Source of the DNA: Candidatus Yanofskybacteria bacterium RIFCSPLOWO2_02_FULL_45_18
GTDB taxonomy: Bacteria > Patescibacteriota > Minisyncoccia > 2-02-FULL-40-12 > GWA2-44-9
Assembly (NCBI GenBank): GCA_001795795.1
Contig: MGKV01000021.1
Location: 15,855-68,033, forward strand
Direction: 5' to 3'
Length of the DNA: 52,179 nucleotides
Positions 1 through 52,179 of this stretch are shown in pieces. The first letter of the stretch is position 1; each line of letters starts with the position of its first letter. The notes beneath the pieces were generated by a model that was not told the DNA's origin, did not search any database, and was given only the letters and a program-made list of their open reading frames with translations. A program made the translations under genes and the position numbers.

Positions 1-27
1 ATCGCCCAAAATCCGAATTCTGAAAAT

Positions 28-112
28 TGGCGGAGGGTGCAGGACTCGAACCTGCAAGGGATTGCTCCCGTCGGTTTTCAAGACCGATGCCATACCATTA
101 GGCGAACCCTCC
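28..112 (-). tRNA. tRNA-Ser(TGA), CCA encoded
   Basis: Reverse complement GGAGGGTTCGCCTAATGGTATGGCATCGGTCTTGAAAACCGACGGGAGCAATCCCTTGCAGGTTCGAGTCCTGCACCCTCCGCCA; cloverleaf with long variable arm, anticodon loop CTTGAAA. Confidence 0.93.
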
Positions 113-124
113 ATATAAACTTTG

Positions 125-871
125 TTATTTTACCACAGATTTGGGGTGCTTTCCAGCTCGGATTGCTTTTGCAAACTTGGCGAAAAGACGGTCCAGTTTG
201 CTGTTCCTCATCGCTTCAAGGTGGCATTGGATGCCGAAGCAAAAATAGTTGGTATCGCGATGCTCAATGATCTCCGCTATCCCCTCCTTTGACCTCGCGG
301 AGACGGCGAAATCGGCTCCTGTCGTTTTGACCGCCTGATGGTGGGCGGAGTTAACTTTTAGCGATACTGTTTTTAATATCCGACGGGTTTTACTTTTGGG
401 GTCTATGAAAATTTCGTGGCCGTTATCTTTGGCGAAAAGTTCGGCATATATTCGGGTGCCGTGGTTTTCTTTAAGTTTAAGGTCGGGAAGATGCTGGTGA
501 AGAGTCCCGCCCGAAGCGATAGCCAGCGCCTGGCATCCGCGGCAGATGCCCAGAAATGGTTTTCGGTCGCGCAATATCTTTTTGAGCAAATAAAGTTCAA
601 GTTTGTCCCGCGCCGGCTCAAGACGGTCGTTTCGGGGATGGTTTTTCTCGCCATAATATTTAGCGTCAAAGTCCCCTCCGCCGATGAGTAGCGCCCCCTG
701 GCATTCGTTATAAAGGCAATCAACCGTTTTTCTGCTCATTAATGGTGAAACAAAGATCGGCGCCAGATCAAAACGGCGCATTTTTTCAAGGTATGTTTCA
801 CGGATGAGATTTATGGCAATATTAGTTTTATCAGTTTTTTTGGTGGCAAGCGGAACGATAATCTTGCGCAT
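125..871 (-). CDS. Class I glutamine amidotransferase / peptidase C26 (PuuD-like)
   Basis: ALLIGGGDFDAKYYGE, PFLGICRGCQALAIASGGTLHQHL nucleophile elbow and C-terminal FGIQCHLEAM. Confidence 0.85.
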   Translation of the reverse strand: MRKIIVPLATKKTDKTNIAINLIRETYLEKMRRFDLAPIFVSPLMSRKTVDCLYNECQGALLIGGGDFDAKYYGEKNHPRNDRLEPARDKLELYLLKKILRDRKPFLGICRGCQALAIASGGTLHQHLPDLKLKENHGTRIYAELFAKDNGHEIFIDPKSKTRRILKTVSLKVNSAHHQAVKTTGADFAVSARSKEGIAEIIEHRDTNYFCFGIQCHLEAMRNSKLDRLFAKFAKAIRAGKHPKSVVK

Positions 872-914
872 AATAAATTATTGATTTAAACTATCTTAAC
901 AAAGGAGTGGCACC

Positions 915-1787
915 TTGAAAAGAAACCTCGTTCGGTGCTTTTTAATCGCTTTTTTTAGCGTCTTCACGATCTGTGCCGAGAATACTTATACGGCCAAACA
1001 AGCCAGCGTGATTCTTATTGATTTGCCGGCGCAGACTGCCGACACTTCTGTTTTTCTAATTATCTTTCGATGGCCTTTCTATCAGGTTGCGGCCAATAGG
1101 GTTTTGGTTGCGGTTGACGTTGAACAGGAGCCGGGAATTTATCCGATATCTTTGGTCCAAAACCTGCGGCCGCGGCCATTTGGCCAGCTGACGGTGAGAA
1201 AGGGCGTATTTCCGAAGATAAACTTGCCCCGAATTTATGTGGATTCGCAAAAAAAAGTCCGGCTTGAAGAAGAAGAAAGCGCCATTGTCCAAGCATTGGG
1301 GTCAGGCCCGTTACTTTATCCCAGTCAGCAACTTAAAGACAGGTTCGATTATCCGCTTGAGAAGTTGTCGGCGGATAATGTCCGCAGTTACGTAAGCGAT
1401 GGCATCGGTTCAGTTAGGACACGCCTCCGAGTTTGGCCGGATCGCCGCAAGGAATGGCATACCGCCGTTCATCGCGGCGTGGATTTAAAAGCCAGATATG
1501 AAAATGTTAAAGCAATTAATCCGGGCATGGTGGTTTTAACCGGTAATTATCTGGCCGAGGGCCAGTTTATTGTCATCTACCATGGCAGTGATGTCTACTC
1601 GCTTTATATGCATCTTTCCAAAATCTATGCGTTGACGGAACAGTATGTTGCCAAAGGTGAGATTATTGCTCAAAGCGGTGAGAGCGGCAATGCCACAGGA
1701 CCGTGCCTCCACTTTGCTATTCGCGCCTTTGGCGCTTCAGTGAATCCGTTGGAATTTATTGAGATTTATAACCCCTTCCTTGAGTAG
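915..1787 (+). CDS. Secreted M23-family peptidase
   Basis: N-terminal signal peptide; HRGVDLKA...HGSDVYSLYMHLSKI...GESGNATGPCLHFAIR. Confidence 0.85.
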   Translation: MKRNLVRCFLIAFFSVFTICAENTYTAKQASVILIDLPAQTADTSVFLIIFRWPFYQVAANRVLVAVDVEQEPGIYPISLVQNLRPRPFGQLTVRKGVFPKINLPRIYVDSQKKVRLEEEESAIVQALGSGPLLYPSQQLKDRFDYPLEKLSADNVRSYVSDGIGSVRTRLRVWPDRRKEWHTAVHRGVDLKARYENVKAINPGMVVLTGNYLAEGQFIVIYHGSDVYSLYMHLSKIYALTEQYVAKGEIIAQSGESGNATGPCLHFAIRAFGASVNPLEFIEIYNPFLE

Positions 1788-1945
1788 AGGCGGGCTTGCC
1801 TGCTAAGGTTTTGCTCATCACAAAATCTTGGCAGGCTTTTTAATTTGACAGATTGAACGTGAATCCGACTGGCGCATTCGATACAATCCGATAAGAGATT
1901 TGGCGGAAAACAAGTAACAGGACGACGCTCAACAGTGAGCGTCTT

Positions 1946-2863
1946 TTAATTTTGTTTTTTATTATGAAATTTTTCATGCACCTCCCGAAGTTGTTTGTCG
2001 GTAACATGAGTATAGATTTGGGTGGTGGTAACATTGGCGTGGCCGAGCATGGCCTGAACCGAGCGGATGTCGGCGCCGTTGCGCAAAAGGTCGGTGGCCA
2101 TGGAATGTCTTAGCGAGTGCGGCGAAACATGCTTGCCGACAATTCCGGCCCTGACGGCGTGCTTGGCCACAATACGCTGAATCGTGCGGGGGGTTAGGCG
2201 CAGATTTGACTCCTTGCCCTGATTTTTGGGAAAGCGGATAAATAGGGCTTCATCGGCATCGCTACGCCCCCCCAAATATTTATTTAGGTGATTCTTTGCT
2301 TCGTACGACAGAAACACCAGCCGTATTTTACTGCCCTTGCCTCGGATTGAGAACTCCCCCCTTTTCAGGTCTATCTTATCGCGGTCTAGCGAACACAGCT
2401 CGGAAACACGCATACCGGTGGAGAAAAGCGTGGCAAGAATTGCGCGGTCGCGCAAAGTATCCAGCTTATCTCCTTTGGGCGAATCAAGCAACCTCTTCAG
2501 CTCGCCCTCTTCTAAAAAAGTCACCTCACGGTCCTCTTGTTTGCCAAGTTCCACCCTCTCGGCCGGGACAGTTTTTACACCAATCTTTGCCAGATACTTG
2601 AGAAAATTGCGCAGGGCGATGACATGGTAGTTTTGGGTAACCTTTTTGAGCGGTTCTCCGTTGGCATCTATAATACGGTTTAGATAAAGGCGGTATTGGC
2701 GGATTTTTTCTTCGCCCAAGTCCCTAATGTCGTTGACCTTGGCAAACGACAAAAACCGCTCCAAATAGCGGCCATAGTTCTCCAATGTTTTGGCCGAACG
2801 ATTCTTTTCAATCTCCAGATATTCAAGATATTGGATTTTGAGTTTTTTGATATTCGCCTCCAC
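1946..2863 (-). CDS. Tyrosine recombinase XerC/XerD-like
   Basis: SAM-like N-domain; LFSTGMRVSELCSL, HSLRHSMATDLLRNGADIRSVQAMLGHANVTTTQIYTHV. Confidence 0.93.
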   Translation of the reverse strand: MEANIKKLKIQYLEYLEIEKNRSAKTLENYGRYLERFLSFAKVNDIRDLGEEKIRQYRLYLNRIIDANGEPLKKVTQNYHVIALRNFLKYLAKIGVKTVPAERVELGKQEDREVTFLEEGELKRLLDSPKGDKLDTLRDRAILATLFSTGMRVSELCSLDRDKIDLKRGEFSIRGKGSKIRLVFLSYEAKNHLNKYLGGRSDADEALFIRFPKNQGKESNLRLTPRTIQRIVAKHAVRAGIVGKHVSPHSLRHSMATDLLRNGADIRSVQAMLGHANVTTTQIYTHVTDKQLREVHEKFHNKKQN

Positions 2864-3067
2864 GATTTCATTCTATACCATTATTGTGCGACAAGTAAGA
2901 GCGCAAGTTTGCAACTCTACAATTTTTATGATATGATAAGCAAATACTAACTTAATCCCTGCGTTGGCTTGAGCGTAGCGAAAGCCAGTCCCGAGGCAAC
3001 TTCTAACTAATCAACGCCGAGGGGCTGGGACCGCTTACTTTTTAGCTGGTTCAGCGGGTATTTTATA

Positions 3068-3340
3068 ATGTTAACCCCCAAACAGAAAAGCAAGGTCATT
3101 GAGCCGCACAAGCTTCACGAGAAAGATACCGGTTCGGCATCAGCGCAAATTGCGTTATTTACCGAAGAGATAGAAAAATTGGCTAAGCATTTGAAGAAAA
3201 ATCCCAAGGACAACAGCTCCCGCGTCGGTCTTTTAAAAATGGTTGCTAAGCGCAAGCGGCTTCTGGATTATTTAAAGTGCGTCGATTCCAAGCGATATGC
3301 TTCTTTAACCAAATCTCTTGGCTTAAAGCCTAAAGCCTAA
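3068..3340 (+). CDS. rpsO: 30S ribosomal protein S15
   Basis: HEKDTGSASAQIALFTEEIEKLAKHLKKNPKDNSSRVGLLKMVAKRKRLLDYLK. Confidence 0.97.
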   Translation: MLTPKQKSKVIEPHKLHEKDTGSASAQIALFTEEIEKLAKHLKKNPKDNSSRVGLLKMVAKRKRLLDYLKCVDSKRYASLTKSLGLKPKA

Positions 3341-3366
3341 CGCCTAATTTCTAAGTTCTATTCTTC

Positions 3367-3906
3367 ATGACTGATAAAATCTCTATCTCCCAAAGGAAAA
3401 ACCACCGTGTCGGTGTGTTTGTTGATGTGTCTAACATGTATCATTCGGCCAGAAACCTTTATAATTCAAGAGTAAATTTCGGCGAACTTCTGAAGGTTGC
3501 AGCCACCGGTCGCGAGCTTGTCCGCGCCGTGGCTTATGTTATTAAGTCCGACACGCCCGAAGAAAAATCGTTCTTTGAAGCTCTTGGCAAGGCTGGTTTT
3601 GAACTGAAAATGAAAGACCTTCAAATTTTCCCCGGCGGCATGAAAAAGGGCGACTGGGATGTGGGCATCTCCATTGACGCAATCAGTCTTTCTAAACAAC
3701 TGGATGTGGTAGTAATTGTTTCGGGCGACGGCGACTTTGTGCCATTAGTAGATTATCTTCAGCATAGCGGTTTGATCGTAGAGGTGGTTGGTTTTGAAAG
3801 AAGCACCAGCGCCAAAGTGATTGAAGCGGCTAATAATTTCATTGACCTTGACCAGCAGCGGAAAGTTTTAATGCGCGCTCCGCGCAGAAAGCCCAAAACC
3901 AGCTAA
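3367..3906 (+). CDS. NYN domain (LabA/DUF88-type) putative RNase
   Basis: VGVFVDVSNMYHSAR ... DWDVGISIDAI ... VVIVSGDGDFVPLVDYLQ. Confidence 0.85.
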   Translation: MTDKISISQRKNHRVGVFVDVSNMYHSARNLYNSRVNFGELLKVAATGRELVRAVAYVIKSDTPEEKSFFEALGKAGFELKMKDLQIFPGGMKKGDWDVGISIDAISLSKQLDVVVIVSGDGDFVPLVDYLQHSGLIVEVVGFERSTSAKVIEAANNFIDLDQQRKVLMRAPRRKPKTS

Positions 3907-3930
3907 AAATCCAGCGGGAGCTGGATTTTT
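3905..3930 (+). terminator. Rho-independent terminator
   Basis: AAAAATCCAGC-GGGA-GCTGGATTTTT, 11-bp arms. Confidence 0.8.
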
Positions 3931-4017
3931 AAATTGGTTTATGTTAAGCTGAAGTATGGGTGAAACTAATTAACAAATAAGTGTATAGGGATGGGGAACG
4001 AAAGTGTATGGGGCTTT

Positions 4018-4056
4018 GGCCCGCCTAAGTTTTGTTAAACAAAATTTAGGCGGGCC
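4018..4056 (+). promoter_or_regulatory. Long leader hairpin upstream of pnp
   Basis: GGCCCGCCTAAGTTTTGTT-A-AACAAAATTTAGGCGGGCC, 19-bp stem with one G-U, in the pnp 5' region, no T-tract. Confidence 0.8.
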
Positions 4057-4099
4057 AGAATCTTGTTACTCATCCTCTCCTATTTATTTGTCTGTTTAC

Positions 4100-6202
4100 A
4101 TGGTAGCAAAAACATATAAGAAAGAGTTTGCTGGCAGGACTCTTTTCGTGGAAATCGGTCGTCTGGCCGGGCAAGCCAACGGTTCTTGCCGTGTTCAGTT
4201 TGGTGAAACTAATGTTTTGGTAACGGCGACTATGGGTGGAAAAGCTAAGGAAATTGATTACTTTCCCCTCTCGGTGGATTACGAAGAAAAGTATTATGCC
4301 GCTGGCAAAATAAAAGGTTCAAAATGGATAAAGCGTGAAACCCGTCCTTCGGACGAGGCTATCTTATCGGGCCGCTTGATTGACCGCGCTCTGCGCCCGA
4401 GATTTAATCACTTTATGCGCAATGATGTGCAGGTGGTGGCCACCATTCTAACCTTTGACGGCATCAATGATCCGGATGTTCCGGCTCTTTTCGGCGCGTC
4501 TTTGGCGTTGATGATTTCGGATATTCCATTTGATGGTCCGGTAGCAGGGATAAGAGTCGGACGCGTAGACGGAAAGTTAGTATACAATCCAACCTACGAA
4601 GAACGCGAAAAAAGCGATTTTGATATTGTTGTCGCCGGCACTGCCAACAAAATAAACATGATAGAAGCTGGCGCCAAGATTGTTCCTGAAAAAGATATTG
4701 CCAGCGCTATTGCCTCAGGATTTAAGGAAATGCAGGCATTAATTGATTTTCAGAAAGAAATTGCAAAGGATATTGCGCCAAAAAAGAAAGAAATCGCTAT
4801 CCTTGGCCACGACGAGGCGTTGGTTAAAATGGTAAGAGATTTTGTTGGCGCTAAACTTGAAAAGGCCATTTATACCCACTCAAAGCAGGAATATATGGAA
4901 AGCGTAGATGCGATTGGTTTGGAGTTGCAAGCTTATATCAAGAAACAATTTAACGGTCAGGATGATGTGGCAAAAAAACTTAGCGAATCACTGGTTATCT
5001 TTGAAGAGGAAATGGATCGTATCGTCCACAAGAATATACTTGAATCCGAAAAACGCCCCGATGGCCGGAAGTTGGACCAATTGAGGGAAATTACGGCGGA
5101 AATTGCCGTTCTTCCCCATTCGCATGGCACCGGGCTTTTTCAGCGCGGCACGACTCAAGCCCTCTCTTCGTTGACATTGGCTTCTCCCGGTATGGAACAA
5201 TGGGTTGAAACGATGGAAATTGAACTGACCAAGAAACGCTTTATGCACCACTATGTTTTTCCGCCTTTTTGTGTCGGCGAAGTTGGTCGTATGGGCGGTT
5301 CGGGCCGGCGCGAGATTGGTCACGGCGCCCTAGCAGAACGTGCATTATTGCCTATCATACCGTCCAAAGACGACTTTCCTTATACAATCCGTGTTGTTTC
5401 GGAGATATTGTCTTCCAACGGTTCATCTTCAATGGCATCGGTTTGCGGCGCATCGCTGGCCATGATGGATGGCGGCGTGCCGATTAAAACTCCGGCGGCC
5501 GGAATTGCCATGGGGCTGATGTTTGACGACAAAGGTGAGGAGTACAAAATTCTGACCGATATTCAGGGACCGGAAGACCATCATGGCGATATGGATTTGA
5601 AAGTTGCCGGAACCAAAGATGGAGTTACGGCAATGCAAATGGATGTTAAAGTTGAGGGCATCAGTAACGAGATCGTTGAAAAAACCCTTGAACAAGCCAA
5701 ACAAGCGCGCCTTGAAATATTAAGCAAAATAACTGAAGCGATAGCTACTCCGCGCAAAGAGCTGTCGCCGTTTGCTCCGAGGATTAAAACCATCAAAATA
5801 AATCCGGAAAAGATTGGAGCGGTTATCGGTCCGCAAGGCAAGATGATAAACGAGATAATTGAGAAAACCGGAGTCACGATTGATATTGATGATGACGGCT
5901 CGGTGTTCATAACTTCCGATAGCGACGAAAATATGAATAAGGCCATTAGCTGGATTCAGGCGATTGCTTACGAACCCAAACCGGGAGACGAATTTGATGG
6001 CAAGGTTACAAAATTGCTTGATTTCGGAGCTTTTGTGGAGTTTATGCCGGGTAAAGAAGGGATGGTCCATGTTTCGGAAATCTCTCAAGAGCGTATCCGC
6101 AAACCCTCGGATGTTCTTAAGGTTGGCCAAACTGTGCACATCAAAGTGATAAAGATTGATGATTATGGTAGAATAAACTTGACGATGAAAATTAACCATT
6201 AG
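4100..6202 (+). CDS. pnp: Polyribonucleotide nucleotidyltransferase (PNPase)
   Basis: MVAKTYKKEFAGRTLFVEIGRLAGQANGSCRVQFGETNVLVTATMG; KH and S1 domains at the C-terminus. Start chosen at 4100, after the leader hairpin. Confidence 0.96.
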   Translation: MVAKTYKKEFAGRTLFVEIGRLAGQANGSCRVQFGETNVLVTATMGGKAKEIDYFPLSVDYEEKYYAAGKIKGSKWIKRETRPSDEAILSGRLIDRALRPRFNHFMRNDVQVVATILTFDGINDPDVPALFGASLALMISDIPFDGPVAGIRVGRVDGKLVYNPTYEEREKSDFDIVVAGTANKINMIEAGAKIVPEKDIASAIASGFKEMQALIDFQKEIAKDIAPKKKEIAILGHDEALVKMVRDFVGAKLEKAIYTHSKQEYMESVDAIGLELQAYIKKQFNGQDDVAKKLSESLVIFEEEMDRIVHKNILESEKRPDGRKLDQLREITAEIAVLPHSHGTGLFQRGTTQALSSLTLASPGMEQWVETMEIELTKKRFMHHYVFPPFCVGEVGRMGGSGRREIGHGALAERALLPIIPSKDDFPYTIRVVSEILSSNGSSSMASVCGASLAMMDGGVPIKTPAAGIAMGLMFDDKGEEYKILTDIQGPEDHHGDMDLKVAGTKDGVTAMQMDVKVEGISNEIVEKTLEQAKQARLEILSKITEAIATPRKELSPFAPRIKTIKINPEKIGAVIGPQGKMINEIIEKTGVTIDIDDDGSVFITSDSDENMNKAISWIQAIAYEPKPGDEFDGKVTKLLDFGAFVEFMPGKEGMVHVSEISQERIRKPSDVLKVGQTVHIKVIKIDDYGRINLTMKINH

Positions 6203-6274
6203 AAATTAGAAATTAGAAATTAGTTCGCCATTGGCGAATTCTAAGTTCTAGTCGCTAGGTTCTAAGTTCTATCA

Positions 6275-7663
6275 GTGGTTGACGACCAAAAGACCAGTAC
6301 GATTGACGACTTGCTTAAGGAACTGACTGAACCAGCCAGCTCGGTTAAGCCTTCTACCGCACCCGTATCCTCACCCGCATTTTCACCTCGGCCATTGCCC
6401 CCACCCCCACTTCCATCCGTAACACCACCACCCCTACCTCCGCAAATTCCAAGAACCCCCCCGGTTCCGCCAGTAGTTCCTCCGGCAATCCCCCCGAGGC
6501 TAGTGGTTAAACCTATCCAATCACCAACTCCTTTAACTTCGGCAATTCCCCCAAGACCGGGACCGGAAATTAAACCTTCCCAACCACTACCTCCCGTAAC
6601 TTCTACAGTGCCCAAAACATACCAATCCTCAATCCGCTCAATGGCGGAGGATTTGGCTCGTTTGCGCGAAGGTCAACCTACCGGTGGCGTTACCGTTGAA
6701 AAGAATATCCCCACTGCTCCGGTTCCGGTTACGCCGCGTTCGGAAATAAAACCGATTTTGCCACTCCCTCAACCACCCAAGATAACCGCTCCGCCCGTAT
6801 TCTCGCCCACGCCTTCGCCTAAGATGGGGCCGGTTTTACCGCCAAAGCCAGAAATTATTACTCCCCCCTCACTCGGAGGCATTAATGTTCCCGGCGGTGG
6901 TTATTTAAGTCCCAGATTATTCTTGATCGGGGCGCTGATAGTGTTATTGGCCGGATTTTCAACTTGGTACTTTGTGATAAGACAGCCAGCGGAAATTACC
7001 GTTTCCCCCACTCCCTCCGAACCGACTGTAACGGAAATTACGTTGGAAGACATATTTCCAGTTTCCACCACCGTTATCAACTTTAGCGACTACGCTGATG
7101 TAGGTTCTCCAGCACAAAAATTTGCCAGCCAACTGGGATTATCTGTTAACCAAGGTGAATTTGAAAGATTAAGTGGAGCAAAAAACGGTCTCGCCGAAAC
7201 AAGAGCCAACGGTTTTATGGATAGTTTGCTGGTTCGGTACCCATTTGAGATGAAGACAGCCTTTTCTGACGATTCCGGAACATTCATCTATGGCCAGAAA
7301 GAAGCTTTTGATATTAGCGGCCAGATGGTGACTGGTGTTCCGGCATCCAGCCATATTGTAATGATCTCTGAAATTAAAGCCGGTCTTGGTATAAATCAAA
7401 CTTTAAATTCGTGGGAGGCCAGCATGATCGGCGATTTAAGCAATCTTTTTGGCCTTGAAAAGAATAAAGCATCTAGCGGAATCTTTTCGGACAATAACTA
7501 TCGGTCTACGCCAATAAGATTTAGGAATTTCCCATTTGCCGATAGCACCATTGATTATGGTATTGTTTCTGCCGGCGGCAAAAGATATTTTATTTTAACA
7601 AGTTCTCGTGAAGCTATGTTCGCAACCATTGATCAGATATTAGATTTTTCTCCCAGCCAATAG
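6275..7663 (+). CDS. Proline-rich single-pass membrane protein, function unknown
   Basis: GTG start; ~190-aa Pro-rich N-terminus, TM LFLIGALIVLLAGFSTWYFVI, C-terminal extracytoplasmic domain. Confidence 0.7.
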   Translation: MVDDQKTSTIDDLLKELTEPASSVKPSTAPVSSPAFSPRPLPPPPLPSVTPPPLPPQIPRTPPVPPVVPPAIPPRLVVKPIQSPTPLTSAIPPRPGPEIKPSQPLPPVTSTVPKTYQSSIRSMAEDLARLREGQPTGGVTVEKNIPTAPVPVTPRSEIKPILPLPQPPKITAPPVFSPTPSPKMGPVLPPKPEIITPPSLGGINVPGGGYLSPRLFLIGALIVLLAGFSTWYFVIRQPAEITVSPTPSEPTVTEITLEDIFPVSTTVINFSDYADVGSPAQKFASQLGLSVNQGEFERLSGAKNGLAETRANGFMDSLLVRYPFEMKTAFSDDSGTFIYGQKEAFDISGQMVTGVPASSHIVMISEIKAGLGINQTLNSWEASMIGDLSNLFGLEKNKASSGIFSDNNYRSTPIRFRNFPFADSTIDYGIVSAGGKRYFILTSSREAMFATIDQILDFSPSQ

Positions 7664-7692
7664 CGGTACCAACCCTGTGTTAATTTAAGTTC

Positions 7693-7717
7693 AAAAGAGG
7701 CGCTTGGCGCCTCTTTT
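7693..7717 (+). terminator. Rho-independent terminator
   Basis: AAAAGAGGCGC-TTG-GCGCCTCTTTT, 11-bp arms. Confidence 0.8.
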
Positions 7718-7729
7718 GCTGTTACCAAT

Positions 7730-8110
7730 AGTGACATGGTGACAGCATGGTGACATCACCATGTCACCTGGTGCCAGACACCATGTCACCTGGTGCCAAA
7801 ATGGTGACACCAATGGTGACATGGTGCCAACTAGGTGACATCACCATGTCACCTAGTGCCAAATTGTCTGTCACCATGACACCAGACACACATTGCTGGG
7901 TTATTTAATAATCTAGGTATTGCTTTGTATTTGAGGGGCAAAGTGAACATGGTGACATGGTGACACCAATGGTGACATGGTGACCATGTCACCTGGTGCC
8001 AAGGTGTCTGTCACCAAGTGCCAGAGTTATCCACAGTGACACCTCTTGTATGTCACCATGTCATCTGTTATCATTTGGTTAGTACCTTTTTGCTGGTGAC
8101 GAGACACCAC
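7730..8110. repeat. Noncoding array of GGTGACA/TGTCACC direct and inverted repeats
   Basis: Perfect 26-bp direct repeat ATGGTGACACCAATGGTGACATGGTG at 7801-7826 and 7957-7982; hairpins 7749-7768, 7830-7857 (12-bp arms), 7971-7993 (10-bp arms). Confidence 0.9.
8027..8035 (+). promoter_or_regulatory. Consensus DnaA box TTATCCACA
   Basis: Exact match to the DnaA-box consensus, inside the repeat array. Confidence 0.5.
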
Positions 8111-8309
8111 GTGCGCCACTGGCCATTTCCTTTTTTGAGGCACCACCCACATAATACCATTTTGGTTTAGGGGTCGCGTGCCTCTTTTTTTTGTTTTGAT
8201 TTGACGATGGATGTTTGTTTAATTAATTTGAATAATAAATTTTACTGTGCTATGCTGTATATCCTAAGTTTGAAAATATATAATCTAATTTGGAGGGACA
8301 TTCAATTTT

Positions 8310-8678
8310 ATGGATAAAAATGAATTGAAAAAATTAAGAGAGGACTTGGTTAAAGAAAAAGCAACGGTTGAAGAAGCGTTAATGTCCACTGCTATAAAAA
8401 ATCCGATTGTTAAAGATTACTACGAACAACCGCGGGTTGAGGATATCGGCAGTTCGCCTGATGATACAGCCCTTGAAGCTGTGGATTTTGACCGCATGAT
8501 GGCCTTAAAAAATACGCAGGAACAGAGATTGCACGAGATTAATGAAACATTAGCCCAAATTGACAGCGGTGAATATGGCATATGTGTTAATTGTGCTTCC
8601 GGCATTGGGGCGGCTAGGTTGAAAGTTATACCTGCGGCTACTTTGTGCATTAGTTGTGCCCAGAAAACAGGAAGATAA
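8310..8678 (+). CDS. TraR/DksA-family zinc-finger protein
   Basis: LAQIDSGEYGICVNCASGIGAARLKVIPAATLCISCAQ. Confidence 0.88.
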   Translation: MDKNELKKLREDLVKEKATVEEALMSTAIKNPIVKDYYEQPRVEDIGSSPDDTALEAVDFDRMMALKNTQEQRLHEINETLAQIDSGEYGICVNCASGIGAARLKVIPAATLCISCAQKTGR

Positions 8679-8701
8679 CTCCTTGGAGGGAGGATTTTCT
8701 T

Positions 8702-10234
8702 TTGTCTATCCGTATTTTTTCGGCATCTATAAATGGTATTGATGCTCAAGCCATTGAAGTGGAAGTGGATTCTTCTCCCGGAATCCATTCTTTTAATATT
8801 GTTGGCTTGCCCGATAAAGCTGTTCAGGAATCCAAGGACCGTCTGGCTTCGGCAATAAAAAATAGCGGATTTTTGCCGCCTAACTCCAAAAACAAGAAGA
8901 TTACTATCAATCTTGCGCCGGCTGACATCAAAAAGGAGGGGCCGGCATACGATTTGCCCATAGCTATCGGCTATCTTCTTGAAACCGGCCAGATCAGGTT
9001 TGATGCTTCTAACCGCCTTTTCTTGGGCGAGTTATCTCTAGATGGTTCTTTGCGCCATGCCAATGGCGTGCTGGCCAGCGCTATTTTAGCAAAAAGAATG
9101 GGTTTTAATGAAATAATAATTCCGGCAGAGAATGCTGGAGAAGCGGCTGTAGTTGAAGAAATCGGGGCTATCGGCGCCAGAAGTATCGGCGAGGTTATCA
9201 GCCACCTTGACGGCACAAGAAGGATTGCTCCATTAAAAGCTGAATTTTTAGGAAAGATTCCTAATGTTCACGACAACTCCCTTTTGTTCATAAAAGGCCA
9301 GGAAACCGCCAAAAGAGCTTTGGTGATTGCCGCCGCTGGAGGCCACAATCTGCTTATGGGTGGCGCTCCCGGTACCGGCAAGACTCTTTTGGCTCGCGCC
9401 TTAAGCGAGATCTTGCCTCCCCTGTCTTTCGAAGAAGCTATTGAAGTTGCCAAAATTTATAGCGCCAGCGGTTTAACCAAAGATTCTTCATTGTCTTTCA
9501 GGCGGCCATTTAGAAATCCGCATCACACAACCTCGGCTGTGGCTATGGTTGGCGGAGGAACTTGGCCAAAACCGGGAGAAATAAGTTTGGCTCATCGGGG
9601 CGTGTTGTTTTTGGATGAATTTCCGGAATTTCCCAGAAATGTGCTGGAGAGTTTGCGTCAACCGCTTGAAGACGGACAAGTTACCATTTCGCGGGCTTCC
9701 GGTTCCGTCTCTTTGCCGGCTAAATTTATGCTTGTGGCGGCGATGAACCCTTGTCCTTGCGGAAACTATGGCGATTCGGTTAATGCTTGCATTTGCCCGA
9801 TGACTGCGGTTATGAATTACCGCAAGAAGATCTCCGGCCCGCTAATTGATAGAATAGATATTCAGGTTATGGTTCCGAGAGAAACGGTTTCTTCCGAAGA
9901 AAATGGCACTCTGCCTGAAAAAGTTGAGGAAATTAAGAAAAACATAACGTTAGCCAGACAAATTCAGGCGGAAAGATTTAAAAATTTGCCAATTTTTTGC
10001 AATGCGGAAATAAACCACAAGAATATAGACAAGTGTTGCAAATTAGAGAAAAGTGCGGAGAGCCTCCTAAGACACGCTATAAACGCGAAAGGCCTCTCTC
10101 TGCGGTCTTACCATAAAATTAAGAAAATCTCTCGCACAATCGCAGATTTAGAGCAATCAGAGCCAATTCAACAGCACCATGTCGCCGAAGCCCTCTCTTT
10201 GCGCATCAATGAAAAAATAACGGAGTTGTTTTGA
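8702..10234 (+). CDS. ComM/YifB-type Mg-chelatase-like AAA ATPase
   Basis: GIDAQAIEVEVDSSPGIHSFNIVGLPDKAVQESKDR; GAPGTGKTLLARAL; NPCPCGNYGD. TTG start after SD GGAGGGAGG. Confidence 0.93.
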   Translation: MSIRIFSASINGIDAQAIEVEVDSSPGIHSFNIVGLPDKAVQESKDRLASAIKNSGFLPPNSKNKKITINLAPADIKKEGPAYDLPIAIGYLLETGQIRFDASNRLFLGELSLDGSLRHANGVLASAILAKRMGFNEIIIPAENAGEAAVVEEIGAIGARSIGEVISHLDGTRRIAPLKAEFLGKIPNVHDNSLLFIKGQETAKRALVIAAAGGHNLLMGGAPGTGKTLLARALSEILPPLSFEEAIEVAKIYSASGLTKDSSLSFRRPFRNPHHTTSAVAMVGGGTWPKPGEISLAHRGVLFLDEFPEFPRNVLESLRQPLEDGQVTISRASGSVSLPAKFMLVAAMNPCPCGNYGDSVNACICPMTAVMNYRKKISGPLIDRIDIQVMVPRETVSSEENGTLPEKVEEIKKNITLARQIQAERFKNLPIFCNAEINHKNIDKCCKLEKSAESLLRHAINAKGLSLRSYHKIKKISRTIADLEQSEPIQQHHVAEALSLRINEKITELF

Positions 10235-10373
10235 ACAAAAGCATATAATTTAGTCAAGGGTAAGCGGAGCGAATCTGCGGCTGACCCGAAGCGCATGTTT
10301 GTTAGTGGGATTGCCGAAAGGTGCTAGGCGAGCGACTGTTCCATGCGAAACTGAAAAACCCCAACTGGATTTT

Positions 10374-11417
10374 TTAATGTTTTGCAAGAGGATTGTGGGC
10401 GCCGTGGACTTCAAAATGAAGGTGGCATCCGGTAGAGCGTCCGGTGGTTCCCATGAGCATGATTAACTGTCCCCTGGTAACACTTTGACCGACAGAAACT
10501 AGAAGTTTGCTTGAGTGAGAGTAAAGAGTTTCCGTGCCGTTTGAATGGGCAATTTTGATAAATTTACCGAATCCCCCATTCCAACCGCTAGCGTCTGCTG
10601 TGGTAACTTGTCCATCGGCGGCGGCATAAATTGGCGTTCCGCAGGAGTTGGCTATATCCACACCGTTTCTGCCGTGTATTCTTCCCCAATTATATCCGAT
10701 GGCGGGAAGCATGAATAAATCGTCCAAGTTTGGCAGATAAGAAAAGCGTTTATTGCTTGACAAGGCGCTTGTGGCAATAGAACCGGAGCGTGGAGTGGAA
10801 ATACTTATTTTGCCATCAGGAACGATAATTTCGTCATCAACCTGAAGCTGGCCGCTTTGCGGTAGGCTGTTAAAAGCGATTATTTTGGCTTCTTCAACTC
10901 CATATTTCTTGGCAATTGTCGGCAAAGTATCTCCCTTTTTGATTTTGTGGATGACTCCCGATACCGGCGGGATGCGTAGAACTTGGCCGGGATTAATGTT
11001 GCCTACTCCTTTCAAATTATTAGCCCAAATCAAGGAATTTACGCTAACGCCGTAATCCGAAGCGATAAAAGAAAGAGTATCTCCGGGCTGAACGGTGTAA
11101 TCAACGACTTGATTGCGCCGGACACCAATATCATCCAGATAATCAGCGTTTGGCGGGTTGTAAGAAACAAAAGAGTTGTCATTGACGCTGGTTGGATTTA
11201 TTTCCGCCTCCGGTCCCCCTTGCCCCTGATTTTGCGACTCTACTTCGGCTAGCGTAAGACTGCTCGCATTTGCCAATTGGCTCTGCGACCCCTCCAGAGA
11301 AAGAAATGAATCGGCGGTTTCTTCAATATAATTCTTGACGACATTGTTGAAAAAACTGGCCTGCCCTTCGCCGGAGGAACCGCGAAACACTAACACCGAA
11401 ATTGACAAAAAGATCAT
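10374..11417 (-). CDS. LysM (x2) + M23 peptidase, secreted/membrane-anchored
   Basis: VDYTVQPGDTLSFIASDYGVSVNSLIWAN; IHKIKKGDTLPTIAKKYGV; GRNGVDIANSCGTPIYAAADGQV...GRSTGCHLHFEVHG. Confidence 0.92.
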   Translation of the reverse strand: MIFLSISVLVFRGSSGEGQASFFNNVVKNYIEETADSFLSLEGSQSQLANASSLTLAEVESQNQGQGGPEAEINPTSVNDNSFVSYNPPNADYLDDIGVRRNQVVDYTVQPGDTLSFIASDYGVSVNSLIWANNLKGVGNINPGQVLRIPPVSGVIHKIKKGDTLPTIAKKYGVEEAKIIAFNSLPQSGQLQVDDEIIVPDGKISISTPRSGSIATSALSSNKRFSYLPNLDDLFMLPAIGYNWGRIHGRNGVDIANSCGTPIYAAADGQVTTADASGWNGGFGKFIKIAHSNGTETLYSHSSKLLVSVGQSVTRGQLIMLMGTTGRSTGCHLHFEVHGAHNPLAKH

Positions 11418-11724
11418 AAGATAAAAACTAAAACGCTCGCCTCTGACGAGTTTGTTTATTTTTGAGCCAATCGAACTATCACATCCCCTCTTCCAAAAAG
11501 AAGAAATTTTTATGTTGAAGATGGTGCTAATAGGATTTGATTAAAGACTTGCGAGCTGATTTTAGGCCATATAAATAGCCCAGCTTCTCCCAAAAAGGCA
11601 AAAATCCTCTTAAAGAGAATTCAGGTAGAATTCTAGCACTTTCGTGGAAAAGACGCAACCATTTGTATCCACAGGGACTTGATGCTAGATTAAGCACTAA
11701 GGAATTCCTAATTTCTAAATAAAG

Positions 11725-12090
11725 ATGAATCGTTCCGATCTTGGCTACTTTGCCGAACACTATGTCGCACAATATCTGGAGGCGAAGGGATATGAAATCA
11801 TGGACCTAAATTTCCGGAAACCGTGGGGAGAGATTGATATTGTGGCTCAAAAAGAGGGGATTTTGGTTTTTGTGGAAGTGAAAGCCAGCAAACAAGCGAC
11901 AGTCGGCTTTGAGCCGGAGTTGAGGGCGGGGAGCGATAAAATGCGCAAAGTTGTCCGCACCGCCCGCACCTATCTTGCTTACCGTAAATATCCGCCGGAC
12001 AAGGAGTGGCAGGTTGATATTGTCTCACTGACGTTTGATAAAGATAGGGGAGTGGCCCAAATCAAGCATTTCAAGAATGTGGAAGTGTGA
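11725..12090 (+). CDS. YraN/UPF0102 family endonuclease-like protein
   Basis: GYFAEHYVAQYLEAKGYEIMDLNFRKPWGEIDIVAQKEGILVFVEVKAS. Confidence 0.92.
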   Translation: MNRSDLGYFAEHYVAQYLEAKGYEIMDLNFRKPWGEIDIVAQKEGILVFVEVKASKQATVGFEPELRAGSDKMRKVVRTARTYLAYRKYPPDKEWQVDIVSLTFDKDRGVAQIKHFKNVEV

Positions 12091-12123
12091 TTTTTGGGCT
12101 GTTTTGCGGGGTTTTTGGGACTA

Positions 12124-12152
12124 TTGACTGGGGGCTTGTTTCTTGGTATAAT
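12124..12152 (+). promoter_or_regulatory. Sigma70-type promoter TTGACT-N17-TATAAT
   Basis: -35 at 12124-12129, -10 at 12147-12152, 17-bp spacer. Confidence 0.75.
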
Positions 12153-12249
12153 AACAGATAACAATAGGCATTCGCTTTGGGCGCCTGTTGAGTACTCAAC
12201 AATTGAATTTTTTGGGTCCAGTCGACGGGCTGGGCTTGAGGAGGATCCC

Positions 12250-13050
12250 ATGTTTGAAAAGACAAGGACCGCGGTCCTCCTCGTTCTTGCCGTGCTGGTT
12301 TTTTCAGCACCCGCAGGGGCGGGGATGTTGGACATTGCGTCCAACAACCACCATGACCGGTACGGTGGTTATCGGCAGTACCGGCAACCCTACGGCTATG
12401 GCCAGCCGAGTATTTTAGACGAATGCTCGGCGGCTTTGGCTGATATTCCCTCAAAAGGGGAAAGGATAGCCAAAGCGGGAGTTGACGGCTTATCCGTCGG
12501 GTTCCTGACCAAAGGCCTGACGAAATCGGGCCGATGGGCGGCAGTTGCCGGCGGTTCTACCGCTCTCGTGGAAAGCATCATTATGCTGAAACGGGACGGA
12601 AACCGTCGCAAAGAGTTGCAAGCGGCATGCCTGCAACTCATGCGCGAGCAAGTCGCTCGCGAGCAACAAACCGAACCGGAACCGGACCGCCGCGAGGCGG
12701 ACCGAGAACGGGAAACCGAAAGGGAGTACCGTGAAGCCGAACCGGAATCAGAAATGATTTCGGTGAGGTTTCGAAACCGATTCGTGAAGAAGGAAGTTAC
12801 CGTCGTTATTCTTGGCGGGAACGCTCCTTCTCCGGTGACCTTGTCACCGGGCGAGTCAATAATCATCAGTGTGCCTCAAGGGAGTGGAGTAGAGGCACAC
12901 TATGTCATGACGATAGGTCATGACAAAAACGGAACATCCATTGATGTTCCGACAGTTTTGAAACCGGGTTTCGGAATATACTGGGTCAATGACCAGTATG
13001 AAATCCGCAATCCGTATACGGAAGGAGGCAAAAATGACGATAAGAATTAG
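12250..13050 (+). CDS. Hypothetical secreted/membrane protein; coding DNA tiled with inverted repeats
   Basis: SD GAGGAGG before ATG; signal peptide MFEKTRTAVLLVLAVLVFSAPAGAG; Arg/Glu-rich middle; no family recognised. Confidence 0.75.
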   Translation: MFEKTRTAVLLVLAVLVFSAPAGAGMLDIASNNHHDRYGGYRQYRQPYGYGQPSILDECSAALADIPSKGERIAKAGVDGLSVGFLTKGLTKSGRWAAVAGGSTALVESIIMLKRDGNRRKELQAACLQLMREQVAREQQTEPEPDRREADRERETEREYREAEPESEMISVRFRNRFVKKEVTVVILGGNAPSPVTLSPGESIIISVPQGSGVEAHYVMTIGHDKNGTSIDVPTVLKPGFGIYWVNDQYEIRNPYTEGGKNDDKN

Positions 13051-13723
13051 TCCGGTCGTTCTATTTTTGGTGGCGCTTGTCGCCGCCATTGTTCTAGATG
13101 TCTTATTTGTGCCGGCTCGGCTGGCGGCAGCTCTTTTGTGGGTGGTAATCCCAGCGTTTACGCTGGGTCTGCTCATCCACCTATGGATGAGGCCAGCGCC
13201 GACCTTGGCGCCGGGAACAACGGTAAGCTCCGCGGTTACCGTTCCGTATGTAAGCGGAGCGGTAACGCACAAGGTCCCGATACCCGGGACCAATCAAGAA
13301 TTTTTGTTCCGGCCGCCAACGAACGACCGTTGGCATCTGGGACGAAACATGGGCTACGGAATTTTAGTAGCCCTGACTGTTCTGTCCCTGGTGGGGGGTA
13401 TGGTGCATCTTGTTGATGTTTACTATGCTACTCCCGCCACCACGGCCACGGGGGAGCAACCGGCTCCCTTGCCACAACCCCAGCCAGCGGTTGCCGCAGG
13501 CCAGCATGATGGTGACACCGTCACCATCAACCAGCTGAAGCAGGATATTCAAATCCTGCAACAGCGGGTAAACCGTCCGTCCTCGGCGCCACCACATCCT
13601 CTAGTCGCAATTAATGTGACGGGGGGAACGGTGAAGGTGGCTCCGTCGACCCAGCTAGCGGTCAAGCCGGCCGAGACCAAGCCGGTTACCGCTAACCCGT
13701 GGTTGCTCCCCGAAAACCAGTAG
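13034..13723 (+). CDS. Hypothetical multi-TM protein with Pro-rich tail; coding DNA tiled with inverted repeats
   Basis: SD GAAGGAGG before ATG; overlaps the previous CDS by 17 nt (coupling); TM segments; no family recognised. Confidence 0.75.
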   Translation: MTIRISPVVLFLVALVAAIVLDVLFVPARLAAALLWVVIPAFTLGLLIHLWMRPAPTLAPGTTVSSAVTVPYVSGAVTHKVPIPGTNQEFLFRPPTNDRWHLGRNMGYGILVALTVLSLVGGMVHLVDVYYATPATTATGEQPAPLPQPQPAVAAGQHDGDTVTINQLKQDIQILQQRVNRPSSAPPHPLVAINVTGGTVKVAPSTQLAVKPAETKPVTANPWLLPENQ

Positions 13724-13743
13724 GGGAGCAACCACAACCACCC

Positions 13744-13781
13744 TGTCCTATACAATTGGCATATGCCAATTGTATAGGACA
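13744..13781. repeat. 38-bp perfect palindrome TGTCCTATACAATTGGCATATGCCAATTGTATAGGACA
   Basis: 19-bp arms, no loop. Confidence 0.95.
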
Positions 13782-13807
13782 CACTTTCGGAGCCAAGGAG
13801 GATAAAA

Positions 13808-13897
13808 ATGTGGCTCCACGCACGCTTAAATAAAGCGTGCTTTCTTTTTCCAGCATTAACTTTAAATCTGCTATGCCTAAAATTGTCGTTAAAATAG
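13808..13897 (+). CDS. Putative 29-aa micro-ORF (leader-peptide-like)
   Basis: SD AAGGAGG then ATG; MWLHARLNKACFLFPALTLNLLCLKLSLK; overlaps a terminator. Confidence 0.3.
   Translation: MWLHARLNKACFLFPALTLNLLCLKLSLK
13820..13849 (+). terminator. Rho-independent terminator of the hairpin-tiled operon
   Basis: GCACGCTT-AAATA-AAGCGTGC followed by TTTCTTTTT. Confidence 0.75.
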
Positions 13898-13987
13898 ATA
13901 ACACAACCATACTTCCGTGAAATATAAATCGTAGCAAAGGATTATGGCATAGCTTTAAGACAATTTGTATTCAAAGTTAGTGCTGGA
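13849..13987. mobile_element. MITE-like / foldback element with 19-bp imperfect terminal inverted repeats
   Basis: Left TCCAGCATTAACTTTAAAT; right end reverse complement TCCAGCACTAACTTTGAAT. Confidence 0.5.
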
Positions 13988-14044
13988 TTTTGCCCAAATT
14001 TTGTTTCCCATTTGCTTTAAGCGCCATCCTTGATTTATTGTAGC

Positions 14045-14094
14045 AGCACCTGTCCCCCACTTTCAGCAATTGCTGAAAGTGGGGGACAGGTGCT
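14045..14094. repeat. 50-bp perfect palindrome AGCACCTGTCCCCCACTTTCAGCAATTGCTGAAAGTGGGGGACAGGTGCT
   Basis: 25-bp arms, no loop. Confidence 0.97.
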
Positions 14095-14141
14095 ATTATG
14101 TTATTAATGTGCTAAATATTTGTTAAATAACGGTTTCGCTT

Positions 14142-14729
14142 ATGTCACGATCTAATATAAAAAATTCGTTTTCTTACAAATTATTAAAAGCTATAGCTGT
14201 TGGCGGAATGGTGATGGTGGCCGCTGGCAATCCATATTTCGGTTTGGGCGCTTTTAAGGCCATAAGAAAAGAGCTTAAACGAAAAAAGTGGCGACAATTT
14301 TATAAAGAACTTTGGAAATTAAAGCATCTTAAGAGGGTTAATGTTTCTTCAAGCCCGGACGGAACTTACGCGGTAGAAATTGCCCAAATGGGCAAGAGTA
14401 CACTTATAAAGTATGACCTAGATAATTTATCCATAAAGCCCATGCATAATTGGGACGGTTATTGGAGGCTTTTCTTTTTTGATATACCAGCTGATAAAAA
14501 AGGGAGACATTCGCTGTTGGCTAAGTTAAGGGAATTGGGTTTTGTTAAAGTGCAGAAAAGCTTATGGGCACATCCGTTTGAGTGTAGGGAAGAGCTTGCC
14601 GTAATATCAAAAGCATTTGAGGTAGAACCCTATGTGAAACATTGTTTAGCGTACGACTTTGACACTGATTGGAAACTTATAAAAGATTTTGAGAGAATAA
14701 ATGGAATAAAACTTAAAGATCGAAATTAG
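14142..14729 (+). CDS. PaaX-like protein with Cas2-like C-terminal domain
   Basis: WDGYWRLFFFDIPADKKGRHSLLAKLRELGFVKVQKSLWAHPFECREEL resembles the PaaX/Cas2-like ferredoxin fold; no cas1 or CRISPR array nearby. Confidence 0.65.
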   Translation: MSRSNIKNSFSYKLLKAIAVGGMVMVAAGNPYFGLGAFKAIRKELKRKKWRQFYKELWKLKHLKRVNVSSSPDGTYAVEIAQMGKSTLIKYDLDNLSIKPMHNWDGYWRLFFFDIPADKKGRHSLLAKLRELGFVKVQKSLWAHPFECREELAVISKAFEVEPYVKHCLAYDFDTDWKLIKDFERINGIKLKDRN

Positions 14730-14738
14730 TTTGCGAGG

Positions 14739-14776
14739 TGTCCCCTACTTTCAGCAATTGCTGAAAGTAGGGGACA
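14739..14776. repeat. 38-bp perfect palindrome TGTCCCCTACTTTCAGCAATTGCTGAAAGTAGGGGACA
   Basis: 19-bp arms; same core as 14045-14094. Confidence 0.97.
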
Positions 14777-14851
14777 GAGATATTAACTAATAAAAACAGA
14801 GATAATAACTAATAAAAGTTGGTTAAGGAGGATCGCTGGAAATAGTGAATT

Positions 14852-15328
14852 ATGCTTATGAAAATTTTATCTAAAAGTCCGAGCCAAACCGAAGAAATCG
14901 GGGCAAAATTAGCTCTTCAGCGGACTCAAGGCAAATTTCAACAAAAACAAGCCATTATAATCGCTTTGGAAGGAGAGCTGGGGGCGGGCAAGACGGTATT
15001 TGTAAAGGGTTTCGCGGCGGCGCTGGGCGTCAAAAAGGGGATTCGTAGCCCCACTTTTAATCTGATGAAACGCTACCCCATCAAAGCCATAGGCCATAGG
15101 CCATTAGCCATAAGCTATTTGTATCATCTTGATTGTTACCGATTGAATAGCGGAAAAGAGTTGGAAGCGCTAGGATTTAAAGAAATTGTATCTGACCCGC
15201 GCAACATTATTCTGATAGAATGGGCGGAGAGGGTAAAGGATGCCTTACCGAGAAAATATGTCAAAGTACACATTGACCATGTTGACGAAACAACAAGAAA
15301 GCTGCAAATTTTTAATTTTCAATTTTAA
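14852..15328 (+). CDS. tsaE: tRNA threonylcarbamoyladenosine biosynthesis ATPase TsaE
   Basis: IIALEGELGAGKTVFVKGFAAALGV...SPTFNL...YHLDCYRL...IEWAERV. Confidence 0.92.
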   Translation: MLMKILSKSPSQTEEIGAKLALQRTQGKFQQKQAIIIALEGELGAGKTVFVKGFAAALGVKKGIRSPTFNLMKRYPIKAIGHRPLAISYLYHLDCYRLNSGKELEALGFKEIVSDPRNIILIEWAERVKDALPRKYVKVHIDHVDETTRKLQIFNFQF

Positions 15329-15403
15329 ATTTTCAATCAATTTTCAATTATTTAATTTTCAAATCTTGTTTGGAAATTGGAAATTGGAACTTGGAAATTC
15401 AAA

Positions 15404-18043
15404 ATGAGAAAGCTCATTTTGGTCGATTCCAACGCCTTGGTGCATCGGGCTTTTCACGCTCTGCCGCCGATGAATTCACCCAAGGGCCTGCCGACCAACG
15501 CCGTCTATGGTTTTACTGCGGTATTTTTGAAGATGCTCAAGGATATAAAGCCGGATTATATCGCGGCGACTTTTGATTTGGCGGCGCCGACTTTCCGCCA
15601 CGAAGAATTTGAAGAATACAAGGCCCATCGCATGAAAGCGCCCGACGAGCTTTATATTCAAGTCCAGCCGATTAAAGAACTGCTAATGGCCTTTGGCGTG
15701 CCGATTTACGAAAGGGCGGGTTATGAGGCGGACGACCTCATCGGTTCTCTGGCGGAAAAAGCTAAAAAATCCGAAGACCTGCAGGTTATAATTGTAACCG
15801 GCGATCTGGACACCCTGCAGTTGGTTGATGGCGATAAGGTGGTGGTTTTTACTTTGCGCAAGGGCATTACCGATACGATTACCTATGACGAAAAAGAGGT
15901 TAAAAAGCGCTATGGATTTTTGCCGGAGCGGGTAACGGATTATAAGGGCCTCAGGGGCGATCCGTCGGATAATATCCCGGGGGTAAAAGGCGTAGGGGAA
16001 ACGACGGCGACAACACTGATAAAAAAATATGGCACGATTGAAAAGCTGTACGAAGAAATAGAGCGAAAAGCGAAAAGCGAAAAGCGAAAAGCGACAGTTA
16101 AAAAACCAAAAGAAATAAATATACTGCCGGAAAAACTCGTAGAAAAATTGCTGGCCGACAAAGATATGGCATTTTTCTCTAAGAAACTGGCGACAATCGT
16201 GCGGACAGTTGAGGTTGACTTTGATTTGGACAAAACCGATTGGCGTAAAAACCTTAACCGCGAAGCGCTGGAGAAAATTCTGCGCGACTTGGGTTTTTAT
16301 TCACTGGTGAAGCGTCTGGATGAGTCATTGGGCCAGAATCCGTCTAAACCCGAACAGCTTTCGGTTTTTGCGGATGAAGCAATAAAACCGGCGGTGGAGA
16401 TGGTTGAAATCGCCGACCCTGGCAAATTGCCCCCCGCCGGCGAGCTTGCCATTTGTCTTGGCGATGATTTTGCCAGCTTTGCTTCCAACCCCGACAGGGT
16501 TTACAAAATTAGATTACAGGGACGGAAAATAAGCGACACAATTCTAACCAAAACCCGTCTTATCGGCCATGATCTTAAATATCTTAATCGCCGGGCATTT
16601 CAAGAAAATTTTGAAATTAAAAACGAGGTTTTTGACACCAAAATTGCCGCTTATCTGATTAACCCCGATGGGCGCGACTATGATTTTTACAAGGTATTTT
16701 ACGCCGAACTGGGTTATTCGGCCGATGAAAATCCAGTTTTACGGCCCGCCTACGCCTTGCGGCTTCGGCAGGTACAATGGGAAAAACTCAAATCCAACAA
16801 TCTGATAAAGGTCTTTGAAGATATTGAGATGCCATTGATAAAAGTGTTGGCGTGGATGGAACTTAACGGCATCAAAGTGGATGTTCGTGTGCTTAATGAC
16901 TTGCAGAAACTTTGCGCTAAAGAGCTGGCCCAGCTGAAAAAACAAATCCATATTCTGGCCGGCGATGAGTTCAATATTAACTCCCCTCAACAGCTGGGCG
17001 AGATATTGTTCACGAAACTGGCTTTGAAAGGACGGGTGCGCAAGACGGGCAAAGGGGTGCCCTCAACCGCCGCTCCGGAACTGGAAAAGATTCGTGACGA
17101 ACACCCGATCATCCCACTTGTTCTTGACTATCGCGAGCTTCAAAAGCTCAAGACCGCATACATTGAACCCTTCCCCGAGTTGATAAGTAAGAAAGACGGG
17201 CGTATTCATACGACTTACAATCAAACCGGCACCGGCACGGGGCGCCTTGCTTCGCAAGATCCCAATTTGCAGAATATTCCCACCCGCACCGAGCTAGGGC
17301 AGGAGTTTCGCAAGGCGTTCGTTGCCGGAAAAGGCAATCAACTACTCTCTTTTGACTATTCGCAAATTGAACTGCGCATTGTCGCGCATTTGGCGCATGA
17401 CGAGAAAATGATCGCTGCTTTCAAGCGCGGCGAGGACATCCACACCCGCACCGCTTCGGAGGTCTTTGGGGTTTTGCCGGAAAAAGTAACCAAAGAAATG
17501 CGCCGCCAGGCCAAGGTTTTGAATTTCGGCATTATCTACGGCATGGGTGTTTTGGGTTTCGCGCGCTCGGCGGGAGTAGATCGCAACCGGGCGCGCGAAT
17601 TCATTGACCGCTATTTTCGCGAGTTTGAAGGCGTGGCGCGCTATATGGCCGAAACCAAAAAACTGGCCGACCGGAATGAATATGTTCAGACGCTTTTCGG
17701 CCGGAGACGGCTTCTGCCGGAAATTCACTCGCAAATGCCCCAGCTTCGCGCCCAAGCCGAACGCATGGCCGTCAATCATCCGGTGCAGGGAACGGCGGCT
17801 GACTTGATTAAAATGGCCATGATTACCGTGGATAAATATCTTCAGGGTTCGACATTGAAGAAAGAAAAGATTAAAATGTTACTGCAAGTTCATGACGAGC
17901 TTGTTTTTGAAGTGAATTCCGGTTTTGTCGCCCAAGTCGCCCCCAAGATAAAAGAAATCATGGGGGGAGTTTATAAACTTGATATCCCGCTTGTAATTGA
18001 TGTAAAAGTGGGGGAGAATTGGGCAGAGATGAAGAAATTGTGA
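15404..18043 (+). CDS. polA: DNA polymerase I
   Basis: 5' nuclease domain (LILVDSNALVHRAFHALPP) and pol motifs (DYSQIELRIVAHL, RRQAKVLNFGIIYGM, LLQVHDELVFEV). Confidence 0.96.
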   Translation: MRKLILVDSNALVHRAFHALPPMNSPKGLPTNAVYGFTAVFLKMLKDIKPDYIAATFDLAAPTFRHEEFEEYKAHRMKAPDELYIQVQPIKELLMAFGVPIYERAGYEADDLIGSLAEKAKKSEDLQVIIVTGDLDTLQLVDGDKVVVFTLRKGITDTITYDEKEVKKRYGFLPERVTDYKGLRGDPSDNIPGVKGVGETTATTLIKKYGTIEKLYEEIERKAKSEKRKATVKKPKEINILPEKLVEKLLADKDMAFFSKKLATIVRTVEVDFDLDKTDWRKNLNREALEKILRDLGFYSLVKRLDESLGQNPSKPEQLSVFADEAIKPAVEMVEIADPGKLPPAGELAICLGDDFASFASNPDRVYKIRLQGRKISDTILTKTRLIGHDLKYLNRRAFQENFEIKNEVFDTKIAAYLINPDGRDYDFYKVFYAELGYSADENPVLRPAYALRLRQVQWEKLKSNNLIKVFEDIEMPLIKVLAWMELNGIKVDVRVLNDLQKLCAKELAQLKKQIHILAGDEFNINSPQQLGEILFTKLALKGRVRKTGKGVPSTAAPELEKIRDEHPIIPLVLDYRELQKLKTAYIEPFPELISKKDGRIHTTYNQTGTGTGRLASQDPNLQNIPTRTELGQEFRKAFVAGKGNQLLSFDYSQIELRIVAHLAHDEKMIAAFKRGEDIHTRTASEVFGVLPEKVTKEMRRQAKVLNFGIIYGMGVLGFARSAGVDRNRAREFIDRYFREFEGVARYMAETKKLADRNEYVQTLFGRRRLLPEIHSQMPQLRAQAERMAVNHPVQGTAADLIKMAMITVDKYLQGSTLKKEKIKMLLQVHDELVFEVNSGFVAQVAPKIKEIMGGVYKLDIPLVIDVKVGENWAEMKKL

Positions 18044-18061
18044 GAGCGGGACGGAGCTGTT

Positions 18062-18388
18062 ATGAAGACGACATTGGCTGGCTTTTTAACAACGAAACTG
18101 TATTTAAGGAAGCAAGAATCCAAGAGCCCCCTTATTGCGGTTACGGATAAATTGCGGCTTGGACTTGAAATTAAGAATATCAACGAGATTTTGGAAAAAT
18201 TTTTGAAACTCTTTGACGATACCAGCGGCCGGGATTTTACGTCCGAGGAACAAAAAACCGCCAACAAACTGCGCGAAGAACTCAATGAGATCGGCCTGCA
18301 GATGGTTGATGCAAAAGTTTTCCATACCAAAGAAGGCAACCGTGAAATGGAAATTATTTTTTACGATTATCTGGGCTTGCCCAACTAA
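18062..18388 (+). CDS. Small hypothetical protein
   Basis: 108-aa ORF in the gene gap between polA and mutM. Confidence 0.6.
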   Translation: MKTTLAGFLTTKLYLRKQESKSPLIAVTDKLRLGLEIKNINEILEKFLKLFDDTSGRDFTSEEQKTANKLREELNEIGLQMVDAKVFHTKEGNREMEIIFYDYLGLPN

Positions 18389-18397
18389 CAGGAGTGA

Positions 18398-18673
18398 ATG
18401 ATGTCACATGGACGGACGGTTGATGATTTGACCGAAGAGGAGAAGGAACGCGCCAAACTTTCGGCAGTTCGTTTTAAAGAATTGTTGGAGATCGCATTTA
18501 ATGTGGATGCGCGCCACAACAAAGCCGAGATGGCTACGGCGCTAAGCGTTCGTAAGGAACTGGAAGAAATGGGTTTTACAATAACGTGGAGCGCCAACAT
18601 GCCTATGGGTTACCATGGAGATTACAGAATCGAAATTGACATTGTGCTATGGTTGCCCAAAATGGTGCAGTAA
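18398..18673 (+). CDS. Small hypothetical protein, possible diverged paralog of the preceding ORF
   Basis: 91-aa ORF; shared layout R-EL-E-G...EI/M-I...LP near the C-terminus. Confidence 0.6.
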   Translation: MMSHGRTVDDLTEEEKERAKLSAVRFKELLEIAFNVDARHNKAEMATALSVRKELEEMGFTITWSANMPMGYHGDYRIEIDIVLWLPKMVQ

Positions 18674-18702
18674 CCGGCCAATTGACGAAATGGCCGGTTT
18701 TT
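18672..18702 (+). terminator. Rho-independent terminator
   Basis: AACCGGCCA...TGGCCGGTTTTTT. Confidence 0.75.
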
Positions 18703-18717
18703 TAAATAATTGCCAAC

Positions 18718-19662
18718 ATGCCAGAGCTTCCTGAAGTACAAACTACCGTCAACTTTCTTCGCAATAAAATAATCGGCCTGAAAATCGTGGATTTTTGGGC
18801 GGATAAAGAAAAACCGATTCGCCAAGCCGGTGGGGCCGCTAAGTTTAAAAAAATGGTGGTTGGCGCAAAGATTAAAAGTGTCTGGCGCCGCGCCAAGTAT
18901 ATCGTCGTTGATTTGGAGGGGCCGTATACAATCTTTATCCACCAGAAGATATCGGGTCATTTGCTGTATGGAAAATGGCAACAATTGACAGTTGACAACA
19001 AACATTTGACAGACAGATACGGTCAAAGGTCTGACGAAGAATGGATAAGCAAAGAAGGGGGGCCATTAAAAAATGATAGGAAAAACCAGTATATCCGCTT
19101 AATTTTCTTTCTTTCAAACGGCTACCAGCTGGCGCTGTCGGATTTGAGGCGGTTTGGGCGGGTAATTTTAGTAAAAGACGATAAACTTACTGATGTCAAA
19201 GAGCTGAAGGGTTTGGGGCCGGAGCCGTTTGACCTGTCCCTGCTTCAATTTAAAAAACTTTTCAGAAAATCCTTCGGCGGAGCTCGGGACAAACGGGGCA
19301 AGTTGAAGCCGGTGCTTATGGACCAGACATTCGTCGCGGGTATCGGCAACATATACGCCGATGAGATATTATGGGAAGCGGGACTGCATCCGTTGTCCCG
19401 CGTGGAGCATCTTTTGACTTACGAGATTGAAAAAATATACAGGGCGATGATTAAAATTTTGAAAAAAGCGGTTGAATTGCGGGGTTCAAGCATGGACGAC
19501 TACCGTTTGCCGTCAGGTGAAATGGGCAGAGCCCAGCTTTACCATAGGGCCTACCAGAAAACTGGCGACAAGTGCGCCAAGCATGACGGCGGCGTAATTG
19601 AACGAATCAAAATCGGGCAAAGATCAGCGCACTTTTGTCCAAAACATCAAGTATTGAAGTAA
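18718..19662 (+). CDS. mutM: Formamidopyrimidine-DNA glycosylase
   Basis: MPELPEVQT start; DQTFVAGIGNIYADEILWEAGLHP; C-terminal Zn-finger-like region. Confidence 0.94.
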   Translation: MPELPEVQTTVNFLRNKIIGLKIVDFWADKEKPIRQAGGAAKFKKMVVGAKIKSVWRRAKYIVVDLEGPYTIFIHQKISGHLLYGKWQQLTVDNKHLTDRYGQRSDEEWISKEGGPLKNDRKNQYIRLIFFLSNGYQLALSDLRRFGRVILVKDDKLTDVKELKGLGPEPFDLSLLQFKKLFRKSFGGARDKRGKLKPVLMDQTFVAGIGNIYADEILWEAGLHPLSRVEHLLTYEIEKIYRAMIKILKKAVELRGSSMDDYRLPSGEMGRAQLYHRAYQKTGDKCAKHDGGVIERIKIGQRSAHFCPKHQVLK

Positions 19663-19713
19663 CTAGTTCGTATTGTTATTGACCTTTATTTTTCGGGGTG
19701 ATACATTAGAACT

Positions 19714-19992
19714 ATGGCAGAAATTACTAAAGAATATTTTGATAAGTCGCTTAAAAACCTTGCTACCAAGGGTGATTTGGATAATCTTGCCACCAAGGAT
19801 GACTTAGTTCAGCTTGAGCAAAATTTAAAGAATCATGTTGAAAAAGAAATTTTTAATCTTGCGGAGGTAAATGCCAAGAGCTTTGAGCGTATTGAGAGAA
19901 AACTTGAACAGCGGGAAGAACGGGTTGATCGTCTAGAACATGATGTCAAAATGATTAATCAAGTCCTCTCCACCTTCAAATTCATTCCATAA
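19714..19992 (+). CDS. Small coiled-coil hypothetical
   Basis: MAEITKEYFDKSLKNLATKGDLDNLATKDDLVQLEQ... Confidence 0.65.
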   Translation: MAEITKEYFDKSLKNLATKGDLDNLATKDDLVQLEQNLKNHVEKEIFNLAEVNAKSFERIERKLEQREERVDRLEHDVKMINQVLSTFKFIP

Positions 19993-20083
19993 GAGAAAAG
20001 CCGCCCCACGGTGGCTGAAGCCACTCGCCTACGGCGAGGGCGTTCTCTAATGGGATTCATGAGATAGAATGAGTGCTAGTTTC

Positions 20084-20116
20084 ACCAAAACGGCTCATTG
20101 TATGAGCCGTTTTGGT
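20084..20116. terminator. Hairpin terminator (bidirectional)
   Basis: ACCAAAACGGCTCA...TGAGCCGTTTTGGT. Confidence 0.65.
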
Positions 20117-20282
20117 TCAAAGTAAATATATTTTGTTCAGTTTTGACACTGCACGATGCTTGGCGGAACCAATCATAAACGCCCGATAAGTGTGCGATTG
20201 ACAGCGATTTTTAATTGCGGGATAATCCTCGCATTAGTTAGGTTCCAGCAACTTAACAATTTACCAGTTATAGGAGAAGGAT

Positions 20283-22577
20283 ATGAAGAGGTTATTTTTG
20301 GTTGCCGTATGCTTTTTTGTATTTTTGGCCGCTAATGCGGCTATGGCCGACGACTATCTGATTACGGGAGTCATCGCCACGGAACAGAATGGAGAGCAAA
20401 CCATTATTCCCCGCGCAGTTACTATGAGCGAACAAGAAATGTTTCGGCAGATGATGGCCGATCCGCTTGGGTTGATATTGCCCCAACAACAGGCATATCT
20501 GGACAGTTTGCCATCCGAATATGTGATAATTCCCAAAGAGGGGTATTCTTTTGAAGAAGTTGCTGGGTTTCTTGCGGCGCTTGGCGTAAAAGATGTTGTT
20601 CCGGCTTCAATCGGCGATATTCCCATGTTCAGCGGAGCAATCTTGGTGAAAACTGACAACGTTATCGCCGACAGAATCAACCGAGAGCCGTGGATTAAAA
20701 ACTTTTACAGGAACAATCTGGTTTTTCTTGACGGGGACATGGCCGGTTTTACGGAAAAATATGCCGGTCCCGATAATCCCGATACCTTGACCGCGCGGGG
20801 AAACCGAAAAGTTGTCGTAGGGGTAGTTGATACCGGCGTGTCCAAAAAAATGCGCGGCGCCAATTACGCTCCCGGCCCGGAATCAACCCGTTTTGCGACA
20901 TTCATCCAGCCCGACCGCGTCAAGCATAACTTTAAATTCAAACTGCGGGCGGGGGAGCGGTATATCAACTACACCGTTTTCTGGCCGGGTGTGTTCGGTT
21001 CATTTCCCCAGTCGGATGTGGATATTGACCTTTATTTAAAGGACTCCCACGACCGGATCGTCATCAGAGCAAAAAACCGCGGCAGCGTGCCGCCTTCGGA
21101 AAGAATTGAATATGATGCCGGATTGTCCGACAAGGACAGGACATTCACGGCTGAAATGAGAATCGTCTCTTGGGGCAATTCGCCGGTTTTCAACTATCCC
21201 GCATTTGGCGTGCCCATGTGGGCGAACAAGATAACCATGCGGACGGAAGTGGCCAGCCATCCCCGCAACATTGAAGTAATGCTCGGAGATGAGATTCACC
21301 AGCAACCGCCCGACGGCTTTCCGTCTTGGAACAACACTTGGAAGGTCGGATACTTTACTCTTCGAGGCAAGCGTTATCAAGTGACAGCTAGCGATATGTA
21401 TGACCGGACGCAATGCGCCGGACCGCCGGAGTATGACCAATACAAGCAGTACATTTTCGTCGGAGTTGGAGACGGATTTTCAATCAGAGACATGGATACA
21501 AATACCGAGGTTACCAAGGGTGTCGGCGAGTGCGTTGATACACCCTATGGAAAAATGTATCAACCGCCGCAATTTAATCTTGGCGGAGCAACCTATCAGC
21601 TAAACTATCTTTTTAACGTTTCTTACGAACTCTACCTGCGTTTCGGTTCCATAATTACGCCCCAGCAAACGCTGCTGGGAAATGATGTCATTTCTTTCAC
21701 CAAAGTTTCATGGAATTCCGGTGTTTTCGGACCGGCCGATACTACTTACGACTTTCTTGGTCACGGCACCGGTGTGGCAGGTATTGTTGTCGATAAAAGT
21801 TACGGCTCGGCAAAGATATATAACGCCAAGGCGTTCGGAAGCAGTTATTTGGTCTATGGCGTGTGTTCAAGCAACAGTGTCTGGACTTATTGCGTGCAGG
21901 GCGTTGCCGCTTCCACGGTTGATATTATCAACGCCCTTCACGGTGCCGTTGACCACGGAGCAAAAGTCATTAACGCAAGTTTCAGCGCCCATTACTCTCT
22001 GCCGATAAGATGTTCAGACCTTTTAATGAGCCAGTATATCCAATCATTGGTTGATAGCGGGGTGGTAGTGGTTGCTTCCGCGGGAAATTATGGGACTTCC
22101 AGTCCAATGGGAGCTCCCGCCTGTATACCCGATGTGATTACCGTGGGCGCGGTTGCTACTAGCGACCTTAACCATGTGACGGATTACTCGCAAAGAGGGT
22201 CGACGCTTGAAGGCGTCATGAAACCAGATGTGGTTGCCGAAGGAGGGGATGACCCCGCCGTTACATTGGTATGGGAGCACATCGCCAATTTGAGCGCCAA
22301 CGGGAAACTGGTTTGTCGGTCAAAGCAGGAATGGTCTCGGTTTGGCGTGACAGACCTTGTTTCGCCCAAGCTACACAAAATGTCGGGGACAAGCTTCTCC
22401 GCTCCCGAGGTTTCGGCGCTGGTCGCGCGGATGCTCGCCAAAAACCGGCATCTTACTCCGGCGCAGATTAAAGAGATTATCATGTCCACAACCGATGACT
22501 TGGGTTACCCGCTTGAGGTCCAAGGCGCCGGCCGAATCAATCCCGATGCCGCTCTTGCGGCCACTCCCGATCCATAA
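20283..22577 (+). CDS. Secreted S8 (subtilisin-like) serine peptidase with long insertion between Asp and His motifs
   Basis: Signal peptide; VVVGVVDTGVS, FLGHGTGVAGIV, KMSGTSFSAPEVSALVARML. Confidence 0.92.
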   Translation: MKRLFLVAVCFFVFLAANAAMADDYLITGVIATEQNGEQTIIPRAVTMSEQEMFRQMMADPLGLILPQQQAYLDSLPSEYVIIPKEGYSFEEVAGFLAALGVKDVVPASIGDIPMFSGAILVKTDNVIADRINREPWIKNFYRNNLVFLDGDMAGFTEKYAGPDNPDTLTARGNRKVVVGVVDTGVSKKMRGANYAPGPESTRFATFIQPDRVKHNFKFKLRAGERYINYTVFWPGVFGSFPQSDVDIDLYLKDSHDRIVIRAKNRGSVPPSERIEYDAGLSDKDRTFTAEMRIVSWGNSPVFNYPAFGVPMWANKITMRTEVASHPRNIEVMLGDEIHQQPPDGFPSWNNTWKVGYFTLRGKRYQVTASDMYDRTQCAGPPEYDQYKQYIFVGVGDGFSIRDMDTNTEVTKGVGECVDTPYGKMYQPPQFNLGGATYQLNYLFNVSYELYLRFGSIITPQQTLLGNDVISFTKVSWNSGVFGPADTTYDFLGHGTGVAGIVVDKSYGSAKIYNAKAFGSSYLVYGVCSSNSVWTYCVQGVAASTVDIINALHGAVDHGAKVINASFSAHYSLPIRCSDLLMSQYIQSLVDSGVVVVASAGNYGTSSPMGAPACIPDVITVGAVATSDLNHVTDYSQRGSTLEGVMKPDVVAEGGDDPAVTLVWEHIANLSANGKLVCRSKQEWSRFGVTDLVSPKLHKMSGTSFSAPEVSALVARMLAKNRHLTPAQIKEIIMSTTDDLGYPLEVQGAGRINPDAALAATPDP

Positions 22578-22696
22578 TAGCCCCTAACAGTTATTTCGTC
22601 TTTTTCGTGACTAGCTTGTCCCCGTACTCATGCGTGAGTATGAGGCAAGCTGGCCGCTTTTTTGTTACTTACATCAGGCGTGATATAATAAACAGT

Positions 22697-23179
22697 ATGA
22701 ATAATGCCAAATTTCAACACGGCATCGCACCGATTATAATAGTACTGATTTTAACTGCCGCGGGGGCGGTACTTTGGCTTTATCAAAATAGTGGCATGGA
22801 CGGCTGGAGTAAAATCGCGGGCGGGGGGAGGATTTTGTCATTTGCCGTTGAACCATCGCGCAAAGAGGGCGGGTGGACGCTATACACTTACGGGGCGAAG
22901 GCAATTTTCAAAGGCGAGAAACTGTTGAGCGTGGAACTACGCTACTCTCCGACTGGCGCAGGAGCAGGAAATGGGCAACCCGATGGCTATAAGCTAGGCA
23001 ATATGGCGCGGCTTGAGCGATGCGCGGCAGGACAGGAGTGTTCGCCAGATATGCCGGACATGTGGTTTTATAACATGCCTAAAAATTTAACAGCCACCAA
23101 CTTTTGGGCCGTTGCCAAAGACGCCCAAGGCAATACGCTAAAAAGCAATGACTTAGGGAATGTGGGATATGAGGAGTAA
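22697..23179 (+). CDS. Hypothetical membrane-anchored protein
   Basis: MNNAKFQHGIAPIIIVLILTAAGAVLWLY TM start. Confidence 0.65.
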   Translation: MNNAKFQHGIAPIIIVLILTAAGAVLWLYQNSGMDGWSKIAGGGRILSFAVEPSRKEGGWTLYTYGAKAIFKGEKLLSVELRYSPTGAGAGNGQPDGYKLGNMARLERCAAGQECSPDMPDMWFYNMPKNLTATNFWAVAKDAQGNTLKSNDLGNVGYEE

Positions 23180-23256
23180 CCTACAACCCACAATATAGAA
23201 CATAAATCCAGTATTGCGACTGGTTTTTTGTTCTCTTTTGTGATTATCTGGGATAG

Positions 23257-24246
23257 ATGTACCGGCTGAATCTCAACAAAATTTTAGTCATTTTGGGCGT
23301 GATAGCGGTAATTATGGTTGCCGTTTTTTTAACTTGGTTTTATAAGCGGGATATTACGATAAGCAACAAACAGGAAGCAAAGAAAAGCGTAATCACGGGT
23401 TTAGAATGCGAGAATGCCACCCGACGGCCGGTGGCGGTGATGCTGGCGGGGGACAAAGAGGCGCGGCCGCTTTCGGCTATATCGCAGGCGGACTTGGTCG
23501 TAGAAATGCTCGCGGCGCCCAATGGCATCACCCGTTTCATGGCTGTTTATCAGTGTGAAGAACCAAAGGAGATTGGCTCGGTGCGTTCGGCGCGAGACGG
23601 TTTTACCGACCTTGCCGGCAGTTTTGACGCAATTTTTGCTCATTGGGGCGGAGAGCGCGGCGCTTTGGAGCGACTTGACGGTCAGGTAATTGATAATATT
23701 GATGCCATGAAATATGAGGGCGCGACATACTATCGTAAAAAAGGCATCAGGCAACCGCATAACGGTTTTACCTCTTTTGAACTTTTGTGGGGCAAGGCCA
23801 AGGAACTTAAATACCGGTTAGACAATAAATTTGCCGGTTATCCCCACAAGGAAGGCGCCGGCGCCAAGAATCTGGCCAACTTGGTTGATAATATAAAAAT
23901 AAATTATCCCGACCCGTTCGGTTCGGAGTGGAAATATGACACTAAAACAAACGACTACGCGCGTTACCGCGACGGCAAAAAAGAAACCGATGCCAGTGGC
24001 GGGGAGGTTCGCGCCGGCGTGGTTATAGTCATGAAAACAATTTCCGCGCCCCTTCGCGACCAGTATGTTGACGTGGAGGTTTACGGCGAGGGCGAAGCGC
24101 AGATATACCAAAACGAAATATCTATAAGTGGCAAATGGAAAAAAGACCGGACGAGTATTTCAAGCAAGCTGTATTTTTACGACTTCAGCGGCAAAGAGAT
24201 AGAATTCGCCCCAGGCAAGATTTGGATTGAGATTGTAGCAATGTAA
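23257..24246 (+). CDS. DUF3048 (YerB-like) domain membrane protein
   Basis: RRPVAVMLAGDKEARPLSAISQADLVVEM...GSVRSARDGFTDLAGSFDAIFAHWGG. Confidence 0.85.
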   Translation: MYRLNLNKILVILGVIAVIMVAVFLTWFYKRDITISNKQEAKKSVITGLECENATRRPVAVMLAGDKEARPLSAISQADLVVEMLAAPNGITRFMAVYQCEEPKEIGSVRSARDGFTDLAGSFDAIFAHWGGERGALERLDGQVIDNIDAMKYEGATYYRKKGIRQPHNGFTSFELLWGKAKELKYRLDNKFAGYPHKEGAGAKNLANLVDNIKINYPDPFGSEWKYDTKTNDYARYRDGKKETDASGGEVRAGVVIVMKTISAPLRDQYVDVEVYGEGEAQIYQNEISISGKWKKDRTSISSKLYFYDFSGKEIEFAPGKIWIEIVAM

Positions 24247-24488
24247 ATTTCGCTTCCACCACCCCCCTGTCTCACCGGTGCGGATTACAGTAGGGCAAAA
24301 TCTGCCTCGGCAGCTACGATTTTGGGTAAAAATGCAGGTGTCCCGTCATTAGCATTCTGACCCATTTTTACCACCCATCCGAAATCGCTTAACGCTGGAT
24401 TCGCCAAGTAATTCTCAAAAGCCGTCGCAGGGCGGCCTTTGATTTTATAAACTATAAACTATAAACTAGAAACTAGAAACTTTTATTC

Positions 24489-25442
24489 ATGCTCATCTTT
24501 CTCTACGGCCCTGACAAATACCGCTTGCGCGAGGGGTTGGGCCAAATTATCGTTAGTTACAAGAAAAAGCACTCCAGCGGAGTGAATATTTTTGACTTTG
24601 ACTTCTCTGGGCGCGAGATGACGGCGGAAAAGCTAGCCGATACGGTTAAAAGCGTTGCCTTTTTTAACGAGGTCAAACTTGTTATCGCGAGGGATGTTTT
24701 CTCTGCGGGCGCGGCGCAACAAGTTGAGGAACTTATAAAAGAACAAAAACTGGGCGAATTAAGAGATGTCGTTTTGTTGGTTTGCGAAAACCAAGACGCC
24801 AAAGCGCTAGGGGCCAAAAACAAAAGTTTATTTAAATTATTGAGCGACAAAGCCAAGCCCGTTAAAGAGTACCTCTTCCTTTCCGGCGTTAAACTGGAAC
24901 AATGGGTGAAAAGCCAATTTGCGGCGCGGGGTTGTTCCGCCGATACCGGCGCGGTGCGGCAACTTGTTAATTTGGCTGGCGAGGACAGCTGGGCTTTGAC
25001 AAACGAAACAGACAAGCTAAGCAATTTCCGGCAAAACATCACCACTGCGGATGTCGCGCGGTTGGTTTCGGGCAAAGCAGAACAGAATATATTTGAATTT
25101 ACCGATGCTTTGGCAAACAAACAAAAGGCAAAATCTTTTGAGATTCTTTTTAAAGAATTGTCCGGCGGCCGCGAGCCGCATTATATTTTTTCCATGATTG
25201 TTTACCAGTTCCGTAACCTGCTGGCGGTTAAAGATCTGGCCGAACGGGGGCTTAACTTATCGGCAATCCAGCAGAAACTAAAATTGCATCCGTTCGTGGC
25301 GCGAAAACTTGTCGCGGCATCCCAAAAGTTTTCGTTGCCTGACCTTAAAGCAAAATATCAAATGCTCTGCGGCTTGGACATCGCATTCAAAGAGGGGAGA
25401 GTCGACCTCACCGACTCCCTCTATAATTTTGTGCTGGCTTAA
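24489..25442 (+). CDS. holA: DNA polymerase III subunit delta (HolA-like)
   Basis: MLIFLYGPDKYRLREGLGQII...NIFEFTDALANKQKAKSFEILFKELSGGREPHYIFSMIVYQFRNLLAVK. Confidence 0.85.
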   Translation: MLIFLYGPDKYRLREGLGQIIVSYKKKHSSGVNIFDFDFSGREMTAEKLADTVKSVAFFNEVKLVIARDVFSAGAAQQVEELIKEQKLGELRDVVLLVCENQDAKALGAKNKSLFKLLSDKAKPVKEYLFLSGVKLEQWVKSQFAARGCSADTGAVRQLVNLAGEDSWALTNETDKLSNFRQNITTADVARLVSGKAEQNIFEFTDALANKQKAKSFEILFKELSGGREPHYIFSMIVYQFRNLLAVKDLAERGLNLSAIQQKLKLHPFVARKLVAASQKFSLPDLKAKYQMLCGLDIAFKEGRVDLTDSLYNFVLA

Positions 25443-25463
25443 TAAAAAGCTCCTGATGGGGTA

Positions 25464-26978
25464 TCAGGAGTTGGTGTTTAGCACAATGTGGTCTTTTCCG
25501 TTAAAGGTGAAAAGTTTGCCTTTGTCGCCGAGGCGGGTTTCAAGATGGACCGAGCGTTTCCAGATCTTTTGGATATTCTCAATCGTGTCTTTGGCATATT
25601 CAATATCCATATCTACGCCTTCATGCTGGTGCAAAAGATAAAGCTCGCCACGGTTCTTGTAGTTGGAGTTTACAATGCGGATGATCGGCTGGCCGAAGTT
25701 TGTCAGCAAGAAAAGCAATTTTTGCTTGACGGCCTGAAAGTCGCGGTCGGAGATCTCGTACATGCCGGTTATCTCATTGAGTTTATGGGTAAAAAGCTTA
25801 TGTTTTTCGCAGAATTCTTTGGTCAGGAAATTATCAATGAAAGTAATGTCGTTAGCGACGCGGCGGACATGAAAGATCTTTTGCCGCCCGATGCCCAAAT
25901 GCAAATCCCAGTCTTTACGCTTTTGCATATCGTCGCATTCATTGTATTCCTTGCCAAAACGCCCCTTGTTCCAGCGTTCCTCAACATCACGGTAAAGCTC
26001 AACTCCAAGCTTATAGGGGTTGATGGTGCCCGGCATGGAGCCAAGCGTCCCCGAATGATGATCGGCATAATCAACCAGTTCGGAGTCACGCATGGCCTTT
26101 TCGGTCATAATGGTAGAGTGCCAATAGACGGCCCAGCCCTCGTTCATGATTTTGGTGGCCCGCTGGGGCGCGAAGTAGTAGGCCTCGTCTCGGATGATTG
26201 AAAGAATAACCTTCTGCCAGTTTCCAATAGGCGCGTTATCAATCAGGAACATCAGAATATCCTTTTCCGGATTGAGCGGGAACTTGTATTTCTTCTGCTC
26301 CTCTTCTTTCTTAAGCCGCGCCTCTTCTTCCTTCAGCGCCTCTTCTTTGTTAACAAAGCCACTCATATAATCCTTGGCCGGAAACCGGGTCGGTTGGATT
26401 TTCTCTTTTTCGCTCTCCTCATCCTCTTCCTTTTTATGTATGTCCGCAGTTTTGGAAACAGTTTGCGGCCGCTTGATAAAACAGGAATGAAAGTCAACGA
26501 GGTCGTCAATGGAAAGGCAGATATCCAGGAACTTCTCCACCTCTTCAAAACCGTACTTGTCAATGTATTGCCGGATGAGGGTGGCATGGTTGGCCATGCC
26601 GTCCATCATTTTTCTTGGAGTGGCGGAAAACCAATAATTATTCCTGAAAAAGTCAGTATGCCCGTAGACATGGGCGATCACGATTTTCTGGTCAACTAAA
26701 GCGTTATTCTTGAGCAGGTAGGCGTAGGAAGGGTCGTTGTTAATGACCATTTCGTATATCTTGTGCAGACCGTAAGCATAGGACTTTTTGAGGTGGTCAT
26801 ATTCCATGCCGAAGGTCCAATGCGGGTAGCGGGTGGGGAAGCCGCCAAAACTGGCGACTTCATTCATCTGCTCAAAATCCAAAACCTCAAAGATCGTTTC
26901 AAACGGGTCTAGGCCATATTCAATGGCGTAACCCTTTATTTCATCGCGGACTTGTTCCAGTTCAGGTGTCAGGTTCAT
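25464..26978 (-). CDS. SpoVR family protein
   Basis: [49 protein letters not shown]...[20 protein letters not shown]. Confidence 0.94.
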
Positions 26979-28078
26979 TTTCCTTTCCCCAAAAATGTCT
27001 TGATGGAGTCCAAAATTTCATCTGTGCTGTTGATTTTGGAAATGGCCACATTCGGCTCTTTGCCGATTTCTGCTTCCATTTCCCCCATAAAATCTCCGCT
27101 GCCGTAAGCGCTTTTGACCTGTCCATAACAAAAAAGGTTTGCCACGGGCAGAAGTTCCGTTTCAATAATTACCAGCGAGTTAATGGTGTCATCATTGTCC
27201 CGATTATCTCCATCGGAGAAATGAAAAAGGTAAATGTTCCAGTCGTTGACGGGAAACTGTTCCTTGATCATTTGGCTGCAGAGCTTATAGGCCGAGGAGA
27301 TCTTGGTCCCACCGCCCTCGCGGATATAAAAGAAAGTATCATGATCAACCTCTTTTGCCACGGCGTCATGGACAATGTATCGCAGTTCTATGTGGGCATA
27401 TTGCGAGCGTAACCAGGTATCAATCCAGAAGGCTTCAAGACGCACAATCTCTTTTTGCTCCGTCCCCATTGAGCCGGAGATGTCCATCATATAGATAATA
27501 ACGGCGTTGCTTTCAGGTACTTCAACAAGTTTCCATGTTCGGTAACGCTCGTCTTCCCGCACTGGAACAATGACCGGGTTCTCAAAATTATAGGTGCCCG
27601 AGGCAATCTGCCGCTTCAGGGCTTCTTTGTAGGTGCGCTTAAAATAGCGCAATGACTTTGGTCCGCTACGGGCGATGCTGGTATATTTTCCTTTTTCGCT
27701 GGAAATATTCTTTTTGCCGCGTGGCTGGATATTGGGCAATTCCAGTTCTTCACCCATCATTTGGGCCAGTTCTTCAAGAGAGATTTCAACTTCAAGGATG
27801 TGAGCGCCGGGCTGGTCGCCGGCTTTGCCGCTGCCTTGGGGACCGGCCGGGCCGAGCACCGTGCCGATATCGCCGTCACCTTGACCGACACCGCCGGTTT
27901 GGTTGGGGTCAAAACGAAAACGCGGCAGGTCAATGCGGGGAACGGGGATAGAAATTATTTGCTTGCCTTTCTTGCCGATGAGCTCGCTGTTAGTTATGTA
28001 TTTCTTGAGCTCTTTTTTGATCTTGCCGTGAACGATCTGACGAAAACGCTGATGGTTTTTCTCAATGTTTAGAACCAT
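26975..28078 (-). CDS. YeaH/DUF444 (VWA-containing) protein
   Basis: VIIYMMDISGSMGTEQKEIVRLEAFWIDTWLR...YIVHDAVAKEVDHDTFFYIREGGGTKISSAYKLC. Confidence 0.93.
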   Translation of the reverse strand: MVLNIEKNHQRFRQIVHGKIKKELKKYITNSELIGKKGKQIISIPVPRIDLPRFRFDPNQTGGVGQGDGDIGTVLGPAGPQGSGKAGDQPGAHILEVEISLEELAQMMGEELELPNIQPRGKKNISSEKGKYTSIARSGPKSLRYFKRTYKEALKRQIASGTYNFENPVIVPVREDERYRTWKLVEVPESNAVIIYMMDISGSMGTEQKEIVRLEAFWIDTWLRSQYAHIELRYIVHDAVAKEVDHDTFFYIREGGGTKISSAYKLCSQMIKEQFPVNDWNIYLFHFSDGDNRDNDDTINSLVIIETELLPVANLFCYGQVKSAYGSGDFMGEMEAEIGKEPNVAISKINSTDEILDSIKTFLGKGK

Positions 28079-28155
28079 ATTTTATCCTGTTTTTAAAGTA
28101 CAATTTCAAGCTTACTCAACAAAAATAGCGGTTTTCACCGCTAAATGCAAGTATG

Positions 28156-30231
28156 TTATTTTTTCTTATTGCTTTGCTGCCCCCGTTTGACATCACCACG
28201 GGCAAAGATGCTGGCGACAAAGTTGAGCACATCAGTGGCGCAGACATCGCAGTAGCCGTAGTTGGAAACCATTCGCTTTTTGACAATGTCTATCTTTTCC
28301 TGGGTTTCCTTGTCAACGACGCTGGAAACAAGACTGGAGAGCTTGATGGAGTCCTTCTGGTCTTCAAAAAGTTTCATTTCCAGAGCGCGATGCAGCCGCT
28401 CGTTGGACTTATAGTCAAAGATCTTGCCACTAACGGCCAGAGCGCCGATGTAGTTCATAACCTCGCGTCGGAAATCATCTTTGCGGTTATCAGGAACGTC
28501 AATTTTCTCTTCAATTGACCGCATTAGGCGTTCGCTCGGCTCTTCGTCACGGCCGGTATATTTGTTTTTTACCTTTTCGCCCTGGGTGTATGCTTTGATA
28601 TTATCGATGTAGTTGCCACACAGGCGCTTGATCGCTTCTTCATCTACGGCAATGGCCCGCTGCACCTCGTTTTTCACTATTTCCTCATACTCCTCCTTAA
28701 CCATGGCCAGCAGTTCCTTGTAACGCTTTCTCACTTCGTCAGTAGTAATGAGACTGTGATGTTTGAGGCCTTCTTCGACCTCATTCATAACCATGAACGG
28801 GTTGACGCAAACTTCGTTGATGTCACTGACCAGGGCATTGGATATCTTATCTTGAACATAGCGTGGGGAAATGCCAAACATACCCTCTTTTTTGGCTTCA
28901 TTCTTGAGCTCTTTGATATTGTCGGCTGTAAATCCGGAAAGAGTTTTGCCGTTGTAAAGCTTCAGTTTTTGCATCAGTGTCAGCTGGTCGGTTTTGGGTT
29001 CTTCCAATCGTGTCAGCACTGCCCACATAGAGGTCACTTCCAGAGTATGCGGGGCAATGTGCTTGCCGCGGATCCTCTCAGGGTTATAGTCTTTCCTATA
29101 GATCTTGACTTCATCGTCTAATTGAGTGACATAGGGGATATCCACCTTCAATGTGCGGTCGCGCATGGCTTCCATGTATTCGTTGGACTGGAGTTTATTG
29201 TACTCCGGCCCGTTGGTGTGGGCAATGATGACCTCATCAATATCAGTCTGTGCAAATTTCTTGGGCTTGATGCTGTGTTCCTGCGAAGCGCCCAGAAGAT
29301 CATAAAGAAATGCCACATCCAATTTGAGAACTTCAATGAACTCAATTATGCCGCGATTGGCAACATTGAATTCGCCGTCAAAGTTAAATGCCCGTGGATC
29401 GGAATCAGAACCATATTCGGCAATCTTGCGATAGTTGATGTCGCCGGTCAGTTCGGTGGAATCCTGATTTTTTTCATCCTTGGGCTGGAATGTGCCGATG
29501 CCAATACGGTCTTTTTCCGAAAGGATAAGGCGGCGAATCCTCGTATGCTCCATAACTTTCTGCCAGTCACCTTGATAGCGTTTCATCAGTTCCCGATAGA
29601 TATAGCGGCATGACGGACAAAGGTCGCCTTCAATGTAAACGCATTCTTCTGATATGTGGTCTTTGTTGAAGTTTGTCAGCCACGTTTCGCGCAATTCTTC
29701 CGGAACAAGATGCAGGGGCTCCTCGTTCATGGGGCACCACTTGATATTAGGAATTTCGTTGTCCTTCGTTAGCTCCGTTATCCAGCCGAAATAATAAAGC
29801 GCGCCTTCATCGGTGCGGGAATATTCTTCCAGCCCGCGCTTTAACAGCCGGACAATAGTGCTTTTGGAACTGCCTACGGGGCCGTGCAGAAGAAGGATCC
29901 GCCTTTCAGGGCCATAGCGCTGGGCGGCAGACTTAAAGATATTGACCAGATTCATCAGCGGTCGCTCAAGGCCATAAACAGCGTCGTTTTTTGAGAATTC
30001 GGGACTGGAAAAAAAGTTATAGCGGATGAGTTTCTCTTTGCCATCACAAATCTCTTCGTAGCCGTGAGACATGATCATGTCATAAATGCGCCGGAATGCC
30101 GTTCGCGCCAGACGCGTATCCCCGGATAGTAAAGCTAGATATTCCGCAAAAGAACCTTCCCAATGGAGTTTTTGAAACCGTTTTGCATCCATTAGGCCGG
30201 TAAAATCAGACAGTTTGATTAAATTATCCAT
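28156..30231 (-). CDS. prkA: PrkA-family serine protein kinase / AAA protein
   Basis: [41 protein letters not shown]...[14 protein letters not shown]-terminal PrkA domain. Confidence 0.94.
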
Positions 30232-30359
30232 TAGTTCACCTTCCTTGATTTGATTGGTAAGGGGCGGTTAATTTACCACAGACTATATTAAAAACAGATA
30301 AGTGTCAAACTATTTTAAGTTGCTCAAATATAATTTTCGTGGTATAGCTTGGTAACTAT

Positions 30360-31922
30360 ATGTTTGACGATCTTCATATTGGCCGGGCCGGCGACCTGGC
30401 GGCAAAAGGAAAGCGGCGTGTATATCGGTTTCTGGAAATGGTGCCGGCCGTTTTGGCTTGGGCCACGCTGGCGGCGGTGGTATTTTTGTCTTTTACCGTG
30501 CCGGTGGCGATGGCCGTTTTTATAATTGTTTTTGATGTTTACTGGCTAGTGAAGACGATCTATCTTTCTTTGCATCTGCGTTCGGCCTATAGCCGTTTGC
30601 GCCGCAATCTAAAAATTAACTGGCTCGAGAAACTTAATCAGCTACAAGCTACCAGCTACAAGCTGCAAGTCGTTAAGTCTTGGCAGGACATTTACCACAT
30701 TGTCTTTCTCCCGCTTTATAATGAAAGTTATGAAGTGGCGGCGTCGACAATAGAAGCGTTATTGCGAGCCAACTATCCCAAGACGCGGATGGTGGTGGCT
30801 CTATGCTGGGAAGAAAGAGGGGGAGATGCAACGCGCCAGATCGTCTCGGACATAGAAAAAGAATACGCGCGTCATTTTTTCAAATTTTTGTCTGTGATGC
30901 ATCCGGCCAGCATCCTCGGCGAATTGGCCGGCAAAGGGGCGAATACCGCTTACGGCGGCCGGGCCGTGAAAGACAGGATCGTTGACCCGCTTAAGATTCC
31001 CTACGATCATATACTCGTTTCAAACTTTGACATTGACACGATTGCCCAACCGGAATATTTCGGCATTTTGACTTACGCTTTTCTGACGGCGCCGAATCCG
31101 CTTCATTCTTCCTATCAGCCGATCCCGCTATACGTTAATAACATCTGGGAGGCGCCTTCGTTTGCGCGGATCGTAGCTTTCTCGGCTACTTTCTGGCATT
31201 CATTAAATCAAGAGCGCCCGGAACGGCTGGCTACATTTTCATCGCATTCTATGCCGTGGCAGGCATTGGTTGATGTCGGTTTTTGGCAAAAAAATATGGT
31301 CTCGGAGGACTCGCGCATTTTCTGGCAGTGCTTTTTGCGCTACAACGGGAACTATCGCGTTACGCCTCTTTATTATCCGGTTTCAATGGACGCCAATGTC
31401 GCGCCGACCTTTTGGCGGACGATGAAGAATATCTATAAACAGCAAAGGCGCTGGGGATACGGAGTTGAGAATGTGCCGTATTTTCTGTTCGGATTTTTGA
31501 AAAACCGGCAGATCCCGCGCGCCAAAAAATGGCGTTTGGGTTTTATAACCGTGGAAGGATTCCATTCTTGGGCAACCAACGCAATAATACTTTTCATGCT
31601 TGGCTGGCTACCGGTAATTGTGGGAGGGCCGGCTTTTAATCAGACGGTGTTGTCGTTCAATCTGCCGCATATTACGCGGCTGGTTATGACATTTGCCATG
31701 TTCGGCTTGATTTCATCAGCCGTGCTATCAATTATGCTTTTACCGCCGCGGCCGCTTAAGTTCGGCAAACTCAAATATGTTTGGATGGCGCTGGAATGGA
31801 TTTTGTTCCCTGTTTCCACGATATTTCTGGGGGCTTTGCCGGGACTGGAGGCGCAGACACGCTTAATGCTGGGTCGCTACATGGGCTTCTGGGCTACTCC
31901 GAAGAACAGAAGCACGGAATAA
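30360..31922 (+). CDS. Membrane glycosyltransferase, GT2-like
   Basis: N-terminal TMs; NFDIDT; EDSRIFWQCFLRY; QQRRWGYG; C-terminal TMs. Confidence 0.85.
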   Translation: MFDDLHIGRAGDLAAKGKRRVYRFLEMVPAVLAWATLAAVVFLSFTVPVAMAVFIIVFDVYWLVKTIYLSLHLRSAYSRLRRNLKINWLEKLNQLQATSYKLQVVKSWQDIYHIVFLPLYNESYEVAASTIEALLRANYPKTRMVVALCWEERGGDATRQIVSDIEKEYARHFFKFLSVMHPASILGELAGKGANTAYGGRAVKDRIVDPLKIPYDHILVSNFDIDTIAQPEYFGILTYAFLTAPNPLHSSYQPIPLYVNNIWEAPSFARIVAFSATFWHSLNQERPERLATFSSHSMPWQALVDVGFWQKNMVSEDSRIFWQCFLRYNGNYRVTPLYYPVSMDANVAPTFWRTMKNIYKQQRRWGYGVENVPYFLFGFLKNRQIPRAKKWRLGFITVEGFHSWATNAIILFMLGWLPVIVGGPAFNQTVLSFNLPHITRLVMTFAMFGLISSAVLSIMLLPPRPLKFGKLKYVWMALEWILFPVSTIFLGALPGLEAQTRLMLGRYMGFWATPKNRSTE

Positions 31923-32009
31923 GAAGCACGAAGTAAAAATTACGAATTGACAGAAAAGAGTTAACAGACAGATTTTATGTTATAATTAGCTAAACTAAAA
32001 AATAATTGC

Positions 32010-32321
32010 ATGACCACACCCGAAAGGATATCTCAAAAGTCAAAAATCGGAAACGAGATTCCTTTGACAGACAGGAATTTAATTCAGTCCGAGTTGATTA
32101 AGGAATTTTGCCGCATCATGGAAATCTCCGATCCGCAGGAAATGCAGGTCTGCGCTATAGATTGGATCGGTAAGTATGCTGACAATATTGACCAACTGGA
32201 CACCCATTTAACCAAGGAGTATCTTCGGCTCGTTGAATCCGGCGCCAGTCAGGAGCTTCGCCTTAATGCCCTCAAAAAGATCCAGAACCAGCTTGCGGAG
32301 CTAGATAAGTTATATGGGTAA
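32010..32321 (+). CDS. Hypothetical
   Basis: 103-aa ORF. Confidence 0.5.
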   Translation: MTTPERISQKSKIGNEIPLTDRNLIQSELIKEFCRIMEISDPQEMQVCAIDWIGKYADNIDQLDTHLTKEYLRLVESGASQELRLNALKKIQNQLAELDKLYG

Positions 32322-32357
32322 AACAGTCGTCTATCAAAAAACCGTCACAGTGGCGGT

Positions 32358-32633
32358 TTAGAACAAGTCCTCTTGTTTCTCTTTTGCATCCATCATCTGG
32401 ATGTAGGTGTCAACAATTTTTCTTGAAATCGGAACCATGCGCTTTTCGGCTTCTTCTAGCGTTATGAGACCTTGATGTCTATCCAAAAGAACCCTACACA
32501 CCTCCGGCTGATACAAGACCGAGGCCTTTTTGTAAGTGGCTTTGTCAAAAACAACTTTTTCCGGATCCTTGGGTTTTTCCTCCAGCGGCTCAAATCCGAT
32601 AGATTCGGCCAATTTGTTGATTTTAGATTCCAT
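32358..32633 (-). CDS. Hypothetical
   Basis: 91-aa ORF. Confidence 0.5.
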   Translation of the reverse strand: MESKINKLAESIGFEPLEEKPKDPEKVVFDKATYKKASVLYQPEVCRVLLDRHQGLITLEEAEKRMVPISRKIVDTYIQMMDAKEKQEDLF

Positions 32634-32700
32634 ACCGTAGCTCCTAACGGACTTAAATTATTATACCATATATTGATAAAAAGTAAACTCTTTGTCGGAA

Positions 32701-33807
32701 TTAGCCCATTTTGCGTTTAACAACCTTTTGCCCCTCTGGCACAATCGGCTGGACCACTCTTATTCTTCCTCGCATAACCGCGTAAACTGATTTGATTTCC
32801 TTAACTGGCGCAAAGTAAGCTCGGTGCTTGTACAATTCATGCTTAAAGTCAGTTAGCCTTTGCTCAATCATTTTTATTTCATCTTTGGTTAACGCCGCCA
32901 GAGATTTAAAACTAGCGATTACATCTTCAAGGTGAGATTCTAAGATATATGCGCCCTGTTCCGCGGTTTTATTTTTTAATTCCAGTATCTGATAATAATC
33001 GGGGTTTTTCTCGAGCAGTTTAACTGCTTTTCGCAGAGCGACTTCGGAGTCGTTACATAGCCGTTCCCTATAAAATTCGGGCTTTTCTTCCTTGCGTAAA
33101 ATGGTTTCTCCGGTCTCCTGGTCGGTTATCAGATAGTTAGCCAGCCAATCCTGATGGTTCGCGAGAATGATTTGCGGAGAATCATGTTCTCGGCCGGAAG
33201 ATGTTTTAACCTGAATCAAGTCCAGATTCTCAATAATCGGCTGGTTTTCGGGGCCGCTGGCAGTCATTTCCAGAAGATCAATTTTCCATTTGGCATCCAA
33301 GTAGTCGTTCAGGAAAAAGAGGCGTCTTTGCCCCTCCTCCAACTTGATGTCGTGTCTTTCTTTAATATATTGAATCACGCTTTTGATGCCTTCGGCGGTG
33401 GGCAGATACTGGTCGGGATGTTCTTTGTTTTCAGATTCAAAACGGGCGACCATTTCGATAAATTTCCGCTCATGGCGGGAGTGTTCCCTGAAGTTGCGGT
33501 TAAAGTTATTAACGGCAGAGTCAACATCAGAATCCTTGAGGTCCAGACATGTTCTTAGTATTTCGTTTTCTATTTTGGCTAGTCCTGCCGACGAGCCGCT
33601 GTTGAACTTTTCGTAGATAAAGTCCAATACCCTGTTCATTTTAAATTCCCGTATTCGTTCTTGGGCGGCTTTCAGTTTTTCGTTATATTCTTGGCTAGAA
33701 AGATTCTCCTCGGTTTTCGGGAGGGGAGTTAGGGGCAGTCGCTCAAATCTCTCCTTGCCTTGGGGTGGCGGTTTTCTTTGTATTATCTCAAAAGATTTGG
33801 AACGCAT
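32701..33807 (-). CDS. Hypothetical, 368 aa
   Basis: Long ORF, no family recognised. Confidence 0.65.
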   Translation of the reverse strand: MRSKSFEIIQRKPPPQGKERFERLPLTPLPKTEENLSSQEYNEKLKAAQERIREFKMNRVLDFIYEKFNSGSSAGLAKIENEILRTCLDLKDSDVDSAVNNFNRNFREHSRHERKFIEMVARFESENKEHPDQYLPTAEGIKSVIQYIKERHDIKLEEGQRRLFFLNDYLDAKWKIDLLEMTASGPENQPIIENLDLIQVKTSSGREHDSPQIILANHQDWLANYLITDQETGETILRKEEKPEFYRERLCNDSEVALRKAVKLLEKNPDYYQILELKNKTAEQGAYILESHLEDVIASFKSLAALTKDEIKMIEQRLTDFKHELYKHRAYFAPVKEIKSVYAVMRGRIRVVQPIVPEGQKVVKRKMG

Positions 33808-33848
33808 AATCCCATTATGCCAATACGACTGATTTTTACAAATTTTTA

Positions 33849-36212
33849 TTATTCAAAGTGAGTAATTTTTTGCATTTGAGCCAACTCATCTTTCAGAAGA
33901 GGATATTTTGAAAGCGACGGATTTTCTTTGAGCAACAGCCGCGCTTCAAGGCGCGCCTTCTTGATTAAATCAACATCGGCCAGCGAGGCCATGGCGAGAT
34001 CGGGAAGGCCCGACTGCTTGACGCCGAAAAATTCTCCCGGGCCGCGAAAGAGCATGTCTTTTTCCGCCAGCTCAAACCCATCGTCGCATTCCGCCAGCGC
34101 CTCAAGGCGGCGGCTATGCTGTCCGTCTGACGCGAAAAGAAGGCAATGTGACTGATATTTATCGCGCCCGACGCGTCCGCGGAATTGGTGCAACTGGGCG
34201 AGGCCAAATCTTTCGGCTGATTCAATCACCATCACGCTGGCGTTGGGCACATCCACGCCGACTTCAATGACCGAAGTTGAGACAAGAATATCAATATAAT
34301 CGGCCTCGTCCTTCGAAGCATTGGCGAAGGAGGACATAATTTGATTTTTTTCTTTTGCCTTCATACGGCCGTGGAGCATCGCCACGCGTAAATCAGGGAA
34401 AATTTCCTTTGAAAGTTTTTTATATTCTTCCTCCACCGCTTTGACTTCGGCCCATAATGCATCCATCTTCAGTTGTTTAACTGGTGACTTACGACTTACA
34501 ACTGACAACTTTTGATTATTATTGGCTGTTGGCTGTTGGTTGTTGGCATTTTCAATCCTTGGACAAACAACAAAAATTTGGCGGCCTTTATTAACTTCAC
34601 CGCGGATAAATTCATACGCTTTAGCAACTTCTTTCGGCGCGACAACTTTTGTTATAATTTTCTGCCGGTTTTTGGGCTTCTCTTTAATAATTGAAATATC
34701 CAAATCACCGTAGATAGTCAGGGCTAGCGTGCGAGGGATGGGGGTGGCAGTCATGCTTAAGAGATGAGGTACGCTCATCTCTTGCACGGACTCGCGCTGA
34801 CTTTTTTCTGCGTTGGTCGACGTATCGTCTGCGTTTTGTCCGCGAACCAGCGCTTTGCGCTGGTTAACTCCGAACCGATGCTGTTCGTCCACCACGACCA
34901 GCGCCAGTTTGTTGAAAGCGACATCTTTCTGCAAAATGGCGTGTGTTCCGATGATTATATTAACTTCTCCGGCAGCAATTTTTTTCTTGAGCTGTGGTTT
35001 TTTAATTTCTTCGCCATTTAATTTTGCGGCTGATGCGGTCAGTAGAGCAATATTTATTTGTGATTTTTGATTTGATATTTGATTGGAAATCGGAAACCCG
35101 AAAAGTCCCGTTGGGGACCTCGGGTCGCCTTTACGGGATTGGAAATTGGGAATTAACGATGTAATCGTTTGATAATGCTGTTGAGCCAGCACCTCCGTCG
35201 GCGCCAGAAAAACCGTCTGGCATCCGGCCAGAGCGGCCTGATACGCCGCAATCAGCGCCACGACGGTCTTGCCGCTGCCGACATCTCCCTCCATCAGGCG
35301 GTTCATCGGATAGGAACGTTGGATGTCTTTTAAAATTTCCCAAGCGGCAATCTTTTGGTCTTTGGTCAATTCAAAGGGCAAAGAATTTATGAATTGCTTA
35401 ACTGCTTCTTGCTGGAATGGAACAGATATTGATTTAAGCTGATTCATTTTGCGCCGTTCAAGTAACGACTTGAGCTGAAGCAATAGCAGGTCGTTGAACG
35501 CCAGACGCTTTCTGGCCACCTCGGCTTGACCGGGCTTGGCCGGATAATGAATGGTTTGAAGGGCGGTGTTCAGTTCTGCCAGCCCGTATCTGGCTCTCAT
35601 ATCTTCCGGCAAGGGATCAATTAGTTTTATGCTTTGCAATAAGGGCTTTATCAAAAAACGCAGATATTTTGAGGTAACGCCTTCCGTTTCAGGATAAATG
35701 GGCACAAGGCCGGAGGTGTGTTTGAGAGGTTGTGGGTCGTAGGTTGTCCCGACTCTGTCGTGGATCCTTGATCTTTCGATCGGGACAGGTTGTAGGTCCG
35801 AAGACCTGGTCTTCTCGTAGATGGGGCTGGCAAGGTGCAGGCCGATTTTACCTAATTTAGCGGTGCCGGCCAAGCTGACGAAAGTCCCTTCGGCAAGATT
35901 ATTTTCAAGATATGGCTGGTTGAACCAGACGCATTTAATTGCTCCGGATTCGTCGCCGACGATAGCGGTGGTGACGGTTAACCGGCGGGGGAAGATGCGG
36001 CGAGTTGAGATTTTGATGACTTGTCCTTGGATATTTACTTTCTGGCCGGTTTCAACTTCGGCGATGGTCAGGTGTTCGGTGTAGTCTTCGTAACGGCTAG
36101 GGAGGTGCCAAAGCAAATCCTTGACGGTCTTGATACCCAAACGGTTAAGCCGCGATTTATTTCTCGGCCCGACGTGGGGAAGTTTTTCTATCGGCAAATT
36201 TAGTTCCACCAT
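33849..36212 (-). CDS. recG: ATP-dependent DNA helicase RecG
   Basis: GVGPRNKSRLNRLGIKTVKDLLWHLPSRYEDY-like wedge; LMEGDVGSGKTVVALIAAYQA; VVDEQHRFGVNQR; MTATPIPRTLALTIYGDLD; QFRGRVGR. Confidence 0.95.
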   Translation of the reverse strand: MVELNLPIEKLPHVGPRNKSRLNRLGIKTVKDLLWHLPSRYEDYTEHLTIAEVETGQKVNIQGQVIKISTRRIFPRRLTVTTAIVGDESGAIKCVWFNQPYLENNLAEGTFVSLAGTAKLGKIGLHLASPIYEKTRSSDLQPVPIERSRIHDRVGTTYDPQPLKHTSGLVPIYPETEGVTSKYLRFLIKPLLQSIKLIDPLPEDMRARYGLAELNTALQTIHYPAKPGQAEVARKRLAFNDLLLLQLKSLLERRKMNQLKSISVPFQQEAVKQFINSLPFELTKDQKIAAWEILKDIQRSYPMNRLMEGDVGSGKTVVALIAAYQAALAGCQTVFLAPTEVLAQQHYQTITSLIPNFQSRKGDPRSPTGLFGFPISNQISNQKSQINIALLTASAAKLNGEEIKKPQLKKKIAAGEVNIIIGTHAILQKDVAFNKLALVVVDEQHRFGVNQRKALVRGQNADDTSTNAEKSQRESVQEMSVPHLLSMTATPIPRTLALTIYGDLDISIIKEKPKNRQKIITKVVAPKEVAKAYEFIRGEVNKGRQIFVVCPRIENANNQQPTANNNQKLSVVSRKSPVKQLKMDALWAEVKAVEEEYKKLSKEIFPDLRVAMLHGRMKAKEKNQIMSSFANASKDEADYIDILVSTSVIEVGVDVPNASVMVIESAERFGLAQLHQFRGRVGRDKYQSHCLLFASDGQHSRRLEALAECDDGFELAEKDMLFRGPGEFFGVKQSGLPDLAMASLADVDLIKKARLEARLLLKENPSLSKYPLLKDELAQMQKITHFE

Positions 36213-36311
36213 AGAAGGGCTATATTATACCACGGAAATTGCGTATATACCATGTTGGGCGAAAGCGCTGTGGCTTTTGCGTCGGTAAGCCATTTAAGAT
36301 AAAATAAGAGT

Positions 36312-36929
36312 ATGACCATATTTTCAATAAGTGAGGCGTTGAGGTTTGGGTGGCGGATTACCAAGAAAAATTTTGCCGTTATTGCCAAGATTATAATTGT
36401 TTCAGCATTGGTTTTTGTTGTGCCGTCGCTTCTGATGCAGATATTCAAATACTTTCCGTTTTTAAGCTTTCTTATTTCGGTAGTATCTTTATATCTGCAG
36501 TTGAGAATATCCATAGCTCTGCTACGGATTGCTATCCGTTTCGTTGACGGCCAGCCGGTCGCGTTGGATGATTTGTGGTTTGCGCCGTCATTCCGGCTCT
36601 TGAGCCGTTATGTCGTCGGCGCGGTCTTATTTTCCTTGATTGTTTTTGCTGGCAGTATTCTTCTGGTAATCCCGGGCATTATTTGGACGGTTAAATACCA
36701 ATTCTTCGGCTATTTGATCGTGGACAAAGGCATGACGGCTTCGGACGCTCTCAAGAAAAGCGGACAAATGACCGCCGGGCTCAAGTGGCAATTGTTTTTG
36801 CTGGGTGTTATAATGTGGGTAGTTAACTTTTTGGGCGCCATGATCTTGGGCATCGGCCTTGTGGTCACGATTCCCGCGACCATGATCGCCCACGCTTATG
36901 TGTATAAAAAATTAGCGGAACATAATTAA
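36312..36929 (+). CDS. Multi-TM hypothetical membrane protein
   Basis: Several hydrophobic segments; LVIPGIIWTVKYQFFGYLIVDKGM (DUF975-like style). Confidence 0.65.
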   Translation: MTIFSISEALRFGWRITKKNFAVIAKIIIVSALVFVVPSLLMQIFKYFPFLSFLISVVSLYLQLRISIALLRIAIRFVDGQPVALDDLWFAPSFRLLSRYVVGAVLFSLIVFAGSILLVIPGIIWTVKYQFFGYLIVDKGMTASDALKKSGQMTAGLKWQLFLLGVIMWVVNFLGAMILGIGLVVTIPATMIAHAYVYKKLAEHN

Positions 36930-37397
36930 ATGAATATGCGTAACAACAATATTTATTATCTTATTGTGGCGGCAGTTATCGGACTGGTTGCCATTTTTTG
37001 GATTAAGATTCCGGCAGGGGAGAGAGTGGCGACGCCTACGCCTATTCCAACGGCGCCGGAAAATTTACTGGGCCGGCCCCTTTTGATAAAAGCCGGCAAG
37101 ACTGTTGCCGTTGATTCGGGCAAGCTGGCAATTACTTTTGCCAATGTTCTTCAGGATAATCGTTGCCCGATAGATATTCGCTGCCTTGTAATTGGGCAAG
37201 CGACAATACAAATTAAGGCCTCGCAAAACGGCCGCGATCTCGGTTCGGTCAATCTGATAAGCGGTCCCGACAAAACATTAGCCAGCCGTAAAATCGGCGG
37301 TTATGCCATTACTCTTATAAAAGTTGACCCCCAGCCGGTCAGCACCAAAAAGCTGGAGTTCAAGGACTACACGATTACGGTGGTGGTGACGAAGTAG
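36930..37397 (+). CDS. Hypothetical membrane-anchored protein
   Basis: N-terminal TM; CPIDIRCLVIGQATIQIKA. Confidence 0.6.
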   Translation: MNMRNNNIYYLIVAAVIGLVAIFWIKIPAGERVATPTPIPTAPENLLGRPLLIKAGKTVAVDSGKLAITFANVLQDNRCPIDIRCLVIGQATIQIKASQNGRDLGSVNLISGPDKTLASRKIGGYAITLIKVDPQPVSTKKLEFKDYTITVVVTK

Positions 37398-37422
37398 GCG
37401 CTAGGCATTAGGAAATTAGCAT

Positions 37423-37447
37423 AAATAGGCCGAAAAACGGCCTATTT
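37423..37447 (+). terminator. Hairpin terminator
   Basis: AAATAGGCCG-AAAAA-CGGCCTATTT. Confidence 0.6.
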
Positions 37448-37499
37448 ACTTTTGGTAGAAAATGTGGTATAATGGTAGGTAACTGGAGGTGAAAGAAAC

Positions 37500-37727
37500 A
37501 TGAAAAAGTTTTTCCACCCCGAAGTTGAGGTTTTGCGCCTCACTTTGAGGGTAGGGAATCAAGAGGTTATTTTAATTGAGGGGGCGGACGGCAGGCCGAA
37601 AATTACGGCTAGAGGAGGCGAAGCCGTGCCAGCGCTCCTAAAAGCGGCCATCCGCACTGCCGCGATCATTTTCCGGATGTGCAATCATCCGATGAAGAAA
37701 GATTCGCGGCAGGAGGAACTTTTTTGA
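37500..37727 (+). CDS. Small hypothetical
   Basis: 75 aa; SD GGAGGTG upstream. Confidence 0.55.
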   Translation: MKKFFHPEVEVLRLTLRVGNQEVILIEGADGRPKITARGGEAVPALLKAAIRTAAIIFRMCNHPMKKDSRQEELF

Positions 37728-37751
37728 GGGCCTTGTGCCCTCTTTTGTTTT

Positions 37752-37770
37752 TCCAGCGCTAACTTTGAAT
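37752..37770 (+). repeat. Solo end related to the 13849-13987 TIR
   Basis: TCCAGCGCTAACTTTGAAT, 18/19 identical to the right-end TIR (reverse complement of 13969-13987). Confidence 0.6.
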
Positions 37771-37910
37771 AAAATAAAAGCCCGTGAGGGCTTCATGTGA
37801 AATATGGCTTGAGGCGCTCTCCGAGTTTGGTTCGGTCGCAGAAAACACAATTATTGTCCCTCATTTTCAAATATCCCCGACAGATTAGCTGTTTAAATAT
37901 TTAATGTCAA

Positions 37911-37940
37911 CAAAATACCCCCCAGTAAGGGGGTATTTTG
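37911..37940. terminator. Bidirectional hairpin terminator
   Basis: CAAAATACCCCC...GGGGGTATTTTG. Confidence 0.7.
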
Positions 37941-37943
37941 TAT

Positions 37944-38019
37944 TGGTGTCCCCACGTGGAATCGAACCACGATCAGAAGATCCGCAATCTTCCGTTTTAT
38001 CCATTAAACTATGGGGACA
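37944..38019 (-). tRNA. tRNA-Arg(GCG), CCA encoded
   Basis: Reverse complement TGTCCCCATAGTTTAATGGATAAAACGGAAGATTGCGGATCTTCTGATCGTGGTTCGATTCCACGTGGGGACACCA. Confidence 0.92.
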
Positions 38020-38022
38020 TTT

Positions 38023-38625
38023 TTATATTTTCCGGGCTAAATGGTCAATCAAAGAGATATCATGTTCTTCCTCGGGGAGGAATTGTAGCATTAAATTGCG
38101 GACTTGGCGAGGGTCTTGATCGCCCAAAGGGAGTTTGACATAAGGGTGATACCATTTGGCTGTTCTGACGCTTAGCTCTTTGGAATCATCGGCATGGTGG
38201 TGAATATGGAAAGAATGCAAGTCCTTAAATCTGTGGTGATAATCATCCATGAAAATGCCGGCCTGATTGACGGTTATTTGGGCAGTGGTCGGTTTGCGGC
38301 TGGCATTAAGAAGCATTGTGCCGGCGGAAAGGGCGAATAAAATCGGCAAAAGGATGTCGCCTTGAACAAAGAAGAGCAAAATTGCGATGCCGAAAAGGGC
38401 GGCGATAAAAATAGTGAAATGCTTTTTGGGAGAATTACGGTAGACTACTGGCGCTTGCCAAGTTAAAGTAGCGGGCAGATTGTTTCGCGTTTCAAGGAGA
38501 TACTGAATCAGAGGATTTGGAGCCGGTTTAACCGGCTCGGCGGGGGATGGCGGCGCTGGCGGCTGAACGGGAGCGGGTTGCGGCGCAGACTCTTCTTTTT
38601 TCCTTAGGTTGATAACCTTATTCAT
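38023..38625 (-). CDS. Hypothetical membrane protein
   Basis: Pro-rich N-terminus, two TM segments. Confidence 0.65.
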   Translation of the reverse strand: MNKVINLRKKEESAPQPAPVQPPAPPSPAEPVKPAPNPLIQYLLETRNNLPATLTWQAPVVYRNSPKKHFTIFIAALFGIAILLFFVQGDILLPILFALSAGTMLLNASRKPTTAQITVNQAGIFMDDYHHRFKDLHSFHIHHHADDSKELSVRTAKWYHPYVKLPLGDQDPRQVRNLMLQFLPEEEHDISLIDHLARKI

Positions 38626-38714
38626 TACTCAAATCTTACCAAATCTTAAATGAGCCTACAATGCTAGACGCTTTTTGCTTTTTTGCTAGTATTCTATCAG
38701 CTATCTAATTTCTA

Positions 38715-39713
38715 ATGGCTATGGATTATTTGCGCGATTCAATTTTGGCCACACTGGCCTACTATGATATTTTTGATTTTCCGCTTACGCTTTTGGAGTT
38801 GCATAAATATCTTATCAACCCGGGCCGAGTGGCGAAGCTAACTATGGAAGGCGTTGGTGAAATAAAACTTGCGGATATCCAAAGCGAACTGGAATATTTG
38901 GCTGAAAGCGGGCGGGTTCAAACCAAAAACGGATTTTATTTCTTGCTATCGGGGAGAGCTCTTTTTGGCACGCGAATCATTCGGGAGAAAATATTCGCCC
39001 AAAAGCGGTCAATGCTTGTTAATCTGTGCAGATATTTTGCGTTTGTGCCTTATATCAGAGGTATTTGGGTAAGCGGGTCAATGGCCACGGCCAATACGAC
39101 TGCGGATAGCGACTTTGACCTGATGGTGGTCGCGCGGGCCGGCCGGCTTTATACGGCGCGAATGCTCCTTTCGTTGACGGCTTCGGTTTTAAGGTCGCGC
39201 CGCAAGCGATACGAAGAATCGGCGCCGGACAAATTTTGTTTCAATCACTATCTTGCCGATAACGCGCTTGAGATAAGGCACCGCAGTCTCTATACCGCCC
39301 AAGCTTACATTAATCTCAAGCCGTTGATTAATCGGGAAAACCTGTCGGATAAGTTTTTTAGCGCTAACTCTTGGCTTTATAAATTTGTTATACACGGCGC
39401 GGCGGGAGACATTCTGACCCGGGGATTGAAGCCAAGCCACCTTGCCGAGCTTATTGCAAAAACGGGAGAGCGTGTCTTGGGTGGTTTCTTGGGTGACATG
39501 CTGGAACATGTTTTTAAGAAATACCAGCAGAAAAGAATAAAAGAAAACCCCATGACTTATGAAACGGGCGGAAGGGTGGTTTTCAGCGATAATGAGCTGG
39601 AATTCCACCCACGCTCTTTTGAGGCAGTTGTGATACAAAGATACAATCACAGACTTGAAATGTTGGGCATTTTGGCGCCAGCCAGAGAGGCAGATTCGGG
39701 CCTCTTGACTTAA
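38715..39713 (+). CDS. Nucleotidyltransferase-fold protein
   Basis: GIWVSGSMATANTTADSDFDLMVVAR. Confidence 0.7.
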   Translation: MAMDYLRDSILATLAYYDIFDFPLTLLELHKYLINPGRVAKLTMEGVGEIKLADIQSELEYLAESGRVQTKNGFYFLLSGRALFGTRIIREKIFAQKRSMLVNLCRYFAFVPYIRGIWVSGSMATANTTADSDFDLMVVARAGRLYTARMLLSLTASVLRSRRKRYEESAPDKFCFNHYLADNALEIRHRSLYTAQAYINLKPLINRENLSDKFFSANSWLYKFVIHGAAGDILTRGLKPSHLAELIAKTGERVLGGFLGDMLEHVFKKYQQKRIKENPMTYETGGRVVFSDNELEFHPRSFEAVVIQRYNHRLEMLGILAPAREADSGLLT

Positions 39714-39742
39714 TAAACAGTTCGGCTATTATGTGCTATAAA

Positions 39743-39769
39743 TTGGCACTCAAGCAATAAGACTGCCGA
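39743..39769 (+). promoter_or_regulatory. CIRCE-like operator (HrcA site) before groES
   Basis: TTGGCACTC-N9-GACTGCCGA vs consensus TTAGCACTC-N9-GAGTGCTAA (8/9 and 6/9), just downstream of TTGACT-N16-TATTAT. Confidence 0.65.
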
Positions 39770-39846
39770 CAAGAGGCTTTAGGCATTGGGCATTGGGTCC
39801 TAGCTCAGCTAGCGCCTAGCGTCTAAATCCCTAGGGCCTGATATTT

Positions 39847-40131
39847 ATGTTAAGACCCCTGTCAGACCATGTAGTCATTGAACCCATGCGGGAGGAGAAG
39901 AAAAAGGGTGGCATTATCCTGCCCGAAACGGTGGATAAGGAAAGGCCGGAAAAGGGCAAAGTTATCGCCGTCGGTCCGGGCAAAATAGGTGAGGACGGCA
40001 AGCGCCGGCCACTGGAAGTTAAAAAAGGCGATGTGGTGTTATTTACCAAATACGGCCCCAATGAAATCAAGGTTGACGGCAAGGAATATCTTATTGCGAA
40101 GGAAGACGACATTCTAGCCATTATTTCATAA
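39847..40131 (+). CDS. groES: Co-chaperonin GroES
   Basis: MLRPLSDHVVIEPMREEKKKGGIILPETVDKERPEKGKVIAVGPG. Confidence 0.97.
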   Translation: MLRPLSDHVVIEPMREEKKKGGIILPETVDKERPEKGKVIAVGPGKIGEDGKRRPLEVKKGDVVLFTKYGPNEIKVDGKEYLIAKEDDILAIIS

Positions 40132-40201
40132 TTGCAATCTCTAAATTACTAATTTCTAAACAAATCCAAAATTCAAAATTCTGAATTTTCAAATTATTTA
40201 G

Positions 40202-41857
<1,656 letters not shown>

Positions 41858-41914
41858 CCGACCACGCTTGGCGAAGTCCCGAGCTTGCGAGGGGCGGGAA
41901 GGGGGAATATTAAT

Positions 41915-41951
41915 ATAATTCAAAAAGCCCCATAAGGGCTTTTTGAATTAT
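41915..41951. terminator. Bidirectional terminator after groEL
   Basis: ATAATTCAAAAAGCCC...GGGCTTTTTGAATTAT. Confidence 0.85.
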
Positions 41952-41977
41952 AAAAACCGCCTATTGAGATGGGCGGG

Positions 41978-42298
41978 TTATTTTATGGTTTTCAGTAATT
42001 CTTCAAGAAATGTTTTCCACACAATCCTTTCTTCCTTAAACTTAAATTCTTGGTTTTGGGCGTATCGGCGGTATGCTCCGCCCAGAATCAAAATAATCAG
42101 AAATAAAATAAAGACGAGATAATTCGGCAGGTAGTGTTTAATTCCGAGATAAAATATGATGCTTGAGGCGGCGATACAGATAATGACGGCGTATTCCAAT
42201 CGTTTTTTCCAAAACCTTATTTTGTGATTGGCAACCGCAACCCGCTTGCGCAGTTTCGCGACTTTAGTCAAAAAGTTTTCTGCGTGGTTCTCGTTCAC
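41978..42298 (-). CDS. Hypothetical membrane protein
   Basis: Two TM segments. Confidence 0.55.
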   Translation of the reverse strand: MNENHAENFLTKVAKLRKRVAVANHKIRFWKKRLEYAVIICIAASSIIFYLGIKHYLPNYLVFILFLIILILGGAYRRYAQNQEFKFKEERIVWKTFLEELLKTIK

Positions 42299-42478
42299 AG
42301 ACCGGCCCCTTTGATTTTTTGATGTTGTTAACGATCTCTTCGGGTTTGTGGGACATATTGTCTCCCTGATGTGGGTATTGTTTCACGCAATTTGAAAGTG
42401 GTCAAATCAAAATTTTAAATTTACACTCCGCTTAATATTTATGATAGTATTTTATAAATAAACAAAATCGTAGATACT

Positions 42479-43138
42479 ATGAAAAAACTTGAGACAAAAC
42501 CAGCGATAGAACAAAAACCAGACCATGAAAAGAAAGAGCGGGTAAAGTTTATTCTGGGAGATTTAGGGTTAAAATGGGATGATTTGCGCGGCAAGAGAGT
42601 TCTTGATATTGGGTCCGGTCTTGCCCAACTGGCGCGTGTTGCTAATCGCGAAGGGATTAGCATAATATCCAGCGACCCCTATCTTTGGGGACATGAAAAA
42701 GAGGTAAGCAAGGAAGGGTTGAAAAAGTTAACGGAGGGCGTTCCTTTTGTTAAGGCAAGCGCGGATTTGCTGCCGTTTCCGTCAGAAACATTTGATGTCG
42801 CAACTTCGCATGCCGCTCCGCCCTTGGTTGGCGTGAATACGGAAGCGGATGTAGGGTTGGTTATTGACGAGGTTTACCGTGTGCTTAAAAATGGCGGCGA
42901 ATTTCGCTTCGGCCCCGGCTATCTTCCGACTTATGTTTTCGACAAAGAAATTTTTACTTCCGAAGAAGGGGATACTTTCACGGCTGAACAACGCAAGGTA
43001 AGGATTGCTGACAAAACGCTGGAGCTTTTCAAAAACATTAGCCCGCACATTACAAGACACAAAATTGAGAGTGAGATAGATAGGAACTTTGGTCGTTTGT
43101 ATTATTATATTTTACACAAACCCTATGATAATAAATAA
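42479..43138 (+). CDS. Class I SAM-dependent methyltransferase
   Basis: KRVLDIGSGLAQLARVA...ADLLPFPSETFDVATSHA...VLKNGGEFRFG. Confidence 0.85.
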   Translation: MKKLETKPAIEQKPDHEKKERVKFILGDLGLKWDDLRGKRVLDIGSGLAQLARVANREGISIISSDPYLWGHEKEVSKEGLKKLTEGVPFVKASADLLPFPSETFDVATSHAAPPLVGVNTEADVGLVIDEVYRVLKNGGEFRFGPGYLPTYVFDKEIFTSEEGDTFTAEQRKVRIADKTLELFKNISPHITRHKIESEIDRNFGRLYYYILHKPYDNK

Positions 43139-44780
43139 AAAACCTCGTTTTGTTTTTGTGGTGGGCGGGGTGATGTCGGGAATAGGCAAGGGTATCACCA
43201 CGGCCTCCACGGCGCGAATATTCAAGGATTACGGTTTTCGTGTCACCGCCGTCAAAATCGATCCGTATCTGAATATAGATGCGGGCACCATGAACCCCAC
43301 CGAACACGGTGAGGTTTTTGTAACAGATGACGGCATGGAATGCGACCAGGATGTCGGCAATTACGAGCGTTTTTTGGGAGAAGATATTCCCAAGGTCAAC
43401 TATATGACCGCCGGTCTGGTCTATCAGAGTGTTATTGAAAAAGAGCGTAATCTTGCTTATGGCGGCAAATGCGTGGAGGTTATTCCGCACATCACGGATG
43501 AGGTGGAACGTCGGCTGATGAAAGCCGCGCAACTGGCCAAGGCCGATTCGACAGGCTCACGGCAAGCCGATTTTGTGCTGGTGGAGATAGGCGGCACGGT
43601 TGGGGAATATCAGAACCTGATATTTCTTGAAACGGCCAGAATAATGAAGCTTAAAATGCCTGACCGGGTTTTGTTTATGCTGGTCAGTTATTTTCCGATA
43701 CCTAAAATGATCGGCGAGATGAAGACCAAGCCGACCCAGCACGCTGTCAGGGCTCTGAACTCTGCCGGTATCCAGCCGGATATAATTATTGCCCGTTCGG
43801 CGGTGCCGCTGGATGAGTCGCGCAAGCTAAAAGTTTCGGTGTTTTGCAACATGCAACCGCAGGATATTATCTCGGCACCCGATATCGCCAGTATTTATGA
43901 AGTGCCGGTGAATTTTGAAGAGGACAACCTTGGCCGAAGAATTCTGGCTAAGTTTGGCTTAAAGACCAAAGCCAAAGGGCTGAAACAATGGAAAGATTTG
44001 GTGGATCGAATAAGAAAATCCCAAAAACCCGCGCGAATAGGTATTGTGGGGAAATACTTTGGCACCGGGGACTTTATATTATCCGACTCTTATCTCTCGG
44101 TGATAGAAGCCGTCAAACAAGCGGCGTTTTCGCTGAACCGTAAAGCGGAAGTTGCCTGGCTGGATGCCGAAAGTTATGAGAGGGATGCCAAATCGGCGGG
44201 GGAGCTTAAAAAGTTTGACGGTATTATCGTGCCCGGCGGATTCGGCGCGCGGGGCGTGGAGGGCAAGATAAAGGCGATTGAGTACGTGCGCAAAAATAAT
44301 ATCCCGTTTTTGGGGCTTTGCTACGGTTTGCAGTTGGCGACGGTTGAATTTGCGCGCAATGTTTGTGGCCTTCGCGACGCCAACACGACTGAAGTTGACC
44401 CTCAAACACCTCATCCGATAATTCATACCATGGCCGAACAAGTGGAGAAGATAAAACAAAAAGATATGGGCGGTTCCATGCGCCTCGGCGCCTATGACTG
44501 TCAGCTTAACCCGCGGTCTATAAGCCATAAGCTATATGCCATAAGCCGCATCAGTGAGCGCCACCGCCACCGCTACGAAGTTAACGAAAAATACGTGCCG
44601 CTGTTAGAAAAGAAAGGCCTGCTGATCGCCGGCCGCAATCCCCAGCGCAACCTTGTGGAGGTCATTGAACTTCCAAAAAATAAATTCTTCATCGCTTCGC
44701 AATTCCACCCTGAATTCAAAGCCCGTCCCCTTAGTCCCCATCCGTTGTTCGTGGGATTTATAAAAGCGGCGACGGAATAA
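43125..44780 (+). CDS. pyrG: CTP synthase
   Basis: KPRFVFVVGGVMSGIGKGITTAS; VPGGFGARGVEGK; FLGLCYGLQLATVEFARN. Confidence 0.97.
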   Translation: MIINKKPRFVFVVGGVMSGIGKGITTASTARIFKDYGFRVTAVKIDPYLNIDAGTMNPTEHGEVFVTDDGMECDQDVGNYERFLGEDIPKVNYMTAGLVYQSVIEKERNLAYGGKCVEVIPHITDEVERRLMKAAQLAKADSTGSRQADFVLVEIGGTVGEYQNLIFLETARIMKLKMPDRVLFMLVSYFPIPKMIGEMKTKPTQHAVRALNSAGIQPDIIIARSAVPLDESRKLKVSVFCNMQPQDIISAPDIASIYEVPVNFEEDNLGRRILAKFGLKTKAKGLKQWKDLVDRIRKSQKPARIGIVGKYFGTGDFILSDSYLSVIEAVKQAAFSLNRKAEVAWLDAESYERDAKSAGELKKFDGIIVPGGFGARGVEGKIKAIEYVRKNNIPFLGLCYGLQLATVEFARNVCGLRDANTTEVDPQTPHPIIHTMAEQVEKIKQKDMGGSMRLGAYDCQLNPRSISHKLYAISRISERHRHRYEVNEKYVPLLEKKGLLIAGRNPQRNLVEVIELPKNKFFIASQFHPEFKARPLSPHPLFVGFIKAATE

Positions 44781-44874
44781 TACTTTGCAAATCGTTATTT
44801 CAGCGGATTTGCGCGGGTGGTTTAATATGCTATTATTCCATCATCTGTTCTTTGAAAATTGAGGTGGTGATTGC

Positions 44875-45144
44875 GTGAAAAAAGAGTATTTCCTGAAATG
44901 TTGGGTGGGGCCGGGCATGTTTCCCGACGAGCGGAGCATTTGTTTCAAAGACAAGGACGGCAATGATATTTCCGGTTTTGTGTGGGCAGGAGCGGTTGAT
45001 GAAGAAAACGGCCTTGTACGCGTTGACATATGCAATGAAACATTAGATGTTTTTCTCGTGACGAACGGCGGATGGGAGCTTTTTATGTCCAGGCGGGTAT
45101 GGGTTCCCAAAGATGCGATTGTAATCAAAAACAAAGAAAAATGA
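44875..45144 (+). CDS. Hypothetical
   Basis: GTG-start 89-aa ORF with SD. Confidence 0.55.
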   Translation: MKKEYFLKCWVGPGMFPDERSICFKDKDGNDISGFVWAGAVDEENGLVRVDICNETLDVFLVTNGGWELFMSRRVWVPKDAIVIKNKEK

Positions 45145-45153
45145 CGGTGCGAG

Positions 45154-45546
45154 ATGACATCAATTGAATTCTTAGATGAGTTTTTGACCAAGTTTTTGGT
45201 TTATTTAATTTTTGAAAATAAGGTATCTTGCCGCCATTCCGAGGCGGGATATCATATCACGGCCGGCGGGAAAGAAATTGCCATGATAGAGTGGGAACCG
45301 CCGAAAGACAAAGAATACTCCAAAGAACCAGTTGTGTGGTTGGGGCGCGAGAAACTCATTGGTATGAGATATTTGATACTTGCTGAAGCCGCTCAAGTCA
45401 TAATTCAGCAGAAGATTGATATGGAAAATGACGGATTAAAGAAGATAAACGAGTATATGCTGAACTGGCATCAAGAGGAACGAGAGATGCGCGCGGATGC
45501 CGCGCTTAGGGACATTAAAAAGAAATATTCCGAATTGATAAATTAA
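45154..45546 (+). CDS. Hypothetical
   Basis: 130-aa ORF downstream of the preceding one. Confidence 0.55.
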   Translation: MTSIEFLDEFLTKFLVYLIFENKVSCRHSEAGYHITAGGKEIAMIEWEPPKDKEYSKEPVVWLGREKLIGMRYLILAEAAQVIIQQKIDMENDGLKKINEYMLNWHQEEREMRADAALRDIKKKYSELIN

Positions 45547-45600
45547 AAACCCTCGCCGTGGCGGGGGATTTTTTGTGGGGCGCAATCAGATTGCGCCCCA
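45546..45600 (+). terminator. Terminator plus adjacent hairpin
   Basis: CCCTCGCC-GT-GGCGGGGGATTTTTT then TGGGGCGCAA-TCAGA-TTGCGCCCCA. Confidence 0.65.
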
Positions 45601-45601
45601 C

Positions 45602-48025
45602 TTATTTTGAATCATTTTCTGCTGACTCTGGATGCGGAGCCACGAAGGGCTTGGCCGGATCGGTAATTTCGGGATAAAAATCTTTGGGCCGGTCTTTGTA
45701 GGCCTCTTCAAGAATTTTCATCAGGACCGGCAAAGCTCTTTTGCCGCCGCTTTCATTCTCGCCATTTTCGGCTTTAAGGGGCAGTTTGTCTTTTCGGCCT
45801 ATCCAGACGACGCCGCACACAGAAGGTGTGCAGGCCTTTATCCAAAGGTCAGTTGCATCGCCGTCTTGGTTGGTGGCGGTGCCGGTCTTAGCTATCAGCC
45901 CCACCCCGAGCGATCTGGCTTTTTGAGCGGTGCCGTGGAGCAGTTCTACCGTAGACCGTAGTCCGCGGATGATCTGCGCTTGTAGATTGTCGGGGAATAT
46001 TTGTTTTCCATTTTGTTGTTGCTGCCGGAAAACGATAGCTCCAGCCGCATCGCTGATTATCTTGACACTGTAGGGCTCAACATAGTTGCCGTTAAAGCCG
46101 GTCATCGCTCTAACCAGTTCAAAGGGCGAGGCCTCGATAGAACCGATGGCTACGGTTAAGCCCGGGTCAAGCGGCGGCTCCTTATCAAGGGCGTAGACGA
46201 TGCGGGCAATCTTCAACTTAGTATCATCGGGGAGGTTCTTTTCCAGAACACCACCCCGGAAAAGAAGTTTGTTAAGTGTCCCGCTATCAAAGTTTTCCGG
46301 TATATGGCATTTACACTTATCTTCAACTCGCTTGACGATATCAATTCCCAGCCGCTGGGCCATTTCCAAAATTTCATATTTGGAAACACGCATGGCGACC
46401 CCGTTAATCACCATTTGAACACCGCTCATTGTCGCGCAATTGCGCGATTGGGTTAGGGCGACTACGGCATCTATGGTGCCCATATAACGAGGCAACCCCT
46501 GATAGGGGAAATTGACGAAAAATTTAAGCACCCCATTACCCATATGGGCTCCCACGCTGGGAGAATCGTTTAGCTGACAAGGTCCATTGCCTTCATCAGC
46601 ACAACTTAGCCGCCCGCCGTCCTCAAGCCATTTGGCATAAAAGTATGGCTTAAAGGTTGAACCGGTTTGGCGCTGGAACTGGTTGAGCGGGTATTGGTTT
46701 TCGCGAAACTGCGGTTCCTGTGTCCAGACTCGGATGGCTCCGGTCTTGGCGTCAACAAGTATGGCGGCTCCCCAAAGATCTTGTTTAAGCATGGGGTTGG
46801 CTGTTTTCATTTTTTCCAATGTCTGATGCAGAGCTTCGTAAGCAACCGACTGTAGGCGGCTATTAATGGTAGTATGAACTCTAATGCCGGTGTCAACTAC
46901 CCTAAACTTATCGCGTAGTCCCAAAAAGACATACTGTGAAAAATGCTGGTTGATTTTGTCTTTTTGACTCCTCTCGGGAATCGGCCGCTTTCCGTATTCT
47001 ATTTTCTGTTTGTAAGTTATCCCGCCGTCTTCGTAGAGCTGTTTCAAAGCGCGGTTTCTTAACGCTTTGAACTCTTTTGGGTTGCGAAAAGGCGAATTGC
47101 CGGGCATTCTGGCTAGGCAGACGATGTCTACCGCACTGCCCTTATCCAGTTCCCAGACATTTTTACGGAAGTAAAACTTGGAAGCGGATTGGATGCCGTA
47201 ACGCCCATAGTCAAAATAAACATTATTAAGCCAGATTTCCAATATTTTATTGCGTGGGAGGTGTGATTCTAAGTGCCAAGCATAGAAAACTTCTGCTATT
47301 TTTCTTTTGATGCCGTCGCTTAATTTTTTAGTTTCCCGCTCTTTCTTAAGATATTCCCGGGCGAAATAATTTTTGGCCACTTGTTGGCTGATAGTTGAAC
47401 CGCCTTGGTTTTTAACTAAGCGCCCGTCTTTGACAGACGCCTTAACATCAGCGGTCAGAGCCCTGATTATCCCGATTATGTCAAAAGCAAAGGGGCGAGT
47501 GTCAAAGCGCCTATCTTCTAGCGCCTTAGCCACCTCCGGAAAGACGCCCATTTCATCCAAATTAAGGGATTCGCGGCAGTAAAGACACCGTTCGTCAATT
47601 ACGCGGCCGTCATTGTCATAGAAGTAAGAACTCTCATATTTGTTGGTTTCAAGACGTGACCAGTCGGGTATGTAAGTGAAATAGAGGTTACCGAGGAAAA
47701 GCAGGACTGCTACGGTAACCAGCAGAGACACTTTAACTGTGCCTTGCCAATGCCTTGCCAGACAACGCAGGGTTTTCCACGGAGAATGAAGCGGCGATAA
47801 TGCTAGCCAGACAAATTTCAGCATTTTGGCTAGGCCGCTTGTGGCCAGAAAGAACTCATCAAAAAGATTAACGCAACCGAACACTAGTGATCTGAAAATT
47901 AATTCAAGCCAATTGCCGATAGTTTCCCTTATGTCTTTTGCGGTTCTGGCCATGACAATTCCGAAGAGCCACAATAATCCGGGTATTAATCCGAAAACAA
48001 ACCAGACAGCTCTAAAAAACCACAT
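45602..48025 (-). CDS. Class A penicillin-binding protein (transglycosylase/transpeptidase)
   Basis: ALEDRRFDTRPFAFD...GGSTISQQVAKNYF; RQTGSTFKPYFY; LIAKTGTATNQDGDATDLW. Confidence 0.92.
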   Translation of the reverse strand: MWFFRAVWFVFGLIPGLLWLFGIVMARTAKDIRETIGNWLELIFRSLVFGCVNLFDEFFLATSGLAKMLKFVWLALSPLHSPWKTLRCLARHWQGTVKVSLLVTVAVLLFLGNLYFTYIPDWSRLETNKYESSYFYDNDGRVIDERCLYCRESLNLDEMGVFPEVAKALEDRRFDTRPFAFDIIGIIRALTADVKASVKDGRLVKNQGGSTISQQVAKNYFAREYLKKERETKKLSDGIKRKIAEVFYAWHLESHLPRNKILEIWLNNVYFDYGRYGIQSASKFYFRKNVWELDKGSAVDIVCLARMPGNSPFRNPKEFKALRNRALKQLYEDGGITYKQKIEYGKRPIPERSQKDKINQHFSQYVFLGLRDKFRVVDTGIRVHTTINSRLQSVAYEALHQTLEKMKTANPMLKQDLWGAAILVDAKTGAIRVWTQEPQFRENQYPLNQFQRQTGSTFKPYFYAKWLEDGGRLSCADEGNGPCQLNDSPSVGAHMGNGVLKFFVNFPYQGLPRYMGTIDAVVALTQSRNCATMSGVQMVINGVAMRVSKYEILEMAQRLGIDIVKRVEDKCKCHIPENFDSGTLNKLLFRGGVLEKNLPDDTKLKIARIVYALDKEPPLDPGLTVAIGSIEASPFELVRAMTGFNGNYVEPYSVKIISDAAGAIVFRQQQQNGKQIFPDNLQAQIIRGLRSTVELLHGTAQKARSLGVGLIAKTGTATNQDGDATDLWIKACTPSVCGVVWIGRKDKLPLKAENGENESGGKRALPVLMKILEEAYKDRPKDFYPEITDPAKPFVAPHPESAENDSK

Positions 48026-48215
48026 TTAACGCCTCAAATTGCTTAGATTATTTGTTATTTTGTCAAGAAACTTACCTGAAAGATATACCAAGCGGACTTC
48101 AAAGTCAAAATTTTGATTTATTCAAAAATGTGGTAAATTAAAGCAGTATTGAGGTTATCTCAAACATAAAGCGGTCTGTCGTGTTGCCGAAAAGCAATGA
48201 TAGCCGCAAAATCAT

Positions 48216-48758
48216 ATGTGGTTATATATTATACTTGGATTGGTCGTTTTGTGGCTGGTCGGAATGTATAATTCGCTGGTTGTCTCCCGCAACCGCGTCA
48301 AGGAGGCGTGGTCGGACATTGATGTCCAGTTAAAGCGGCGCTACGACCTGATTCCCAATTTGGTGGAAACGGTTAAGGGTTACGCGGCGCACGAAAGCGG
48401 GGTGCTTGAAAAAGTGATTAGAGCGCGGGCGGAAGCGATGGGCGTCAAGTCGGTGGCCCAGCACGCCGAGGCGGAGAATATGCTTTCCGGCGCATTGAAA
48501 AATCTTTTTGCTCTGGCCGAGGCCTATCCCAACCTTAAAGCGTCCGACAACTTTGTGAAATTGCAGGACGAGGTCACCGATACTGAAGATAAGATACAGG
48601 CCGCCCGCAGGTTCTACAACTCCAATGTTATGACGCTGAATAATAAGGTTGAGGGTTTCCCGACAAACCTGATGGCTGGCCCGTTCGGATTTGCTAAGGC
48701 CGACTTCTTTCAGCTGGGCTTGGAAGCGGAGCGTGAGAATATAAAGATACTGTTTTAA
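48216..48758 (+). CDS. lemA: LemA family protein
   Basis: YNSLVVSRNRVKEAWSDIDVQLKRRYDLIPNLVETVKGYAAHE. Confidence 0.95.
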   Translation: MWLYIILGLVVLWLVGMYNSLVVSRNRVKEAWSDIDVQLKRRYDLIPNLVETVKGYAAHESGVLEKVIRARAEAMGVKSVAQHAEAENMLSGALKNLFALAEAYPNLKASDNFVKLQDEVTDTEDKIQAARRFYNSNVMTLNNKVEGFPTNLMAGPFGFAKADFFQLGLEAERENIKILF

Positions 48759-48760
48759 AT

Positions 48761-49576
48761 ATGTCAGACAAATTTGAGAAGGAGAGAATAATTTTAGAAA
48801 AGGAAAGAGTTTTGACTTACTCGAAATTGAGTTGTCCGTTAGGATGCCGCTATTGTTTTGTCGGAGATTTGAATATCGAACAGCAAAAGGATGCGGTTTA
48901 CTTGTCCGAAAAACAGACGGAATTGTTATTTCAATTGCCGTCAGAAATTAAATTAATAATGCTCGGCTGTGACACGGAATTCTTACAGGATAAAAAATCT
49001 GCATTGGAAATTCTTGGGAGGCTTATTAAAACTGGGCGGGATATTTCTATTATTACCAAGTTGTCCTTACCGCCCGAGTTTATAAAAAATTTGTCAGAAA
49101 TTAATCGAAAATTAAATAAAAATGGAAATTTTTTGATATTTTCGATAAGTTTGACTTGTCTGGAATCGGCTAAAATTTGGGAACCGAAGGTTCCGGCACC
49201 TGCCAAAAGAATAGAAACGTTAAGAAGCGCCCACGAATCAGGAATTAAAACACTGCTGGCCCTGAGGCCATTATTGCCGACAATATCGGATTCAGAGCTT
49301 GAGAGCGTCATAAAGCTGACAGAGGGAATTTCATGTGGATTTTATTCTGGTCCGCTTTATCTTAAAAACTTAGACGAAGACCCGATTAGAGATATTAAGG
49401 ATTTAATTATTGAAAAAGTTGAGCCTGACTGGATGCCAAAAGGCAATTCTTTTTATAAAGTTGAAAAGGCTGGCCAAATGGAAAATCTCAAAAATGTTAT
49501 AGAAAAATATAATAAAAAGTTATTTGATGGTGTAGCAGAAGCCGTTAAGTATTTGAAAGAAAATGAAAAATATTGA
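48761..49576 (+). CDS. Radical SAM protein
   Basis: SCPLGCRYCFVGDLN (Cx3Cx2C). Confidence 0.8.
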   Translation: MSDKFEKERIILEKERVLTYSKLSCPLGCRYCFVGDLNIEQQKDAVYLSEKQTELLFQLPSEIKLIMLGCDTEFLQDKKSALEILGRLIKTGRDISIITKLSLPPEFIKNLSEINRKLNKNGNFLIFSISLTCLESAKIWEPKVPAPAKRIETLRSAHESGIKTLLALRPLLPTISDSELESVIKLTEGISCGFYSGPLYLKNLDEDPIRDIKDLIIEKVEPDWMPKGNSFYKVEKAGQMENLKNVIEKYNKKLFDGVAEAVKYLKENEKY

Positions 49577-50081
49577 ATTCAAAGTGTCGCTTGGCGATAA
49601 AATAGTTTCTCCCGGCAAACTAAAAAATCTAGGAGCGGTCTACGAGGGAAGACTTACTCAAAGAGATATTTATTTTAACTGTAAAAAGGGAAGGATTAAA
49701 TTGAGATTTTTAAATGGAAAGAAGGCGGAATTAATTTTTTACAAAAGAGCCGACAACAAAAAATCCAGAGTCTCTAACTATCAAATTTTAGAAATGGGCC
49801 TCGCTTATGCCAGACCAATTTTAAGCATATTAAATCAATCGTTAGGAAAGAGGGCAACTGTTGAAAAATCAAGAGAACTCTGGGTATATAAACACACTAG
49901 AATCCACCTTGATAGGGTTAAGAAACTTGGAAACTATCTTGAACTGGAGACGGCAATTGGCGGGATTAGTTGGAAAAACGGCATGGCCGAACATTTAAAG
50001 GTAAAAAGTGGGTTAGGATTAAATATTTTCAAATCCGTAAGCGAATCTTATGAGGACTTAATCAAATTCTTAAATAATTGA
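49563..50081 (+). CDS. CYTH-domain-like protein
   Basis: IEFKVSL; QRDIYFNCKKGRIKLRF; LIFYKRAD; VEKSRELWVYKHTRIHLDRVKKLGNYLELE; overlaps the preceding CDS by 14 nt. Confidence 0.8.
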   Translation: MKNIEFKVSLGDKIVSPGKLKNLGAVYEGRLTQRDIYFNCKKGRIKLRFLNGKKAELIFYKRADNKKSRVSNYQILEMGLAYARPILSILNQSLGKRATVEKSRELWVYKHTRIHLDRVKKLGNYLELETAIGGISWKNGMAEHLKVKSGLGLNIFKSVSESYEDLIKFLNN

Positions 50082-50090
50082 AAACCATTA

Positions 50091-50990
50091 ATGCCTAATC
50101 TCTATACCCAAGCCGATTCCAACATCCGCAAGACGTGGTTATTGATAACCGTGTTTTTGGTTTTGATAATTGTGCTGGGATGGGTGTTCGCGCGAGCTTA
50201 TCAGCGGCCGGACATATTGTATTTTGCCGTGGGCTTGAGTTTTTTGATGAACTTTCTGGCCTACTATAAGTCCGACTCCATCGCTTTGGCGATGTCGCAC
50301 GCCCAGCCGGTCAAGCGGGAACAATACGTTGACCTTTTCCAAATCGTTGAGAATCTCTGCATAACCGCCGGACTGCCGATGCCGCGGATGTATATCATTC
50401 CCGAGCTGCAGATTAACGCTTTTGCCACCGGACGCAATGCCAAACATGCGGCGGTTGCCGTAACGCAGGGGGCTTTGCAAAAATTAAACGAAAACGAGCT
50501 TAAGGGCGTGCTGGCCCATGAATTGTCGCATGTCGGCAACCGTGATATTTTGATTTCGTCGGTGGTTGTGGTCTTAGCCGGACTTGTGGCGATATTGTCG
50601 GACTGGTTTTTAAGGGCCAGTTTTTTCCAAGGACGCGGTGACCGTGACCGTGACGGCGGGGGAGGGCTGATCATGCTGATTGGTTTGGCCCTTGCGATAT
50701 TGGCGCCGCTGGCGGCGACATTGATTCGTTTGGCGGTGTCGCGCAAGCGCGAGTATCTGGCCGATGCCTCCGGCGCTTTGCTAACCCGCTACCCCGAAGG
50801 CCTTGCCTCGGCGCTGGAAAAGATAAAGAGTGACGGGAGCGCCATGCGTTTTGCAGCGCACAATGCCACCGCGCATTTATTTTTATCTAATCCGTTTAAA
50901 GGTCAGCATGGTCGAAGCTGGCTGACTAATTTGTTCATGACCCACCCGCCGCTGGAAGATAGAATTAAGACGCTAAGAAGTTTAAGATAA
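50091..50990 (+). CDS. htpX: M48 zinc metalloprotease HtpX
   Basis: GVLAHELSHVGNRDILIS; KREYLADASGALLTRYPEGLASALEKI. Confidence 0.95.
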   Translation: MPNLYTQADSNIRKTWLLITVFLVLIIVLGWVFARAYQRPDILYFAVGLSFLMNFLAYYKSDSIALAMSHAQPVKREQYVDLFQIVENLCITAGLPMPRMYIIPELQINAFATGRNAKHAAVAVTQGALQKLNENELKGVLAHELSHVGNRDILISSVVVVLAGLVAILSDWFLRASFFQGRGDRDRDGGGGLIMLIGLALAILAPLAATLIRLAVSRKREYLADASGALLTRYPEGLASALEKIKSDGSAMRFAAHNATAHLFLSNPFKGQHGRSWLTNLFMTHPPLEDRIKTLRSLR

Positions 50991-51010
50991 CCTTAAATTT
51001 AACAGAACCA

Positions 51011-51448
51011 ATGAACGAAAAAAATAAAATTGAAGAGCCGAAAAAGTTTGATTTTACCAAGATTGATACCGAGTTAATCCGGGACAATAGCGGCAAAGTT
51101 ACCGGCAAAGTGGAAACGATTTCGGTGATTGATGAAGATACCGCGTTTGAACTGGAAGCGATGCTCGGCGGCGACAACCGCGATAAGTCGGGTATTCAGC
51201 GAAAGATTAACGAGTTAAGATGCTACTTTGAATTGGAAGACAGGCATATGGTTCTTAAGAAAGTGAAACTTCTGGATCCCAACGGGGAAGTTCTACAGTA
51301 TCAGAACTTGGAAAAATTGCCGCCCTTGACCATGCGCCATATGGAAGAACTGTTTACCCGATTTCAGGGGAAGGTCATGCTTAATATCCGGGATGCCGAC
51401 AAAGAAAAGAAGCGTCAGCTTGAGGCGAAGCGTTTTGAGATAAATTGA
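51011..51448 (+). CDS. Hypothetical
   Basis: 145-aa ORF. Confidence 0.6.
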   Translation: MNEKNKIEEPKKFDFTKIDTELIRDNSGKVTGKVETISVIDEDTAFELEAMLGGDNRDKSGIQRKINELRCYFELEDRHMVLKKVKLLDPNGEVLQYQNLEKLPPLTMRHMEELFTRFQGKVMLNIRDADKEKKRQLEAKRFEIN

Positions 51449-52179
51449 TTTGATTAGCGCTTGGTATCATTACCAGCGAGTTCTTCGACAGGATGTTTTT
51501 TATTGTGGAGGCGTCGCATAGTGGTCTAGTGCGGTTGCTTGGAGAGCAACTGTATCCGAAAGGGTACCGCTGGTTCGAATCCAGCCGCCTCCGCCAATTT
51601 TCAGAATTCGGATTTTGGGCGATTGTTGCCTCGCCCCGCCAAAGGCAGGGCTCGGCTTCGGCAAGGATTTTGAAGGGATTTTTGAAATCCAAAAACAATT
51701 TCTGCCCGCTCAAACGGAAGTTCGAACCAATCTTTTTCAGAAAATCCCGACCCTGTTCGGGATTTTCTTGCAAAGCGATAATTTCGGCTTGTTTTACGGA
51801 GTTTATGAATTTGGCGGCGAGTTCGAACCGATTATTGCTTTTTTGCTCAAAAGCCGTCATTTTGTCTTTCAAAAGCTGTTTTTGATTGACGAGTTTGTTT
51901 TTGGCTTCCCGATATTCGGCGAGGTTCAAAGCGTTTTCAAGATAGGCGTTCATCAATTTTTCCAGTTTCTCGTCAATCGTTTTTATTTCGTCATCTGTTT
52001 TTTGAGCAAAAAAGCGTGATGATTGGGCTTTCTCATTTTTCTCGCTTTCCAATTCATTTATCATTTTGTCAGCCCAATCATCAGGCAAAGAAACTTTTTG
52101 TATAGCTTCGTTGATTTGAGATGAAATTTTTTCTTCTCTCGTAAAAACATTTTGCGAGCAAATATGGTTTGGATTTTTC
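51381..52179 (-). CDS. Serine site-specific recombinase, C-terminal part, truncated by contig end; its 3' end runs antisense through tRNA-Ser
   Basis: KNPNHICSQNVFTREEKISSQINEAI...LEKLMNAYLENALNLAEYREAKNKLVNQKQLLKDK...LFLDFKNPFKILAEA; frame open to position 52179. Confidence 0.8.
   Translation of the reverse strand, partial: KNPNHICSQNVFTREEKISSQINEAIQKVSLPDDWADKMINELESEKNEKAQSSRFFAQKTDDEIKTIDEKLEKLMNAYLENALNLAEYREAKNKLVNQKQLLKDKMTAFEQKSNNRFELAAKFINSVKQAEIIALQENPEQGRDFLKKIGSNFRLSGQKLFLDFKNPFKILAEAEPCLWRGEATIAQNPNSENWRRRLDSNQRYPFGYSCSPSNRTRPLCDASTIKNILSKNSLVMIPSANQINLSQNASPQADASFLCRHPGY
51507..51596 (+). tRNA. tRNA-Ser(GGA), CCA encoded
   Basis: GGAGGCGTCGCATAGTGGTCTAGTGCGGTTGCTTGGAGAGCAACTGTATCCGAAAGGGTACCGCTGGTTCGAATCCAGCCGCCTCCGCCA. 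Confidence 0.93.

Follow-up and report, generated by a model that had tools for sequence, protein, structure and literature searches.

Our analyses identify a two-gene operon (positions 12250-13723 of the window, the whole 52,179-nucleotide stretch of DNA analysed) whose coding sequence is tiled with perfect inverted repeats, in the genome of an uncultured, tiny member of the Patescibacteria. The hairpin density is confirmed, and the perfect repeats are the most conspicuous part of a wider excess of mRNA folding: 65% of the positions of the operon mRNA are predicted to be paired, with an MFE of -0.49 kcal/mol per nt. We consider it rather probable that the operon is strongly promoted and that selection on its mRNA, working mainly via synonymous codons, has brought nearly the entire message into short local hairpins.

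An earlier note on this DNA had listed 23 inverted repeats, and all of them are present where it placed them; 22 of them, read inwards from the ends, pair perfectly over arms of 6-13 bp, the exception being 13534-13565, where a 4-bp outer stem surrounds a 7-bp stem at 13540-13559. With a repeat defined as a perfect inverted repeat with an arm of at least 7 bp and a loop of at most 20 nt, the region 12100-13860 holds 26, and 1727-bp windows over the operon contain up to 25 against a median of 3 across the whole window; for arms of at least 8 bp, the figures are 13 and 1. Shuffling of synonymous codons (n=300) removes most of these: 11 repeats were observed in gene 1 vs 1.6 +/- 1.2 expected (maximum 7) and 10 in gene 2 vs 1.1 +/- 0.9 (maximum 4), codon-shuffled copies carrying about 2.3 repeats per kb. 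The note's further remark, that this density was not seen in neighbouring genes, agrees with the 0-4.2 repeats per kb found in the 36 other window CDSs tested; equal density in shuffles and equal density in other genes, the two outcomes that it had named as speaking against it, were thus both looked for and neither was seen. Among 223 ORFs from 270 kb (43%) of the 627-kb host assembly, the operon genes rank first and second, by repeat density and by folding z alike.

Table 1. Sequence features of the operon and its flanks, in window coordinates
Feature	Position	Strand	Basis or remark
Sigma-70 promoter TTGACT-17-TATAAT, near consensus	12124..12152	+	sequence; counterpart upstream of gene 1 in 20/20 operons
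5' UTR perfect palindrome TGTTGAGTACTCAACA	12186..12201	+	
Gene 1 Shine-Dalgarno GAGGAGG	12238..12244	+	sequence
Gene 1, 267 codons incl. stop	12250..13050	+	11 perfect repeats, 13.7 per kb
Gene 1 hairpin run	12265..12999	+	12265-12278, 12326-12346, 12346-12370, 12357-12384, 12613-12639, 12643-12661, 12832-12850, 12868-12901, 12903-12925, 12930-12951, 12978-12999
Palindrome TCCGTATACGGA	13011..13022	+	abuts gene 2 Shine-Dalgarno
Gene 2 Shine-Dalgarno AAGGAGG	13022..13028	+	sequence, predicted fold; ~0.4 unpaired
Gene 2, 230 codons incl. stop	13034..13723	+	10 perfect repeats, 14.5 per kb
Gene 2 hairpin run	13150..13559	+	13150-13167, 13172-13191, 13219-13243, 13227-13260, 13235-13266, 13273-13291, 13315-13334, 13351-13373, 13507-13529, 13540-13559
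13-bp hairpin across gene 2 stop codon	13699..13735	+	
3' UTR perfect palindrome, 38 bp	13744..13781	.	single copy in genome at tested stringency
Hairpin, loop holds AAGGAGG + ATG	13789..13817	+	sequence
Intrinsic-terminator-like hairpin GCACGCTT-AAATA-AAGCGTGC, then T-rich run	13820..13846	+	

The run of perfect repeats extends 3' of gene 2, with palindromes at 13744-13781 and 14047-14094. The latter, 48 bp long and perfect (GCACCTGTCCCCCACTTTCAGCAATTGCTGAAAGTGGGGGACAGGTGC), lies between the terminator and a PaaX-like gene, outside the transcript, and an imperfect inverted pair, CCAGCATTAACTTTAAAT ... ATTCAAAGTTAGTGCTGG, flanks an A+T-rich stretch at 13852-13987 and has a MITE-like look. REP or MITE palindromes were considered as a source of the repeats and rejected: the 13744-13781 and 14047 palindromes are single copy (searched in the host's own genome with at most two mismatches, the exception being one arm-like site on contig C1), and the coding stems all differ. 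The loop of the 13789-13817 hairpin, with its perfect Shine-Dalgarno and ATG, is the start of a possible 29-codon ORF (13808-13897) that reads through the terminator; no counterpart of this feature was seen after gene 2 in genome G002.

The closest named PolA relatives of the host are mostly Candidatus Yanofskybacteria (Patescibacteria), in keeping with the earlier guess of a CPR origin. The operon occupies a conserved slot in the order UPF0102 - operon - TsaE - PolA, which is kept in nearly all sampled relatives (one assembly per species, the host genus being represented by one genome). We located the slot in 21 family genomes, and almost all of the intact intervals contain an operon of two genes with the same architecture. 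Gene 1 relatives are found in the slot or further downstream in sister families f3 and f4, and in f2, UPF0102 adjoins TsaE directly and the slot is empty. In the window, the gene preceding TsaE is the PaaX-like gene, with a Cas2-like domain (PF20803) at 14142-14729; among the genomes searched, only in G010 and G008 was a PaaX-like gene seen within the variable slot. The UPF0102-TsaE interval also collects other secreted genes (in G008, G018, G013, G021, G029 and G040), among them genes for small proteins with signal peptides adjacent to the operon (G008, G018) and ORFs of 750-820 aa (G013, G021), and in this respect it resembles a hotspot for exported genes.

The two products have recognizable architectures and diverge strongly in sequence. 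Gene 1 encodes a signal peptide, a helical region matching the Gly-zipper segment of its homologs and a C-terminal beta-domain, and the homologs share the signal peptide, a Gly-zipper-type segment and the beta-domain; gene 2 encodes membrane segments and a Pro-rich tail, as do its homologs, whose mutual homology is weaker than that of gene 1. In multiple alignments, identity to the window proteins is about 10-29% (also given as about 15-25%), and a search by peptide pattern in genome and viral collections returned no close homologs. The claim that the proteins belong to no known family holds for the window's own pair, for which Pfam, PHROGs and Rfam searches with the operon genes gave nothing reliable, but not for the gene 1 family as a whole: PF13441 is matched by 4 of its 19 members (best E 8e-7), though not by the window protein, and matches to PF13441 or PF13488 are limited to a few homologs; likewise, NCBIfam models match a few homologs and not the window protein. 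The AlphaFold model of the gene 1 product has a pLDDT of 70 and a pTM of 0.39; its C-terminal domain (window about 12754-13005) is modelled as a beta-sandwich that in Foldseek weakly resembles the beta-domains of pVHL (best E 4e-3, TM 0.2-0.4), which we did not count as evidence.

We picked homologs of the operon genes via synteny and without regard to folding (34 genes from 19 other genomes), so they provide a test that is independent of the window and free of bias from the way in which the operon was first noticed. Folding was scored in 90-nt windows against a null that preserves the protein, the codons and the dinucleotides. By this measure, 35 of the 36 operon genes have a negative folding z, with a mean of -4.35 on the sense strand against -0.38 in 18 polA controls (p=7e-8, related genomes being taken as independent in the p-values of the family comparison); the sole non-negative gene is a 267-nt fragment, and the operon genes of the window's own genome reach -8.5 and -6.8. 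Compared over whole genes with synonymous shuffles, gene 1 has a z of -2.3 to -10.1 in 19/19 genomes and gene 2, whose orthology is uncertain in several of them, one of -1.3 to -11.2, with the polA controls at -3.0 to +1.4, all structures being predictions. Operon genes from sister families of the order score -5.2, -3.1, -4.5, -4.0 and -1.5; other secreted genes in the same slot lie between +0.8 and -2.2, and 49 E. coli genes under identical scoring have a mean of -0.94, the lowest value being -4.3. The lpp and ompA mRNAs of E. coli are abundant and long-lived; lpp was tried as a precedent for the folding measure and rejected, showing no excess (lpp -1.3, ompA -1.8).

A few other genes of the host stand out in the same scans. 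At L070 6732-8986 (G000, the window's own genome, contig C17), two tandem ORFs without a Pfam match and with good promoters have folding z of -5.1 and -10.3, and the second (7727-8986) is without a homolog in 27 family genomes; L071 6375-7088 encodes a secreted orphan and has 11.2 repeats per kb, and on the minus strand L054 8948-9628 encodes an ankyrin-repeat protein with an N-terminal membrane segment (7.3 repeats per kb, z -5.5).

Perfect, unique and unconserved stems in a fast-evolving gene are also what a mutational process might leave behind, and the earlier note had proposed a local template-switching mutator. We regard it as unlikely that template switching of DNA within imperfect inverted repeats, promoted by intense transcription and perfecting palindromes in a change-tolerant gene, accounts for the pattern with mRNA folding as a by-product. 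The perfection of quasi-palindromes is known from highly transcribed yeast DNA without RNase H2 (PMC3820800), and template switching creates and repairs RNA hairpins (PMC8794818); the operon's promoter is predicted to be very strong, its proteins evolve fast, and two of the perfect palindromes lie beyond the coding sequence. The yeast case, however, depends on the loss of RNase H2, whereas genes of the RNase HII and RNase HI families are found in the host genome and nearly all relatives, and RNase H loss as the driver was rejected. Nor are other strongly promoted genes enriched, though their proteins are more constrained.

A further point is the asymmetry between the strands. A fold made at the DNA level should show no strand preference, G-T and A-C mismatches being interchanged between the two, yet the sense strand folds better than the antisense in 29 of 36 operon genes (p=4e-5), a bias that depends on the G-U pairs of the energy model, and in only 9 of the 18 polA controls (p=0.73). 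The folding excess also outlives the repeats themselves: in windows free of perfect repeats, with real and shuffled sequences filtered alike, the sense z is -3.7 and the antisense -2.4 (p=1.4e-4), and operons nearly without perfect repeats are still folded, e.g., gene 1 of G002 with a z of -5.1. Furthermore, the homologous operons hold 260 repeats with arms of at least 6 bp against 145 after synonymous shuffling and 120 after shuffling of the codon order, which means that the repeat excess lies mostly in synonymous choice and that the protein sequence contributes little. The mutator as first proposed does not alone predict the strand bias but may add perfect stems in the host species. There, gene 1 shows almost no strand bias in whole-length folding (-8.38 vs -8.37) and gene 2 none in repeat-free windows; the modest bias combined with the highest stem perfection makes a mutational contribution plausible in this genome. 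Interruptions of perfect stems, at G-U 4 and A-C 0 in the host genome, are too few to discriminate, and elsewhere, counted with 4+3 stems, they are near even (G-U 12 vs A-C 13).

Selection on the message could act on particular structures or on the amount of structure. The predicted stems of one species were mapped onto its nearest homolog, with a null that redraws only the differing codons; in this helix-by-helix test of stem-specific covariation on seven homolog pairs, stem preservation did not rise above the polA controls, an equal mild excess being seen in both. The covariation check that the earlier note had called for thus fails for specific stems, which are not kept beyond controls, while global foldedness is kept. 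The fast-changing counterparts are equally folded with different hairpins, which suggests that foldedness itself is maintained and that the conserved trait is the amount of folding and not any one fold. Conserved promoter strength and foldedness, in the face of proteins diverging to 15-25% identity, could also point to a role of the transcript or its fragments as RNA (a scaffold, a sponge or an exported or packaged RNA), the proteins being secondary or dual, and a lack of conserved stems would fit a need for bulk duplex RNA. We find such a role quite improbable, however, as both frames retain a Shine-Dalgarno, a signal peptide or membrane segments and recognizable homology, the start windows are relatively open, and Rfam gave no match reaching the gathering score in 11900-14200.

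The promoter is the second trait that follows the operon. In all 20 operons, TATAAT is exact, and the site is within two mismatches of TTGACA-17-TATAAT, the spacer being nearly always 17 nt; taking the best site within 160 nt upstream in both sets alike, a comparable promoter precedes 10% of 214 ORFs of the same genome, a loose baseline since many ORFs lie inside operons and need no promoter of their own. A general link between promoter strength and folding was rejected genome-wide (Spearman -0.05), and the S8 peptidase gene, whose promoter is just as good, has a folding z of -1.0: strong promoters elsewhere come without folding, and high transcription alone is an insufficient reason for it. 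Other folded orphan genes with strong promoters, small in number, are L070:6732, L070:7727 and L071:6375.

Around the starts, the messages are more open. Mean openness of the start region is 0.42-0.49 for gene 1 and 0.50-0.55 for gene 2, against about 0.31-0.37 in the body, with a roughly flat profile of 0.43-0.50 in 31 own-genome controls. This holds as an average over the family, and gene 1 of the window is an exception: its Shine-Dalgarno is predicted to pair with TCCTCCTC in codons 9-11 (mean unpaired 0.08-0.13), and such burial would lower translation. The same is predicted in G019, and as there are also hairpins right next to the start of gene 2 and the two products are destined for export or the membrane, the folding could serve the control or pacing of their translation, through a buried gene 1 start and slow elongation, instead of stability. 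We think this very unlikely as the main explanation: start burial is not general (mean openness is at least 0.2 in 18/20 gene 1 starts), the excess is spread over whole genes with no fixed sites, and other secreted genes of the slot or genome lack it. Among the explanations put forward at the outset, selection for a structured mRNA is therefore favoured, the excess being synonymous, biased towards the sense strand, resistant to removal of the repeats, relaxed on average at the starts and recurrent in syntenic homologs; for a single-stranded DNA form, packaging or transfer, we found no evidence.

Several known systems resemble the operon in part. Genome-scale ordered RNA structure (GORS) of RNA viruses is a pervasive folding of coding RNA without conserved individual stems, and the operon RNA is likewise folded throughout with unconserved stems; unlike a viral RNA genome, the operon is chromosomal and bacterial, sits in the same slot in about 20 genomes and codes for exported and membrane proteins. 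Folding of coding sequences is under a general, weak selection that increases in highly expressed genes (DeltaLFE; PMC7063772), and the operon shares with it an excess achieved by synonymous choice that on average weakens near starts. The DeltaLFE signal, however, is a weak genome-wide average and is weak in host-dependent species, whereas here a single operon lies many standard deviations outside its own genome and the trait follows it through the family. Designed "superfolder" mRNAs (PMC8499941) similarly keep the protein and use synonymous codons to minimize unpaired bases; the operon differs in being natural and evolved, and its stability is our inference from sequence. The mitochondrial coding palindromes of Nematomorpha (PMC6649704) are also many perfect inverted repeats within functional coding sequences, but they reach 284 bp and lie in genes of conserved proteins, in contrast to stems of 7-13 bp in bacterial genes for fast-evolving proteins, with a wider folding excess around the stems. 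On the protein side, matches of gene 1 homologs to Gly-zipper models recall the Gly-zipper envelope proteins (Pfam PF13441, PF13488, PF05433). The Caulobacter two-protein bacteriocin CdzC/CdzD (PMC5380434), also two genes with exported products, is a lead only: the Cdz proteins, of 84-86 aa, are encoded next to genes for type I secretion and for immunity. The slot showed no partners of that kind, and the gene 1 product carries a signal peptide and a C-terminal beta-domain.

Taken together, the best reading is that a strongly promoted operon for envelope proteins is under selection to keep its message folded, the function of the folding being conjectural. With its near-consensus promoter, the transcript would be abundant; low unpaired probability predicts slower RNA hydrolysis (PMC8499941), and a folded mRNA body would probably slow ribonuclease attack, giving a long-lived, abundant message, and perhaps also pace the translation of the exported proteins. 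The product would be an abundant pair of envelope or surface proteins, a secreted Gly-zipper partner and a membrane, Pro-rich partner. Where selection favours low overall accessibility over any single structure, stems can come and go while the protein diverges, and template switching, a one-step source of new or perfected inverted repeats, may supply the unusually perfect stems of the host.

What has been known of selection on mRNA folding in bacteria is a faint average over whole genomes. The effect in this operon lies many standard deviations outside its genome, extends across a family and comes with a control gene in every genome, which makes the operon a natural test bed for what folding of coding regions does, be it stability, translation pacing or an RNA function. 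It tells selection on the degree of folding apart from selection on one particular fold, and it is a case where template-switch mutation and selection may act together. We put forward more tentatively, and as a possibility on the unlikely side, that it is a lineage-wide natural superfolder message, in which foldedness and promoter are conserved while the protein sequence and every stem turn over. If so, superfolding would be a strategy for one or a few very long-lived messages of a slow-growing, ultra-small episymbiont, other folded orphans of the genome, for example L070:7727-8986 (z -10), would be further members of this class, and such messages may be carried through dormancy or attachment.
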